Origin: Mycosarcoma maydis
Lineage: Eukaryota; Basidiomycota; Ustilaginomycetes; Ustilaginales
Assembly: GCF_000328475.2 (NCBI RefSeq)
Contig: NC_026488.1
Span: 248,001 to 312,000, forward strand
DNA: 64,000 bases
Direction of reading: 5' to 3'
Below are positions 1 to 64,000 of this stretch, one piece after another (position 1 is the first letter of the stretch; each line of letters starts with the position of its first letter). Under the pieces are notes generated by a model. It was not told the DNA's origin. It was given only the letters and a program-made list of their open reading frames with translations, and searched no databases. The translations under genes were made by a program, and so were the position numbers.

Positions 1-94
1 GATCGGATCGCACCCACCTAGGCTTATCCATCTGTCCGTATCCTGTCGTACCGTCGCGTCGTGTTGTGGCAGTGAAGCTCCTACCCTTGCCGAC

Positions 95-2542
95 ATGCCG
101 GTTCAATCCAAGCTTCGTCAGGACTCAAATTGGCTCGCACAACTCGTCTCACCTCACAACAGAGCAAAGCAAGGTCTTGGCCTCGTCGCCCTTCTTGTCC
201 TCTTGTCTCTCCGCAAACAATTCCACCATTGGTTGGATCGGCGCAATGTCATCAAACTCGCCCGCACACATTCCGGCTCGGTCCATCTCGACGTGGCTGA
301 TGCCTTGAAACAGGTCTATCTACCCAAGCCCGACGGATCTCGTGACTTGCTCGTCCCAAATCGTGGTTATGTATCCAAGGTTCCCATCAAGCCTACCTCG
401 AAACGCACCTTCGATGCCGACTATGCTGCCTTCCGCAAGCTGCCCCCTACTTCCGATGCAGCAGCGGTCAACGCAGGCAAGAAAAACATCAGCCAAGAAG
501 ATGCGAAACGCTCCCAGATCGAAGATGCAAAGTCCATGCGCGCCGACGGCGGTGCGGCTGCCGCCACCGCCAAAAAGGTTGGTGTCAACAAAGAGTTCTT
601 CCGGCAGCTCAAAGCCATCTTCCGCATCCTTGTCCCACGCAGGAACAGCAAGGAAGTCTTTATCTTCCTCCTCCACACCTCGTTCCTCGTGCTTCGAACC
701 TACCTTTCTATGCTCGTCGCCCGTCTCGACGGTATCATTGTTCGTGATCTCGTCTCTGCCAACGGTCGTGGCTTCCTTCGAGGTCTTGGTCTCTGGTTCT
801 TGCTCTCCATCCCATCGACCTACACCAACTCCATGATCCGCTTCCTCCAGTCCAAGCTCGCAATCGGCTTCCGCACGCGCCTCACACGATACGTCCACGA
901 CCTCTATCTCAACCACAACGCCAACTTCTACCGCATCATCAACCTCGACGGCCGTCTCGACGCCGCAGATCAGTACATCACCACCGACATTGCACGCTTC
1001 TGCGAAACTCTCGCCGCCCTCTACTCAAATGTCTCCAAACCTGTGCTCGACCTCATCATCTTCAACTATGCCCTCAGCCGCTCCCTTGGTCCCATGGGTA
1101 TCCTTGGCCTCACCGCAAACTACCTCTTCACCGGCTGGATCCTTCGTCAAGTCACACCTGCGTTCGGCAAACTTGCTGCCATCGAAGCCAAGCTCGAGGG
1201 CGACTTCCGTTCCGCCCACAGCCGACTCATCACAAACGCAGAAGAGATTGCCTTTTACAACGGCGCATCCATCGAAGCTGGTATCCTCAATCGTGCCTAC
1301 ATCCGCCTCGTGAGACACATCAACAGCATCTTCAAGATCCGCGTCGCGTTCAACATGACCGAGGACTTTGTGCTCAAGTATGCTTGGTCCGCCGCAGGTT
1401 ACGTCATCATTGCTGCGCCCTTCCTCTTTGGCCAGAAGAAGCCACAGTTTGAGTCGACCGATGCAGCGCCCATGCCAGCCCACATCGACAGCACCGTTGC
1501 GTCCAAGACCGAGTCTTATATCTCCAATCGCCGTCTGCTTCTGTCTCTCGCCGACGCAGGAAGTCGACTCATGTACAGTTACAAGGAGCTCGCCGAGTTG
1601 GCCGGTTTCACCAGTCGTGTCTACACGCTCATCTCGACCTTGCACTTGCTCAACAGAGAGCAATACCAGGCCATGCCCAGGCCTCTCGACCTTCCGACGG
1701 ACAAGCCCTTCTACGACCTAGGTCATATTGAGGGTCAGGTCGTCGTCGGCCCCAACTCGGTTGCCTTTGACAAGGTACCCATCGTTGCTCCAGCACCCGG
1801 CCTAGAGCGCGGGGGCGAGGAGCTGGTCAAAGACCTCACCTTGCGCATTCAGCCGGGAGAGCACATCCTCATAACAGGGCCCAATGGTGTTGGCAAGACA
1901 GCCGTCGCCCGTGTCGTGGCTGGTCTTTGGCCTGTATTCCAGGGTCGCCTAGAGCGACCCTCGATCAACGACATCATGTTCCTGCCGCAGCGACCTTACC
2001 TCTCCATCGGCAGTCTCCGCGAGCAAGTCATCTACCCCTACACCTATCCCGAGCACGTGGCATCCGGCAAGACCGATGACGACCTGCTTGCCATCCTCAA
2101 AGACGTGCACCTGGCTTACCTGCCCAGCCGAGAGGGTGGATGGGAGACCCGTAAGGAATGGAAGGACGTGCTGTCCGGAGGTGAAAAACAGCGCATGGGC
2201 ATGGCGCGTTTGCTCTACCACCGACCCAAGTTTGGCATCCTCGACGAGTGCACCAGTGCCGTCTCAACCGACGTCGAGGGACTCATGTATGCCAAGGCAA
2301 AGGAACTCGGTATCACACTCATCACTATCTCGCACCGACCTTCGCTGTTCAAGTATCACGAGGTGCTCTTACGTCTCACGGGCGAGAACGGTGCTTGGGA
2401 GACTGACTTTATCGGTGCCGAGACGGAACAGTTGAGCATGGAGAACGAGATTGAGGATCTCGAGAAAAAGATGGCCGAAGTGGAAGGTTGGAAGACGCGC
2501 ATTGGCGAAATTCAGAACGAGCTTCTCTTCAGCAAAAATTGA
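95..2542 (+). CDS. Peroxisomal ABC half-transporter (ABCD/ALDP-PXA family)
   Basis: An uninterrupted 815-residue frame starts at the first ATG. Known members of this family import very-long-chain acyl-CoA into peroxisomes as dimers of half-transporters, each with a membrane domain followed by one ATPase domain. Here the membrane domain covers roughly residues 180-500 and contains an EAA-like stretch (NAEEIAFYNGASIEAG, about residue 385). The ATPase half has Walker A GPNGVGKT near residue 595, the ABC signature LSGGEKQRMG near 693 and Walker B FGILDE near 713. The C-terminus is a short acidic coiled coil. The length is close to yeast Pxa1 and Pxa2, but I cannot say which of the two it matches. 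It converges on the orphan gene that ends at 2604. Confidence 0.9.
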   Translation: MPVQSKLRQDSNWLAQLVSPHNRAKQGLGLVALLVLLSLRKQFHHWLDRRNVIKLARTHSGSVHLDVADALKQVYLPKPDGSRDLLVPNRGYVSKVPIKPTSKRTFDADYAAFRKLPPTSDAAAVNAGKKNISQEDAKRSQIEDAKSMRADGGAAAATAKKVGVNKEFFRQLKAIFRILVPRRNSKEVFIFLLHTSFLVLRTYLSMLVARLDGIIVRDLVSANGRGFLRGLGLWFLLSIPSTYTNSMIRFLQSKLAIGFRTRLTRYVHDLYLNHNANFYRIINLDGRLDAADQYITTDIARFCETLAALYSNVSKPVLDLIIFNYALSRSLGPMGILGLTANYLFTGWILRQVTPAFGKLAAIEAKLEGDFRSAHSRLITNAEEIAFYNGASIEAGILNRAYIRLVRHINSIFKIRVAFNMTEDFVLKYAWSAAGYVIIAAPFLFGQKKPQFESTDAAPMPAHIDSTVASKTESYISNRRLLLSLADAGSRLMYSYKELAELAGFTSRVYTLISTLHLLNREQYQAMPRPLDLPTDKPFYDLGHIEGQVVVGPNSVAFDKVPIVAPAPGLERGGEELVKDLTLRIQPGEHILITGPNGVGKTAVARVVAGLWPVFQGRLERPSINDIMFLPQRPYLSIGSLREQVIYPYTYPEHVASGKTDDDLLAILKDVHLAYLPSREGGWETRKEWKDVLSGGEKQRMGMARLLYHRPKFGILDECTSAVSTDVEGLMYAKAKELGITLITISHRPSLFKYHEVLLRLTGENGAWETDFIGAETEQLSMENEIEDLEKKMAEVEGWKTRIGEIQNELLFSKN

Positions 2543-2603
2543 TCGCATCCTATCGTCATGCAATTCTAGTCCTCCATTTAAGCCTCGGCTGCATCGACGA
2601 ATG

Positions 2604-3304
2604 CTAGCTGTTTGTGATGGTGATGACCGCCCATGTGCACGCTCCGGCCTTTTCGGCGTTCCATCGATCCGCCCCGCGAGCCGCAGGACCTGCTAATTCG
2701 ACCTGGAGCTTGCATCGCTTCTTGTTGTCTGACCCAGGTGCGTTCAGCCCGAGGCACCATTCCATCCACGCAGCGGGGCCGGAGCGATCATTAGCTCCAC
2801 CTCCTTTGCGTTGAGGCTCGCCCAAATCACTTACCAGATCTTTGCCTGTTGACTCGTACTTGATCAGAAACCTACGCGGATGCGTTCCAGCCTCGGATGA
2901 AATCGCGTCTACTTGTAGCGGGAGAGCTGAGAAACAGGTCCAATGCTTGTCGTCGTGCCCCGAGTAGATGTCGATCGCGGCCAGACGCAAGTTCTCAGGT
3001 GTGGATTTGGAAGCATCATCGCCAGAAGTACAAGCTTCATCTTTACAGACAGAAATTAGAACGACGGCATTCGTGAAATGGTCAGCTTGTCAGACTCTTT
3101 CGCAATGGCAAGAAACAACACTTGTTACCTACACTGTAGACTCAGCCCCAAGCTCCGGTAGTTGTGATAGACCACGTCCGGATAAGCTTTGACTTCTGGA
3201 CCAATACTTTTCGAAGAGTTGTGCAATTGATTGAGTAAAGCCTGAATTCTTGGCTGGCCCGGGTCTGAGCCGAGGAGTTCTCGTAGCGCATCTATTTTGA
3301 GCAT
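2604..3304 (-). CDS. Conserved orphan protein, two exons, 202 aa
   Basis: This gene is only visible after splicing. Exon 1 is 3304-3133, starting at the ATG of MLKIDALRELLG. A 92-bp GT-AG intron (3132-3041, donor GTAGGT, acceptor TAAAG) follows, and exon 2 is 3040-2604. The junction codon is TAT, giving GLSLQ-Y-EACTSG, and the frame then runs to the stop without a break. Recognisable blocks are YPDVVYHNYRSLGLSLQ near residue 43, a GKDLVSDLGEPQRKGGG block in the middle, and a C-terminal stretch with WMEW and ELAGPAARGADRW. These look like a conserved fungal domain of unknown function, but I cannot name the family. There is no signal peptide or membrane segment. The gene is convergent with the ABC transporter, and its upstream region is shared with the gene starting at 3773. 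Confidence 0.7.
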
Positions 3305-3493
3305 GGACGGTAATACTGGCTTGTATGCTCAAGCCGTGGGATCTTTGTAAGAGAAGCATGGGATGCGAGTCGGTCAAGAGCAAGCGAAACAAGTTGGAGT
3401 CTGTGCTTGGTGCTTGACACACACACATATAATCACGAACGATGATAGGCTGTGATGAATTTTGCACCTTGCATGTTGCACGTTGCATGGTTG

Positions 3494-3605
3494 TGGAGGG
3501 AATCACGAATCACGAATGTGTGGCCGAATTCCGCCAAGTCACATTCACGATTCGTGATTCTGGTCATTCGTTATTCACACGTCACATTCGTGATTCACAT
3601 CTTGA
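3494..3605. repeat. Heptamer (TCACGAN) copies in a divergent promoter region
   Basis: The intergenic stretch 3305-3772 separates two divergent genes. It carries scattered copies of the 7-bp unit in both orientations, for example AATCACGAATCACGAATG at 3501-3518 and ATTCACGATTCGTGATTC at 3544-3561. Nothing else recognisable was seen here. Confidence 0.85.
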
Positions 3606-3772
3606 TTGTGCTTGCACCCACTCCGCCACATCACGCCGCACAGTTCCCATCGGAGCGCAACGTACGATCCATTTTCTATGTTAGAGGCGGCGCAATACGA
3701 TTGAGAGGTATTCGGAACCTCTCCTTCGTGATTGCCACTTGCTTCGTCGCAGCACAATCAGGATAAGCCAGC

Positions 3773-6049
3773 ATGGATGCCTGGTCCAGTCCGTGGGGCG
3801 ACGACAACGTCCTACCAGACGTTCTTCCATCGAAACCCGCCGTTAAAGATGACGGCATTGGTTTAGAGTCGAACGCAGCCTCGGCGACCTTTTCGTCGTT
3901 GAATGCCTTCGATGCATCGGACCCATGGTCCACGGATGCAGTACTTCCTGCTGTGGAGTTCCCTCCTGCGCCAGACGCAAAGGCTGCAGCATCTAACGAG
4001 GACAACAACACGCCAGATGCAGAGGAATCCGCTCTTCGCAGTAAACTATACATATCCGCAAACTGGAGCGACGCTCCGAGCAGCCCTGTTGCCGAATCGC
4101 AACGGATTTCAATGGCATCGCCATCGGCCAGTCGTCGCTCCAACACAAACGCAGAAACACCGGCAGCTACGATTCAAAAGCAGCTCCTCTCATCTCATGA
4201 TCCGTGGGCAGCCGAATCCTCGTCTGCCAGCTGGGACACTGTGAAACTAGTCACTTCTTCCTCAAATTTTGCATCAGACCTACAGCCGCAATCCACTGGC
4301 TGGCCAACATCCGAGATAGATACTCTTCCGCACAATCTCGAACAAGGCAACTCCTCATCAGCACTTGCTCAGAGCCCAGGCTTCAGCCCAAACGCTTACT
4401 CAACAGCGCATGATGTTCCGACACAGGCCGATACGAGCCAAGATCGGCATCAGATTGGCGCTGGTTTGGACGTTTGGGCAGCAGAAGCTTCTTCCCGCGA
4501 AAAGAAAGCACACCGCTTGGACCGAGAAGAGATCGACAAGCTCAAGGTAGACGCTCGTAAACTTATAAGTAGCATCAGCTCAGATAAAGAGACGCAGGCG
4601 AGCTTTGCGCAACCCAGCAATAGTGAAGGGAGCTGGACTGACCTCTTCGGCAGCCAAGGCGCGCAACGTGATAAGTTGCATCATCTTCAGTCCCCGCCCG
4701 CATCGCTCATGTCATCCAGCGGCGCTCTCCGTCTGCACTTGCCGCATTCCAGCCCCGCAACCTTGGATCGATTTCGCAGCTCGATCGCTCACACAGAGCA
4801 TCGTGGCGTCAAATTGACGTCGCTGGACAACAATTCTAGTTGGCAGAAAAGTTCTCGACCGCTCACAAAAGCAGAGTGGCTTCCAGACTCACTGTCGGCA
4901 GAAGTAGACAGCCTGTCTCTTGCAAGTACGAATGCCGATACAGTTACCGGTACCTCGAGCACCACGTCTGGGCCCGGCTGGATGCAGACTTCGAGCAATG
5001 ACATGCGATCAGCATCTGGTCCTAGCTTCCTTGCCTCTTTTTTCAAGGGCCGTCAAGCAAGCGTCACGAACATCGCCGCTGTAGGCAGCCCGACTGTCTC
5101 TCAAGAAATGAAAGCAAGAAGATCGACTTCGTCGATCGAAACCTCCTCGCCCAGGACCTCCGGACGCTTCGAACGATATCAAGATACAGCCGCAAGCAAA
5201 TATACTGATGATCCATCAGGGCCCGATCTCATGTCACTAGACACGGCCACCGCATCTGCATCTGTGGTGCCTTCACCGACCGCTCCGCCCAGCGCACCTG
5301 CGCAAGGCCCTGGCCTGCTGACCAGATGGAGGAACAGTGGCCTTTTCAAGTCATCAGCAAAGAAGCAAAATCCAAGCTGGGCATCTTCTTCTCTGCGTCG
5401 AGATGACCTGGACTGGCTCGAGGAGCAAGAGAGTACAGACTCCAGGATAGGGCGGTATCACTACGACGACGATGTGGACGCCGAAGATTCGTTTGCCAGC
5501 TTTCAGGATTCTAGTCCACGGGCCGCGTCTCCGCCTCTGAGGACGGATCTTGCACCAGTGGCCAATGCACTCGATGCTTTCGACAATTTGTTCAGTCCAG
5601 CGATTCAGACGAGTCTCACCTCGGGTGCCAGCCCGACAGCCACGTCGTCGGTACGTTCAAGCTTGTCCATCGGTCGAATGAGCAGCGAGGGGGGATTGAT
5701 GACCATCAACACAAGTCTGGGCAGAGCAAACAATCTGGAAAGAAAGATCGCTGCTTCGCCACTGCAGCCGCTACCTCAGGCTCAAAATAAGCGGACTTCG
5801 ATTGTGCCACCGCCCCGAGTCAATGCTGCCTCCTCGAGGCTGGCACGCCCAGATTCTGCGAAAACCCAAACGCCAGCCCAAGGAATCGCAGATCCTTTTG
5901 CCGACTTCTTGAGTGATACCCCAAAGCAGCAGCTCTCCAATCCAAACGCTGCTCAGGTACCATTTGTACCGGCAAAAGCCAGCACGCCGTCCGCAAATGG
6001 CAAGGGAGGATTGACCGCTGACGATCTGCTTTTTTTTGACAATCTCTGA
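3773..6049 (+). CDS. Large disordered protein with clathrin/AP-2 binding motifs
   Basis: This is a single 758-residue frame, rich in Ser, Ala and Pro, with no folded domain or membrane segment that I recognise. What stands out is a set of short linear motifs typical of endocytic accessory proteins. DPW tripeptides sit at residues 50-52 and 143-145, with a DVW variant near 235. A DPF is at 707-709. Clathrin-box matches (L-hydrophobic-x-hydrophobic-D/E) are LMSLD in the middle and LLFFD at 752-756, almost at the C-terminus. In epsins and related adaptors, DPW and DPF bind AP-2 appendage domains and the clathrin box binds the clathrin terminal domain. A role in clathrin-coated vesicle formation is therefore an inference from motifs alone. 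A short charged, probably helical segment follows the DVW motif. Confidence 0.75.
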   Translation: MDAWSSPWGDDNVLPDVLPSKPAVKDDGIGLESNAASATFSSLNAFDASDPWSTDAVLPAVEFPPAPDAKAAASNEDNNTPDAEESALRSKLYISANWSDAPSSPVAESQRISMASPSASRRSNTNAETPAATIQKQLLSSHDPWAAESSSASWDTVKLVTSSSNFASDLQPQSTGWPTSEIDTLPHNLEQGNSSSALAQSPGFSPNAYSTAHDVPTQADTSQDRHQIGAGLDVWAAEASSREKKAHRLDREEIDKLKVDARKLISSISSDKETQASFAQPSNSEGSWTDLFGSQGAQRDKLHHLQSPPASLMSSSGALRLHLPHSSPATLDRFRSSIAHTEHRGVKLTSLDNNSSWQKSSRPLTKAEWLPDSLSAEVDSLSLASTNADTVTGTSSTTSGPGWMQTSSNDMRSASGPSFLASFFKGRQASVTNIAAVGSPTVSQEMKARRSTSSIETSSPRTSGRFERYQDTAASKYTDDPSGPDLMSLDTATASASVVPSPTAPPSAPAQGPGLLTRWRNSGLFKSSAKKQNPSWASSSLRRDDLDWLEEQESTDSRIGRYHYDDDVDAEDSFASFQDSSPRAASPPLRTDLAPVANALDAFDNLFSPAIQTSLTSGASPTATSSVRSSLSIGRMSSEGGLMTINTSLGRANNLERKIAASPLQPLPQAQNKRTSIVPPPRVNAASSRLARPDSAKTQTPAQGIADPFADFLSDTPKQQLSNPNAAQVPFVPAKASTPSANGKGGLTADDLLFFDNL

Positions 6050-6211
6050 TCCGCATGTCAATCTGTCGCGAATCGGGAAATGCATGTTGCACCTGTCGTC
6101 AAGCCATGCGTAATGCAGCTGTCTTCACGAGCTCGATCTGGTGGTCGGAAAGTGAGGTGAGATATCAAAGCTGTATGAGATTCGACCCTAGAGATGAGAC
6201 TGGAGACCAGA

Positions 6212-6565
6212 TCATTTCGATCCTTTTGTTTCCTTGAAGAGGACGTGCTTTCGGACTGTTCGCGGAATTGGGAGGACGTGTACACGCGCGGTTGCAGTTC
6301 ACGTCAGCGGCTGAGCTTGTAGGAACCTTTGGAATGTTATTGTGCGGCACAACTTACCTTTAGGGTCGTACTTCATCATGCTGAGCCTTTCTGCTACTCT
6401 TGTTCGGCGTGTGGTGTACATGAAACCTGTACCCGCTGTCGATACCAGACGGGCGATCACCACACTAATGCATCGAGGAACCAAATTTAGTCAGCAGATC
6501 TGGGCGATATGCGGATTCACATCGGATACGAATGCGGCTTACCGAGCTTTCGACTTTACCGCCAT
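6212..6565 (-). CDS. Mitochondrial ribosomal protein bL33m (57 aa, three exons)
   Basis: The gene was found by splicing by hand. Exon 1 (6565-6543) encodes MAVKSKAR, exon 2 is 6464-6358 and exon 3 is 6255-6212. All junctions are GT-AG, and the total is 174 nt or 58 codons. The product matches the bL33 family along its whole length: a basic N-terminus, then RLVSTAGTGFMYTTRRTR, then a KYDP motif and HVLFKETK near the end. Bacterial and mitochondrial L33 proteins are 50-65 residues with the same order of blocks, so the length fits. It would be a component of the mitochondrial large ribosomal subunit. The gene is convergent with the adaptor-like gene ending at 6049. About 330 bp of featureless DNA separates it from the carboxypeptidase gene. 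Confidence 0.88.
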
Positions 6566-6894
6566 CTTATACAACGGATTCAGCAAGACACAGATGGTGG
6601 ATAGGATAAAGATAGGGGAAATTGCTCGTAGATCATTTAGCCAAATTTTGGCTGGTCTTCACCAACCTGGATCCCGTCCCGAAATCCGAAATTTTCGCAT
6701 CCTGATAACCTACACGCTGTATAATAACTCGTGACTATGCGCGTATGATGCATGTTCTTTCTCAACCACAAACAAGACTCAGGAAACAGCCGCGACGGGC
6801 GCACGACACACCCAGTCAATAATCCTTGTATCTGGATCAAGTGCACAAATTGTGAATGTCCTCATCTCTCTACCAAACACGTTTCTAAACGACA

Positions 6895-8670
6895 TCAAAG
6901 CATGAAGGTTCGCTGGAAACTGTATCGCGAGCGCAGCATTTCGCCCACGCGCTGAAATCTGTACGCTTCTTGTACGGTGGCATCTCTCGGTGCCTGATTG
7001 CTCTTGTTGGGCGCATTTAAGGTGGTGTTGTAAGTCGCATCGGGAGGCAGCACCTCGAATTGAACAGTACCGTTCCCTTCACGGTATGTACTCTTGGCAG
7101 GCCCGATGGTCTTGTACGTGCTATCTCGAGAAATCTTGTCTTTTCCCGTTGCCAGATCTGTGCCTTTAAGCACCCTCTGAAACAGTTCTAGTGATGCCAG
7201 CGGCTGGTAGAATGGAACCTCGTGGCCACTCTCGTAGATACGAACGAATGAGAATTGGCCGCTCTGCTTCACCTGGCCGTGCGTTACGCCATCCGAGGTT
7301 TCAAGGTCTTGATAGCCAGCTTGGTCGAAGCCTTTGTGCTGGACTTGCTCAGCAATGACCTCACCGCCCAACCAATTGCAGTTGTAGTCGGCGTCGCCCG
7401 CATACATGACCACCTGTACTCCCTGGTCCAACAGCGCACGCACATCCTCGATCGTCCCTTCTTCGCGACCGTCATCGCCCGTGTTACTGAAAGCATTCGA
7501 GACGGTCGAAGAGCTCTCGCTAAAGTTCTGGAACGCCCCGATCGCCTTTTGGAAAGCGGGCGTGTTGAGGTAGTCGATGTAGAAGCTGTATGGGAAAGGA
7601 TCCGGCGAAAGCTCCCGAATATCGTACTCGTCTCGATTGGCGTAAAGGTCCAAGATCGACTCGACGTTGTCAGCACAGAAGGTGTCGGCCGTGCTGCAGG
7701 CCTGGTTCGTTCCGGTCGAATAGCAGTCCCGGATCTGATCCAGGCAATTGCCTGGGCCAAACAGATTGTTGTACATCATATGCTCAACCGACGAGTTGAA
7801 GGGTCGGTAGTCGTACGTGTTTCCGGGCGACACGGTAAAGTTGTAGTATGCGGCGTATTGTACCTCAGGTGAGTACCATCCGTTACCGATCATGACCGAT
7901 TTGAGCTTGATCTTGTGCGCCTTCGATGAGCGGTGCGCATTCTGCTCTTCAATGTACTTGTTGAAGATTGGACCGTAGTGACCGCCGTACGACTCGGTCG
8001 CAAAGTGGAAGTCCTCGCGCGAGTATTGCGGGAACGCGCCCATGAAGCCTTGCAGCGTACGGTAGAAATTTTCGGCAGCTGATCCGGTTGTGTTGGCAGT
8101 TAGGGTGACGTTGGCTGCCGAGTAGGTACCACAGGTGCCATATGCTTGCGCATATTCCGGGCACTCGTTGCTAGGAAGCGCCACCAGAGACTCGGTAGAT
8201 GGATCCACGTAACCAGGCACCAACTTGGTGTAAGAAAACCCCGTAGTCGCCGGCTGATCGATAAATATCATGTTGCTGGCATTATTCCAAGCGTAGGGGT
8301 TATTGACGACGGTGCCATTTGAGTCCACCGAGCATGGACCAAGCTCTTGGAACAAACCGATCATGGACGACGATCCCGGTCCTCCGTTGATCCAGACAGT
8401 TAAAGGAGCATTTTCAGGCTTCTCGTTGCGCGCTTCGAAGAACCAGAAGAAGATGTGCTCGTCCTCCTGCACGTCGACATAGCCAGTGAAACTCTTAACG
8501 TTGGGATTGGTTTCGCAGGTGCCTGTTGGGACTTGTTTGTATCGCACGGGGATGTCAAGGTAGCCCTTGGTCGTCTTGAGATCTGTGGGAGGCTGTACGA
8601 ATTGGGCAGAGATCGTGTTGAAGAGTGAGAGTGCTGCGATCACCACAGCGAGCATGTACTGCGCCGCCAT
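6895..8670 (-). CDS. Secreted serine carboxypeptidase, S10 family
   Basis: This is an intronless 591-residue protein. Residues 1-22 form a signal peptide (hydrophobic core LAVVIAALSLF, probable cleavage after SA). The S10 fold is shown by WINGGPGSSSM at residues 93-103, which forms the oxyanion region. The catalytic triad is Ser227 in TESYGGHYGP, Asp428 in GDADYNCNWLGGE and His483 in ESGHEVPFY. Several N-glycosylation sequons (for example NVT, NTT, NFS) and paired cysteines agree with secretion or vacuolar targeting. The family removes C-terminal residues from peptides at acidic pH. There is no obvious GPI or membrane anchor at the C-terminus. Its promoter faces the repeat island that begins at about 8.7 kb. 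Confidence 0.93.
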   Translation of the reverse strand: MAAQYMLAVVIAALSLFNTISAQFVQPPTDLKTTKGYLDIPVRYKQVPTGTCETNPNVKSFTGYVDVQEDEHIFFWFFEARNEKPENAPLTVWINGGPGSSSMIGLFQELGPCSVDSNGTVVNNPYAWNNASNMIFIDQPATTGFSYTKLVPGYVDPSTESLVALPSNECPEYAQAYGTCGTYSAANVTLTANTTGSAAENFYRTLQGFMGAFPQYSREDFHFATESYGGHYGPIFNKYIEEQNAHRSSKAHKIKLKSVMIGNGWYSPEVQYAAYYNFTVSPGNTYDYRPFNSSVEHMMYNNLFGPGNCLDQIRDCYSTGTNQACSTADTFCADNVESILDLYANRDEYDIRELSPDPFPYSFYIDYLNTPAFQKAIGAFQNFSESSSTVSNAFSNTGDDGREEGTIEDVRALLDQGVQVVMYAGDADYNCNWLGGEVIAEQVQHKGFDQAGYQDLETSDGVTHGQVKQSGQFSFVRIYESGHEVPFYQPLASLELFQRVLKGTDLATGKDKISRDSTYKTIGPAKSTYREGNGTVQFEVLPPDATYNTTLNAPNKSNQAPRDATVQEAYRFQRVGEMLRSRYSFQRTFML

Positions 8671-9027
8671 CGTGCTTCTCTTCCTACTCTGTGACTGCTT
8701 GTAGGAGGGCTTAACTCGTGACTATAAGCTGGTAGGACAAGAACGTTGAGTAACACCGGGGAGTTGCTCGCTTCAAGATCCTCATCGCCAAGGAGATCTG
8801 AGCGCCGTTCTCTTATCAAGACCGTGCGCGTCATGTGTGCATGAAGCCGTAGGGAAAGAGAGCCGACGACAGCTATGTTCGGAACTCTGTGTTCCGATAT
8901 GCGTGAGAATCGTGAATATCGGATCAGTTAACTAGTTAACTATAACTGACCACCCCGATCGCCCATGATCAACATACCACTAGGCAATCTCAACATCACT
9001 GAATAGTTACGAGACCTGAAAGGCCAG

Positions 9028-9325
9028 ACAGGAATTCGTGATTCGTGATTGTGAATCGCGAATCGTGAATGAGCAGCTCAACGAATTTCTGTGATTCTGT
9101 GATTCACGATTTCCGCACTGGCCCACGAAATGAAAAGATAAGGTTGATCAGCGGATCATTCACGATTTGATATTCACGATTCACGATTCACGATTCACGA
9201 TTTGTGATTCGTGATTCACGATTTGACCTCTCATAGCACATTCAATCATGAATCACAGAGGCAAGTCAACTACATCATGCATGGCATGTACAGGTGTGTG
9301 ATCCATGATTCACGATTCGTGAGCA
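9028..9325. repeat. Dense heptamer array upstream of the carboxypeptidase
   Basis: Many tandem and inverted copies of the 7-bp unit lie here, in forms such as ATTCACG and ATTCGTG. The longest perfect run is near 9170-9210. The sequence between 8671 and 9028 holds the carboxypeptidase promoter and no other feature that I could support. Confidence 0.9.
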
Positions 9326-9659
9326 TTGCTACGACCAGCCGGAACTCTTCTCAATTACGACTCAACCTGCAGACGCTCGTTGTGGTATGAAAAGATGCTG
9401 AAAGACAACCCCGCAAAGGCCTGACGGTAACACGAACTACCCCGTACGTGCTCGCAGCTATGATGCTTCCGATGTAACAAGCGCAGAATCGAACATGGTC
9501 CATGCGTTCCTCGATCACGAACTACGTCGTGAGTCTGGGCTACGGCATGTTCTTAGACTTCTTCACACGCACGTAGACTCATCTTCCTTCGTTTCTGTAT
9601 GTTGAGGTAAACAGAGAGAGCAGCGGGTGAAGGAACGTTGTTGAGAGTACTAATCTGCT

Positions 9660-10232
9660 TTTCATGATTTCAACAATTAAACAGATATACGTATCGAAGG
9701 TGGGCGGCACAGTTAGCCTGCTCAACTTCAGCCCCAAGACGCGCCAATGGGAACGTATGACATACAGTGATTGCCTCCTTGTGCCGGGTCTGGTCACCAA
9801 CCTAATCACGAATCGGCACCAAGTCAGTAACGCGATCTCAAGGCAAGGTGATTTTCGAGGACGAAACGGTCACTGTCCAGGATCGCCACAGTAGCGCAAT
9901 CCGTGTACCAATTGGGGGCGATGGGTACCCATCTGCTGCTATGATGTTGTGGGACGACAGCATGCTCGAGCCAGCTGTCTCCCTGGCGTTCGCAGCAAAC
10001 ACTCCCGAACGGCCAGATGCCGCTCCGCCCAAGTCCTCCAGTAAAGCAGACCTTTGGCACCGTCGACTTGGTCATCCTAGCCGCGACGCACTTGCACACA
10101 CTCGCGCTGTCACCACAGGACACGACATTCCCCAAACTCCGGCTAGTGGCACAGAGACCGGGACTGGAACTTTATGCGATGTGTGCATACGCAGCAAGGC
10201 CGTCTTGAGTAAAATAGGAGTAGATAATGGGA
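9660..10232 (+). pseudogene. Copia retrotransposon remnant (gag-pre-integrase region)
   Basis: Two overlapping frames together read like the start of a Copia polyprotein pre-integrase region. The first frame (about 9664-9850) contains CLLVPGLVTNLI, and the second (from 9848) contains VIFEDETVTV-like sequence followed by LWHRRLGHPSRDAL and a CDVC zinc-knuckle pair. In intact Copia elements these occur in this order in one frame, so a frameshift separates them here. The similarity stops just after CDVCIRSK, where a sequence related to other repeats in the island begins. No integrase core, reverse transcriptase or paired LTRs follow. This is a dead fragment. Confidence 0.75.
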
Positions 10233-10246
10233 CGTTGTCGGGAGTA

Positions 10247-10292
10247 CCAGTCTGCTTCTTTATAAACAGATATACTCAAATTGGCAACATAA
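10247..10292 (+). repeat. Dispersed repeat copy 1 (no heptamer insertion)
   Basis: This ~46-bp tract, containing CTTCTTTATAAACAGATATA and CTCAAATTGGCAACAT, recurs at 11757-11812 and partly at 10490-10515. It is the empty version: the other two copies each carry a 7-bp insertion near the CAAATT site. Confidence 0.6.
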
Positions 10293-10489
10293 GGAAGAGA
10301 AGTAAGGTGCATCAAGGTACAGGCGCGATTGAAGTAGATCGGGGACATTGTCGCAGTTGCGAGCATTATTATTCGGATCCGATTAAGCCCGGTCTGCTTA
10401 TCTAACCCTTATTATATTCCAGCTTGTTAGGCCGGCCTGTCTGCTCCCCAGCACCTTGTTCCGTCAGAGCGCATCTTTCAGCAATATGT

Positions 10490-10515
10490 GATACTCAGAT
10501 TCACGATTGACAACA
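10490..10515 (+). repeat. Dispersed repeat copy 2 (with CACGATT insertion)
   Basis: This is a partial copy related to 11757-11812, reading ACTCAGATT, then CACGATT at 10502-10508, then GACAACATG. The extra seven bases are absent from the equivalent place at 10247-10292. Confidence 0.5.
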
Positions 10516-11040
10516 TGTTGAAAGGAAGGAAGATATCATGTGTTACATGTACTGTACACTCACGAGTCACGAGTGCATACATTACATGCGCTAGATGAGT
10601 GAAGAAAGCCTCGGAGAATGCCGCAGTCACAGGCTCTCGGTTTGGGATCCGGTAACGCTCGTATTTCACGATTCACGTGGTTCGTGGTTCGTGGTTCGTG
10701 CTGGGTTTTCGTGATCCACATGTTCATGGATAGCGCGTAACTTAACTCATAACTCCATGCTGGAATCACAAATGATCTTCGTCGTGAGCGTGAGCGCGTA
10801 ACGCACTGGCGCGTTACGCAGCTTACGCCAAATCGTGACTAACCACAATTCTGTGATTGATGGTGGCAATCACAAATCGAAAATTTTTACGAGCGCTACA
10901 TGCACGTGTTGTAAATAGGTGCATTTAATCACGAATCACAAATCACGAATGGGACGTTGTCGTGAGTCGTGAATCACGTCGTGAAAAAAGGAAAAAGTCG
11001 ACCTAGGAACCACCCTGGCAACCACCTATTGAGATTTTGG

Positions 11041-11333
11041 TGAATCTTTAGCGGGCGCTAGATGATCGAAGCCTCCCTTTCCTTTAGAGAGGCGAGTTGG
11101 GACTGAGTAGTGGTCGAGAATCGTGAATGGTTTGGGATGTATTTGGATAGTTTGTTTTGAACAAGGGACTAACTACAAAGTGTGAGCGAAATCCCTCTGT
11201 ATTCATGTACATGAGTTGACTGGAGTCACGAGTATCCTACATGAGCTTCTCCCTATACGTCGCCTCCTCATACAGCTGACTAGCCGTGGCCACTGGCCAG
11301 ATGCATGAGTCTGTTCTCCCTCAGGTTCTTCCA
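11041..11333. mobile_element. Solo LTR copy A with 5-bp target duplication TTTGG
   Basis: This 293-bp element starts TGAATC and ends CTTCCA, so it has the TG...CA ends of an LTR. It is flanked on both sides by TTTGG (11036-11040 and 11334-11338), a perfect 5-bp target duplication. It is about 85 percent similar by eye to copies at 12725-13013 and 13660-13964. Relative to copy B it has two extra 7-bp segments: CGTGAAT at 11122-11128 and CACGAGT at 11227-11233. There is no internal retroelement region next to it, so it is a solo LTR. Confidence 0.8.
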
Positions 11334-11560
11334 TTTGGTGCGAGTCTGTAACCAACGGCATATTCCCACAGTCGTGAGTCGTCCAGCGACTCGTGACTTG
11401 TGTGAATCTACTCTGGGCTTCTCGCTACCAGCGCTATGTTGTGCACTGGGGAACTCTGGCGAGCTACTATACTTGCGGGCGTACTCCGGTCGTACTGCGG
11501 GTGCATTGAGCGCGTATAGCGCGCGTACTGAGACACCTACTCGTTCCCGTCCGGTCACTC
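11334..11560. repeat. LTR-flanking repeat, copy A
   Basis: The sequence just right of LTR copy A (TGCGAGTCTGTAACCAACGG onward, to about 11445) also lies right of LTR copy B at 13019-13115. Similar sequence ending in the CTACTCGTTCCCGTCCGGTC type of block recurs at 13139-13216. Copy A has two heptamers that copy B lacks (11373-11379 and 11392-11398), while copy B has one that A lacks (13026-13032). Confidence 0.6.
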
Positions 11561-11571
11561 GTGTATACCGG

Positions 11572-11659
11572 TTGGGTAACTCGTGACTGCAAGGGTTGCA
11601 TGATTCGTGATTGTGGGCGATCAGACTGAACGCCAATCGTGAATCGCAGATATTCTAAC
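11572..11659 (+). repeat. 88-bp dispersed repeat with three heptamer insertions
   Basis: This copy carries CGTGACT (11582-11588), CGTGATT (11606-11612) and CGTGAAT (11638-11644). The related copies at 13232-13298 (same strand) and 12629-12699 (inverted) lack all three. A shorter copy at 17155-17200 lacks the two it covers. Confidence 0.8.
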
Positions 11660-11756
11660 ACCACCCAGGGTAGCTCCCCCTGAAGAGTCACTCGAGCAAG
11701 GACCCCCGATCTTGCTGGGTGGCTTCCAAGGACGACTTCTTCCTTTTTTACGACGT

Positions 11757-11812
11757 GAGCCTGCTTCTTTATAAAAAGATATACTCAAATCGTAAATTGA
11801 CAACATGATATA
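11757..11812 (+). repeat. Dispersed repeat copy 3 (with CGTAAAT insertion)
   Basis: The sequence matches 10247-10292 through CTTTATAAAAAGATATACTC, then has CAAAT, CGTAAAT (11791-11797) and TGACAACATG. The seven extra bases are a one-base variant of the heptamer. Confidence 0.55.
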
Positions 11813-12059
11813 TGTCTCCGACTGTGTTGACGAAGGAATCACGAGTCACGAATTCACAAAGCGCATACATTCGTGATTCTGTGATTCGTGATTTTCTCCT
11901 GGATTCGTGATTATCGTGTATGTATATGAGCTGACCGTAGTCACGAGTGTCGCGCATGACCTTCTCTCTATACATTCACGATTAGCGCCTCATACATCTC
12001 GTGTCTGACCAGCGTAAACCAGAACTGATCAGGTGTGCGAATCCCTTTCTTTCCGGCTT

Positions 12060-12530
12060 TGTGGGAGTATGCAGCGAAGAAGGAATCGTGAATCACGAAT
12101 CACGAATTTTGACGCTCATATACACAATAAGTTATTCACGGTTCGTGATTAATTACCAATCAGTGAATCGAAAAAAAAATGAATCGTGAATAAAAAAAAT
12201 AAAAAAAGATTGAGATGCCGTGAATGAAGAACAGCGCGGTGCAATCGTCAATCACGAGAATCACATATCGTGAATAATTGTGATTCGTGATTACTCATGA
12301 CTTGAAAAGACATGCATCGTGAATTTAAATCACGTTTCCAATCACGATTCGTAATTCTTGAATCGTGAATTTGTGATTGTGATCTGTGATTCTGGTTTCA
12401 TGTTCTAAGACTTAAGAATCGTAAATCACGAATCGTGAATTCGTGATTTACGATTCACGATTGTTGGTGTCAACTGAGTTATCACTCAAAAACAAAATAA
12501 ATCGTGAATAATCATGAATCGTGAATCTGG
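12060..12530. repeat. Dense inverted and tandem heptamer cluster
   Basis: About 470 bp of very AT-rich DNA is packed with ATTCGTG and CACGAAT units in alternating orientation, with A-tracts at 12170-12210. Adjacent opposite units near 12418-12462 form an almost continuous inverted repeat that could fold into a hairpin. Confidence 0.85.
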
Positions 12531-12628
12531 TCTCGTATACTCGTGACTCGTGACGCACGACTAGTTTCCTTTCATGGATCTCGGATGACTATCCGTGTTC
12601 CTCAGACGTGTCGGCAAGATTCACGATT

Positions 12629-12699
12629 GTTAGAATATCTGCAATTGGCGTTTAGTCTGATCGCCCACAATCATGCAACCCTTGCAGTAACCCAAACGG
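12629..12699 (-). repeat. Inverted copy of the 11572 repeat, no heptamers
   Basis: This is the reverse complement of the repeat at 11572-11659 and 13232-13298, running from GTTAGAATATCTGC to GTAACCCAAACGG. It has none of the three extra heptamers of the 11572 copy. Confidence 0.75.
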
Positions 12700-12724
12700 T
12701 GCACACGAGTATTCAAATTCTTGG

Positions 12725-13013
12725 TGAATCTTTAGCGGGCGCTAGATGATCGAAGTCTCCCTTTCCTTAGAGAGGCGAGTTGGGACTGAGTAATGGTCGA
12801 GAATGGTTTGGAATGTATTTGGATAGTGTGAATTGGACAGTTTGTTTTGGAAGAGGGACAAACTACAAAGTGTGAGCGTTCCCTCTGTATTTACATGAGT
12901 TGACTGGAGTATCCTACATGAGCTTCTCCCTATACGTCAGCTCCTCACACAACTGACCAGCTGTGGCCACAACTGGCCAGATGCGTGAGTCTGTTCTCTT
13001 TCAGGTTCTATCA
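12725..13013. mobile_element. Solo LTR copy B with 5-bp target duplication CTTGG
   Basis: This 289-bp element runs from TGAATCTTTAGC to GGTTCTATCA. CTTGG lies on both sides (12720-12724 and 13014-13018). It has none of the heptamer insertions seen in copies A and C, so it represents the uninterrupted form. The flanking sequence resembles that of copy A, so A and B may descend from one insertion later duplicated with its surroundings. Confidence 0.85.
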
Positions 13014-13138
13014 CTTGGTGCGAGTCGTGAGTCTGTAGCCAACGGCATATTCCCACAGTCGTCCAGCGACTTGTGTGAATTTACCCTGGGCTTCTCGCTA
13101 CCAGCGCTATGTTATGGACCGGGTAAAACTCCGGCGTT

Positions 13139-13216
13139 CTGAGACACCTACTCGTACCCGTCCGGTGACTGAGAGGGTTGCGGACATTCCGCGAGCTTAC
13201 TCGTTCCCATCCGGTC
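13139..13216 (+). repeat. Left arm of 78-bp inverted repeat
   Basis: The arm from CTGAGACACCTACTCGTACC to ATCCGGTC is the near-perfect reverse complement of 13306-13383, with a spacer of about 89 bp that contains the 13232-13298 repeat copy. Confidence 0.85.
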
Positions 13217-13231
13217 ACTCGTGTGTACCGT

Positions 13232-13298
13232 TTGGGTAACTGCAAGGGCTGCATGATTGTGGGCGATCAGACTAAACGCCAATCGCAGATATTCTAAC
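13232..13298 (+). repeat. Copy of the 11572 repeat without heptamers
   Basis: It matches 11572-11659 along its length, minus the three 7-bp insertions, and sits in the loop of the 78-bp inverted repeat. Confidence 0.8.
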
Positions 13299-13305
13299 AA
13301 CGAGA

Positions 13306-13383
13306 GACCGGACGGGAACGAGTAAGCTCGCGGAATGTCCGCAACCCTTTCAGTCACCGGACGGGTACGAGTAGGTGTCTCAG
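13306..13383 (-). repeat. Right arm of 78-bp inverted repeat
   Basis: This is the reverse complement of 13139-13216 with only about two mismatches. Just after it (13397-13436) a fragment of the LTR-flanking repeat (GACTTGTGTGAATCTACTCT) appears again. Confidence 0.85.
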
Positions 13384-13659
13384 GGTGGTTGCCGGGGCGT
13401 GACTTGTGTGAATCTACTCTGGGCTTCTCGCTACCGGCAAAGCCAGCAGCTTGCTGGAGCATCGATTAGAGAGGAGAAGGACGTACTGAAAGCGCAGCGG
13501 ATCTCAAGCATCCGGAGGAGGTCGATAGTGAAGAACCAACGAGATGTTGTAGTCCTTCAATAGCGGAACTGACAAATGCCACCGAGCCCAACTGTCACGA
13601 CTCATGAATGCTAGATCAACTGTGTTCATGATTCGTGTGATTGCAATGCACGATCTTAG

Positions 13660-13964
13660 TGAATCGTGAATCTTTAGCAAGCGCTATATGATCGAAGTCT
13701 CCCTTTCTTTAGAGAGGCGAGTTGGGACTGAGTTGGCCGAGAATGGTTTGGAATGTATGTGCGTTTTGGACGGTCACGAGTGATTTTTGGACGAGGGACT
13801 AACTACAAAGTGTGTGGGTCTATCTGTATTTATCACATGTATCCTACATGAGCTTCTCCCCATACGTCGGCTCCTCATACAACTGACTCACGACTCAAGA
13901 CTAGCTGTGGCCACAACTGGCCAGATGCGTGAGTCTGTTCTCTTTCACGTTTCAGGTTCTATCA
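13660..13964. mobile_element. Solo LTR copy C with several heptamer insertions
   Basis: This is the third copy of the same LTR, starting TGAAT and ending TTCTATCA. It carries four extra segments relative to copy B: CGTGAAT (13665-13671), CACGAGT (13775-13781), a 14-bp double unit CACGACTCAAGACT (13889-13902) and CACGTTT (13946-13952). It also has small deletions of its own. The flanks are CTTAG and CTCAC, so no clean target duplication remains. Confidence 0.75.
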
Positions 13965-14289
13965 CTCACAGACCCACGATTGCAATAGCCGGAAAGAAAG
14001 GAGTTCGCACAACTGATCAGTTCTGGTCACGGCTGGTCAGATGTACGAGGTGCTAATCACGAATCACGAATGTATAGAGATCAGCTCATGGGCGATACTA
14101 CGGTGAGCTCATATACACAAACCAGGAGAAATCATGAATATATGCGCTTTGTAAATTTCCTCGTCAACACAGTTAAAGTTTATATAAAGTATATACATTA
14201 CTAACATTCGTGATTCGTGACTGGCCGATGAGCTATTGAGAGGATGGTCGTCCTCGGAGCCACCCTGGGTGGTGATTCTGCATTGCGAG

Positions 14290-14790
14290 CCGAACACCCA
14301 TACCAGCAATGAGGTCGAGGCAGAGATTACGTCCACCGAGCACACCTCTTCCATCAAATGCAAGTACTCATGACTTGAACGTCTGTCGCAAGGTGCCGAG
14401 CGTGGTGCCATATAGTCGAATCGCTTTAGTGAAGATCCACAGAATCTTGGCTGCCTGCCACCTGCCACCTTCCATCCATCTACACCAGGTACCAACAATA
14501 GTGAAAGGTTAGGTTGTCTCGGCAACCAACTTTGACGTTGTTGGACGTTCGGTCCATGGTCACAATTTGGTTGAACTCGGCGGTCGTGTCGAGGCATGCA
14601 AAGGTCCTTGGAGACGTTGTGTCTCAAGAAGCGTGCAGCACGGCAGTAGAGACAACGCAGTGCTGTGGCGGGCGAAGGTTCCCTCTGCGTGGCGATTGAG
14701 ATGGGCCAAGAGCGAGCCAGAGGAAACGTTTTCGAGCTACCTCTTCTTGATACGAGTGTAAAGGCTAGGTAAACTGGTTGCCACAAGGCC
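14290..14790 (-). pseudogene. Probable decayed Copia RNase H region
   Basis: On the minus strand one frame reads RWQAAKILWIFTKAIRLYGT, which resembles the Copia block HW-AAKR-LRYLKGT--YG that precedes RNase H. An adjoining frame then reads SASTSLLVWVFGSQ, resembling the STSGYVF block. Stops and frameshifts separate these pieces. The call rests on pattern resemblance only. Confidence 0.4.
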
Positions 14791-15257
14791 CTCGATCTTG
14801 TCTAGCCGCCTCGTCTTAAAGAAGGATTCGCTGCTTTGAGCCAGCACTCGTCGCATCTCAATCCTTGTTGCGCATGGTCTTCGCCTCCAGCATGCCGCCC
14901 TTGCGCCCGCTGGTAGTGATCATATCCATTAGTCCGTTGTGACGCTCAAAAGGTGACAAAGAGAAGTGTGGCGACGACCCAGACCGTCTGATGAAGTACG
15001 GAAGGTAGCTGACATTGTTGTTGCTGAACGTCAGCCACCTAGAATCCCATAGCTTGGCCCGACTACGGTTGAATTTGGTGAAATGTCGACAACAGACTTT
15101 ATTGGGTAGCCGCTGACCAGACCGGAACGACTGGCCATGATCACCGACACCTCCAGCCGTTTGTCTCTTATCGTATGGTAGGCACATCAGCAAGCTCACT
15201 GTGCCTTGTTAGTGATGGAGGGACTCTACGATACAAAGACACAGCTGGATGGGGTAA

Positions 15258-15570
15258 TCAGATGCATTTAGCCAGTCTCACCGCACGAAATTGAGCTCCT
15301 GACTCTTGTTGCAATGGCCTACTCGAGGGAGCCTCAACAGGCAAAGCATCAGTGTCGATCAACTCAAATCGCAGATAGTTCAGCATCGTCCGTTTCTCGA
15401 GTTTGTATGGTAAGTCGACGACAAAAGCATGGTTTGCTAGATTTCGTGAACACCGCAACAAGCTGACTCAACAAAAATATATGTTTTTCTTGGTCATCGG
15501 CGCTTGCGACACCATCAAAAACCCCGATATGTAACACAGAACAGCTCGGACCCTGATTCAGCAGTGCAGT
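15258..15570 (-). pseudogene. Decayed coding fragment of unknown family
   Basis: One minus-strand frame reads through blocks such as MVSQAPMTKKNIYF and NHAFVVDLPYKLEKRTMLNY with one internal TGA. It ends near a potential splice donor (GTGAGA) that has no acceptor keeping the frame open. A second open stretch at 14858-15199 on the same strand may belong to it. The codon pattern looks protein-like but I do not recognise the family. It could also be chance. Confidence 0.3.
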
Positions 15571-17154
15571 TCAGCGTGCACCAAGGTCAGTACGGACAAC
15601 AAAGCAGTACAATGTGAGTTCTTCACTCTGAAAGATGATGGCCCTAGCGCGGCGTTGGGGTGGGTTCATTTAGAGCTCACAACTCAGCAAATTTCTCTTC
15701 CTTCCTCATCCCAACCATCAATCCATCGAATTTGACCAGCGCATTCTAAACCCGGTGGACTTGCTTCAGATGATGATGTCCAGTGTGCCTAAGACCATAG
15801 TCTCGACGAGAAATGGCCTCAAGATACGTGACTCAATGACGACAGATGGACGCGAGCGCTTTAACGGAGACGGTAGCGACGGACAACCACGACGGCGCCG
15901 GGCAATAAGACGTGCCTTGATCACTTGACGATTGACGTTTTCCAGGCCCTTCCCTTCCTATTGGCCAACATCAAGGCTTAAATGTTCTTGATCATTGCCA
16001 TCGGGCCGCTTGTTTGTGACCGCGCGACCATTTGGCCTTACCAATGACCTCGACTACCTCGAGAATCTTCGGCCCGTCGCCTCCCCTCCTTTCCTTCATT
16101 TCTCTCTCTCTCTTTGGTGAGTCTTATATTGTGATCGCACGGGCACATGCTGGCATGGTGCGGTAACAAGCTTCCACTACTCTGTTCGTAGGGTGCTCCT
16201 GGCCTCCGGACATTGGGTTCGGCGATGAGTAACCCACCTACTCAACCTTCGTGTGGTTTGAGAAGTCGTTGATCATCTTGGCAGGCCACCGAAGAGGGGG
16301 TACCCTGACAGTACATACTACTACCGAGAGACAAGGCTAGCGGTTAAGGCGACAACATCTGAGCTTTGCCTGCGATGATACTTCGGTGTACGAAGGCCTT
16401 GTCGTTACTCGTTTGACTGATCACCCATTCCACGTTACCGAGCCCTTCCCCTCTAACTCTTCCAACGATGATGAAGAAGATACGCGAAAGTTTCGACGTT
16501 TCGTTTCTCCCCTCATCAACCAGAACGTCGAAGGTCCCTGATGCTTCGCTTTCGCACAGTTTTCTGGTCGTGTCTCCAACCTTTCCGCCTCGTCAAGGCC
16601 GCAGAGCGGCCTGTCTATCGCAGCGCCGTCTTCCAGAACAGCAGATGTTTCGTGACTTGGCACGGCCTTCAGCATACCTCTCACCTGCAGCGAGCAACCA
16701 CGTGACTTTTACCGTTCCAACACAGAGCTTTCCTCATGCACATCCTTTTTTCTTCAGTCAAGGTGATTCACGATTGCCTAACCCGCCATCCCTAGACCAT
16801 CTCGAGCTTGTAAGTATCGATGAGAGGGCTTGACAATTGTGTTCGCGTGTCACCCATTCTCAGCAGCTGCAACTAGCTATCATCAACTTCGCGATAGCTT
16901 CACATCACCTCGACCGCCCTCTGTTGCTGTCGGCTGATCCTCCCACTCATAGCTGTTGCTATGATCATCGCTATCCACTGTGGCCCTCTGACCGGCCTTG
17001 AAAGAGCGCGTAGGTGAGTAGGCTTAAACCATCAACTGTCCGGAGGTAAGGCTCAGCTTTTCCTATATGAAAATTGGCATTGTCACCCAAGCAATTTGTT
17101 GAGGGCTATTGCAAGATTGACTTTACGGTCACTCGTGTGTTCTGGTCGAGGTCA

Positions 17155-17200
17155 AGTGATTGTGGGCGATCGAGGTAATCGCCAATCGCAGATACAGTAT
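17155..17200 (+). repeat. Fourth, diverged copy of the 11572 repeat
   Basis: It contains GTGATTGTGGGCGATC and CGCCAATCGCAGATA, matching the core of the other copies, and lacks heptamers at both covered positions. Heptamer and CACAGT units follow to about 17345. Confidence 0.6.
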
Positions 17201-17519
17201 TTCAACAGTCACGAGTTTAGTCACAGATTCGTGATTCACGATTCACGGTTCACAAACGACGCACGACAGTCACAGTCACAGTCACGAGTCACAGTCGTGA
17301 GAAAAAAAAGAAGAAAAAAAGGTGAGTCACGAGTCACGAGTTGACGCACGCGACGGTTCTTGGTGTGCATGTTGATACTCGAGAGTTAACAGTCACCAGT
17401 GACACACACACGACATAAGCCGTGAGTTATCGTGCTAAGGTGCCTGAGGAAGTCCTTACCAACTCGTGACTGTGAGTTAGTAAGAGACCCATTACAAGAG
17501 GGTCTTTCTGCAGCAGCCG

Positions 17520-17815
17520 TTACGTATCAGCAGACAAGTGATTTGTGATTGGCGCCCGGCGGAACTGACTTCGCGTCATAGTCGACCGCTACCTGAACGG
17601 CGGGTTGCTCAGTCTGTGAGCCATGAACGTCATCGGCGCTTTGATCAGAATACATCATGCGACAAATGGCCAAGTGTAACTCAGGACTGAGAGCTAGAAC
17701 ATGCGCGAAGCCGAGGCGGAGCAAGCTTTAAGTCGAGAAGCTGCAACGCGCACGACGTTGGCGAAGATGTCGGAGAGGACCTGGTTGACGAATTCGGAGG
17801 CTAGCACTCACAACT
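17520..17815 (-). pseudogene. Decayed coding fragment of unknown family
   Basis: Two minus-strand frames, one containing ASEFVNQVLSDIFANVV and the next containing ELHLAICRMMYSDQSADDV, lie end to end and would join through a frameshift. The composition looks protein-like. No start codon or full domain was found. Confidence 0.25.
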
Positions 17816-18159
17816 CGAGTGTGGTGTGATTCACAGCTTCATGAGGCATGATCACAACTCTAGTGTCAAGGTGGGTGCCTTCCGAATAAAATTACGGGCT
17901 GTGAGGCCATATGACAACAGCAGGACCTGCCTCTCGGTCACCTTTGCGGCGGCGATTGTGAATACAGTCAGGAGCGAACCATGGGCGCGTCATGCCAAGT
18001 CTCACCAGCGTGTTCAAAGGAGTGGGTTCGGAGCGAGGGACACCGTAAGCGAACAGACGTGAGATGTGCTTGCACGTGGTCCCATGGTCCTGCCAACTTG
18101 ACAAATTATGGATTTCTCAGTGCTTGTAGAGGACGAACTGTGATCGCTTGTAACCCTGT

Positions 18160-18179
18160 GGGGCGGGGCGGGGCGGGGC
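18160..18179 (+). repeat. (GGGGC)4 tract, potential G-quadruplex
   Basis: Four consecutive GGGGC units (consensus G4 spacing of one base) lie in otherwise non-coding DNA. Confidence 0.8.
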
Positions 18180-19040
18180 AGGCAGCAGGCTGTAGAGCAT
18201 ATTTCGGCTCATTGCATGGACAAAGCGAGATGACTTGCTCGTCATATTGGCGCAATCAAATCAGAGTGTTGGCCGATGTAAGTCACAATTACGAGTGTCG
18301 GCAGTACCGATCGCGGAGCTCGTGGCTGTTCCGGATACGCCAATCGTGAATCGTGAATCGTGAATGGCAGCAGCAGCAGCAGTCACGAGTGGCATTATCC
18401 AAGCGCGATGACGGCGTACGCATGTGGATTTGCAGGATTTTCATCATCCGATCTTGGAGCTGCAGACAGACAAGCCACTGCGATCAAGGCCAAGAATCAA
18501 CGCGAATGCAAACCACGGGAAGCCAGTAACGTGCTCCCATGGTGCCATATCGTCACTGTTGTGGTAGTTACTTCTGCGTCTTGTAATCGCATTGAATTTC
18601 CTCTCAATCTGTGCCAGTCATGAATGGAGCCGGAGGGCGGTCAGGATGATTGATGCTTGCATGTTTGGTTGCCTGCTCGACGTATGCGGGAGGAGAAGTA
18701 ATTTTTTTGATTCTTACTTATGACTGTCTCGCCGTGTGTGGCGCCCAAGACTCGTGACTCGCGAAATTTGTGACACCCACAAATGTGGAGGCCCGCGCGC
18801 GTCGTGCTATCGATTTGGGGTTTCGGATCATCGCGAAGATCACAGCAAGCCACAACAAATCACACGTCCTCAAAAACCGCCTCGATCAAAACCTAACCGA
18901 GGTCGGCTCACCTGCGCTCTGCTATCCTTCTGCTCCCCCAACCATCCCTTCCCTTACATCTTTATACAATCTTCATCTTTGCAATCTCGGCCCTTGACCC
19001 ACCTTTCAACACTCTGTGTCTCGGTGCGACACTTGTCCCC

Positions 19041-22000
19041 ATGTCGCTGTCAAAGGCAACCACCATCGGCCACGGCCATGATGGCCGTATCGAGCCAGTA
19101 AAGGTGTTTGAGCTCCTACTCGAGCAAGATGGTAGTCCCAACCAGCAAAGGTCTTACATCCGACTTCCAGCTCCCGTGCAGCCCTACGTTCTCCGTATTT
19201 CTATCGAGGCTGGTGCTACCGCCTCTAGCGACGCCTACCTCTGGACTAACTATTCAAACAAGCGCGACGCTTTCGAGCGAACCTCCTTCGAAAAGACGCC
19301 CTTCGCTTCGTCTGCTTCTTCGGCGAATCGTGTCGATCTCCTCATCAAGTCTGCTGGTGTGTTCGAGTTTTATGTCGAATACACCGCCGACGACAATGAC
19401 AAGCCATCCGCAGACCTCTTTGAGAACAAAGAGCAGAAGTCCACCCGCAAAAGAGGCAAGAGCGGCTATTTCAACGTCGATCCCATTCTCAAAGTCGCAG
19501 TACGCAACTCAATCCTCGGTCAAAATGGGAAACCCCTTTCCTCAAGCGACGGCGGCGGTGCGGTCACTAGCAAGCAAGACTTCCTCGCCCTCGATGGCAT
19601 CGTCCTTCAGACCCTCATATCCAAGTGGGCTGGTCCTCTCTCGGAGTGGGGCGTCCATATCAACTCGGCTCGAGACGCCGGCTACAACATGATCCATTTC
19701 CCGCCACTCAACGTACGAGGGGCTAGCAACAGCCCTTATTCGATCGGCGATCAGCACGACTTTTCCCTCGATCTTTTTCCCAAGCAGCTTCAGGGCCGCG
19801 ATCAGAAAGCAGAGCGCGTCAAGCAACTCAAGGCGGCATTACACGACATCAAGTCCAAGCACGGTATCCTCAGCATGAGTGACGTTGTTTGGAATCATAC
19901 CGCGCACAACAGCGAATGGCTCAACGACCATCCCGAAGCCGCCTACAGTCCTGCCAACTCTCCACATCTCCAGCCTGCCGATGAGTTGGAAAAAGCGCTT
20001 TTGAAGCTCAACATGCGCTTGCAGGAGCACGGTGTCCCCGACGAGATCAAATCCGATGCAGACGTGGCCAAGCTCATCGATGCTGTCAAGCAACATGCTC
20101 TAAGACACCTCGACCTCTGGCAATACTACGTCATCGATGTTGAGGCTGCTAAGGAGAGCTTCCAAGCTGCTCTATCCGCTACCAAGGCCCAGTCCGGCTC
20201 CGAAGGCGCCATTCGAGCCGACCTCAAGGACGCTGCGGCTAGAATTCGCGCATCTGCTGTGCAGAATGAATTGACACTGTCAGGCCGATTCGCAACGACC
20301 ATCGATGCTCAGGAAACCGTCAGGATCTTCCACTCCGATCTCGGCCTGACCGATACCGAAGAAGCAGCCAGCTTCTTTGCCAAAGTTGTGGACGAAGTAA
20401 ATGCCTCTTACTATGCCACATACGACGACGACGTCAAAGCGATCCTCAGCAACCTCGAAGGCCGTCTCAAGTTCACCCGACTCGATCCAAATGGCCCACA
20501 GCTCGGAAAGATCTCCTCCGAAAGCCCCTTTTTCGAGCCGTACTTCACTCGTCTGGACCCCAAGCACCCTAGCACCGCTGGCCGTGATGCCAAGGAGCTC
20601 TCTCTCGCCAACAACGGCTGGATATGGGCAGCCAACCCGCTGGAAGATTTTGCTTCCAACAAATCGCGTGTCTATCTTAGGCGTGAGCTCATTGTTTGGG
20701 GAGACTGCGTCAAGCTCAGGTACGGCTCGGGTCCACAAGATTCACCCTATCTCTGGAAACACATGGAGGAGTACACTAAGTTGCTCGCCTCCAACTTTGA
20801 TGCCATCCGAATCGACAACTGTCATTCAACGCCGATTCACGTCGGGGAGCACTTCCTTGACATTGCCAGGAAGGTCAATCCCAACCTCTACGTCTGCGCT
20901 GAGTTGTTCACTGGTAGTGCCGAGATGGACGTGCACTTCGTCAGCCGACTTGGCATTAACTCGCTCATCCGTGAGATGGAGAATGGTCACGACCCCAAAG
21001 AAGAGAGCCGGTTGCTGTATCGATTCGGTGTCAACAAACCGATCGGCTCCATGGACGGTGCCTGTCTCACTACGGCTGCCAAACTTTCCCTGCCAGAGGC
21101 AAACCTGAAGGACGCCGACTGCCTTGTCGAGCAACTCACTGGCTCCAACCCTCACGCGCTCTTCATGGACGTGACGCATGACAATGAGACTCCCACCATG
21201 AAGCGCACCACGGAAGACGCCATCACTATGGGCGCTCTTGTTGCCTTTTCTTGGTCCGCCATCGGAAGCACCAAGGGCTTCGACGATCTCTACCCCAAGA
21301 CGCTTGACGTCGTCCAGGAAACTCGACTTTACCGTCCTATCAGCAACCCAGAGGACAGCGGTATTGGTGCTATCAAGCGCGTCGTCAACCACTTGCACGT
21401 CGAGATGGTGCGAAACGGCTTCTCTGAGGGACATGTTCACCAGGAGAATGATTATCTGCTCATGCATCGCGTGCACCCGCAGACGCACCAGGGCTTTGTG
21501 TGTCTCGCACACACCGCTTTCCAGAAGGGGTCCAAGGACCGTGGGCAGGCTGGTCCCTTCAAGCTCGACCGAACCCGCGTCACTTATATCCTCGGCAAAT
21601 CACTCGAAGTCACCAGCAACGATGCCAAAAGCGATGACAAGTATCTTGACGGAGTGCACGCCAAGCTCATCGATCTTGCTGAGCCCGAGGTGCGCGTCAC
21701 CGAAGACAGCCGTCGTCTGCGCTATTCCGAGATCGTGGTGCCCGACTTCTTTCCCCCCGGAAGCGTAATGCTCTTTGCCACCGAGATGGAGAACATAGAC
21801 CATGACATCGATTCGCAATGCCTCTCGGGAGCAGATGAGGCGATGGCCAACCTTGATCTCGTCGATCTCAATGCGGTCCTCTACCGTGCTGATGGCGAGG
21901 AGAAGGACGTCACAGAGGGAAGCGATGGCGTATACACCATTCCCAACAGCGAGGCGCTCGTCTACTGTGGTCTTGAGGGCTGGATGGCTGTGTTGCGTCC

Positions 22001-23747
22001 AATCATCGACTCTAATGACCTCGGTCACCCTCTGTGCGGGCATCTGCGAGATGGCACATGGGCTCTCGACTACGTTCACAACAGGCTCGTGAAGCAAACC
22101 AATGTACTGCCTCGATTGGCCGAACCGGCAAAGTGGCTGGCTCAACGTTTCGATCTCATCAAAGACTCGGCACCTAACTTTATGCGCCCAAAGTACTTTG
22201 CGCTGGTGATCAAAGCGGCCTATGACGCCGCCGTGCGCAAGGCTCTGTCGCGCATGTCGCCGATCATCAAGGACGGCCATGACTTTATCAAGGCGCTTGC
22301 CCTCTGCTCTGTCCAAATGAACGGCCTGGTCAAGTCAGCTTCGTTGTGGCCTGACAAGCAAGTGGCTTCCATGGCTGCGGGCCTGCCCTTCTTCGCTGCT
22401 TCATGGGCGAGACTGTGGGGTCGCGATGTCTTCATCTCTCTTCGTGGTCTCTATCTCGTCACTGGAATGTTTGAGGCGGCCAGGGAGCATATCTTGGCTT
22501 TCGGCTCAACGCTCAAGCATGGCATGATTCCCAACTTACTTGATTCTGGTAAAACCCCCCGATACAACTGCCGAGATGGTCCTTGGTTCTTTGCCCAAAA
22601 TGTGCAAGACTACACCAAGATGGTACCGAATGGTGAAGCGATTTTGAGCGAGAAAGTTGCCAGACGTTTCCCACTCGATGACGAGTGGGTTCCTTGGGAC
22701 GATCCTAAGGCTTTCGCACACAAGAGCACGGTGGCTGAGCTCATTCAAGAAATTTTGCAGCGCCATGCATCTGGCATTCACTTCCGTGAGTACAATGCCG
22801 GGCCGGCGATCGATAACGACATGCATCCAGAAGGGTTCAACATCGACGTTGACGTGGATTGGGAGAGCGGTATCATCTTTGGCGGTAACGAGCACAATTG
22901 CGGAACCTGGCAGGACAAGAACGGATCCTCCGCCAAGGCCGGTAACAAAGGTATTCCCGGTTCGCCCCGTAACGGAGCTGCGATCGAAATCACCGCGCTT
23001 CTGAAAAGTACTCTCAGCTGGATTGTCGGACTGCAAAGGAAGGGTGTCTGGAAGGAGGGCAAGGGTGTCGAGGCAACTGTCAAGGGCCAAAAGACGCTCA
23101 TTACCTACGAGCAATGGGCTGAACTTCTGCAACAGTCGTTCGAGCGAGCCTACTACATTCCTTTGGACGCTAGCGAGGACAGCTCGTATGACCTCGACGC
23201 CAAGCTCGTCAACCGCCGCGGTGTCTACAAGGACGTGTATGGCTCTTCCAAAGGTCGCGAATGGGCGGACTATCAGTTCCGCTCCAACTTTCCTATCGCC
23301 ATGTGCGTTGCACCCGAGCTGTTCAAGCCTGAGCATGCCATGAACGCTCTGAACAAGGCTCGCGAAATTCTTGTCGGGCCTCTGGGGATGAAGACGCTCG
23401 ATGCGTCCGATTGGAACTACCGTCCAAACTACAACCAGCTCGACACGGACGATCCTGCCACGTCGTGCGGATGGAACTACCACAATGGCCCCGAGTGGGT
23501 TTGGCTGCGAGGATATTACCTGCGCGCTGTGGCCATTTTTGGAGCTAAAGCCGGCGTCGAGCGCTCGGTGCTCAACCATCGCATCAACAGTATGATGCTT
23601 GAGCACCGAAAGCATATCCGCACCTCGCCTTGGGCGGGTCTTCCTGAGCTCACCAATGCTGATGGTGCTCATTGCCCGGACTCGTGCGCCACTCAAGCAT
23701 GGAGTGCCGCTGCACTCCTCGATGCCTTGGAGGAGATGGCCAAGTAG
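19041..23747 (+). CDS. GDB1: Glycogen debranching enzyme
   Basis: This is an intronless 1568-residue bifunctional enzyme, close to the 1536 residues of the yeast protein. The N-terminal half is the 4-alpha-glucanotransferase (GH13-like). It shows DVVWNHTA, the nucleophile region IRIDNCHSTP (Asp about 592) and the acid/base region YVCAELFTGS (Glu about 621). The C-terminal half is the amylo-alpha-1,6-glucosidase (GH133-like), with WARLWGRDVFISLRGLYLVTG, then GMIPNLLDSG and NCRDGPWFFAQNVQDY. Together these move maltotriosyl branches and hydrolyse the alpha-1,6 branch point during cytosolic glycogen breakdown. The start is the first ATG after a CT-rich leader. The next gene downstream converges on it. 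Confidence 0.97.
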   Translation: MSLSKATTIGHGHDGRIEPVKVFELLLEQDGSPNQQRSYIRLPAPVQPYVLRISIEAGATASSDAYLWTNYSNKRDAFERTSFEKTPFASSASSANRVDLLIKSAGVFEFYVEYTADDNDKPSADLFENKEQKSTRKRGKSGYFNVDPILKVAVRNSILGQNGKPLSSSDGGGAVTSKQDFLALDGIVLQTLISKWAGPLSEWGVHINSARDAGYNMIHFPPLNVRGASNSPYSIGDQHDFSLDLFPKQLQGRDQKAERVKQLKAALHDIKSKHGILSMSDVVWNHTAHNSEWLNDHPEAAYSPANSPHLQPADELEKALLKLNMRLQEHGVPDEIKSDADVAKLIDAVKQHALRHLDLWQYYVIDVEAAKESFQAALSATKAQSGSEGAIRADLKDAAARIRASAVQNELTLSGRFATTIDAQETVRIFHSDLGLTDTEEAASFFAKVVDEVNASYYATYDDDVKAILSNLEGRLKFTRLDPNGPQLGKISSESPFFEPYFTRLDPKHPSTAGRDAKELSLANNGWIWAANPLEDFASNKSRVYLRRELIVWGDCVKLRYGSGPQDSPYLWKHMEEYTKLLASNFDAIRIDNCHSTPIHVGEHFLDIARKVNPNLYVCAELFTGSAEMDVHFVSRLGINSLIREMENGHDPKEESRLLYRFGVNKPIGSMDGACLTTAAKLSLPEANLKDADCLVEQLTGSNPHALFMDVTHDNETPTMKRTTEDAITMGALVAFSWSAIGSTKGFDDLYPKTLDVVQETRLYRPISNPEDSGIGAIKRVVNHLHVEMVRNGFSEGHVHQENDYLLMHRVHPQTHQGFVCLAHTAFQKGSKDRGQAGPFKLDRTRVTYILGKSLEVTSNDAKSDDKYLDGVHAKLIDLAEPEVRVTEDSRRLRYSEIVVPDFFPPGSVMLFATEMENIDHDIDSQCLSGADEAMANLDLVDLNAVLYRADGEEKDVTEGSDGVYTIPNSEALVYCGLEGWMAVLRPIIDSNDLGHPLCGHLRDGTWALDYVHNRLVKQTNVLPRLAEPAKWLAQRFDLIKDSAPNFMRPKYFALVIKAAYDAAVRKALSRMSPIIKDGHDFIKALALCSVQMNGLVKSASLWPDKQVASMAAGLPFFAASWARLWGRDVFISLRGLYLVTGMFEAAREHILAFGSTLKHGMIPNLLDSGKTPRYNCRDGPWFFAQNVQDYTKMVPNGEAILSEKVARRFPLDDEWVPWDDPKAFAHKSTVAELIQEILQRHASGIHFREYNAGPAIDNDMHPEGFNIDVDVDWESGIIFGGNEHNCGTWQDKNGSSAKAGNKGIPGSPRNGAAIEITALLKSTLSWIVGLQRKGVWKEGKGVEATVKGQKTLITYEQWAELLQQSFERAYYIPLDASEDSSYDLDAKLVNRRGVYKDVYGSSKGREWADYQFRSNFPIAMCVAPELFKPEHAMNALNKAREILVGPLGMKTLDASDWNYRPNYNQLDTDDPATSCGWNYHNGPEWVWLRGYYLRAVAIFGAKAGVERSVLNHRINSMMLEHRKHIRTSPWAGLPELTNADGAHCPDSCATQAWSAAALLDALEEMAK

Positions 23748-24128
23748 CGTTGTCTTTCTGCCCAACCAAGGCTTTACCTCTTTCTATCGTTCTCACGGCT
23801 CATATTTGTCTAGATTAGATCCATAAGTTAAGTTAACTAGTAGGAATTGCAGTGCTGTTGTTTGAGAATCGCACATGCGCTGTTTCGCATACGCACACAC
23901 GACAGCTTGAAACGAGAGCGAGACCGAGACGAAAAGGATTTGGGACTGCTCGCACGACAAGCAGAGGCTCAAAGGGCTCACGGTCGGTGATCTGGGCGTT
24001 TCAGTGTCAAACCGAATGAAGTCGTGAGTTGGCAGGGGGGGGGGGGTAACTTTATGATTTCCCATGTGCGATTTCTTGACGACGTTCAAGGATGTCGAAT
24101 TTTGAGGGCGACGCAGAACCCCTAGTGG
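23748..24128. other. Intergenic between convergent 3' ends
   Basis: No gene was seen. An eleven-base G run lies near 24036-24047. Confidence 0.6.
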
Positions 24129-25681
24129 TCATGCGTTAGAAGCGTTTTCTGCCGAGCCAACAAAGTCGTCTAGGACGTCCATGAGTGCAGCTGCATTGTT
24201 AGGGTTGCTGAGCTGTTGCATTTACGCATGTCAAAGTCAAAGTTGGGCGCAAGTCAGCGTCGGCAGGCATTTCGAGATGAAAAGTTGGGAGATGTGCCTA
24301 CCTTGATAGCATAATGCACGGGTTTTGTGTCTTCCAAGGCGACGATGCGAACGAACTTTTCGTGAAGCTCGCACTTCATTCCCTTGAAAAGTGCGACGTT
24401 GAGAATGACTCTGAGAATGCCATCGGCCCTCATGACGAGACGAGCTGCGCGTTTGTCGGCTGGGCTCTTTGGGACGTTGACACGCAGCGTGCCGGTACCT
24501 CGTTCTTTCCAAGACTGGTCTGGGGCCATAGTGTATAACTTGGCGCGGATGCTGTGAATGCTTTCTTCATCTTCTTCTCCGGTTTTCGCTGTGTCGGTGA
24601 GATTTCACGTGGTCAGTGAGCTGGAGCATGAACGAAGGACAGGTATTGGGCGCAACGTGAACCACTTACATTCCACCTCGGTTGGCTCAAGCAGCGGCTT
24701 TGTCCTTGTCTCGGAGGCAGCAACAGTGTCCTTGTCATGATTGAGAAGCTTCTCCGTGAAGCTGGCCCTGTCATCGACAGATTGTGACTTGTCGGAGTCT
24801 TTCTCAGATACCGTAGGGGAGGCGGCTTTTGGCTTGGCTAACGGACTAGCGCCTGCGAAAGCACCGAAACCAAATGTGGAGCCTTTGACAATGGGCTTTG
24901 AGGACACAGATACTAGAGGAGACACGGATCCATTTTCTTCGTGGTGAACACCAATGCTGGAGCCGAGGCTGCTGGGTTTGATCCCTGCTCCGGCTAGAGG
25001 TGAGGAGCTTTTGGCAGAGAAAGCAGAAAACCCGCCTCTGCTAGTGGTAGCAGACGAGGACCCTGAGGAGGAAGGGACCGAGCTGAAAGGAGAGGATTTC
25101 GAGCTGAAAGAAGAGAAGGTTGGCTGAGTGCGAGCGGGTGGTTGCTGGGACGCTTTGGTTGGCTGTGCGAGCGCAAATTTTGTCTGGGACTCGGTCGTTT
25201 CTGCAGGCCCCTGAGCAGTTTTGGAGGCAGCGTCTTGTACTGTTTCGTCGACTTCGGACGTGCTAGAAGAGGGAACGGGTGCTGACTCGGCAAATTTGAG
25301 CTCGAGCTCCTTGGTGCTCAACTCGTCCACCTTTTTGCGGATTTGACCAACCTTTTCTGTCTCGGCTGCATGGTTGACAGTATCGTCATCGTCTTCTTCC
25401 TGCAGCGAGTCCTCAAGCCGATTCTTCTTGGTTGGTATAGCTTCAGCAGCTCGGGAAGGTGTGAGCTGCGAAGGCTCGAGGCTTCCTTCTCGTTCTCTTT
25501 TGCGACGCGAAGTGGCGTCCTCCGAGGGTTCTTTGTCCGTCACTGCTTTGGATGTGGAAGCGGGAGAAGAAGGTTGAGGCGAGGGCGATGACTGCTGCGA
25601 AGACGATGGAGGTTGCGGCTCTCGCGTGTTCTCGACGTCTGCCTTTGGAGCTGGGTCGAGCTCGGCTTTGGCATCTGACAT
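24129..25681 (-). CDS. Ran-binding domain protein, RanBP3/Yrb2-like (460 aa, three exons)
   Basis: Exon 1 is 25681-24670, exon 2 is 24588-24302 and exon 3 is 24212-24129. Both introns are GT-AG (81 and 89 bp), and the total of 1383 nt stays in frame. The N-terminal two thirds are disordered and Ser-rich with a basic segment (RRKREREGSLEPS), a KKNRLED motif and a few FG-type motifs (FGFGAFAG). The C-terminal third is a Ran-binding domain, starting with TGEEDEESIHSIRAKLY and continuing with WKERGTGTLRVN, RLVMRADG and ALEDTKPVHYAIK. This order is typical of RanBP3/Yrb2, a nuclear cofactor of CRM1-dependent export, rather than of cytosolic RanBP1. Nup50/Nup2 relatives have a similar layout and are the main alternative. 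Confidence 0.85.
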
Positions 25682-25854
25682 GATGGAAAGTACCGGTAAA
25701 GTGTGTGCTGAGCTGACGAACAAGAGACGGCTGCAGCGAACCAACTAGACTGGTCGCTGCCGATCAATTTGAGACTGCGAGTATAGAAGAGCAGCAACGA
25801 TGAGAAGAAGGCGGTGGTTGGTGGTTGCTATCAGAGAATTGATGAGTCGTGAGT

Positions 25855-26200
25855 GTTGTGTTTCGTGTGCGCCTCTTCACGATTCGTGATTCACAGATTG
25901 GCCTCCACTTTTGCTCGGCTCCGATCGCGGCACGCTGAGGTTGAGTAGAGGGCGAAAGAAGGGATCAAAACAGCCGTGTGTGCAGTTCGTGGTTCAGTCG
26001 TGGGTTAGGTTGGACAATCGTGAATCACGAATCGTGAATAATTAATTGAAATTTGTGAAATTTCGCCAGAGAACAGAGCGCAGGCTGCACCGACAACCTA
26101 CTCACAACTCACACAGGAAGCTCAAATCACGAATCACAAAAGGTGTATACTTGTGGACGGCTTGGCGCGTGCACACATTCGTGATTTTGATCAGCTAGAC
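25855..26200. repeat. Heptamer copies in a divergent promoter region
   Basis: The 780-bp gap 25682-26461 separates two divergent genes. Copies such as TTCACGATTCGTGATTCAC (25877-25895) and AATCGTGAATCACGAATCG (26018-26036) lie here. The last 200 bp before 26462 are CT- and TTTC-rich leader sequence. Confidence 0.8.
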
Positions 26201-26461
26201 AGAGACAGACTCTCCCCCTAAGCAGGCTTCTAATCAGTGCAGCTCACCAGCTCAGTGGAAACCACGCTCGCTTTCAAGATTGTCACATCATCTCTCTTTT
26301 CATATTCCTACCGAACCGTACTTGTTCCATCAATTGTTTTTTTACTCTGCAACATTCACACCATCATCACCATCCTCGATCACTGTCGGAGCATCGACAT
26401 TCTCTATACCAGATCAAAGGCGTTGCGATTCGAGTAAACGGCCAAGGAGCAAGCCATTGCC

Positions 26462-27466
26462 ATGTCGAGCCGTCCTATGAACGATGAGGAGGTTCTCTCC
26501 GAGATGAAGAAGATGGTAGGTAACCAATACATAGCGATTTCTTGCTACAACCTATGCTCAAGGCAATCTCGGGTGCACCGACTCTTACTGATTGTATTTG
26601 AGTGCATCCCAACCAATGATCTTAGGTGGCCTTCATTAAACAAGAGGCAGTCGAGAAGGCTCGCGAGATTCAGATCAAGGCCGACGAAGAGTTTGCCATC
26701 GAAAAGGCCAAGATTGTTCGTCAGGAAGCCATCAACATTGAGTCGCAGTACGACAAGAAGATCAAGCAGGCCGAGGTTGCCCAGAAGATGTAAGTCTCGA
26801 TCCGCCTTGACCATTCCCGATAGTTCGGTTGAGAAGGGTTGATTTTTGCTGAAACGCATTCTACGCTTTGTTGGCTTCAACACAGTGCGCAATCCAACCA
26901 GACCAACAAGTCGCGATTGAAGATCCTGCAGACCCGTGAACAGCATCTCCAATCTCTGTTTGACGCTGCACGCGAGAAGCTCGATGGCATCGCCAAGGAC
27001 CAGGACAAATACAAGAAGCTCTTGGCGGAGCTCATCCTCCAGGGGCTGCTTCTCCTCATGGAGCCCAAGGTGACTGTCACTGTCAAATCGAGCGATGTGC
27101 AGCTCGCACAAGATGCGGCAAAGCAGGCCGAGAATGACTTTAAAGAAAAGTCGGGCAAGACCACCAGCGTCACTGTTCAAGAAGGTCTCGACAAGGGCAG
27201 CGCTGGCGGTGTACTGCTCGCAGGCCATGCCGGAAAGATCACCATCAACAACACACTCGACGAGCGTCTGCGTCTCCTCGAGGATCGCATGCTTCCCGAG
27301 ATCCGACTCGATCTTTTCGGGCCCAACCAGAACCGCAAGTGAGTACCAAGCTCGAGTTCCTAGCAGCTATCCTGATACACGCCAATGTCTATGTGACTCG
27401 AGGAATCTAAACTGACCTTTCCCTTGCACTGATTCCACATTTGCTCATCACAGGTTCAACACTTAG
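26462..27466 (+). CDS. VMA4: V-type proton ATPase subunit E (227 aa, four exons)
   Basis: Exons are 26462-26515, 26626-26789, 26886-27338 and 27454-27466, giving 684 nt. All introns are GT-AG. The last exon only completes a Lys codon and adds FNT-stop. The product begins MSSRPMNDEEVLSEMKKM and continues with VAFIKQEAVEKAREIQIKAD, both typical of subunit E, and KIAQSNQTNKSRLKIL spans the second junction. The C-terminal part includes RMLPEIRLDLFGPN, the conserved family ending. Subunit E forms the peripheral stalks of the vacuolar proton pump together with subunit G. The length agrees with other fungal orthologues (226-233 residues). Intron density is high for this neighbourhood. Confidence 0.95.
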
Positions 27467-27824
27467 ATATTGTCGCTTGAACCTAGTCCCTGCCTAGTAG
27501 CCACGACCAAGCTCAGTGAGCTTATCTTTCTCCTGATCTCTCTCTTACACGTCAATCTGATATCCTGCCTTGATTGCGCGCCGTGTGCCCAGTATTTTGT
27601 TGGCGCCGCTTATGAGCGTCTCGTCTGACGCTCTTACACTCTCGCTCACACATCGAAGACAGCACGATGGAAAAGCGCAGTAGGAAAAGCCAGGATTGCT
27701 GGACGGGAACCTAAATGTACAGAGTGCGTGTGCGTGAAATGTGAAGCAGTCGACACGGCCAAAGTGTGTGTGACTGCCTCTTTTAAAGGTAAACAGATAG
27801 CTGGGCATGCGAAGCGTAGTAAAA
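27467..27824. other. Intergenic between convergent 3' ends
   Basis: Nothing recognisable was seen beyond the 3' ends of the two flanking genes. Confidence 0.6.
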
Positions 27825-28751
27825 TCAAGGACGCTCGCCACGAGGAAGCGACCACTGACAGCTGAGGATGAGGTTGTCGTAACCCCTGCCGTCGACCTTT
27901 TGCCTTGCACGATCGGCGTCTTCCCTGTTCTCGAAGCTGACGAAAGCGTAACCTTTGCAGATGCCCGTTTCGCGGTCACGACCGACGTATACACGAACCA
28001 CACGCCCAAAGCGCATGAAGAGCTCCCTGAGATCATCATCGTCCGCATCCTCGCTGAGGTTGGTGACACGCAGGGTGGGCAAGTCGTCTCTGGACATGCC
28101 TCCAAGGCCACCCATCTTCTCGCCGGGACCCTTTGCGCCACCACGCATGCTGGGTGGAACGTACTTGCCGCCTGCACTCGCAGCGACAGCAGGGTTGGTG
28201 GGGTCCATGCCAGCAAGAGGGGTCATGGAACCGTCGCCTCCCTCCGGAGTGTCTGCACCAGCACCAGGAATGGCCTCGAGCGTATCCTTGTAAGGACATT
28301 TTGTGGTGAAATGGTCTCCCTTACAAAGTCGGCAGACAATACGCTTGTTGGCGAGCTGCTGTCGCATCTTGTCCATGTCGTCCACCTCGGGCTCGGCGGT
28401 TTTGTTGCCGGCCGACATTTTGAGGACGACATTCTCACCAATGGTGGTGGTGGCAGAGTGAGGACCGGCGGCCTTGCCCTTCTCCTGACCGAACTTTGTC
28501 CAGGTCTTGCGTTCTGCAACTTCGTGGTTGACTTTGGTCTTGACGAGCGTCCTCTTGACTCGTCGGGTGATCTTGATCTTTTTGCCATCTGGGTTGGTTC
28601 GGTATTCGATGACAACCTTGACACCGTTTCCCTCATCACGCTCCTCGATGCGGGGAGCGTCGCCAACAACCGGCTCGTCGAATTCGTCGGCCCAGTTCAT
28701 GGGCTTGCCGCCAGCAGGCTGGCTAGTGGAAGGCGCTGCAACAGGAGCCAT
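27825..28751 (-). CDS. TIF35: Translation initiation factor eIF3 subunit g
   Basis: This 308-residue protein starts at the ATG of MAPVAAPSTSQPAGG. An upstream in-frame extension exists but has no conserved sequence. The N-terminal eIF3g domain includes NWADEFDE and a KKIKITRRVKRTLVK segment. A CCHC zinc knuckle (CRLCKGDHFTTKCPY) lies in the middle. The C-terminus is an RRM with RNP2 LRVTNLSED and RNP1 KGYAFVSF. This order is diagnostic of eIF3g, which helps scanning and reinitiation in the cytosolic 43S complex. The length is a little above the yeast protein (274). Confidence 0.96.
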   Translation of the reverse strand: MAPVAAPSTSQPAGGKPMNWADEFDEPVVGDAPRIEERDEGNGVKVVIEYRTNPDGKKIKITRRVKRTLVKTKVNHEVAERKTWTKFGQEKGKAAGPHSATTTIGENVVLKMSAGNKTAEPEVDDMDKMRQQLANKRIVCRLCKGDHFTTKCPYKDTLEAIPGAGADTPEGGDGSMTPLAGMDPTNPAVAASAGGKYVPPSMRGGAKGPGEKMGGLGGMSRDDLPTLRVTNLSEDADDDDLRELFMRFGRVVRVYVGRDRETGICKGYAFVSFENREDADRARQKVDGRGYDNLILSCQWSLPRGERP

Positions 28752-29073
28752 GGCGTGTGAAGATTCGTAAACGTGATGTAGAGTTGATTTTGTTTGTGGT
28801 ATAGATCGATGCAGCGATGCTGTGCAGGTGAAGTTGTCGATCCACAAGTGATATAGGTTGAAAAGACCGAGTATGCGTCGAGTCGGTCTCAAAGGATGAT
28901 GGAGGAAGATCGAGATGGATGTTGGGCAGGTTGAGAAACACAAAAGGTTAGAGCTCAGTAAAGTGGAATTGCAGTGCAGTCACGCTGCAAGAAGCCGCTG
29001 TCGTTCGAGGGTTTAGATTTCGAGCCTCGTGATTGCAGAACAGCAAGCATGCTAAGGAGAGAGCGAGAGAAAA

Positions 29074-29078
29074 GCGAG

Positions 29079-29109
<31 letters not shown>

Positions 29110-29112
29110 CAG
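29074..29112 (+). repeat. (AGAGCC)n simple repeat in a promoter region
   Basis: About six AGAGCC units lie in the 28752-29624 gap between divergent genes. Heptamers follow at 29318-29330 and 29370-29425. No other feature was seen in this gap. Confidence 0.85.
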
Positions 29113-29624
29113 AAGTGGAAGCAAGCAAAATTCACGATTGCGCGTCAGTGTAGAGCCACGAGCGAGCGTGTGTGCGGAGCTGCAGCAATTTTTTTTACAT
29201 TCTTCTCAGATTGTTTTTCGTACGGGACTATACTATCCTGAAGTATTAAAGTCAATCGAAAACACCGTTGGGCAGCCGCCTTTGTGGTCGGTGCCGAATC
29301 GTACATTCGTACATTCTGAATCACGAATCGGCTCCAGAAGAAAGGCAAGAAAAAGTCGAAAAATGCAATCACGAATCGTGAATATTAACTTGACTCGAAC
29401 CTGTCCTACCCGAATCACGAATCGTTGCTGGCCGTGTTTGCTTCTTGAACATTCACTACAACATTACGTCCGTTCTTGGTATCTATCTCCGGGCCGCACC
29501 ATCGAGAGCATCGAGCGCTAGAACCGATTCCGGAGATTCGACAGGTGCTGCTCCTCCAACGCCATCTCAGTCTCATCTGGCTTGTGCTGAAATCAACTCG
29601 AGCATTCGAGTCAAGCATACCATC

Positions 29625-30470
29625 ATGGCAGCTCGCCGAGTACAGGGCCGTCTTCGAGAGCTGGTACACAACTACCGAACCGTTACACAAGCTGGCACCA
29701 GCTCCTCGAGCCGGGTCACTCTAGCACCTACTGCTGCCACTGTGCCAACATGTTGGTCTAGCCCAGCTCGAGCGTTTGGTTCGGCCGCATCCAGCACATC
29801 TTCATCTTTTACTTCTGCGCCATCGACATCGGCGGTAGCTGCAAGAGGCGCCAAATTGCGCTCGTCTCCTGCACTTGGTACTAGAGTCACCGGCGAAAGT
29901 GTGCTTTCGCACTTCTCTTCGGCTCGCTTCTCTTCGACTTCATCAGATCTGCTTGGTTCGAATCCCGACCTTGCACTGCGCGCTGTTACACACGAGTCCT
30001 ATCTCAACGCACGTGAAGGTCACAACCGTCGATTTGCGTTTTTAGGCCGCAGAACGCTCAAGCTCCTCACCACGCTGTATCTGCACGCTCGTTTGCAGTC
30101 AACTACGAAAGGCGATGCTGCGCACAACTATATCAGCCGGTTGCTAGAGTCGCCTACCGGAGTTGACTCGATCCTCACAACACACAGGCTTGGAGACAAG
30201 ATCGGCAGGGAGCTCGGTCTTGAGAACGTGATGCGATGGACGCCAGCGGTATCGGATGGGCAGGTAGGACCTAGGGAGACCGGACTGTTCAAGGTTCGAG
30301 GTGTTGCAGTCGAGGCTTTGGTAGGCGCCATCTACCACCAGAAGGGCGCTTCCGAGGCTTCCAAGTTCTTCCAGCGCTGGATCTTGCCTTCCTTGTTACA
30401 CGACGGATTCCCCAGCCCTGTCCCGGAAGAGCTCAAGCAGGGTGTCGTCTCGTTGACAGCCCAACCTTGA
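29625..30470 (+). CDS. Mitochondrial ribosomal protein with degenerate RNase III fold (mL57-like)
   Basis: This is a 281-residue protein from the ATG of MAARRVQGRLREL; the longer upstream frame is probably leader. The first ~100 residues are Ser/Ala/Thr-rich and basic, fitting a mitochondrial presequence plus linker. After that comes an RNase III-like helical domain: ALRAVTHESYLNAREGHNRRFAFLGRR, then a block ending VEALVGAIYHQKG. In active RNase III the motif is RLEFLGD; here the aspartate is replaced (FLGRR), so the catalytic centre looks lost. No double-stranded RNA-binding domain follows, which favours mL57 (yeast Mrpl15) over mL44 (Mrpl3). Confidence 0.75.
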   Translation: MAARRVQGRLRELVHNYRTVTQAGTSSSSRVTLAPTAATVPTCWSSPARAFGSAASSTSSSFTSAPSTSAVAARGAKLRSSPALGTRVTGESVLSHFSSARFSSTSSDLLGSNPDLALRAVTHESYLNAREGHNRRFAFLGRRTLKLLTTLYLHARLQSTTKGDAAHNYISRLLESPTGVDSILTTHRLGDKIGRELGLENVMRWTPAVSDGQVGPRETGLFKVRGVAVEALVGAIYHQKGASEASKFFQRWILPSLLHDGFPSPVPEELKQGVVSLTAQP

Positions 30471-30660
30471 CATTTCACAACATTGTTCATATCAACACAC
30501 ATCCATTTTCGGCGCAGCTCGAAGCTCCAGAACAAAAAAAAAATAACAACAAAAAAGCATTGCGATTGTCTCGACGCAACCATGTACTACTATGCAGAAT
30601 GCACGACATTTGAAACTCTATCACGACCTCGAGTAGCTGAGCGCTGAGGGTAGGGAAGCC

Positions 30661-32520
30661 TCACTTGCTCGTCCTCGTCTTGGTCGACAAGAGCTTGTTC
30701 TGCGATTGTAGAGCCAACCAGCAGTTGCGCATGCCCGTACCCATGGTTTCGGCCTCGACTTGGTCAACGTTGGCCCACCTTCTCGTGGCCATGTCTCCGA
30801 GTCTGCTGCCAAAATTTTTGTTCTTGTCTGCCGTCGTGGTCGTGGTCGTCATCGTCGTCGACGTTTCTTGCTGGTTTGAAATTTCGCGTACAGCAGAGTC
30901 AGGACGCAGAGCGATGCTGTAGACGTGCATTGTGAGATGTAGGTGCGAAAAGATATGGGTGATGCTACCCAGATTGGTTTGGCTCTCTACGGTGTTTTTG
31001 GCATCGATGAGCGATGCGGTAAATGGATCGACAAGCTTGGCAGTAGGTTTGCTGCCGAACACCGGTTGGCGCTGATCGGACGGCGAACCGGCGGCGGTGG
31101 TGGAGAGCGTGAGCGAGGGGAACTGCCACGTGCTTGCCAGCAAACCTGAAGCGGGTCGCTGTTCAAGCAGAAACTCTCCTGAGGAGCGTTGGATGATACA
31201 GACAAGACACTCTTCCTGTCGGATCGTTTTCTTTTCTAGCTTCATTGGAAACTTGCAGATGTGCCTTTCGATGTCGATCGTCGTAAGCGCGCTTGGTTCG
31301 CGTGAAGATGCGCGTTTGCGCTTGGAAGCCGAGCGCAAGCCGAACGAGAGCGTCGCTTGACGCAAGTTGTTGATACTCTTTTGCTTGGCTACATTTGTGT
31401 CTTGATGTGTCTCAGTGGTGCTGATTGAGTCAACTTGGACAGACGGGAAGCGCTCGCAAAGCGTGCATATATCCTCGATATCCAGCACCTCTGCTCCTGC
31501 TGCTTGATTCGGCTTGTTGTTGGCTTTGATCGTATCGGCCTGCGCTTCTTGATGCGCGCTGCAAGTGGCTTGAATCGGACACTCATCGCATCTTGGCTTA
31601 GTAGGCGTACACACGGTGCTACCGAGCTCCATCAATGCTTGGTTCCACTGTCCCGGCACTGTCGCCTTTCCACCTCGCAGCGCGGACGCTTTGTGCACCA
31701 ACTTGGTTGCTGTTGCCCACATCAGATGCGAGGTCAGCTTGGTTTTGGGATTGGCATACAGCGCGAGCTGCCTCGACAGAACGCGCACCACGTTACCATC
31801 GATGATGGGAACGGCCTGGCCGAAGACGATCGAGGAGATCGCACCGGCAGTGTACGGTCCGACACCGGGTACGTTTTTCTCGAGCTCTTGCGGCGTCTCC
31901 GGTAGAAGTCCCATCATGTGTGGATCAGCAACTACTCGCTTCGCCGCGGTGTGGATGCGCGTTGCTCTGCTGTAGTATCCAAGCCCCCTCCATGCAGCAA
32001 GCACCGCTTCTGGGTCGGCGGCTGCAAGCGCTTCTATGGTAGGCCACTTGTTCATCCAATTCAACCAGTACGTCTTAACTGTCTCTACTCGTGTTTGCTG
32101 AAGCATGATCTCCGATATCCACACTTGGTATGCTCTTTTTTTTCTCGCCTCCCTCAACTTGGCCGCGTCGGAGTAATGAGAAGCGTCGATGAAATCTGCA
32201 CGCCATGGCATATCTCGTTTGGACGATACCGTTTCGAACCAGGTGAGCAGCGCAATAATGGCGTCTGGGTGGTCGAGCAGTTGAGGACGGTGGTACGACG
32301 CGCTGTGCATTCGCGCGGGTAGACGTGCCGGTGCACGCGCATGGCGTGATGAACTTGGAGCGTCCAGAATTGCCGCTATCTTGAAAACAGATGATTCCGA
32401 GTCTCCTAGTGAGCGGTGCGCCTTTTTGATAGGTCTATGCGCGGAAGGCGGCGGCGACGCGCAAGGTGAATAGTCATCTCGGCTTGAAGAGGCTGCTCGA
32501 CGCTTGGTTGAGACCGCCAT
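30661..32520 (-). CDS. MUTYH: Adenine DNA glycosylase MutY/MUTYH
   Basis: The protein has 619 residues from the ATG of MAVSTKRRAASSSRDD. It removes adenine paired with 8-oxoguanine. The HhH-GPD core has VWISEIMLQQTRVETV (catalytic Glu), AWRGLGYYSRA, LEKNVPGVGPYTAGAI (helix-hairpin-helix), and VPIIDGNVVRVLSR with the catalytic Asp. It ends with a [4Fe-4S] loop CTPTKPRCDECPIQATC, which shows the exact C-x6-C-x2-C-x5-C spacing. The C-terminal third holds a Nudix-like domain as expected for the 8-oxoG-sensing part. The basic N-terminus (KRRAASSSR and PIKKAHR) may carry nuclear or mitochondrial targeting. The gene is convergent with the mL57-like gene and has no introns. Confidence 0.95.
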   Translation of the reverse strand: MAVSTKRRAASSSRDDYSPCASPPPSAHRPIKKAHRSLGDSESSVFKIAAILDAPSSSRHARAPARLPARMHSASYHRPQLLDHPDAIIALLTWFETVSSKRDMPWRADFIDASHYSDAAKLREARKKRAYQVWISEIMLQQTRVETVKTYWLNWMNKWPTIEALAAADPEAVLAAWRGLGYYSRATRIHTAAKRVVADPHMMGLLPETPQELEKNVPGVGPYTAGAISSIVFGQAVPIIDGNVVRVLSRQLALYANPKTKLTSHLMWATATKLVHKASALRGGKATVPGQWNQALMELGSTVCTPTKPRCDECPIQATCSAHQEAQADTIKANNKPNQAAGAEVLDIEDICTLCERFPSVQVDSISTTETHQDTNVAKQKSINNLRQATLSFGLRSASKRKRASSREPSALTTIDIERHICKFPMKLEKKTIRQEECLVCIIQRSSGEFLLEQRPASGLLASTWQFPSLTLSTTAAGSPSDQRQPVFGSKPTAKLVDPFTASLIDAKNTVESQTNLGSITHIFSHLHLTMHVYSIALRPDSAVREISNQQETSTTMTTTTTTADKNKNFGSRLGDMATRRWANVDQVEAETMGTGMRNCWLALQSQNKLLSTKTRTSK

Positions 32521-32765
32521 GACGGTCGCCCTGTCCACGCCGAAAAAAAACAGGCGAGTTTGTACGGCTTGTAGCCAAATTGATATGGCGACAGCGATAT
32601 GCAACTGGGCGATGGATGCAAACGGCCAGAACGAGACGCATGGACGGCCAAGCGTTTGGGAAGGATGTCGTGCTTGATGTCAGTGAGAGCGTTGCTCAAG
32701 CTTGTACGGTGTACTCACGAGTGTTGGTCTCGCGAGACAGCACCGCGTCGCGTCAAATGAGCGAT

Positions 32766-32832
32766 CAATCGTGAATCACGAATCGCAGAATCGCAGAATC
32801 GTGAATTTTTATCATTCACGATTCACGATTAA
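32766..32832. repeat. Heptamer cluster between tandem minus-strand genes
   Basis: Copies such as AATCGTGAATCACGAATCGC and ATTCACGATTCACGATTAAT lie in the 32521-32980 gap. No gene was seen in that gap. Confidence 0.85.
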
Positions 32833-32980
32833 TAAAATCAATACAGTGCGAGTAAGTGACAAGTTGCGATGTGTTCTCTTTGCCATTCGTGATTCGTGAC
32901 TGGCCGGCATATCAACATATAGGCAATCAATGGTATATATGACGCTTTGAAACATGTTGCCGGGTATATATATGGTGAGA

Positions 32981-33859
32981 CTATTGGTGACCAAAGAGTT
33001 GCTCGCAGCGTTGTCGAGTCTTAGCGATGGCGTTGAGCAAGTGCCAATTCCTCCATTGCGCCGTCTTTGAGCTGCCGACGGTTGATTCGAGATAAGCGAG
33101 CAACTCTTTCCAGTGCATCGCATACTGTCCATCCTCATTGATCTCTTTGTCTAGCTCCTTGTCGTCCAGCTCGGGATCAGTGACAATGGTAGAGTCGATG
33201 CGAGTGCTGCTGCTAGAAGAAGGAGCTTCCTGCGGCTGTGAGCTGGTAGCATCGAACGAGGTGTGAACACGTATGCCAGGCGATCCACTGTTGCCGGCTG
33301 AATTTGGCGACTTCTGAGAGCCTATGGCACCCTTTTTGATGCCAGCAATCACCCTATTTAGCACTGTCTCAACCAACGCGTTTGCGGCAGTAGCGCTTTC
33401 ATGCACCTCGTTTGGATCAACCACGATGCGTTCCAAGTGGTCTTTCCTGATTCGATGTTGCTTCGCCCATTGGGGCGAGCGAAAGGTGGCATAATCCTCG
33501 TCGAATGTGTCTCTCACCACGTGCTCCACGAGCTTGAAAACGCGTTCGCTCGGTGTTTGTGAATGTGCTGGTAGCTGAGGAAGCGGCAGTGGCCACGAGT
33601 AGTTCCACACCTCTCCTACCGGATAGCGCTGTTTGAGGCGGTCGAGCTTGCGTGCTTTGTTCTGTGCTTCTTGCTCTGATGACGAGAACAGACGTTTTCG
33701 TGGCAGTTGTGAGTGCGAACGAGCCACATCCTCGGCGTAGCGAGAGAGCGAGTTGAGGAGCGTATAGTGCTTGAGGATGAACGAGTCGGATACCATGGCT
33801 CGTCTGCGAGCTTGAGTGCGGACTTTGGCTGGTGCAAGCGACGATCGTGGACGCGCCAT
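32981..33859 (-). CDS. Orphan protein, 292 aa, basic N-terminus
   Basis: This is an intact intronless frame with a clear ATG (MARPRSSLAPAKVRTQARRR). I do not recognise the family. The first ~90 residues are basic and predicted helical (SDSFILKHYTLLNSLSRYAE, then KARKLDRLKQRYPVGEVWNY). The centre is predicted helical (TAANALVETVLNRVIAGIKKG). A Ser-rich linker with acidic residues follows, and the C-terminus has WKELLAYLES and WRNWHLLNAIAKTRQRCEQL. The arrangement suggests a soluble nuclear or chromatin-associated protein, but that is only an impression from composition. The 5' side faces a long heptamer array at about 34.0 kb. Confidence 0.65.
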   Translation of the reverse strand: MARPRSSLAPAKVRTQARRRAMVSDSFILKHYTLLNSLSRYAEDVARSHSQLPRKRLFSSSEQEAQNKARKLDRLKQRYPVGEVWNYSWPLPLPQLPAHSQTPSERVFKLVEHVVRDTFDEDYATFRSPQWAKQHRIRKDHLERIVVDPNEVHESATAANALVETVLNRVIAGIKKGAIGSQKSPNSAGNSGSPGIRVHTSFDATSSQPQEAPSSSSSTRIDSTIVTDPELDDKELDKEINEDGQYAMHWKELLAYLESTVGSSKTAQWRNWHLLNAIAKTRQRCEQLFGHQ

Positions 33860-33998
33860 GTTGGCTGAACTTGGCTTGGCTTTGCCGCCACGATCCGGCT
33901 TGGAGGCCAGTGACCCGATCGGTGTTGTGGAGTGTGACTGTGATGCGGATCAAGCCGAGAAAGCGAGCGAGTAAACTTGTCAAAAGTATCTGTTGTCC

Positions 33999-34056
33999 AT
34001 TCGTGATTCGTGATTCGTGATTCGTGATTCGTGATTCGTGATTCGTGATTCGTGAT
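33999..34056 (+). repeat. Longest perfect heptamer array, (ATTCGTG)8
   Basis: About eight head-to-tail ATTCGTG units lie between the orphan gene and OST4. It is the cleanest tandem array in the window. Confidence 0.95.
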
Positions 34057-34305
34057 TTGATTCAGGGTCCAAAGCTAGCTTTTCTGCAGCTTCACGGCCG
34101 AAAAGAAACCCGTGACTGGCGAAATTTCCACGTTACGCACACGTAAGTCACGAGTAGCAGCCGGAGCAGCCGCACTCAGCACTGGCCATGCACATCCTGT
34201 CACGTATGCTGGACAACGTATTCTTCCAAACGGCTTTGGCTCGCAACCCATCTCATACCCTTCCTGCGTCCTTGACGAGACGGTGCGACGATAGCTTGTG
34301 CAAGC

Positions 34306-34559
34306 ATGATTAGCGACGTGACCTTATCCGCGCTAGCCAACTGGCTCGGCAGTCTCACCATGATCTTGATCGTCGTATATCACGTAAGTGCCAACCCGGC
34401 TCTGGTCTGTCATGATCGAGTGCGCCGAGACCAAGGTGCGATTTCTGACAGCTCTATACTGACTCGACGCTCATGTTTTGCTTAATCGTATCAAAGGCAT
34501 TAAGCGTAAATGTCAAGAGGAATCAAGAGACAGCGAGAAAGGTCGCCGCTTCGACATAG
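34306..34559 (+). CDS. OST4: Oligosaccharyltransferase subunit Ost4 (46 aa, two exons)
   Basis: Exon 1 (34306-34383) encodes MISDVTLSALANWLGSLTMI and ends LIVVYH. A 113-bp intron (donor GTAAGT, acceptor TCAAAG) follows. Exon 2 (34497-34559) begins ALSVNVKRNQE. Yeast Ost4 begins MISDEQLN and human OST4 MITDVQLA. Both have one membrane helix, a YH pair at its end and, in the human protein, a similar AVNNPKKQE tail, so this matches over the full length. Ost4 is a tiny membrane protein of the ER needed for assembly of Stt3 into the N-glycosylation complex. The protein is too short for ordinary gene finding. Another acceptor at about 34450 would give a longer but unrelated tail. Confidence 0.9.
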
Positions 34560-36117
34560 GCTTGCAACGTACTGTTCTGCTGACTCGACCGTACTTTCAG
34601 CCTCACATTTCATCGACTCTCTCGCCGCTCTCTCTAAAACCCTCTCTCACCAACGCACACACCCACACGCCGCCTTCAACGATGGCGCCGTATTCTAGCC
34701 ATCCGACTGCTCGCACCACCTGTACATTATAAGCCTCAATGCGTGCATCCGCCATCAAGTGCTGAGAGAGTCGTGGTTGGTACGTGTGATCTAGCATCGT
34801 GCTGCGTGTGTAAAGCTCGAAAGCGCTGCAAACCACGCTGCCAAGCTTGATTCTGACATGTCGCCTATACGCTGCTTGCAGAAGACGACCTATCTGTGTC
34901 CGAGTGACCACTTGTGCGCGCGCATCGATCGTCGTCGGCTGCAGCTCACACGCCGACTCACGCCAGTGTGATACAAAGTTCTGCAGCGTATTGCCGCACC
35001 TTTCCGTTGCACTTGACTTTACACTGTGTCCACGTCGCGACCATGTCTGAATCTACCACTCCAAGATCATGCGCACACGGACGGATCCGTCCAAGCCTAG
35101 CTCTACCATCCAAATGGGCGTCATTGCGATGCACTGACGTGGTGACAATGATTTCGCCGACGCTCTCGTTCCCCATGTACGCAGCTACTTCGGATCGCAT
35201 TGCCAGCACGAGGTGGATAACGATGCTGTGCGAGTACACGTCCACGCCATTGACACGAACAGTACTCTGCGAGCGATCGAGGCACAAGGCGCGGTATGGT
35301 TCGGAATGCGCCGACGTATGTCTACTTTGGCGCATCGGCCTTGTCGGGTTCTCACATTCCAGCTGTGCTCAGCTGTGCTCAGCTGTGCTGACCTTGAGCC
35401 ATGTCGGCCACATCCAGCAAACGGACGTGGCCAACTCGCCTTCCCAAGTCCTTACGTCCACAGCACTTGCTTGAAGCGCAAAACGAGATCGAGTCACTCA
35501 ACGATATGCGCATCCGCAACAGGCGCATCGATTTCGTAGCCTTGAGCCAAGCAGCCCTCTCGGCCAGCCCGGACGTGTTGTGTGCGTTGCAGCTGCTTGC
35601 AAGCTTTGCTGCTCGGAAAAAGTGAAAGCGGGAGAGCTCAACGTCTCACTACTGCCGGTTGCCTCCATCTTTACGGATCCAGCATCACCCGTTCCACCCA
35701 ATCCACCTCAAGATGCAACCACTTTATCTGCGTTGCAGATCTCTATGTCGTCCAATGTCCAATGCGACAACACCGCCTCAGCGTAAAGATCTACGATCTG
35801 GTTCGTCTAACAATGCGGTACCTCAGACCGACTACTTGACCCAGTCGCACATCCAAGCTGTCGCCGACCGCATCTCGCAGCCTGAAAAACAAGCTCGGCA
35901 GCCATGCTCTGGCATGCATGCGTAGCTGCCTGCCATGACGGCCATGTTGATCCAGATGGTGGAATGTGTGGCATCACGCTAGCGTGTGAGGAAGCCGAAA
36001 CGCAGAATGTGGTGATGTGACATGTTGTCGAGGTGTAAAGCAAGACGCACGAGATTGTGTAGATGGATCGAGGTGATGAGATTGCAGGATGAAGCGACAA
36101 TTGCATGATGCGGACAT
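34560..36117. other. Intergenic with scattered protein-like open stretches
   Basis: No complete gene could be assembled. A CT-rich stretch followed by a short ATG frame lies at 34682-34729. At 35043-35340 a frame with one TGA reads HEVDNDAVRVHVHAIDTN. A 10-bp direct repeat (AGCTGTGCTC, three units) is at 35361-35390. A 74-codon frame at 35401 is listed separately. A spliced or decayed gene may exist, but I could not resolve it. Confidence 0.5.
35401..35625 (+). CDS. Possible small protein or exon, 74 aa, unrecognised
   Basis: An ATG-initiated frame with G/C-rich third positions and the central stretch LLEAQNEIESLNDMRIRNRR, predicted helical, ends in LLASFAARKK-stop. It may be a small protein or the last exon of a gene whose other exons lie upstream. 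I do not recognise it. Confidence 0.35.
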   Translation: MSATSSKRTWPTRLPKSLRPQHLLEAQNEIESLNDMRIRNRRIDFVALSQAALSASPDVLCALQLLASFAARKK

Positions 36118-36877
36118 CTATTCGTCCTCCTCCTCGTCGTCCGCTTCTGCGTCTGCGCTGAATGCACCCTCCTTAGGAGCCTGTGCGATGGTGAAAGTCA
36201 ACAGGAAACGAGTGCAGCTCGCCAGTTAGAATGCTGACAAAGAGCGTTGTGGATGCGCGAGATCTACGAAGCCAAACTTACTGCTACTTGTTCACCTCCC
36301 AGTTCAGTGGCGAGTCCATCTCTGGGATAGGTCTATATAGAGCGAAGCGAAACGAATCGAAGCGAGAGTGATCAGACTCGGTGGTGCATTGTGCAAGTAT
36401 TGATTGAAGCAGTGAGCAACTTACCCTTGGAAGCGCGGGTTTTTCGGGGGTAGCGGCGTAGACTGTCGAGCCGAAAAGAACGACGACGCCGATAGCGACG
36501 AGGAATTGACGAAGTGCGGAAGTGGCGGGAATTGCGTGAACGTCGGGAGCCCAAACAGAGAGCACATCGTCTTGCTCGTGAGGCTGTCAAAGTACGAAAC
36601 AGGAAAGAGAATCAGCTGCCGTTGCTTCGATTGCGTCGATGATTCCAAAGATACTCACAGTTTCGCCAAAGTTGCGCTTCTCTTGTGGATCCCACCACTT
36701 GGGCGAGTATTTGCGCTGCTGCTGGCTGACGAACGGAAGGTCCGGATAGTCGCCCAGTTGCGGATCTTTGGAGGCGTTGACTCTCGAGGTGGAAAGGTGA
36801 CGAAGAGGCGTCGAGGTGGTTCGAAGCACCGCACTCGAACGAGAGGCCCCAGCAGCTGCCTGTCGTAGAAGAGACAT
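36118..36877 (-). CDS. NDUFB8: Complex I accessory subunit, NDUFB8/ASHI type (163 aa, four exons)
   Basis: Exons are 36877-36659, 36583-36425, 36332-36282 and 36180-36118. All introns are GT-AG and in phase 0, and the lengths (219, 159, 51, 63 nt) are each divisible by three. The N-terminus is a basic, Arg/Ser-rich mitochondrial presequence (MSLLRQAAAGASRSS). The mature part has DPQLGDYPDLPFVSQQQRKY, WWDPQEKRNFGET and, across the first junction, PHEQDDVLSVWAPDVH. A single membrane helix (FLVAIGVVVLFGSTVYAAT) follows. After it come YPRDGL and an acidic C-terminus. This matches NDUFB8, a membrane-arm subunit of mitochondrial NADH dehydrogenase. Confidence 0.88.
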
Positions 36878-37654
36878 GATGTTGTGGTGCGGTTGTTATA
36901 GATTCAGAGAAGGACGATGGATGACCATTAGAAACGATGGAATCGGTCCAGTTGCCAAGTTGCGATGCGATATGATTTGTGATTGGTGATTCTGAACTGG
37001 GCAAGGCATCTAACCTGTGAATTTCGAGGGAATCCACATGTTAAGGCGCCATTTATACAGAGACAAGGTCGAAAGCGGTGATCGATACACGATCTGCACG
37101 GTGGTTTGAAAGGCTGCTATCTTGTACTGCTGCTAAACAAGAAGGAAAGCCGTCGCGCTTAGACCAGCTTGATCAACTCACGACTCACGACTTATTCAAC
37201 AGCGTGTTCAAGTTTTCGGGTGTTATGCTTCCAAGTAGTTTTTTTGGCGATTGGCTTGAATTTGGCCTGCTTTCCAAAAGTTGAAAATGGGTCAAATCTG
37301 AATTTGAATACAAAATTCCGTTATTTGAGTGGTTTAGCTAACTGACTCCGTGACGGGCTGGTATGCCGGCAGTGTGTGGTTCAACTCGCCACGACGTTTT
37401 CTGGCAGCCGCGTCGTGCAGGCAGGTGGGCTATGCGTGCGAGTCGTGAGTCGAGACTGGCTCAGCAGCCGTCAAATTACGGAATTGCTGAGCGCGGTTTG
37501 GTGTGGCTTTGGCTCTTTTTCTTTGCTTTGGACTGAGTGACTGGCTGGCTGTGCCTCGTGCACGACTGGCTGAGCGTGTTAACTTGGGTTATCCTGAGGC
37601 TTGGCCTGCGTCAGCTCCATGTTGGCTGCTCGTCAACACCGTTCGATTTGACCA

Positions 37655-37864
37655 TCATCCTCTTGTTGCGGTTGTCTCGATCATACCCTCAAAAGCCAGT
37701 CTGTCTTCTTCGATCTGCATTTCTCTCACCTCCAGCACGTCATACGCAGCACTTGTTCCAGCTTCTTCGAGCTCGAACCACTCATCTCTCGACGCATCCG
37801 CATAGATACGTTTCCGCATAGCCGTCTCCATCTTGGCATCGTGTACGGTTGTCTTTTCTCGCAT
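37655..37864 (-). CDS. Possible small protein, 69 aa, unrecognised
   Basis: The frame runs from the ATG of MREKTTVHDAKMETAMRKR to a stop and has an acidic, probably helical part (DEWFELEEAGTSAAYDVLEV). It lies antisense in the upstream region of the PP2A gene. It may be chance, since no homology or splice support is visible. The rest of 36878-38054 shows no gene. Confidence 0.25.
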   Translation of the reverse strand: MREKTTVHDAKMETAMRKRIYADASRDEWFELEEAGTSAAYDVLEVREMQIEEDRLAFEGMIETTATRG

Positions 37865-37897
37865 TGCGTACCTTTGACCTGATCTCAGCTTCTGCAC

Positions 37898-37904
37898 ATA
37901 TATA
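37898..37904 (+). promoter_or_regulatory. TATA-like element upstream of the PP2A catalytic gene
   Basis: ATATATA lies about 150 bp upstream of the start codon at 38055 in a pyrimidine-rich region. This is a weak call based on sequence alone. Confidence 0.3.
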
Positions 37905-38054
37905 CCCTCCAAGCACACGCACGCCGTTTTGCAAGGAGTATCTCGTTGAAACGTCGCCTCGGTTTCTAGGCACATCCACCAAAGCTCTCTTGCTCTTATC
38001 ATTATTTTTCATCGATCTTGACCAATCCTAGACTACTTTACAACCAAGCACACC

Positions 38055-39093
38055 ATGGTCGACATCACGGAGCAGGATGCGTGGATCGCGCATCTCAGCG
38101 AGTGCAAACAGCTCTCGGAAAACGATATCAAGCGTCTCTGCGACAAGGCTCGCGAAATCTTGCTCGGCGAGTCCAACGTCCAACCTGTTCGCTGCCCCGT
38201 TACTGTATGCGGTGACATTCACGGCCAATTTCACGACTTGTCAGAGCTCTTCCGCATCGGTGGCAACTCACCTGATACCAACTACCTGTTTATGGGCGAT
38301 TACGTTGACCGTGGTTACTACTCGGTCGAGACCGTCACGTTGCTCGTGGCACTCAAGGTGCGCTACCGTGACCGCGTCACCATCTTGCGTGGTAACCACG
38401 AATCGCGACAAATTACCCAGGTCTACGGTTTCTACGACGAATGCCTAAGGAAATATGGCAATGCGAATGTGTGGAAGTACTTTACCGATCTTTTCGATTA
38501 TCTTCCATTGACCGCCTTGATTGACGACCAGGTAAGTAGAAACAACAGCTTGCCCTGCCGGCTTGCTCTGCCGGCTTGCCCTTCCCGGCGGTTGCACCTT
38601 GAATTCACGCTGACCGACTTGGCGCTCATTGTCTGTTTGCTTTAATTAGATCTTCTGTCTGCACGGCGGTCTTTCACCGTCTATCGACACTCTGGACCAC
38701 ATTCGATCCATCGACCGTATCCAAGAAGTGCCGCACGAAGGTCCTATGTGTGACTTGCTGTGGTCTGACCCAGATGACCGATGTGGATGGGGCATCTCGC
38801 CACGAGGTGCGGGCTACACGTTTGGCCAAGACATTTCGGAAGCGTTCAACCACAACAATGGCCTGACACTGGTGGCACGAGCACATCAATTGGTCATGGA
38901 CGGATTCAACTGGTCGCAAGAGCGTAACGTTGTTACCATCTTTTCGGCACCCAACTACTGCTACCGATGCGGCAACCAGGCAGCCATCATGGAAATCGAC
39001 GAGAACCTCAAGTATACCTTTTTGCAGTTTGACCCAGCTCCGCGTGCCGGCGAGCCGTTGGTCTCGAGACGCGTGCCGGATTACTTTTTGTAA
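38055..39093 (+). CDS. Serine/threonine phosphatase PP2A catalytic subunit (306 aa, two exons)
   Basis: Exon 1 is 38055-38531 and exon 2 is 38650-39093, with a 118-bp GT-AG intron (GTAAGT...AATTAG). The metallophosphatase signatures are GDIHG (53-57), GDYVDRG (81-87) and GNHE (113-116). The second exon carries the conserved [16 protein letters not shown] and [11 protein letters not shown] blocks. The C-terminus is RRVPDYFL, matching the YFL tail of PP2A that is carboxymethylated and recruits regulatory B subunits. PP4 and PP6 also end in FL but differ in the preceding residues. The enzyme acts with A and B subunits in cell-cycle and stress control. Confidence 0.93.
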
Positions 39094-39515
39094 GATTAGT
39101 AGGATGTGTGAATGGTGTTGCGAGCCAGTTGAAGACGAGGAAGCGTGTGAATTTGTGTGTCTGCGCACGGTGAAAATCACGACTGTGATTGTGTTTGTGT
39201 GCTGTTAGGTGCAGTGACAGTGCAAGGCGCTGGTGAGCGAAGCATGCACGGCAAAGTTGCTTCAAGGGAGGGAGTTTCGCCAGCTTTGACCGTACGTTGT
39301 TCGCACATTCGTTCCACGTATCAGCAGTCTGCCGCATTGGGTGGAGAAGCGAGTGATGCTGAGCGCGGACGTGGGAGCGGGAGGAGGAAGCAGAGTTACA
39401 AGGGCAGGTGGGTCAGTGGAATGATATTGATTTCTTGTACAAGAGGGATGAGATGCATCTACAGGAAGGAAATTGTGAATCGAGAGCAAGTGTGAGATTC
39501 ACGAGTGGAGCCGAG
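39094..39515. other. Intergenic between convergent 3' ends
   Basis: No gene was seen. GT-rich sequence is present (for example 39143-39200). Confidence 0.5.
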
Positions 39516-40406
39516 TTAGTGCGATTTTGGTTTGTGAGCGTTTGCGTGTTTGGCCGCCGCTTTGGCCGCCCTGCGCGCCTTGTCCTTTGCGTACGTCTTT
39601 CGGTAGAAGGCGATGAAGAGGAAGAGGTAGCTGGTGAGGCAGATGATCCCGGAGAACGCGGCGTGTTCCTTGCCTGCGCACGGTCCGCGGTGTGGCAAGT
39701 TGGGCAGGTACGTGGATGCAAGGTGGTTCCAAGAGGCGTAGTAGACGACGACGAGATCGATTACAAACTGCGTGATCTGCGCCGTGGTGACTGACTTTTT
39801 CCAGGGACAGGGGATCTTGAGCGAGGTGAGCGCATAGTAGAAGTACATGAGCACATGCACTGCCAAGTTGAGGCAGATGACCACCCAAGAGACCGACGTC
39901 TTGCCGTGCAGCTGCGAGAAGCAGAGTACCGCGGTAGCCGAGTGGTGGTAGACGTGCAGGAACTGGAGCGGCTTCTTCTTGAGCACGAGGAAGACCGTAT
40001 CTACGAGTTCCCAGTACTTGAAGTAGTAGTTGATCATGTAGTACGTTTCCAGCTTCATTGTCCAAGCGCCTTCGCCGCAGATACCGTAGAAGAGACCGTT
40101 GCGACGAACGATCGGCAGAATCTCTTCGAGCATAAGTGCCAGCAACAGACCCGAGCCGAACGTGAGCGCCAAGTTGTGCACCAAAAACGGAAGCTTGATG
40201 CTCGTCGTCAAAGGAGCGCGGTTCTTCATGAGTTCTCGACCGCCAAAGATCACCGCCAGATACGTGATGACAGCAGCTACGATCGAGGGCACTGTCGAGA
40301 GTGGCGTCTGACCGGGTATCCATGCCAAGAGGTGCACCGGAGTCTGCGCCTTGACGTGTGGTGGGATGGCCGCCACGACGGCATCGTAGATCGTGCTCGA
40401 GACCAT
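39516..40406 (-). CDS. Fatty acid elongase (ELO family), 296 aa
   Basis: The protein has several hydrophobic segments and the ELO signature motifs: KYWELVDTVFLVLKK at residues 130-144, the histidine box HVYHH at 151-155 and a following VLMYFYYAL segment at about 185. ELO proteins are ER membrane condensing enzymes that extend fatty acids by two carbons from malonyl-CoA. The Lys-rich C-terminus (KARRAAKAAAKHA...KPKSH) could be an ER retrieval signal. The start codon at 40406 lies about 30 bp from a GGA microsatellite and an assembly gap, so the upstream part is uncertain. A longer frame through the gap exists but encodes low-complexity sequence. Confidence 0.92.
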   Translation of the reverse strand: MVSSTIYDAVVAAIPPHVKAQTPVHLLAWIPGQTPLSTVPSIVAAVITYLAVIFGGRELMKNRAPLTTSIKLPFLVHNLALTFGSGLLLALMLEEILPIVRRNGLFYGICGEGAWTMKLETYYMINYYFKYWELVDTVFLVLKKKPLQFLHVYHHSATAVLCFSQLHGKTSVSWVVICLNLAVHVLMYFYYALTSLKIPCPWKKSVTTAQITQFVIDLVVVYYASWNHLASTYLPNLPHRGPCAGKEHAAFSGIICLTSYLFLFIAFYRKTYAKDKARRAAKAAAKHANAHKPKSH

Positions 40407-40433
40407 CTTGTCTTTTTATGCCGAGGAGCAGCG

Positions 40434-40605
40434 GAGGGAGGAGGAGGNNNNNNNNNNNNNNNNNNNNNNNNNNNNNNNNNNNNNNNNNNNNNNNNNNNNN
40501 NNNNNNNNNNNNNNNNNNNNNNNNNNNNNNNNNNNNNNNNNNNNNNNAGGAGGAGGAGGAGGCGGTGGAGGAGGAGGAGGAGGAGGAGGAGGAGGAGGAG
40601 GAGAG
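40434..40605. repeat. (GGA)n microsatellite interrupted by a 100-base assembly gap
   Basis: GGA/AGG repeats flank 40448-40547, which is all N. The true array length is unknown. On the minus strand this is a pyrimidine (TCC) tract just upstream of the elongase start codon. Confidence 0.95.
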
Positions 40606-40806
40606 GCCTAAAAGGAGCGTGTTGTTCAACTTGACAGTGATGGTGGGAACGAAAGCCTTGACAGAGAAACCATGCGAGCTTTCAGACGATGATCGTCGTC
40701 CGAATGACTTGATCGGCTCAACGGCAGAATGCGACGTGACCACCGAGAAGAGCGCGAACAAGTCACAGTGACACGGAGCGTGTGCACTCACCACTCACCA
40801 CTCACC

Positions 40807-40868
40807 TGTGAGACTGTGTGACTGTGTGACTGTGTGACTGTGTGACTGTGTGACTGTGACTGTAACTG
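40807..40868 (+). repeat. TGTGTGAC tandem repeat
   Basis: About six units of the 8-mer ACTGTGTG lie head to tail, ending in GACTGTAACTG. Confidence 0.85.
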
Positions 40869-41268
40869 TTTGCTTGCCGCTTTTTTCAAACGCGCTTCAA
40901 AAGTGGACAAAGTGACGGGCGCAAAGTCAGGACGAAAAGTAACAAGATCAACACACACACACGCACTCGCACACACCGGCAGTCTGAAAGGCAGGACGCA
41001 TCTGCAGCAAGCGCGTTGTGCGTCTCGGAGTGCACTTGAACGACGGTGCGCACAGTCTGTGTATCGAGGAGTTGTGAGTGTGCTGCAGCGCGGCGGTCGG
41101 AGAATCAGCATGCAAAGAAACAGCGGTGATTCGCTCGCTGGCTTGTACATTCCAAACCTGGCGTCTCTCGTCTCGCCACGTCGCTAAGTCGAGCGTGTTG
41201 TATTCACGATTCACAGATGCATGATTGGCTTTGCGCACCGGTGGCACCCACCTTGCCATGCCTGCCAT

Positions 41269-41325
41269 CGTATCGTGTCGTGTCGTATCGAATCGAATCG
41301 TATCGTATCGTATCTCATCATATCG
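41269..41325 (+). repeat. ATCGT pentamer microsatellite
   Basis: Imperfect ATCGT/GTATC units run through this segment (for example CGTATCGTATCGTATC). Confidence 0.85.
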
Positions 41326-42062
41326 CAATGTATCGCCTCGCGCTTGTACATGCTCGGAATAAAGCAGTACAGCACTCTCTCTTTCTTTTTCCCACGCCAT
41401 ACGATCAAGATGGTATCCGATAAAACAAAACTCAGACGGCTTTCTGGCTCTCAACGTTTTCTTCCTGATTCCGATTGTTTGCGCGTCGCATGATATGGTT
41501 TGCCATCGACAAGGACACACCCATCCCGAAATTCCTGTCCGTTGCCGTTCCGTGCCGATGCCGACGTGTGAGTGTAAGTGCGAGTGCGAGTGCGTTTGGG
41601 ACGGATTGGTTCGACGTGAGTCGTGAGTGTTGGAACTCGATTTGGTTTTTTTTCTTCTGTCTTGAGTTCGCTTCGACATGTCAATGCTAAGCGAGGGCAC
41701 ACGCTCACCAAAATGCGGAACACTCAGTCCGAGGCGTGAGGGATCATATCATGCATGTCCTGAGTCCTTTTTCGTGTTTCTGTTTCTGTTTCTGTTTCTG
41801 TTTTGCTTTTTGGGTTGGGTCGGACTTGACCAGGCGCGTTCGCGACGGAGTTGGCCAGTTGGCGGCACGATGGATTACCCGATCGAACTACAGCCATAGG
41901 CCGATCGAGTTGCTAGCAGCGCCATCGTTAGCATCAGTACATTCGAAGCAACGAAGTATAGCTCATCATGCATTCACGCTTCGTGATGGTCATGATCGTA
42001 TTCACTTGCCGAGTTGCACCATCTGCGACGCAACGTCTTTGCACAGCATGTTGCTCGTCACG

Positions 42063-42105
42063 AACCAAATCACGAATCACGAATCACGAATCACGAATCA
42101 CGAAT
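42063..42105 (+). repeat. Tandem heptamer array
   Basis: About five consecutive AATCACG units in one orientation, with inverted units at 42129-42155. Confidence 0.9.
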
Positions 42106-42982
42106 TCCAGAGTCAACGAGTTGCACTACATTCACGATATTCGTGAATCGTGAATGTTTGCGTCGCGTGTCGCGATACGCCGGGTTTCGAATTGCCGCCA
42201 AGATGTTTGGATCGACGGTGCATTTCGTGTTGGTAGCTCCTGATTCGTGATTCAGACTTGGTGCTTGTTTGCACCTCGCCGATCCTTAGCGCTTGACTCA
42301 CTTTTGCCGTACACGGCGGCCCTGGTATGCGATGTTGAGCCCAAACCTTGTAGATCCAGCTTTCACACCATATGCCGGCTTGGCGTTACAACATTTACCG
42401 GCCAACATTTACCGGCCCGCTTTCTTTTGCATGGCGGCCGCCGTTGCATCCAATTCATGCTCCATTTGTCATGCTTATGTACACAGACAGCGGCAAGACC
42501 AACATCGCAAAAATGTGCAATTCTGGCATCTTAACATCGACGACACCAAAAATTCACATCGTGGAAGACCGCAGAAGAAGCAGCGCGCGCGCTGAGCAAC
42601 ACTCGTGACTTTCTCAAATCGTGAATCACGAATAGCCACGGGAGCCGTGACAGAGCGTGGAGCGTCAAGTGGTAGTTACGTGAATCACAAATTGTGAGGT
42701 CCCAAGTGTGCGTCTCAAGTCTCGATTGCGCGTTGACCGCTTTGTCAATTTGACTCGAACGAAAGAAAGCGCAGTAAGAAGAATCAAAGAATCCAAAATC
42801 AAGAACGGCAAAGACACAGACACACACTCACACAAGCACAAGCACAAGCCTAGTCACGAGTTTAAACTACGCTTTGAGCTTTCGCTTTGGTGTCACTACG
42901 GCTTCTCTCTCGACAAGCAAGGCCATCTACTGTCTCCATCACCGGCAGCAGCAGTAGCAGTAGCAGTGCTCACACATTCATC

Positions 42983-44608
42983 ATGGCCGAACCACAGATC
43001 GCATACGCTCAAGACGAATACGGTCGACCTTTCATCGTCGTGCGCGAGCAGGGCAAAAAGACGCGCGCCAACGGCATTCAAGCCATCAAGAACCACATTT
43101 CAGCAGCCAAGACGGTCGCCAACATCCTCAAAACATCGCTCGGACCACGCGGTCTGGACAAGATTCTCATCAGCCCCGATGGCGACATCCAGGTCACCAA
43201 CGATGGCGCCACCATCATGAACAACATGGAGCTTGACCATCAGATCGCCAAATTGCTCGTCGAATTGAGCAAGAGTCAGGACGACGAGATCGGAGACGGA
43301 ACCACCGGCGTCGTCGTGCTCGCAGGTGCGTTGCTCGAACAGTCGGAAGCGTTGCTCGACCGAGGTATCCACCCCATCCGTATCGCCGACGGTTTCGAGC
43401 GCGCCTGCAACCTCGCCGTGCAAGAACTCGAAAAGGTCGCCGACCTGGTCGAATTCGACAAGGACAACATCGATGAGCTCATGAAGGTCGCCAAAACATG
43501 TCTCGGATCCAAGATTGTCTCGAAAGCGTCGGACAAATTCGCCAAGATCGCCGTCGACTCGGTGCTCTCTGTTGCCGATCTCAAGCGACGCGATGTCGAC
43601 TTTGAGCTGATCAAGGTAGACGGCAAAGTAGGCGGTGCATTGGAAGATACGCAACTCGTACAAGGCGTCGTGATCGACAAGGACATGTCGCATCCACAGA
43701 TGCCTCGTGTCGTCAAGGACGCCAAGATCGCCATTCTCACCTGTCCCTTTGAACCGCCTCGTCCCAAGACTAAGCACAAGCTCGACATCACCTCGGTCGA
43801 CGAGTATCGCAAACTTCAAGACTACGAAAGACAAAAGTTTGAAGAGATGATCAAGCGTGTCAAAGACTGTGGTGCCAATCTGGTCGTCTGCCAGTGGGGA
43901 TTCGATGACGAAGCCAACCACCTTTTGCTGCAACACCAACTGCCCGCGGTGCGATGGGTGGGAGGACCGGAGCTAGAGTTGATCGCCATCGCCACCAACG
44001 GCCGCATCGTGCCACGCTTTGAAGATCTCTCACCGGAAAAGCTGGGTCGAGCGGGTATTGTGCGCGAAGTGGGTTTCGGCACGACGCGCGATCGCATGCT
44101 CATCATCGAAGAGTGCGCCAACACGCGTGCCGTCACCGTCTTTGTGCGCGGTTCGAACAAGATGATCATCGACGAGGCCAAGCGCGCACTGCATGACGCC
44201 ATCTGCGTGGTGCGCAACCTGGTGGTCGACAACCGTGTCGTGTACGGTGGTGGGGCCGCCGAGATCTGCGCTTCGGTCGCCATCTCCAAGGCAGCCGACG
44301 AGATCGCCTCGTTGGAGCAGTACGCCATGCGTGCGTTCGCTTCGGCACTCGACGCTATCCCGCTAGCGCTAGCCGAAAACTCGGGTTACTCGCCCATCGA
44401 AACGTTGGCAGAAGTCAAGTCGAGACAGGTAACCGAGAAGAATCCCAAATTGGGCATCGACTGCATGGGCGCTGGTGACAACGATATGAAGAACTGCCGC
44501 GTCTTCGATCCGCTTGTCTCCAAGAGACAGCAGCTGCTGCTCGCAACGCAGCTGGTCAGGGCGGTGCTCAAGATCGACGATGTGATTGAACAGCACAACA
44601 TCGAATAA
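42983..44608 (+). CDS. CCT5: Chaperonin CCT/TRiC subunit epsilon
   Basis: This is an intronless 541-residue protein from the ATG of [20 protein letters not shown]. The epsilon-type N-terminus [12 protein letters not shown] is diagnostic. The group II chaperonin ATP-binding motifs are [10 protein letters not shown] (51-60), NDGATI (73-78) and [12 protein letters not shown] (104-115), followed by the late-apical and intermediate blocks (for example [20 protein letters not shown]). The subunit works in the cytosolic eight-member ring that folds actin and tubulin. Length and order agree with the family. An upstream in-frame extension exists but has no support. Confidence 0.97.
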
Positions 44609-44900
44609 TTACGCCATTCCCCCTTGTACGATACTTTGATCTCCTTCGAAATCGCAACGCTGGTCGCGTCGTGCAGTCTGTGAACATGGTCGAGCCAGCC
44701 GCCCGCAAGCCGCCCGCAAGCCGCTCGCAAGCCGGTCCGATCTTGACTGTTGGGCGTTTGTGTGCAAGGAGCGTGTGTAGGATGAGGTCAGTGTGGGACA
44801 ATTCACAAGTTGAGCATTCACGATTTTGAGCCATGCAAAGAGAAACGGGCGCCGATTGCTAAGGCATGTCTATGGATTTCTTTGACGTTTACGTTGAGCT
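44609..44900. other. Intergenic between convergent 3' ends
   Basis: A short GCCCGCAAGCC repeat (about three imperfect units) lies at 44699-44733. No gene was seen. Confidence 0.5.
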
Positions 44901-45752
44901 TTATGATAACTCGGACTTGGGCTGCTTGAGTTGTGGCGTGCGAGGCATCGGAGGAGCCGCGTTGGAGACCCATAGGTTCAGCCTGTACAAAGCGATGCCC
45001 AAAGGAGCGGTGATATGTGAGTGTTTGACCGTGTACACGCACGCTAGCTCGTGCATCTCGGGGGTTGGTGCGAGCAAATCCTGGATTGCCTGCTGAAACC
45101 TCTGTGACTGATGTGCATCTTGGAAGCTCGGCTGAAAAACATGGCTTTCAACGCGCACGTCTTTCGTCTGAGTCTGCAGGCGTATTTGCCAGCGTCTCGG
45201 CTGGAGAAGCGTATCGTCGTCTGGACGGGCAAACAGATCGAGCCGTCTGCTTGTGCCAAACCTGTCCACCAACTCGTGCAGCTCCTGGATACACCGTTCG
45301 CCCAACTGCCACCACACCAGATCCTCGATCTGTGCCGCCAACACCGCTTTGGAATCCACCCGTTTGTAGCTCGCCTTCTGCCTCAAGTGTGCAAACACGC
45401 GCGCGTCCAACGTGATCCAGGTGCCCGTGCCCGTCTTGCGTGGTGAGTATTTCGGATGCAGAATCGCATTCGGCAGCACCACAATCCGCTCGGCTGCTCC
45501 TGACGGCTGTGAGGCCTTGCTCGATAAGCCTGCCGAGCTGTACTTGTCAGAAGCCGAGGTGGATAGTGTTGGCGCAAGCCGAACCGGTTTCAGTTGCAAC
45601 ATCAGGCTTGTTGGTAGGACCTTGGATGTGACGATGCATTTGCGGAGCGGGGAGGAGAGCATGTGAAGGTGGATTGAGCCGAGCCAGCGAGACTGGAGAG
45701 CGGTGAGGGATGAGCGCGCCGCACCGGTGAGGCTTGTAGCGGGAGGAGTCAT
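44901..45752 (-). CDS. Orphan protein, 283 aa, possibly mitochondrial
   Basis: This is the first in-frame ATG (MTPPATSLTGAARSSLTAL) of an intact frame. The N-terminal ~60 residues are rich in Ser, Arg and Leu with few acidic residues, as in mitochondrial presequences. Conserved-looking blocks are RIVVLPNAILHPKYSPRKTG, TWITLDARVFAHLRQKA and DLVWWQLGERCIQELHELVD. I do not recognise the family. The last 25 residues are basic and Pro-rich. It converges on CCT5. Confidence 0.6.
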   Translation of the reverse strand: MTPPATSLTGAARSSLTALQSRWLGSIHLHMLSSPLRKCIVTSKVLPTSLMLQLKPVRLAPTLSTSASDKYSSAGLSSKASQPSGAAERIVVLPNAILHPKYSPRKTGTGTWITLDARVFAHLRQKASYKRVDSKAVLAAQIEDLVWWQLGERCIQELHELVDRFGTSRRLDLFARPDDDTLLQPRRWQIRLQTQTKDVRVESHVFQPSFQDAHQSQRFQQAIQDLLAPTPEMHELACVYTVKHSHITAPLGIALYRLNLWVSNAAPPMPRTPQLKQPKSELS

Positions 45753-46156
45753 GATGATGAAGCCAGATTCAATGACATGGTAGCTATCCTTCAGAGCAAA
45801 GCGATCCAACAGCTAAGGTAGTTCTCACGATCCAAAGAAAGCGCACCGGACCCTGACTTTGTGCCAAGCAGACTCACGATTCGTTGTTAGTCGTGAGTTG
45901 TCTGCCCGATCGATGCATGTACACCTCCACACCCGATGAATGTCCGAATTCCGAACCGAGATTTTTTTCATCACGAATTGTTTGTGGAATGCACCTCTGG
46001 CCAAGCTTTTCCACAGCGTTCAGTCGGCTTCGCTGACGCTTCGTGCATCCGCGACAGTCGAATCTTGATGTATCCGCTGCGCACTTTGCACCAACGTTGT
46101 TCTCTTACACATAACGCATACCTCGATTGGATAGGGCCGCTTCTGGACGCACAACC
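45753..46156. other. Intergenic between divergent genes
   Basis: Short promoter region between the orphan and FES1, with one heptamer-like copy near 45880-45900. No gene was seen. Confidence 0.5.
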
Positions 46157-47326
46157 ATGTCGAACGATCGCAACGCGCAAGAATTGCTCAAATGGGGTCT
46201 TGCCAACTCGGGCTCGACCGGTGTCGCATCATTCGCGTCGCAATCGGTCGAGCAAATTTCGGCCGACATCGAAGCGGGCCGACGACCGGATCTGGCAGAC
46301 CCAAACCTGTACAACGCGATCATGGGCAAGTCTGAAGCACAGATGATGGCGGAAGAACTCTCGGTCGCCATCGACACGTCTCGCACACTCCCGGATCGGA
46401 TGACGGCGTTGGACAACTTTGAAATGCTGATCGAACAGATCGACAATGCCAACAACATGACGTCGATGAAGATGTGGTCGCCGATCATCTCGCTACTTTC
46501 GGCCCCCGAGGCTGAGATCCAGACCGCCGCAGCGTGGATCATAGGCACCGCGGTGCAGAACAACGATAAGGCCCAAATGGCGGTGCTTGACTTTCACCCC
46601 GTAGCCGCCTTGCTCGATCTACTGCACAGTCACGTCGACGAGGTGAGGGCCAAGGCAATGTATGCGCTCAGTGGTCTGCTCAAGCACAACCCGGCTGCGA
46701 TGCACCAGTTTGATCAACTCGACGGATGGAACATGCTCAACATGGCCTTGGTCGATCCGAATCTGGGCCTAAGACGCAAGACGGCCTTCTTGATCAATGC
46801 ACTACTCTTGCAAGACCCAAACTCGTTGGATTCGCAACCTGCATCTACCAGCACTGCTACCGCGATCGCTCCTGTCTCCTTCACCCCTCCCACCCCCACC
46901 GCGCCACCAGCACCACTAGAACGCGGGCCAGAAACGCTCCGAACCTCGATCCCGCATCCTAACGTCGCGCGTGCGCTCGTCCAGTCCAACATCATCAACA
47001 CCCTCATCTCCTCGCTCCTCCCTGCGCACACCTTACCCGACACACTCTCACCCCCTCCCACCGGCGCCAACGGCGACTCAGACGCGCGCCTCGACCTCGA
47101 CTTTGCCGAAAAATCCGCCGCCGCCATCCTCACCTTCACCACCAAACTCCCACCTTCCCCCTCACACCCCCTAGACCCCACAACCATCTCCCTCTTCAAA
47201 GCGCTCCTCGTCCAGCTCCAAGCCAAACCGCTCGACTCGTCCGACCCCGCTTCCACACGATGGGCCGAACTAGGAATCCACGCTCACGACTTCGACCAAT
47301 TCAAACACAAGATCCACGCTTTGTAA
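46157..47326 (+). CDS. FES1: Hsp70 nucleotide exchange factor Fes1
   Basis: The protein has 389 residues from the ATG of MSNDRNAQELLKWGLANS, which is the conserved Fes1 N-terminus. It is built of armadillo-like repeats, with FEMLIEQIDNANNM, AAAWIIGTAVQNN and VRAKAMYALSGLLKHN as typical blocks. Fes1/HspBP1 proteins release ADP from cytosolic Hsp70 and direct misfolded clients to degradation. Beyond about residue 225 there is a Pro/Ala/Ser linker of ~50 residues and a weaker helical end, longer than in the yeast protein (290). Confidence 0.94.
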   Translation: MSNDRNAQELLKWGLANSGSTGVASFASQSVEQISADIEAGRRPDLADPNLYNAIMGKSEAQMMAEELSVAIDTSRTLPDRMTALDNFEMLIEQIDNANNMTSMKMWSPIISLLSAPEAEIQTAAAWIIGTAVQNNDKAQMAVLDFHPVAALLDLLHSHVDEVRAKAMYALSGLLKHNPAAMHQFDQLDGWNMLNMALVDPNLGLRRKTAFLINALLLQDPNSLDSQPASTSTATAIAPVSFTPPTPTAPPAPLERGPETLRTSIPHPNVARALVQSNIINTLISSLLPAHTLPDTLSPPPTGANGDSDARLDLDFAEKSAAAILTFTTKLPPSPSHPLDPTTISLFKALLVQLQAKPLDSSDPASTRWAELGIHAHDFDQFKHKIHAL

Positions 47327-47454
47327 CCTCGTTCGCACAACCACTCGCATTCTCGCTGATCACATCGGCATCGAAACGAACGCACGCGCCTCCGCCAAAA
47401 CCCAAAATGAATGCTTGCATGTGTCTGTGCGTGTGCCTGTGCGTGTGTACCGTG

Positions 47455-50313
47455 TCACTGTACCCAGCGGTGCTCGACGTCGAAAGCCAGCGTCGATGAC
47501 GACTCGAACGTCAGAGCGGGCAGGCCGAGGCTGATCTGGTCGAACGCATCGGCTCGACAGAGCGGACAAGTCTTGGCAGTTTTGAACCATGTCTGTTGTG
47601 TACCAACCGAAGCACGCCAAGGGTTTGCGTTAGCACAGACGCATCTCTCTCGCAATTGCGCAACACTCGCCGCTATAGCCATGCCAGTTACACTTACCCG
47701 GATACAATCCGCATGGAACGCATGGCAGCACTTGTTGATGCTCATAAGCATGTCCGAATCCAGATAGTCTTCGCGGCAAATCGGGCACATGGTGTCTCGC
47801 GCAGTCCAAGCGCGCTCAACCTTTTGTTTGCCTTTGCCCTTTCCTACCAGAAGAGGTGAAGCACAAGATGCATCTCGTTGTCGGCATGAACCGCCGTCCC
47901 ACTTGCCGTACTCGCACGTGGGCAGCGTATCGATGAGGCTCTGCGGCACACATATTTCGGCAGCTCCCAGTCGTTCGCTGAGCTGCGTCAATCCCTCGTA
48001 AGAATTCAGCTCGGCCCAGTCTTCATCGGCGATGAAATTGCGTGCATCAAGCGAGAGATGCGGTGGATGGCCAAACGTATTCGAGCTTGACGCGGGCGTG
48101 GGCTCAAACAGTCGCGGAAGAGCGTGCGAGTGCGACGCCTCGGACTCGAACGCCATGCGCAAGAGTGGATCGCGCACATCGCCATCCACCCCCTCATCGA
48201 GCATGGTATCGTGGGTCATCAGCCGACCGAGGTACTCGAGCGCAGATTCGTTCTCATACCTTTCTCGACTCAACGAGCTCGACAGACGGCCGCGAGCGCT
48301 TTCGAATCCGCTCGTCTGTCTGGCGTCCAGACGTGGGCTCGCGCCAAACGGATCGAAGCGCGCCTGGGCGGTCGAGACGTTTGGCTCTGCGAGCTCTGAC
48401 GCCATGCGAAGGGCGAATTGCGATCTTAGCGAGGCAGAAATGTGGGGCTGATTGTGGGCCTCTTCGGATCGACGCGCATCGGCTCGCGAGCTGTTGTTGC
48501 GTAGTGACTCGGCTTGGTTCGTCGTGTTTGAATCTGGTCGAGAATCCGCTTCGACCCTAGTCCTAAAGATGCTCCGTGAAGATCGGCTGCCTCTAAGTCC
48601 GAAGGGGCGCTGCACGGCACCAAAGTCGTCCACTGCGGCGTGCTCACGAGTCTGCGCACTGACTCGGAGACGGAAGGGTTGGCGCCAACTTTCGGGCCGC
48701 TCTGGGGCCATCGTAGCAGCGGCAAGTGGGGGCTCATGACGACGCGTCTCTGTTGTGCGGCCGGCGTCTTCTCTGTGAGACGACGGATAGCGATGCGAGG
48801 AGGCTTGAGCGGTCGGAGAAGCATCGGGCGACCTCTCGGACAGATATGTGGAGGGCGACTGCGAGAGATGTGGGCAAGGCAGTGTGCTCCAAGACAACGC
48901 TATACTCCGAGACAACGCTGTACTCGCAGAGAATTCAAGGCTGGACAAAGACCGATCAGAGAATGGTGCGGGGATGCGTCTGCGCAGGTTTTGCGATGCG
49001 AGTGGGCGAGGAGCATTGTGGCCCAAGCCATTCGCTTCGTCTGCCGCAAATGAGAGAGTGAGGGGAGAAGCGGTGCGTACGTAGGGCAACTGCGGTGCAG
49101 TAGGTTGCAAGGCTTGGTCGCGAGAGGAATGCAGGTGTTCTGTACGAAGAGCATTGGCTGCGTTCGGAGACAAGCGGCTGTCATGTGTGCTTTCGGCTCG
49201 AGAACTGAGCCGCAAATCGACCGCCCTGGTGAATTCGGCCATAAAGGTATCGGATGTGCTGCTGGAGGGGCGATCCACTAATGCTTGGCTGTGTTGGGGC
49301 GGGTCGTTGCGCAGAAGGTCGTTATCGCGAATGTAGAACGCCCTGCGACGGCGAATCAAGCTGCTGGAGCGTTGAGCTCTCGCGCTATCCAGGAAAGCTG
49401 TTCGACGATGTGAGAGATCAGCTCTCGAGTGATCTGAACGAGCCGCACTATCCAATGGTTCGGGAGAAAGGCAAAGGGCAGCGCCTGGTGCGAGGGGATG
49501 GATGTCACGAGTGCTGCTGTTGACAAGTAAGGAAGTACGATGGGCGTGCGGCTCGACTTGCACTGGTGTATGAATGCGTGGCATAACGACGGTGCTGGAG
49601 CTTGCAGCTGGCGGCTCGCTGCCATGTGCAAGCGATTGGTGGTCGGAATTATGACGACGAAAAGACCGCCGTTTCTTATTTGCTGTGCTGGGTAGAGCAT
49701 AACCTGAGTGCGAGGAGGACTGCATAGCTGGGTTAAGTGATACATCAAAAGAGTTGTTTGGCGAGCCGAGCGCAGATGATGAACCGCTGGCATCCTCTGC
49801 AGGCAGCAGGTGGGATTGATGACGAGGTGAGCTCGAGGGAGATGAAGCCATCTCACGAATAGAGCGCTTCAGGGAGAGCTCTTCATAGGGCGCACATTGT
49901 GAATCTGCGGTGATCAAGGAGGGGCGCTCATAGCGAGAGTGGCTTGTAGAGCTGGATGCGGTTGCGCGATCGTCCATCTGAGATATGGGAGAAGCGATCC
50001 AGTAGTTGGTCTCGGAGTCGCTGGGAATAAGCCTTGATTTGCCTTTGGCGTTGCGATGCGATGGATCTGCTGACGTGGCGGCAGGATGATGAGAGGTGCT
50101 GCTGCTCCATGCGGGTCGAGAGTGAGCAGAGCGGCTAGACTCTGCGAGAGAGAATTGGAGTTTTTGGGAATCGTCGTCCGAGTCATCGCAAGCTCGCGCC
50201 TTTCCCTTATCTGGGCGATGGGGGAGAGAAGGGGGGTGATCAGAGGCAGCAGGCAGGGCTCTTGGATCTGGTGAAGTGGAGGCAAAGCCATCAACTACAG
50301 CAAGGAGATCCAT
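47455..50313 (-). CDS. RING-H2 finger protein, likely E3 ubiquitin ligase (917 aa, two exons)
   Basis: Exon 1 is 50313-47698 and exon 2 is 47592-47455. The 105-bp GT-AG intron has no stop and is a multiple of three. Residues 1-850 are low-complexity, Ser/Arg-rich and without a recognisable fold. The RING-H2 lies near the C-terminus and spans the junction: CPICREDY, CCHAFHADCIR then TWFKTAKTCPLC. The ligands fit the C3-x-H-x2-H-x2-C order. A short motif precedes it (WAELNSYEGLTQLSERLG). RING-H2 proteins mostly transfer ubiquitin from E2 to substrates. The target is unknown. The start is the ATG of MDLLAVVDGFAS; the upstream frame lacks an ATG. Confidence 0.85.
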   Translation of the reverse strand: MDLLAVVDGFASTSPDPRALPAASDHPPSLPHRPDKGKARACDDSDDDSQKLQFSLAESSRSAHSRPAWSSSTSHHPAATSADPSHRNAKGKSRLIPSDSETNYWIASPISQMDDRATASSSTSHSRYERPSLITADSQCAPYEELSLKRSIREMASSPSSSPRHQSHLLPAEDASGSSSALGSPNNSFDVSLNPAMQSSSHSGYALPSTANKKRRSFRRHNSDHQSLAHGSEPPAASSSTVVMPRIHTPVQVEPHAHRTSLLVNSSTRDIHPLAPGAALCLSPEPLDSAARSDHSRADLSHRRTAFLDSARAQRSSSLIRRRRAFYIRDNDLLRNDPPQHSQALVDRPSSSTSDTFMAEFTRAVDLRLSSRAESTHDSRLSPNAANALRTEHLHSSRDQALQPTAPQLPYVRTASPLTLSFAADEANGLGHNAPRPLASQNLRRRIPAPFSDRSLSSLEFSASTALSRSIALSWSTLPCPHLSQSPSTYLSERSPDASPTAQASSHRYPSSHREDAGRTTETRRHEPPLAAATMAPERPESWRQPFRLRVSAQTREHAAVDDFGAVQRPFGLRGSRSSRSIFRTRVEADSRPDSNTTNQAESLRNNSSRADARRSEEAHNQPHISASLRSQFALRMASELAEPNVSTAQARFDPFGASPRLDARQTSGFESARGRLSSSLSRERYENESALEYLGRLMTHDTMLDEGVDGDVRDPLLRMAFESEASHSHALPRLFEPTPASSSNTFGHPPHLSLDARNFIADEDWAELNSYEGLTQLSERLGAAEICVPQSLIDTLPTCEYGKWDGGSCRQRDASCASPLLVGKGKGKQKVERAWTARDTMCPICREDYLDSDMLMSINKCCHAFHADCIRVSVTGMAIAASVAQLRERCVCANANPWRASVGTQQTWFKTAKTCPLCRADAFDQISLGLPALTFESSSTLAFDVEHRWVQ

Positions 50314-52180
50314 TGCGATGAGGATGGTCGTGTTGGCTGTCGATAGATGTAGTGAAGGACCAGAGCGTTTGCGTGTGTCAAAGTAATGTGCGTATGATGG
50401 CAGGTGCAAGCCAAGAAGCAAATGCCCGCCTGGCTGATCCAAAGGGGTCGATCTCGATGAGGCGTGTAGGATGATCTGTGTTTGGTTGCGTCGGTTGACT
50501 GAAGCTTGGGAAGCGATGAGGGTTGCAGTCGTACTCTGAGAGGAAGAGGGAGCAAAGATGGTGATCAGGATCGAGGTTCAAGTCGAGCTCGAACGGCCCC
50601 AAGGAGCCGATGCACGAACCACAGAGAGCTTAACGGGAGACAGACACATGCACCAGCAGCACAGCAGCACAGCAGCACAGCAGCCGCAACAGCAGCAGCA
50701 GACCTCACGTTGGTGCGACAGGGTCAATTCGTGATTGAGTGAGACTGAGCAGAGCACACTTGTGACTTGACAGCGCTGCTCAAGCCTTGACGCTTCGTGT
50801 TCGGTGCTTGTGGCCGTGTCTTGTAAAGTCACATCTTTGATTCAGTCACGGCTGATTCACGATTCAGTGATTCGTGATTGTAAGGATCGGTATCGGTATC
50901 TAATTGCTGTGGTCAGCTGCCGCGTTTTTTTTCGAGGCTGATCAGGGTCCAGCATGCAGACAGCATGCACATACAGTAACGTTCAGTCAACCAAGTTAAA
51001 AGTTAGCACACCAAGCGAAATCATAAGTGACGTTTTAGAGAGGCCGTTGCGCTTTTCGTCTTTCAGGATTCGTGATTCACGATTCACATTCGTGATTTCA
51101 CCTTGCAAGCAAGTCTTGAGTTGTGATTGCATCGGTCTGCCTTGAAATCACAGAATCAAAGACAGAGAAAGAGACGGACAGAGAGCCCACCCGCACAAAT
51201 CACGAACCACAAGTCGTGTACACACACCTACCTTTTCGACTCTTTCTTGGCTTGCTGACTGACCGGCTCTGTCACCATCCGCTGTTTCGATGTACGCTTT
51301 GGTTACGATTCGTGATTGCGCTTCTTGCTCGTCAAATGTGACCGCCTCCAGCTTTACTCAGCTCGAGCTTCCATCAAGGCCACTTTGCAGACCATCGAAC
51401 CAAAAGACGATCCAATCGTGAATGTGTTTTGAGTCGAGACGCTTGTCCCCATTCACGACTGTATCAACGAGTCAAGATTTCTTGCGCTTGGCTGACTTTA
51501 TCATACGTGACAAGTTAACTTGGCTCAAATCACGAATGAGAACCGCTTGGGACAACGTAGCCCTAAGTCGCAGAGTAGCTTCCCCACCAATCACGAATAG
51601 TAACTTAATAAGTTAACCCATACAGTAACTAACGTACTAGTCGTGAGTCACACACAGTCCCCACACCACATTCGTGATTTTCCGTTTTGGAACCTTCACA
51701 GTCACACATCACAAACACGAGTGAGTTTTTCGTGGAGAGTTCAGCTTGCTTTTTCTCTGCCGCAATTGTTGTGGAATTATTGTGATTGCTTCGCTTCACC
51801 TTTTTGCACGTTCCAGAAATCCAAATCGGTGTTTCGGAATTCGGATGCTCTGAGAAAAAGTCGACAAGTGACACAAACACTTTCGACTCTCCGACTCACG
51901 AGTCGACAAGCAGACTAATCGTGAATCCTTTCGCCTTCGGTGTTTCTTCCTCTGTCTCGCCAACATCCTCCACAATCCCTTCTGGTCCTGCAAGCCACTA
52001 CACCGTCTCTGTGTTCTACTCTGACTGCAGCATTGCTTTGAGCACGATCCGCTCCTTGTCGTTCTTCTGCGTCTTGGAACCGTCGCGTTTCTTCGAGCGT
52101 CCAACCCACGTCGTTGTGCCTCATGCCACGAGCTGTCGTTCCTCCATGATCACATCATAAATCTGCTCGAAAATCATCTG
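50314..52180. other. Long intergenic region with heptamers and CAGCA repeats
   Basis: No gene was recognised. A CAGCA/CAGCAG run lies at 50651-50702. Heptamers occur at 50850-50880, 51066-51100 and 51180-51215. The final 200 bp are CT-rich and probably the POM152 leader. Confidence 0.6.
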
Positions 52181-55100
52181 ATGCACGCCTCAGAGCGATT
52201 GTACAACATGAATCACGACCGCAAACCCGCCGCTGCGTCGCAGCCAGCCCCCGCACCGCTGCAACCACCATCCGTGACCATCCAGCCCTTAATCTCCTTC
52301 TCCACCATCGATGCGCCATCTCAACGCTTCTACGCCGTCAGCACCGCAGTCTTGATCCAGGCGTGCAAGTACTCGACTATCGTTCGCGGCTGGATTGCAT
52401 CTCCTTCCTCAATCTCGGCATCCTCAATAGCTTTGCACGCCAATCCCACCACTGTCTCTCTTTCTACAGCACTCTTCCTCAACTTTGCCCTTCTCTTTGT
52501 CCTCTCGCGTCTCGGTATTCCCTTGCTGGACCCGCGACTGGCTTCCTACCAACCTCCCTCATCTGTCCCAACGCCACAAGCAAAATCAGCAGTGCTCCAG
52601 CCGCCAAAGAAAGTCGGTCTCACCTACGCCCACTATCTCGCTCTCTTTGTCGCTCTCTCTTTCACAGACGCCACGCTACTGGGATCCGCGTCCACAAATC
52701 CGCTCATCTTGATGCTCAAGGGCCTCTTGAGTCTGTTCCAGCTCGCCGCCGCTACCCTTGGCCTCAGCCTTCCCACCGCTGGTCTCTTGCCCGACGCGCT
52801 CAGTCGCCAACTCGCCATCAATGAGGGTCACGTCCGCGTCCGCGACCTCATCCAGCCCAAAAGCCACATTCTTGGCCAACACACCATCCACATTCTACCC
52901 CATAGCACCGCAAAACTCTTGCCCTCCAGCGCATGCTACTGCGTCGGTCCACAAACGCCTCAGGTCACCGTCCCAGTTCTTTTCAGTAACGCACACCCTG
53001 ATCTGCTCCAGTACTCGATCACCGACTTTGCCACCGGCCACTCCAGCTATTTTAACGTCAGCATCGATCATCTCATCCCCTTCGGAGCTACCAGTAGCGA
53101 TGACAATGCCGATGAGCTGAACGTCATCAATGCTGCTGCAAGATCCCACTCATCCAAACAGACAAGTCGTCAAAGCAATCTACTTGACGGAGAAGATGCT
53201 CTTGATGATCCCACCTCACTACTCAAAGGTCTTTCGTACGCAGACAGGGCGCGAATCCGCGCAGAGCGTCGCGCCAAATCCCTCAGCAAGCGTTCTGCCT
53301 CTCTCGACACGCCAAAGACTAAGCACACCCCATCTAATCGAAACAACCAACAGCTACTCTGGCACTTGCCCCTCACACAACCTGGTCGTATCCGTCTCGA
53401 GCGTGTTCTGGATAAATCTCGCAATGACGCTCGTATCTCTACTTCAGAAGTCCTCGTCGTACAGTGCCCATCCACCAGGCTCATTCCGGCGGTATCTACG
53501 CCCGTCGGCACCACGCATCCGCTCCAGACACAGCACAAGTGTCCCGGCGATCGAGCCGACTTTGCGGCGCAGGTTAGTGGTGTTGCCCCCCTCGAGCTCG
53601 AATATCGTCGTATCTTTGACCCTCTCCCGTTCGCCGGTTCGTCTGGCCGTCCAAAGGATCACTCCCGCCAGGACACCAAGCGCAAGATCTCACGCATTTC
53701 TCCATCTCATCACACCTCGCCCCTTCTTCTACCTGAAGCAGAAGCGCTCCTCTCGCCTGCTGAACGGCTCGCTCTTGCACGCGAGCGCACGCGAGCAGCA
53801 TCTCGTCGCGACGTCGCAGGCCACGAGGACTTCTCCTGGGCTGTCTCAGTCGACGTGGACATGCCGCTCAGCAGCATTGAACTTGAGCAATCCGGCAATT
53901 ACACATATCTTCTCGAAAGCGTTACGGATGCCTGCGGCAACCGTGTTGCTGTCAAATCCAATCGTGATACGCCTCTCTCGCTCACCCACAAGGCACGCAA
54001 AAAAACCAATCGCGACATCGCGTCTGCTTCCACTTACCAGCAGAGCGTCATTGCCCATACTCGTCGCAGTGTCGCCTTCGATTCTAGACAATGTCGACCG
54101 GGGCACCCTCTTCCGCTTTTGCGAAACGTCAACGGCTTGGACTTGACTCTTGAGTCCAGCATCGACGCCGAACAGAGCGGTGACTGGGACGTCAAAGTTT
54201 CCTTCCAACCAGACAATACCGCTGCTGGTAAAGGCCTCTGGGCGCGCCAAGCCGCCAAGCCATCCGTAATGCAGCTCACTCTGCCCGCTAACAGCTCTCG
54301 CACTCCATTTACTATCGAAAAGCCAGGAACGTACCGAATTGACGACATCGCCGGACCTTTCTGCGCTGGAGAGGTCGGCTCCTCTTGGACGTGCGAGGTG
54401 GTCGACGTACCACCTCCCACCGCGCAGATCAACTTCAGCAGCATCGAGGATCGCTGCGCGGGCCCAGTAGGCGTCAAAGCCATGTCGGTGCTCACTGGCA
54501 TCCCACCTTTCCAACTCGAGTATGAAGTGACCAAGCAGGGTCGTCATCCTGAGCGCAAGATCCGCACCATCTTTGATCAGACCCGTGACGAGCTCGACTT
54601 CCGGCCCGATGTCGATGGTGCGGTTACGTACAAATTCGTCAAGCTCCACGACAGCAATTATCGCGGCATTCCGCTGGACGGACCGTCTTTCACCCAGGTC
54701 TTCCACCCGCTCTCGACTGCCGAATTCACCGCGCCCATCCGCATGCACGATGACCGAGCAGTGATGCAGAGCTGCAGTGGCAAGCAGGCCGAAGCTGATG
54801 TCCGATTCAGCGGTGCAGGACCTTGGGACCTCACGTACGCCGTTCGAGCAGGCGACAGCGTCGAGACCAAAGTGGTTCAAGGCATCACGCAGTCGCCGCA
54901 CAAGCTCAAGATCGACATTCCCAAGTCTGTCGCCGCATCTGGCGGTCTGGTCACTGTCAGCCTGGTCAAGATTCGCGATGCGCGGGGCTGTGAAAAGTCG
55001 CTCGCTACACGCGATCTCAACGTCGAGGTTCGACGCGTACAGCCGAGCGTTGGATTCTTGCCGACCAAGGCGGAAAAGAGTCGTCATCTTGAAGTTCTGG

Positions 55101-56737
55101 CAGGAAAGGCATCTCGTCTTCCGGTCCGCCTCAGTGGTCAAGGTCCATGGCATGTCGACTACTCTTGGAAGGCCGACGAGTCTGCCGACGAGGTTGATCT
55201 CAGCGCCTCGCTGAAGAGTGTGGATGCAGAGCTGCTGGCCGAGCATCCCGGTCTGTACACGATCAAGCACATCCGCGACAGGTACTGCCCCGGTATCGTG
55301 CTCCAAGGTCAAGACGAGTTCCGCGTTACTGTCCGACCGCAGCCGCACGTCCAGTTTGCAAGCGATGCCGGCGTGCCCGCACGCAACGGTAGCCTGGTTC
55401 GTGCTCCTGTCTGCCGCGGCCAGCCTGACTCGGTGGATATTGTCATGACGGGCCAATTCCCGCTGGATGTCGAGTACGATCATATCGCGCCGTCTTGGAG
55501 CGCCAGCAATGAGCCCGAGGCTGCAGCCCCGCTCGCATCGGCTGCGCACGAAGTGGCTCTGCACGGCAAACGTCGCAAGACCGCTTTCACCTCGGCGCTG
55601 AGCACAACCAACCTGGAGCTCTCGACGGCTCTGCCCGGCTGGCATACGTACATCATTGATTCGGTTGGCGACGCGGTCTATGCTCCGTCGCGCTTGCAGG
55701 GATTCAGCATGGAATCGCCGAGACGGCTTGAGCAGATGGTATTGGCGCTTCCGGGTGCGTCGTTCGTCGGGGTATCTTCCAAGAATCGCCGGCCTTCACT
55801 GTGTGTCGGCGATGGCCTCGATCGACTCAGCAGCAGCCCGTTGACGCTCAAGCTGCAAGGTAAGGCTCCCTTCACTGTGATGTTCGAGGTAGCCCCGGTC
55901 TCGAGTACTTACGGAGAGGACACGTACAAGTTCACTCGTAGCGGCATTCAATCGCACGAGTACAAGCTGGACCTCAAGACGGACGAATTTGCGTTCAGCA
56001 GCAAAGGCTTCTGGACGATCCGTGTGGTCGAGGTCACCGATGCCAACCAGTGCCAGGCTGCTAAGATGGCGGAAAGCAAGCGTGCAGGACAGGACGACAA
56101 GAGTGTGCTAATTGAAGTTGCTGAGACGGCCGACATCGCCTCGGTCTCGACGCGCCAAGACTATTGCATCGGCGAAAAGGTGGAATTTTTGCTTCAAGGA
56201 AGCCCACCTTGGACTGTATCGTACGATTTCAACGGCGAATCGGCGCAGGCAGCGGTGACTAGTGCCGAGTTCTCTCGTATTGCTGAACGACGGGGTGTAT
56301 TGGAGATCAAGAGTGTAGCGCACCAGCAGAACCAGTGTCGACGCGATATCAACGCGCGCATCTCGCACGACATGGTCAAGACGATTCACGACTTGCCCAG
56401 CGTGCGCATCTCGGAGGGCACACACTTTGTCGAAGATCTGCGTGAGGGCAACCAAGCCGAGATCATCTTGCACTTGCAAGGTGTACCGCCGTTCAGCTTT
56501 ACCTATCAGAGAAGCGAGCCGGTGGACACGCATGCTCGGCCGAAAGTGTTGGAGACCAACACGGTGAGTGGCATCTTGCAAGACAAGTACAGCATCTGGG
56601 CCGCGGTCGAGGGCACTTGGAGTGTCACCTGGTTGCAGGATCGGTGGTGCCAGGTGTCGTTGGATTATCAGAGTGGCGCTGCGACACCGTTGGGTAAGTC
56701 CAGATTGGCGATTCAGAACGACGCGCATTCGGCGTGA
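52181..56737 (+). CDS. POM152: Nuclear pore membrane glycoprotein Pom152
   Basis: This is an intronless 1518-residue protein; the yeast protein has 1337. The N-terminal region includes LISFSTIDAPSQRFYAVSTA, characteristic of Pom152, followed by three hydrophobic segments at about residues 82-112, 146-168 and 172-197. The rest is lumenal, made of repeated beta-rich, Ig-like domains with recurring QG-PPW and Y-type repeat motifs (for example GAGPWDLTYAV, GQGPWHVDYSW, GSPPWTVSYDF and GVPPFSFTYQ). Pom152 anchors the pore in the nuclear envelope and its Ig-like domains form the lumenal ring. A second ATG at 52208 is an equally possible start. The window's largest long-range repeat within a protein is this Ig series. 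Confidence 0.93.
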   Translation: MHASERLYNMNHDRKPAAASQPAPAPLQPPSVTIQPLISFSTIDAPSQRFYAVSTAVLIQACKYSTIVRGWIASPSSISASSIALHANPTTVSLSTALFLNFALLFVLSRLGIPLLDPRLASYQPPSSVPTPQAKSAVLQPPKKVGLTYAHYLALFVALSFTDATLLGSASTNPLILMLKGLLSLFQLAAATLGLSLPTAGLLPDALSRQLAINEGHVRVRDLIQPKSHILGQHTIHILPHSTAKLLPSSACYCVGPQTPQVTVPVLFSNAHPDLLQYSITDFATGHSSYFNVSIDHLIPFGATSSDDNADELNVINAAARSHSSKQTSRQSNLLDGEDALDDPTSLLKGLSYADRARIRAERRAKSLSKRSASLDTPKTKHTPSNRNNQQLLWHLPLTQPGRIRLERVLDKSRNDARISTSEVLVVQCPSTRLIPAVSTPVGTTHPLQTQHKCPGDRADFAAQVSGVAPLELEYRRIFDPLPFAGSSGRPKDHSRQDTKRKISRISPSHHTSPLLLPEAEALLSPAERLALARERTRAASRRDVAGHEDFSWAVSVDVDMPLSSIELEQSGNYTYLLESVTDACGNRVAVKSNRDTPLSLTHKARKKTNRDIASASTYQQSVIAHTRRSVAFDSRQCRPGHPLPLLRNVNGLDLTLESSIDAEQSGDWDVKVSFQPDNTAAGKGLWARQAAKPSVMQLTLPANSSRTPFTIEKPGTYRIDDIAGPFCAGEVGSSWTCEVVDVPPPTAQINFSSIEDRCAGPVGVKAMSVLTGIPPFQLEYEVTKQGRHPERKIRTIFDQTRDELDFRPDVDGAVTYKFVKLHDSNYRGIPLDGPSFTQVFHPLSTAEFTAPIRMHDDRAVMQSCSGKQAEADVRFSGAGPWDLTYAVRAGDSVETKVVQGITQSPHKLKIDIPKSVAASGGLVTVSLVKIRDARGCEKSLATRDLNVEVRRVQPSVGFLPTKAEKSRHLEVLAGKASRLPVRLSGQGPWHVDYSWKADESADEVDLSASLKSVDAELLAEHPGLYTIKHIRDRYCPGIVLQGQDEFRVTVRPQPHVQFASDAGVPARNGSLVRAPVCRGQPDSVDIVMTGQFPLDVEYDHIAPSWSASNEPEAAAPLASAAHEVALHGKRRKTAFTSALSTTNLELSTALPGWHTYIIDSVGDAVYAPSRLQGFSMESPRRLEQMVLALPGASFVGVSSKNRRPSLCVGDGLDRLSSSPLTLKLQGKAPFTVMFEVAPVSSTYGEDTYKFTRSGIQSHEYKLDLKTDEFAFSSKGFWTIRVVEVTDANQCQAAKMAESKRAGQDDKSVLIEVAETADIASVSTRQDYCIGEKVEFLLQGSPPWTVSYDFNGESAQAAVTSAEFSRIAERRGVLEIKSVAHQQNQCRRDINARISHDMVKTIHDLPSVRISEGTHFVEDLREGNQAEIILHLQGVPPFSFTYQRSEPVDTHARPKVLETNTVSGILQDKYSIWAAVEGTWSVTWLQDRWCQVSLDYQSGAATPLGKSRLAIQNDAHSA

Positions 56738-57247
56738 GTCGTTGCGATCCATGATGGGCGTGATCCATGTCAATTGCCTTACTGCCGAACCATCCACTTA
56801 GTTTTCAGTCGTGAATACATTCCTGGTTTCGGTTGCGCTGTACCTTCTCTTACTATGTTCCGACGAGGATCAGGAAATCATACGAGTCAAGCTCAACTTT
56901 GACTCAGCATGTGTGACTGTCATACTCAGTGAGCGCGAGCTAGCTGGTGGGGCTGCCTTGGAAGGAAACACGAAACATGCCTGCCGTGTATGACAGGACG
57001 CGTTTGCTGTTAACGGATGGACAAAGTGAGCACCAACCAAGTCTTTTAGTCGAGGTTGTTGTGCCGTGTGCCTCACGACCAGAAATTGTGCGAGCGAGTT
57101 CCGAGTTCCGAATTTCATGAGCGAGTCAAGTTGGGACGTTGACGACTCGAGCTTTGCAGGTTCGTGTGGGAACATTCATTCGTGATTGTCTGCTGGACGA
57201 TAAGTACTTGGCGGCCGACGTTGAAAGATTGGGTGGTTTTTACGACT
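56738..57247. other. Intergenic, tandem genes
   Basis: Contains only a few scattered heptamer-like copies and the PRP3 leader. No gene was seen. Confidence 0.5.
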
Positions 57248-59257
57248 ATGCCGCCCAAGCGTCCGATCCGCAATGTGTTTGGCAACGACGACGACGATGG
57301 TTTCGGGGCCGACGCGCCGAATGGCACACCGCCAAAGAAGCCTCGTGCGGATGCTTCGCGGACTACCATGGAGCGTCTAGGCGGTCCTCCGTCGACTACG
57401 CCAGGGCCAGCTTCGCGGAATGCAGTGGGTGGATCAGGGGAGAACACCATCCAGGCGCAGGTGGCTGCAGCCAAGGCAAGAGCACATGCATTGATGAGTG
57501 CAATGCAGAACAAACGCTCAACATCGTCTCTGACTGCGGCGAGTTCTTCCCGCCCTGCTTCTGTGCCAGTAGCCACGTCGTGGTCATCATCCAGATCTGC
57601 CCCAGTAGGCAGTGCTGCGGCTGGTCCATCCACCTCGATATCGGCAGCTCCTGAGACAAGCACGACGACAAGACCTTCCGCTGCTGTAAATATTCAAGCG
57701 CAGCTCGAAGCTGCACGAGCAAAGGTGCAGGCGCAAATCGCCGCGTTGAACAAGAAACCCAGACTGCCTGCAGAAACAAGCACTTCTCGTCCAAGCTCAT
57801 CGCTACCACCGACCAACTCCAACGTCGGCGCTCCACCAACGTCGTCTTTGGCGTCTGCATCGAAAGCGCCAACAGGTATCCACCCATTGCTGCTATCCAA
57901 TCATCTACCGTACCAACCGAAAGAATCTACATCGACCTCGTCCGCCGTATCCACCTCGTACGTCAAGGGCAAGAGCTCGGTTGCATCAGATTTCAACCCG
58001 TACCTGCAAGCAAGTCGTGAGCTAGCGGCCGAGTCGAGCTCGGAAAAGCCCAAGCATCGATCGATGCACAAGGGGTTCCAATTCCACAAACCGGGGCGCC
58101 ACGTACGCGAAGCCGAAGAGTTGCGTCGAGAGCAGCAGATGGAACAAGTCAGGAAACGCATCGAGGAAAGCGCACACAACGCGCGCTTGAAACAAGAGGG
58201 ATCAAACGAAACGAGATTATTGAAACCAGCTCCTCCCGAGATTGAATGGTGGGATTCCAAGCTTGTTTGCCAGCCGTGCTACGACGATGTTCCGGACGTT
58301 GGGTCGCAGACGATCGAATCGATGCTCGAGGCAGCCAGCGAGGGAAATGGGGCCATCCTGCTATTTGGAGACAAATCTCCCATCGACCACTACGTCCAGC
58401 ATCCGATTCCGTTGCGTGCACCTTGGGACCATATCGCTGTTCGACCACGTGCGTTGATGCTGACCAAACGTGAACAGCGCAAACTGCGACGTCAACGGCG
58501 GGCAGCCGAACAACAGGACAAGCGCGATCGCATCAAGATGGGACTGTTGCCACCGGAGCCGCCCAAGGTGAAGCTGTCGAACCTGATGCGTGTGTTGACG
58601 TCTGAGGCGGTTTCTGATCCGACCAAGATCGAAGCGCGCGTCCGACGCGAGATCGCCGCCCGCAAGGACGCACACGAACGTCAAAACGCCGAGCGAAAAC
58701 TCACACCAGAACAGCGACGCGACAAGCAGCAACGCAGCAAGCAGATCGACGAGACCAAAGGTATATACTGCCACGTGTACAAGGTGAAGCATCTCATCAG
58801 TCCGAGGCACAAGTTCAAGCTTCGAAGAAATGCCCTGGATCATGCGTTGACGGGCGTGGTGATTTTCCACCCGACCATGGCGCTCATCGTGGTCGAGGGA
58901 AGCGGCAAGGCACTCAAGCAGTATAAACGACTCATGACAGTGCGCATCGATTGGACCGATCCTGCGGATCCCACTGCACCGGAATCCGCGGACAAGCAAG
59001 ATCCCGACTTGGCCACCGCCACCGCTAGCGCGCCGGTCGCGTTCAAACACCTCACCACCAGCCAAGAGAATGTCGACTGGTCCACCAACACGTGCCAACT
59101 CATCTTCGAGGGCCCCATTCGCCAACGGTACTGGTCCGCATTCCGCGCGCACGCCGCCCCGACCGATCAAGCCGCACGAGACGCTCTCGGCGATGCCATG
59201 CAGGGGTACTGGGACCTTGCCACGCGCGCTGACCAGAGTCTGGTCGATCCGTTCTAA
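57248..59257 (+). CDS. PRP3: U4/U6 snRNP protein Prp3
   Basis: The 669-residue protein starts at the ATG of MPPKRPIRNVFGNDDDDG. The N-terminal ~220 residues are disordered, with two IQAQ(V/L)xAA helices. The PRP3 domain has FHKPGRHVREAEELRREQQM and continues with DPTKIEARVRREIAARKD-like basic helices. The C-terminus (DUF1115) begins HVYKVKHLISPRHKFKLRRN and contains TGVVIFHPTMALIVVEGSGK, conserved in human PRPF3. Prp3 holds U4/U6 together in the tri-snRNP before spliceosome activation. No PWI domain was noticed. Confidence 0.95.
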   Translation: MPPKRPIRNVFGNDDDDGFGADAPNGTPPKKPRADASRTTMERLGGPPSTTPGPASRNAVGGSGENTIQAQVAAAKARAHALMSAMQNKRSTSSLTAASSSRPASVPVATSWSSSRSAPVGSAAAGPSTSISAAPETSTTTRPSAAVNIQAQLEAARAKVQAQIAALNKKPRLPAETSTSRPSSSLPPTNSNVGAPPTSSLASASKAPTGIHPLLLSNHLPYQPKESTSTSSAVSTSYVKGKSSVASDFNPYLQASRELAAESSSEKPKHRSMHKGFQFHKPGRHVREAEELRREQQMEQVRKRIEESAHNARLKQEGSNETRLLKPAPPEIEWWDSKLVCQPCYDDVPDVGSQTIESMLEAASEGNGAILLFGDKSPIDHYVQHPIPLRAPWDHIAVRPRALMLTKREQRKLRRQRRAAEQQDKRDRIKMGLLPPEPPKVKLSNLMRVLTSEAVSDPTKIEARVRREIAARKDAHERQNAERKLTPEQRRDKQQRSKQIDETKGIYCHVYKVKHLISPRHKFKLRRNALDHALTGVVIFHPTMALIVVEGSGKALKQYKRLMTVRIDWTDPADPTAPESADKQDPDLATATASAPVAFKHLTTSQENVDWSTNTCQLIFEGPIRQRYWSAFRAHAAPTDQAARDALGDAMQGYWDLATRADQSLVDPF

Positions 59258-59412
59258 ACAGGCTACCGCTCGCCATCCCAAACAATTCCGTCCACGCTGC
59301 GACAAGTCGAAACCAAGCTGCTCAAGACACGTCTGTGTGTGTGTGTGTGCTTTGCAAGCAATGGTGATGATTTTGGCATTCACGATTCCCCACAGTGTGA
59401 GAGGGGATACGT

Positions 59413-60621
59413 CTATGGTGTAGGCAACGCTGGCGGAGCATGTGGGGTCGCATCTTGCACCCTTCCAGCGCGCTCGAAGCTTGCATCCTTGAGCATGTAA
59501 GCGGGTCTCCATCTTCCCTTTGCAGTGCCATCGCCTACCAACACGGGTTGCTCAGTTGAGGACGTTTGCTGCTCGTCGTCCATGCGTAATTTTGGGTTGG
59601 GCAGCGTATTATGCGTTGAACCCAACGACGTATAGCCTTGATCGTACAAGAGACAATACGGAACGCCCTGGTCTCCACCACCTGCTGTTCCCCAATGCGT
59701 AGCCAGCTCTTGCCTAGACCATCCGATGCTGGCGTCGTTCGAGGCGAGGTGAGGACACCTTAAAAAGTGCCATACGTCCTGATACGACCAATCCAGGATC
59801 GGATGGATGCGTTCGACCCGCGGCCAGTCTTTGTCGGTCCAGGAACGTGCGCATAGTTGTGGGCCGTGAGGGTCGTCTCTACGCGTACCGACAAACATGG
59901 CACGGATATCGCGAGGTTTGCGCGACTCGCGCACGTCGGCATGGGTGAGCGCATCCGAGGTACGGGTGATGCCGACTTGCTCTCGTCCTCCGCCATCGAG
60001 GTAGGTGCGAATGCCCTTCTTCATTCCACCGTGTACTGAGATGACCTGTAGATTGTATCCGTGTGTCGGGGAAACGCAGAAGCGGATGAACTTTTCCACC
60101 GTCGGAAATGGCGACGGACAGGTAATGTAGAGCGAAGGTATCGGCGGAATCGGCGACGTTGACGAATCAGCATTCACGCCACTATCCAATCGGTTCAGCC
60201 TGCGCAGTACAGCAGATAGAATGTGCACCAGCACGGTACAGTCTTTGCCGCCGTTGAAGCTGAGTGCACAGTGTTGTTGACCGACTTCGTGGATCACCTG
60301 TTCGCAGAGCTGTACTGCGGACTGTACTTTGCGAGCCAGTTCCGGATAGCGCTGTGCCGTGGCATGGTCTTCGAACAGACTGTAGACTGCATCGATGGAT
60401 GCAAGCCATTCTGGTGGTGGGTGCGGTTGCGGTTGCGGTTGCGGTTGCGATGTGGTGGTGCCAGTGGATGCTGCGACAGCGTGCGCGCTACCGTTGGACG
60501 TCATTCGCAAAGCTTGTGACGTATCGCGTATTGTGCTCGTCCAAGCGATGTGTCGGCGAGTGAAAGGGGCGACAAAGTGCAAGCTGGATCGTGGAGCAAG
60601 TATGGATAAGGCCTCAATCAT
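59413..60621 (-). CDS. FAD1: FAD synthase (FMN adenylyltransferase)
   Basis: The 402-residue protein belongs to the PAPS-reductase-like FAD synthase family, which makes FAD from FMN and ATP. The nucleotide-binding loop is SFNGGKDCTVLVHIL at residues 121-135. Further conserved blocks are SVHGGMKKG, MFVGTRRDDPHG and HPILDWSYQDVWHFLR, and YCLLYDQGYTSLGS near the C-terminus. About 70 residues precede the domain and include a QP repeat from a GGTTGC microsatellite. This N-terminal part is absent from yeast Fad1 and could be a mitochondrial presequence (MIEALSILAPRSSLHFVAPF); a second ATG at residue 40 would give the cytosolic form. Both starts are possible. Confidence 0.94.
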   Translation of the reverse strand: MIEALSILAPRSSLHFVAPFTRRHIAWTSTIRDTSQALRMTSNGSAHAVAASTGTTTSQPQPQPQPHPPPEWLASIDAVYSLFEDHATAQRYPELARKVQSAVQLCEQVIHEVGQQHCALSFNGGKDCTVLVHILSAVLRRLNRLDSGVNADSSTSPIPPIPSLYITCPSPFPTVEKFIRFCVSPTHGYNLQVISVHGGMKKGIRTYLDGGGREQVGITRTSDALTHADVRESRKPRDIRAMFVGTRRDDPHGPQLCARSWTDKDWPRVERIHPILDWSYQDVWHFLRCPHLASNDASIGWSRQELATHWGTAGGGDQGVPYCLLYDQGYTSLGSTHNTLPNPKLRMDDEQQTSSTEQPVLVGDGTAKGRWRPAYMLKDASFERAGRVQDATPHAPPALPTP

Positions 60622-60654
60622 GAAGGTTGTTGGGTAGACAGCTCAGAATACAGC

Positions 60655-60692
60655 GAATCACGAATCACGAATCACGAATCACGAATCACGAG
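60655..60692 (+). repeat. Tandem heptamer array
   Basis: AATCACG units repeat about five times, ending in AATCACGAGTGG. More copies lie at 60870-60925 and 61180-61220. The whole 60622-61525 gap lies between divergent genes and shows no gene. Confidence 0.9.
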
Positions 60693-61525
60693 TGGTGGTC
60701 CGAGCTGCGCGCCACTGACGAGTGTGACTGACGACTAGGTGATCCTGGAAAATATCCATCTGGAAATCGTGAAATCACAAATGGCTAGAAACACGAGATC
60801 CGCGGTCAAAGCCGACGCTGTGTCCAGGAACGCTTCAGATAACTTAGGCACTCGTGACTCTGCCATTTTCACGATTCACGATTCACGATTATTGATTATT
60901 AATATTTCAAGATTCACGATTGATGACCGTAAGCTACTGTATAGGGAGGCGTTAAAAAAATTCCTTCTTGTTGTTGCTTTGTGGAGGAAGGTTCAGATCT
61001 GGCTGAGCGGTAACTTGGCTGTATTTGGCGTGCGACAGGCGTGCGACAGTCAGAGCAGTCACATTCGTGATTTACAATCAACCACAAATTGTCAATCACA
61101 AACGGGAAACAAACATGAAACTTGCGTGCAACGCCTGCACCGAACGCCCGCACACACGACAACGTTTAGGTTCGGTTCATTCGTGATTCGTGATTATTGA
61201 GCCGAATCATGATTTGTGATTCTTCAGGGTCCAAAGCGAATCGTCCACCAGGTTAGGGTATCACTCCCGACTTGTGATTCGCGATCACGGATGCTTCTTC
61301 TCAATCACACTTCTTGAGTCCCTCTCTCAGTCGCAGCTTCAGCTCCTCGACCGCACCAAGTAACGACTCGAGACAAGCCGTCACGCGTTATCGGTCGCTG
61401 TTGGCTGTGAGATCTTTGCAGACCTAGTGCGAGGCGTGAGGTTGCCAGCATACCGAGCTCAGCTGATAGTAGACTCGACTCGGGTCGTGCATACCAACAT
61501 ACCACACTCGTTTCTATCACGCACC

Positions 61526-63850
61526 ATGTCCGACAGCACCACTCGCAACTGCACCCCCGTCACTGCGCGCTCCAGCATCGTTGCCTCGGAATCGGCTACA
61601 CTCGCCAACCTCTCGTCCACCAGTCACCGTTCCACCACACATGCAAAACTTCGTCTTCGAATCGTCACTCGACCTCCTCTACCCGAACACCGCTTCCTCG
61701 CTCCCTTTGAGCCCAACGTCCCGAAATGCTTTGCCAAGCTGAAATCCTTCGTCCACAAATATCTAGTGGACAAATCAGAGAAAGCCGGTCAGAATGTGGC
61801 GCTGGTCGAGTCAATACATGTGCACGCACTCGAGTTTCAGATGGACAACTTCGACGTGCCAGATGATCCAGAGATCTTGAGGGATGGGGATACTCTCGAA
61901 GTTGTCATCGATGCGGATGTGGAAATCCGAGACACTGGATTCGACGAGCACGCGCGTATCGAGATAGCAGATCAATCCCGAGACCAACGCCAACATGACG
62001 CGAACGAGGGCGAGCAGCAGGATCGAGACTTGGATTCTCTCCAACTCGAAGCACAGAATGCAGAAGAGCGAGATGCGATCGTCCAGGCAACGCGTGTGGC
62101 GGCTTTGCTCCGCGCTGGCGTTCACAACATGACGGATGGCCACGACGACTTAGCTTCCAAGCATATCGTGGTCGATGATCTACCACGCATGCCGCGCCCC
62201 CCGACGTTGGCTTCGACCAAGTCCACCTCGCCCAAAGCATCATCCTCGAACCCATTTTCAGCTCCATCATTGCCGCCCATGCCGACGTCATTGGTGTTTG
62301 GAGGCGCAGCGTCGGCAATGGCTGCATTCGAAGCGAAACGAAAGCAAATGCAGGCTTCGTCCCAGTCAAGTTTTGCGTTATGCCCTTCAGACAGAATCGG
62401 CAGCGTAGCCAATGCCAATGCCAGTGCCAGTGCCAGTGCTAGTGCCAAACGTGTTGGCAAGAGGCCTCGATCCTCCTCGCCTTCATCGAGCAGCGAAAGC
62501 AGCTCAGACTCTTGTTCCACCAGCGAAAGCGATTCCGACTCTTGCTCAGACTCTTGTTCCTCCAGCGAAAGCGATTCCGACTCCTGCTCAGACGATACTG
62601 GTTCCACCGATTCCGGATCAGAGTCAGATTCCGAATCGTGCAATTTATCTTGCGATTCGTCCACGAGCTCGTCCGACTCAGCTCCAAGCGAACAACCGAC
62701 GCGCTACGATCGTCCGAGAACGTGGTCAACATCACCGCGGGCTGTGCCACCAGGCCAAGGACTGAACCGCACCAAGCGTCGAAACGCGATGCGTCGGCAT
62801 AAGCTCAAGATGCTTCGGGATGCCGAGAATGTGGTTCAATTCGAGAACGCACGCCGTCGTGCGGAGCTGGCGCAAGGCGGCGTCGACCATGTCGGACCAG
62901 TGGGATGGGTGGAGGACAGGGAGGGAACGATGCAGATTGAGCATGTCTCTGATCGCTCACGTGTTCATGATAGCGCGTTGATCAGTGTCAAAGATGAAAT
63001 GCCTCCTGGAAGTGGCACGTTCGGGATGGACGTATTCTCTGCTGCTCGAGACTCGAACGTAGCGCAGAGCAAGAGGAAGCGTCAGGAGGAATTGACGCCA
63101 TCGAGCGTGGATGATGCTGCAGCACACCTCGCGTCCAGGTGGCAAGACAGGCAATCGAGTGATCCAATGCACGGCGTTCAAGTTCCGTACAACGTACATA
63201 TCCGACATGTGGACTGTCAAGCTTACTACGACTCACAACTGGCGGTGCTGCAAGATGTGCTGCAAGGCGAGGCCGAAGCAGTTGGGCGAGTGGTGCGATC
63301 CAGCAGACGCCGAAAGAAGACGCTTGATGATGAGCAGGCGGAATCCGAGAATGCGGATCTTGACTACTCATCGGTGGAGGGAGAGATGCAAGATCGAGGA
63401 CGACCAAAGAGGATCAAGATCGAGTCGGTGACGCCGAGGATCGGCTCGAGCCCGGTCGGTGCTGCTGAATCGTCGACGATCCGGTTCGGCGCACCTGCGC
63501 CTCTTGGTGAGCGCTCCGACATGGATATTGAACGCACATGGCTGCAGCTCAAGCAGACCTACCAGCCGTCCGACATCGCTTGTTGCACACGCATCGACGC
63601 ATCCACGGTCGACTTGGCGCACCTCGAACCAGGGTTCGGTCTGATATGGCAAGCTCTGGCTTTGCATCCGCTTCGCCAAACGCCAGAGATCATGTGGCAT
63701 GTCGGCATTGTTTCTAGCACATCACCCCACATACAGCTGCACTCGCTCGGGCCATTGCACGAATCGCGTTCCACACACTGGCACCACTACGAACCCGTCG
63801 AGATGGTCTGGCAAAATCCGCCCTCCCCGGTCCTGTATCGGTTCGCTTAA
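61526..63850 (+). CDS. Coilin-like nuclear protein (774 aa)
   Basis: The start is the ATG of MSDSTTRNCTPV; the frame extends upstream but without another ATG. Residues about 40-140 look like a ubiquitin-like fold (LRLRIVTRPPLPEHRFLAPF, then DGDTLEVVIDADV). A long Ser/Asp/Glu stretch with NA and SA repeats follows at about 300-390. After this comes a basic segment (LNRTKRRNAMRRHKLKML), and the C-terminal ~110 residues end in WHVGIVSSTSPHIQLHS and HYEPVEMVWQNP, which could be a Tudor-like fold. This order of domains is that of coilin, the scaffold of Cajal bodies. Sequence similarity is weak, so the call is from architecture and motifs. Confidence 0.55.
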   Translation: MSDSTTRNCTPVTARSSIVASESATLANLSSTSHRSTTHAKLRLRIVTRPPLPEHRFLAPFEPNVPKCFAKLKSFVHKYLVDKSEKAGQNVALVESIHVHALEFQMDNFDVPDDPEILRDGDTLEVVIDADVEIRDTGFDEHARIEIADQSRDQRQHDANEGEQQDRDLDSLQLEAQNAEERDAIVQATRVAALLRAGVHNMTDGHDDLASKHIVVDDLPRMPRPPTLASTKSTSPKASSSNPFSAPSLPPMPTSLVFGGAASAMAAFEAKRKQMQASSQSSFALCPSDRIGSVANANASASASASAKRVGKRPRSSSPSSSSESSSDSCSTSESDSDSCSDSCSSSESDSDSCSDDTGSTDSGSESDSESCNLSCDSSTSSSDSAPSEQPTRYDRPRTWSTSPRAVPPGQGLNRTKRRNAMRRHKLKMLRDAENVVQFENARRRAELAQGGVDHVGPVGWVEDREGTMQIEHVSDRSRVHDSALISVKDEMPPGSGTFGMDVFSAARDSNVAQSKRKRQEELTPSSVDDAAAHLASRWQDRQSSDPMHGVQVPYNVHIRHVDCQAYYDSQLAVLQDVLQGEAEAVGRVVRSSRRRKKTLDDEQAESENADLDYSSVEGEMQDRGRPKRIKIESVTPRIGSSPVGAAESSTIRFGAPAPLGERSDMDIERTWLQLKQTYQPSDIACCTRIDASTVDLAHLEPGFGLIWQALALHPLRQTPEIMWHVGIVSSTSPHIQLHSLGPLHESRSTHWHHYEPVEMVWQNPPSPVLYRFA

Positions 63851-64000
63851 CTGTGCGCCACACTTAGCCTCACCTAACACCTTTCGTCACACAGCCAACG
63901 AGAATACAGTCTTGATTGAACCAAAGCATCTCGCACCGGGTTGATGCTCGAGGAGAAACAAAAAAACACATATAGATTTGGTCGGCCTCGGCGGCCTGAC
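63851..64000. other. Window end, 3' flank of the coilin-like gene
   Basis: Nothing recognisable. The last bases include GGCCTCGGCGGCC, a palindromic SfiI-type site that may be natural. Confidence 0.4.

Follow-up and report, generated by a model that had tools for sequence, protein, structure and literature searches.

The genome of Mycosarcoma maydis holds what look like many thousands of copies of one tiny insertion, which resembles the scars of cut-and-paste transposition. The 3-base word ANT is converted to ANT-CACG-ANT or ANT-CGTG-ANT, in either orientation, with a net gain of 7 bases (a 3-base copy of the target and a 4-base core). The window analyzed was a stretch of 64,000 nucleotides (NC_026488.1, positions 248,001 to 312,000). 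An earlier note on this DNA had proposed that NT becomes NT-CACGA-NT. Its sequence-specific insertion with a copied target was retained, while the copy was found to span three bases (ANT) and the core to be CACG/CGTG, the A of 'CACGA' being part of the target; the duplication thus implies a three-base stagger in place of the two-base one suggested. The core is also not always CACGA: TTT-CACG-TTT (13943-13952) lacks the A, and the second unit at the 13886 site has a CAAG core. All nine examples quoted were found in place, and one of them (GGT/CACGAGT, 13772-13781) is not a clean case, as its left side does not match.

In the window, ANTCACGANT was matched 160 times, against a mean of 2.76 and a maximum of 7 in 100 dinucleotide shuffles, and 142 of the sites had the same N on both sides. 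Genome-wide, TCACGANT was counted 31,122 times and its reversed control 1,572 times, which corresponds to approximately one matching word per 630 bases; the excess words, if mostly insertions, would add roughly 1% to the genome. The two orientations were about equally frequent (67 and 75 in the window; 15,578 and 15,544 in the genome). At isolated CACG/CGTG sites in 104 kb, the two N agreed at 97 of 108, vs 76 of 210 for other cores pooled, a control set that also took in non-isolated sites. Around CACG, the class AnT had 191 sites with matched N and 19 with unmatched N, and every other class had at most 11 matched. A longer palindromic target such as GANTC was rejected, since the bases flanking ANT outside the target resembled background. 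Two of the 142 window sites were located inside 19 long ORFs, a coding proxy picked by hand out of 43; these ORFs contain 1,339 of the 3,021 ANT words of the window.

When the three LTR copies of the window were aligned pairwise over the first 305–380 bases of each, the 7-bp and 14-bp gaps previously noticed were seen, among others. Contrary to the claim that all extra segments fit the rule, several indels depart from it: gaps of 1–4 bases, a gap of 20 bp, and 14 bp extra carried by the middle copy. The '11572 repeat', which had been taken for another family, is the distal portion of that LTR. The LTR features are listed below, with copy counts from the LTR alignment (lines with no sign have no strand).

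11037..11665, + strand: LTR copy W1, carrying seven insertions of the form ANT-CGTG/CACG-ANT (LTR alignment)
11119..11128: AAT-CGTG-AAT in W1, also in L041; filled in 2 copies, empty in 17
11224..11233: AGT-CACG-AGT in W1, also in L040; filled in 2, empty in 37
11370..11379: AGT-CGTG-AGT in W1, also in L040; filled in 2, empty in 40
11389..11398: ACT-CGTG-ACT in W1, also in L040; filled in 2, empty in 37 (L047 has ACT-CATG-ACT at this LTR position instead)
11579..11588: ACT-CGTG-ACT in the distal LTR part of W1; filled in 1, empty in 16 (shifted gap placement)
11603..11612: ATT-CGTG-ATT in W1; filled in 1, empty in 27
11635..11644: AAT-CGTG-AAT in W1; filled in 1, empty in 11 (second placement of the same event: empty in 16)
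12715..13303, + strand: LTR copy W2, the middle one, ~590 bp, with most of these sites empty (LTR alignment)
13023..13032: AGT-CGTG-AGT, common to 8 copies; filled in 8, empty in 32
13656..13966, + strand: LTR copy W3, partial (LTR alignment)
13662..13671: candidate gain, AAT-CGTG-AAT at the start of W3, also in L069
13772..13781: GGT-CACG-AGT, imperfect unit with the left side mismatched (from the sequence and its relatives: an AGT-CACG-AGT array in L070, a related array in L069)
13886..13902: ACT-CACG-ACT-CAAG-ACT, double insertion (14 bp); filled in 1, empty in 42 (single unit in L069, with CAAG, and in L070, with CACG)
13943..13952: TTT-CACG-TTT, departing from the ANT target; filled in 3, empty in 8

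Among 53 LTR copies, derived insertions of 3 bp or more fell under 32 keys, 22 of them 7 bp long. Three LTR positions occur twice among the 7-bp keys, and one segment accounts for two of the three 14-bp keys. One of the 22 keys repeats another event; of the 21 left, 14 were exactly ANT-CACG/CGTG-ANT and 19 had an ANT duplication. The 7-bp gains outside the rule included TGTGCGT, TTT-CACG-TTT, and the tandem copy ACT-GAGT, and an 8-bp gain in L070 can be parsed as ACT-CACAG-ACT or GACT-CACA-GACT. The flanks at the gains had a single ANT and no prior unit, except at GTGAATC (L010, L022) and ACTGAGT (L019), where the copies match 7–8 bases. What seems to be a single ATT target holds insertions of opposite orientation in L018 and L016. 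As the 7-bp segments were filled in few copies (1–8) and empty in many (8–42), they are mostly gains and not remnants, and the alignment supports the view that, where polarity is readable, most arose once the LTR copies were already in place.

With a probability of about 0.5, we interpret the 7-bp segments as excision footprints of a cut-and-paste process that staggers its cut at ANT by 3 bases. A transposase or transposase-like nuclease would cut ANT with a 3-base stagger, and the element would sit between two copies of ANT until it was cut out and the ends were rejoined, leaving ANT, a few bases of the element ends, and ANT. The commonest residue would consist of 4 bases, with CAC contributed by one end and G by the other (or, in mirror image, CGTG), giving the net gain of 7. 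One footprint would leave two ANT targets in place of one, so repeated hits could build arrays of mixed orientation, some of which slippage probably lengthens. The core would derive from the element ends (CACA...TGTG), and we infer that the element or its enzyme exists or existed.

The findings on which this interpretation rests include a target duplication of fixed length (3 bp, ANT), gain at an empty target in the LTR comparison, and residues that vary in length while the duplication stays constant, along with the near-equal orientations, the flipped neighboring units, and the scarcity of sites in long ORFs. In a pooled core set, where retroelement copies are not independent, ANT-CACAG-ANT was matched at 21 sites and unmatched at 1, with a duplication of 3 despite the longer core, and CACTG at 8 and 1. 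A 4-base copy is excluded at 11 of the 21 CACAG sites, where the base preceding the left ANT is not G. Matched counts clearly exceeded unmatched ones for CACG, CATG, and CACA (4 bases), CACAG and CACTG (5), and CACGTG (6), each obtainable by abutting parts of CACA and TGTG. These over-matched cores look as if the two ends of an element terminating in CACA...TGTG had been joined, CACA having been chosen as the end sequence post hoc, after the data were seen. Some over-matched cores do not fit such ends (matched/unmatched): CACC 9/0, CACAC 5/1, and CGCAG 3/0 in euchromatin, and TACG 26/6, CATA 20/3, and CAAT 21/4 in the pooled set. CATG and CACA would also be expected from CpG decay of CACG. Palindromic cores in the pooled set were counted on both strands, so that CATG 250/32 stands for 125/16, CACGTG 6/0 for 3/0, and CGCG 18/4 for 9/2.

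A heteroduplex model, in which self-pairing CACG overhangs yield CACG, CGTG, CATG, and CGCG, was also considered; it predicts CGCG to be about as frequent as CATG. Retroelement loci had 6 CGCG vs 123 CATG (halved for palindromes), which speaks against it; the euchromatin numbers (3 vs 7) are too small to decide.

In ~187 kb of distinct DNA (348 kb with overlaps; <1% of the 19.7-Mb genome), we saw no donor that has ends of the CAC...GTG type together with a duplicated ANT, and in the DNA examined no sequence recurred after ANT-CAC. Paired ANT-flanked inverted ends at 15–1200 bases included none with CAC ends and an ANT duplication in the seven sources searched (the window, L079-L082, L001, and L005). 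CAC...GTG cores of 16–60 bases showed no excess (6 matched vs 9 unmatched), and no clear large insert was found between retroelement copies in a noisy list scanned by eye. Near transposase genes (3 of 4 DDE_3 places and 2 of 3 DDE_Tnp_4 places), the inverted-repeat ends were of other types or none were visible. The candidate DDE genes include a single-copy DDE_3 gene at C10:466,924-467,346. Transposase_21 and Plavaka transposase had 0 matches in the genome, where the equally silent control genomes keep this count from showing absence. Two further points count against footprints: ~30,000 scars would demand equally many excisions, and one dominant 3+1 junction is unusual for footprints.

Direct micro-insertion is a possible but clearly less probable origin. 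A nuclease would cut ANT with a 3-base stagger, a 4-base CACG cap would be added, and fill-in would duplicate ANT, with no larger element ever involved; the source of the cap would be a short template built into a polymerase or reverse transcriptase, or a short oligonucleotide that is joined on. In its favor are the single dominant core, the lack of a donor element in the DNA examined, the very high genome-wide count, and a comparison of two LTR copies, in which five 7-bp differences that follow the rule were seen per 21 substitutions. Against it, the 5- and 6-base cores retain the 3-base duplication. A duplication constant at 3 with varying cores (CACAG, CACTG, CACGTG, CACA, CACC, CACG) is expected of excision and rejoining and less of a fixed template, so the polymerase with a fixed short template that the earlier note had offered is not favored. 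To our knowledge, no enzyme or template caps ANT cuts with CACG.

Slippage of a heptamer microsatellite, with isolated sites as decayed arrays, is improbable as a full account. Clusters and pure arrays do occur in the window:

11837..12628: dense cluster of ANT-CACG/CGTG-ANT units between LTR copies, in both orientations (motif count in the window)
33999..34057, - strand: longest pure array of the window, (ATTCGTG) x 8.4
42068..42105, + strand: pure array, (AATCACG) x 5.4
60654..60691, + strand: pure array, (CGAATCA) x 5.4

Besides pure arrays of up to 8.4 units, slippage is favored by the shared orientation of 34 of 49 neighboring same-N unit pairs and by the GTGAATC gain, which copies 7 bases already there; PMC4692102 cites this hypothesis for bacterial heptamer repeats. 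The remaining 15 of the 49 pairs are flipped, which is beyond what slippage does, the filled and empty LTR sites differ by single 7-bp gains where the flanks had a lone ANT and lacked any earlier unit, and at isolated sites N tracks the local target (97/108). Slippage is thereby contradicted as the seed of most sites, as had been argued from the window, and remains part of array growth.

It is very unlikely that the segments are ancestral and disappear through deletions between their flanking ANT copies: a 3-base direct repeat could mediate such losses, and one 7-bp loss was seen (GATGCAT and variants, absent from one copy, not the rule's sequence), but the filled and empty counts across the 53 copies and the six derived deletions (3, 3, 4, 10, 12, and 20 bases, none of 7) point to gain, as the earlier note had it. 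Selection for a binding site of a transcription factor or other protein (TCACGA), spread by point mutation, would suit the location of 140 of the 142 window sites, which avoid long ORFs, and is the least credible origin of all, because the alignments show insertions, not substitutions, and the flanking N is copied.

Heptameric repeats are described in bacteria: GGGAATC or (GGGANTN)n in Xanthomonas, GGGGA(C/T)T in Nostoc, and GTGATTA in H. pylori in PMC4692102, and TAACTGA in Beggiatoaceae in PMC4679880, which mentions transposon excision as a possibility. They share with the fungal sites a 7-base unit and a mostly intergenic location (here 140/142 outside long ORFs), and each can be parsed, by our own parsing, as ANT plus 4 bases; unlike the fungal sites, they are described as tandem arrays. 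In one Luteimonas genome, N agreed at only 21 of 43 isolated ANTCGGGANT sites. The matched/unmatched ratio of AnT in 119 masked bacterial loci was 0.67 at period 7 vs 0.35–0.48 at other periods. In 25 Lysobacterales-type loci, chosen by title from the 80 titled loci of the 119 (the 39 untitled went to the other group), the class TnA (1.26) exceeded AnT (0.85). Viral contigs had 7 stretches of (AATCACG)4 vs 2 and 0 for scrambled heptamers, too few to weigh. The likeness of the published heptamers to the fungal ANT + 4 is a suggestive parallel only. It is doubtful, though conceivable, that an undescribed micro-insertion process, cutting at ANT and leaving ANT-(4 bases)-ANT, seeds heptamer repeats in distant lineages; just as speculatively, its cores might be CACG in the smut fungus and, depending on the bacterium, CGGG, GGTG, GGGG, AGTG, or GATA. 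In that case insertion, not slippage, would be the shared source of the bacterial heptamer excess, which has long lacked an explanation.

Should the footprint interpretation be correct, this model fungus would have a set of scars from a single activity that is among the densest known to us, and ANT + 4 would be a precise, testable signature of the responsible enzyme and a concrete test of an insertional start of bacterial heptamer repeats. The filled and empty sites could possibly be used as markers. No prior report of such insertions in this genus was among the matches listed from the open-licence literature; the passage in PMC2219887 is a primer.

Microsatellites are similar in that some arrays probably grow head to tail, and differ in that seeding here is by insertion with a target copy. 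Tc1/mariner elements (DDE_3) duplicate TA, whereas here A and T flank a free base. PIF/Harbinger elements (DDE_Tnp_4) duplicate 3 bp, TWA (TNA), and around CACG the class TnA had 1 matched and 1 unmatched site vs 191 and 19 for AnT. Ends of the CACTA/CMC superfamily begin with CAC and have duplications of 2–3 bp; the core here starts with CAC and the duplication is 3, and Transposase_21/Plavaka had 0 matches in this genome and in the control genomes alike. ISL2 elements of the IS5 group may use ANT as a target. Compared with the excision footprints of mariner and Stowaway elements (see also PMC4561436), the sites here have ANT with a 3-base copy instead of TA, one dominating core, and tens of thousands of copies with no donor found; they are alike in the target duplication with a few end bases, the occurrence in either orientation, and the variable residues.

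The 7-base insertion is a real, genome-wide feature of the genome holding the window (C11:248001–312000; 19.66 Mb, 27 contigs in all). The pattern ANTCACGANT was matched 160 times in the window versus 2.76 expected (100 shuffles), and the same N stood on both sides in 142 of these sites. Genome-wide on both strands, TCACGANT was counted 31,122 times versus 1,572 for the reversed control, as word counts to which one array contributes several. In a 104-kb sample (the window and four 10-kb stretches on other chromosomes), N was matched/unmatched in 97/11 isolated units and 94/8 units in arrays; the remaining four-base cores, taken together and regardless of isolation, gave 76/134. The four outside stretches held 4, 17, 17, and 11 sites, and the pattern thus extends beyond the LTR island (11041–13964) in which the earlier note had seen it. 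No earlier report of such insertions for this genus was found among the papers listed in searches of open-licence literature.

The rule had been given as NT becoming NT-CACGA-NT. Around CACG, the class AnT was matched in 191 and unmatched in 19 cases (runner-up AnC, 11 and 5), the flanks outside ANT equaled the background of window ANT (72 isolated sites), and the middle base was A or T in 112/142 window sites; the target is therefore ANT, preferably AWT, with a duplication of three bases and a core of four. The same seven bases had been recognized and the pattern stands, but the frame was off by one base and the actual rule, ANT + CACG, is stricter. In non-coding DNA the four ANT words have similar frequencies (394 to 459 each), in spite of the A/T preference at the middle base of the sites. 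With 19 long ORFs as the coding proxy of the window, 2/142 sites were inside ORFs that contain 1,339/3,021 ANT; a 7-bp gain is a frameshift, so purifying selection suffices for this scarcity.

Two further features of the window were recorded:
6898–8670, minus strand: protein with 84% identity to its Sporisorium reilianum homologue, other smut fungi next
40806–40858: 8-base array (CTGTGTGA) × 6.6, 97% matches, outside the ANT + 4 kind

Gain and loss were compared in 53 copies of the LTR that holds the earlier note's examples (1,180 pairs retained), using indels of ≥ 3 bp with clean flanks. A key filled in ≤ 10 copies and empty in ≥ 8 was taken as a derived insertion, and one empty in ≤ 4 and filled in ≥ 8 as a derived deletion. 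The 32 derived-insertion keys had lengths of 5 (2), 7 (22), 8 (2), 14 (3), 23, 33, and 50 bp, and the six derived deletions 3, 3, 4, 10, 12, and 20 bp; the expected 7-bp peak was thus present, and ancestral segments undergoing deletion are contradicted. In a previous comparison over less sequence, one 7-bp loss (GATGCAT), off the rule, also appeared. On hand recount, the key GAATCGC was the event at 11635 placed a second time, and two 14-bp keys were a single segment. Among the 21 distinct 7-bp keys, 14 were exact ANT-CACG-ANT or ANT-CGTG-ANT, five had ANT duplicated around another core (CGTA, GAGT, CAAG, CATG, CGCG), ACT-GAGT looking like an ordinary tandem copy, and two were off the rule (TTT-CACG-TTT, and TGTGCGT with no fit at all). 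Three positions were each listed under two 7-bp keys: at one, ATT precedes CACG in LTR copy L018 and CGTG in L016, suggesting two independent hits, and at the other two a single old event with an altered core is as likely. Between two window copies, five 7-bp differences obeyed the rule, alongside 21 substitutions over 332 aligned columns, a high rate. In copy L070, an 8-bp gain (GACTCACA) before GACT, at an ACT (filled 1, empty 42), can be parsed as ACT-CACAG-ACT or GACT-CACA-GACT.

The core varied. Pooled over 348 kb of DNA sampled from this genome, overlaps included (~187 kb distinct, retroelement copies not independent), matched/unmatched counts were CACG 604/51, CATG 125/16 (halved, palindrome), CACA 58/15, CACAG 21/1, CACTG 8/1, CACGTG 3/0 (halved), and CACATG 2/0. 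Euchromatin only gave CACG 186/19, CACA 23/8, CACC 9/0, and CATG 7/3, and for five bases CACAG 7/1, CACAC 5/1, CACTG 3/0, and CGCAG 3/0. Three-base cores were raised weakly at most (CAC 28/42, CAG 16/10). CACAG was the most over-matched five-base core of the sample, and 11/21 of its sites had non-G before the left ANT, which sets the copy at three bases and the core at five. Much of the series fits up to four bases of CACA abutting up to four of TGTG; CACC, CACAC, CGCAG, and pooled TACG (26/6), CATA (20/3), and CAAT (21/4) are outside this scheme. CpG decay of CACG could account for CATG and CACA. In the other sampled loci, outside the window and L079–L082 and mostly retroelement regions, CATG:CACG was 123:452 (halved) versus 7:186 in euchromatin, and CACA:CACG was 38:452 versus 23:186, i.e., not raised; the CATG excess could reflect strand- or context-biased CpG decay or shared ancestry of the copies. 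Next to AGT-CACG-AGT units lies a six-base array (ACAGTC, window 17266–17296) that may be parsed as AGT-CAC-AGT, with the target unchanged and the core shortened.

Excision followed by rejoining at ANT would leave a 3-base duplication and a variable residue. Taking these as the mark of excision, we consider transposase-type footprints at ANT the best explanation, with a probability of roughly one half. Direct micro-insertion is the chief rival, considerably less probable. Slippage as the source requires a copyable unit, absent at most empty sites, and as the sole source it could not invert a unit, yet 15/49 same-N neighbouring pairs were flipped; the earlier note had likewise allowed it to extend arrays but not to seed them. 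Since 34/49 pairs were co-oriented and pure window arrays reached 8.4 units, slippage probably lengthens arrays after seeding. Binding-site selection would leave N uncopied, contrary to the matched N.

For the footprint reading, no donor element was found in the < 1% of the genome examined, where a low-copy donor is easily missed. DDE_3 and DDE_Tnp_4 transposase domains occur at four and three places in the genome; CAC ends with an ANT duplication were absent from the three and two examined, respectively. Two frames were noted:
L083 (C10), 1360–2445, minus strand: open frame of 362 aa, DDE_3 transposase-like and carrying an HTH domain
L214 (C2), 710–2425: DDE_Tnp_4 frame flanked by perfect 12-base inverted repeats (GAGGTTTTGGTC)
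The first, as DNA, matched itself, one 73% fragment on C1, and nothing else, and is a candidate domesticated gene; the second may be a Harbinger-type element.

In bacterial and archaeal genomes, (AATCACG)4 was found in at least 119 stretches (L086–L204) from many bacterial phyla, with 25 Lysobacterales by name among 80 titles listed. In these loci, selected for the presence of that array, AnT had the top matched/unmatched ratio of all classes at period 7 with scanned arrays masked (0.67, versus 0.35–0.48 at other periods); in the 25 Lysobacterales-type loci among those listed, TnA (34/27) was above AnT (34/40). ANT-CGGG-ANT was strongly enriched in one Lysobacter and one Luteimonas genome: ANTCGGGANT occurred 236 and 197 times (control 10 and 9). 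Among 100 listed of the 197 Luteimonas sites, 43 were isolated, with N matched in 21/43, weaker than in the fungus. Two papers describe heptamers in Xanthomonas ((GGGANTN)n), Nostoc (GGGGA(C/T)T), and H. pylori (GTGATTA) (PMC4692102), and in Beggiatoaceae (TAACTGA), where transposon excision is also mentioned (PMC4679880). Each can be parsed as ANT plus four bases. By our own arithmetic, ANT turns up in ~36% of random heptamers, so four such parses out of four, short of proof, make the parallel between the fungus and the bacterial heptamers suggestive.
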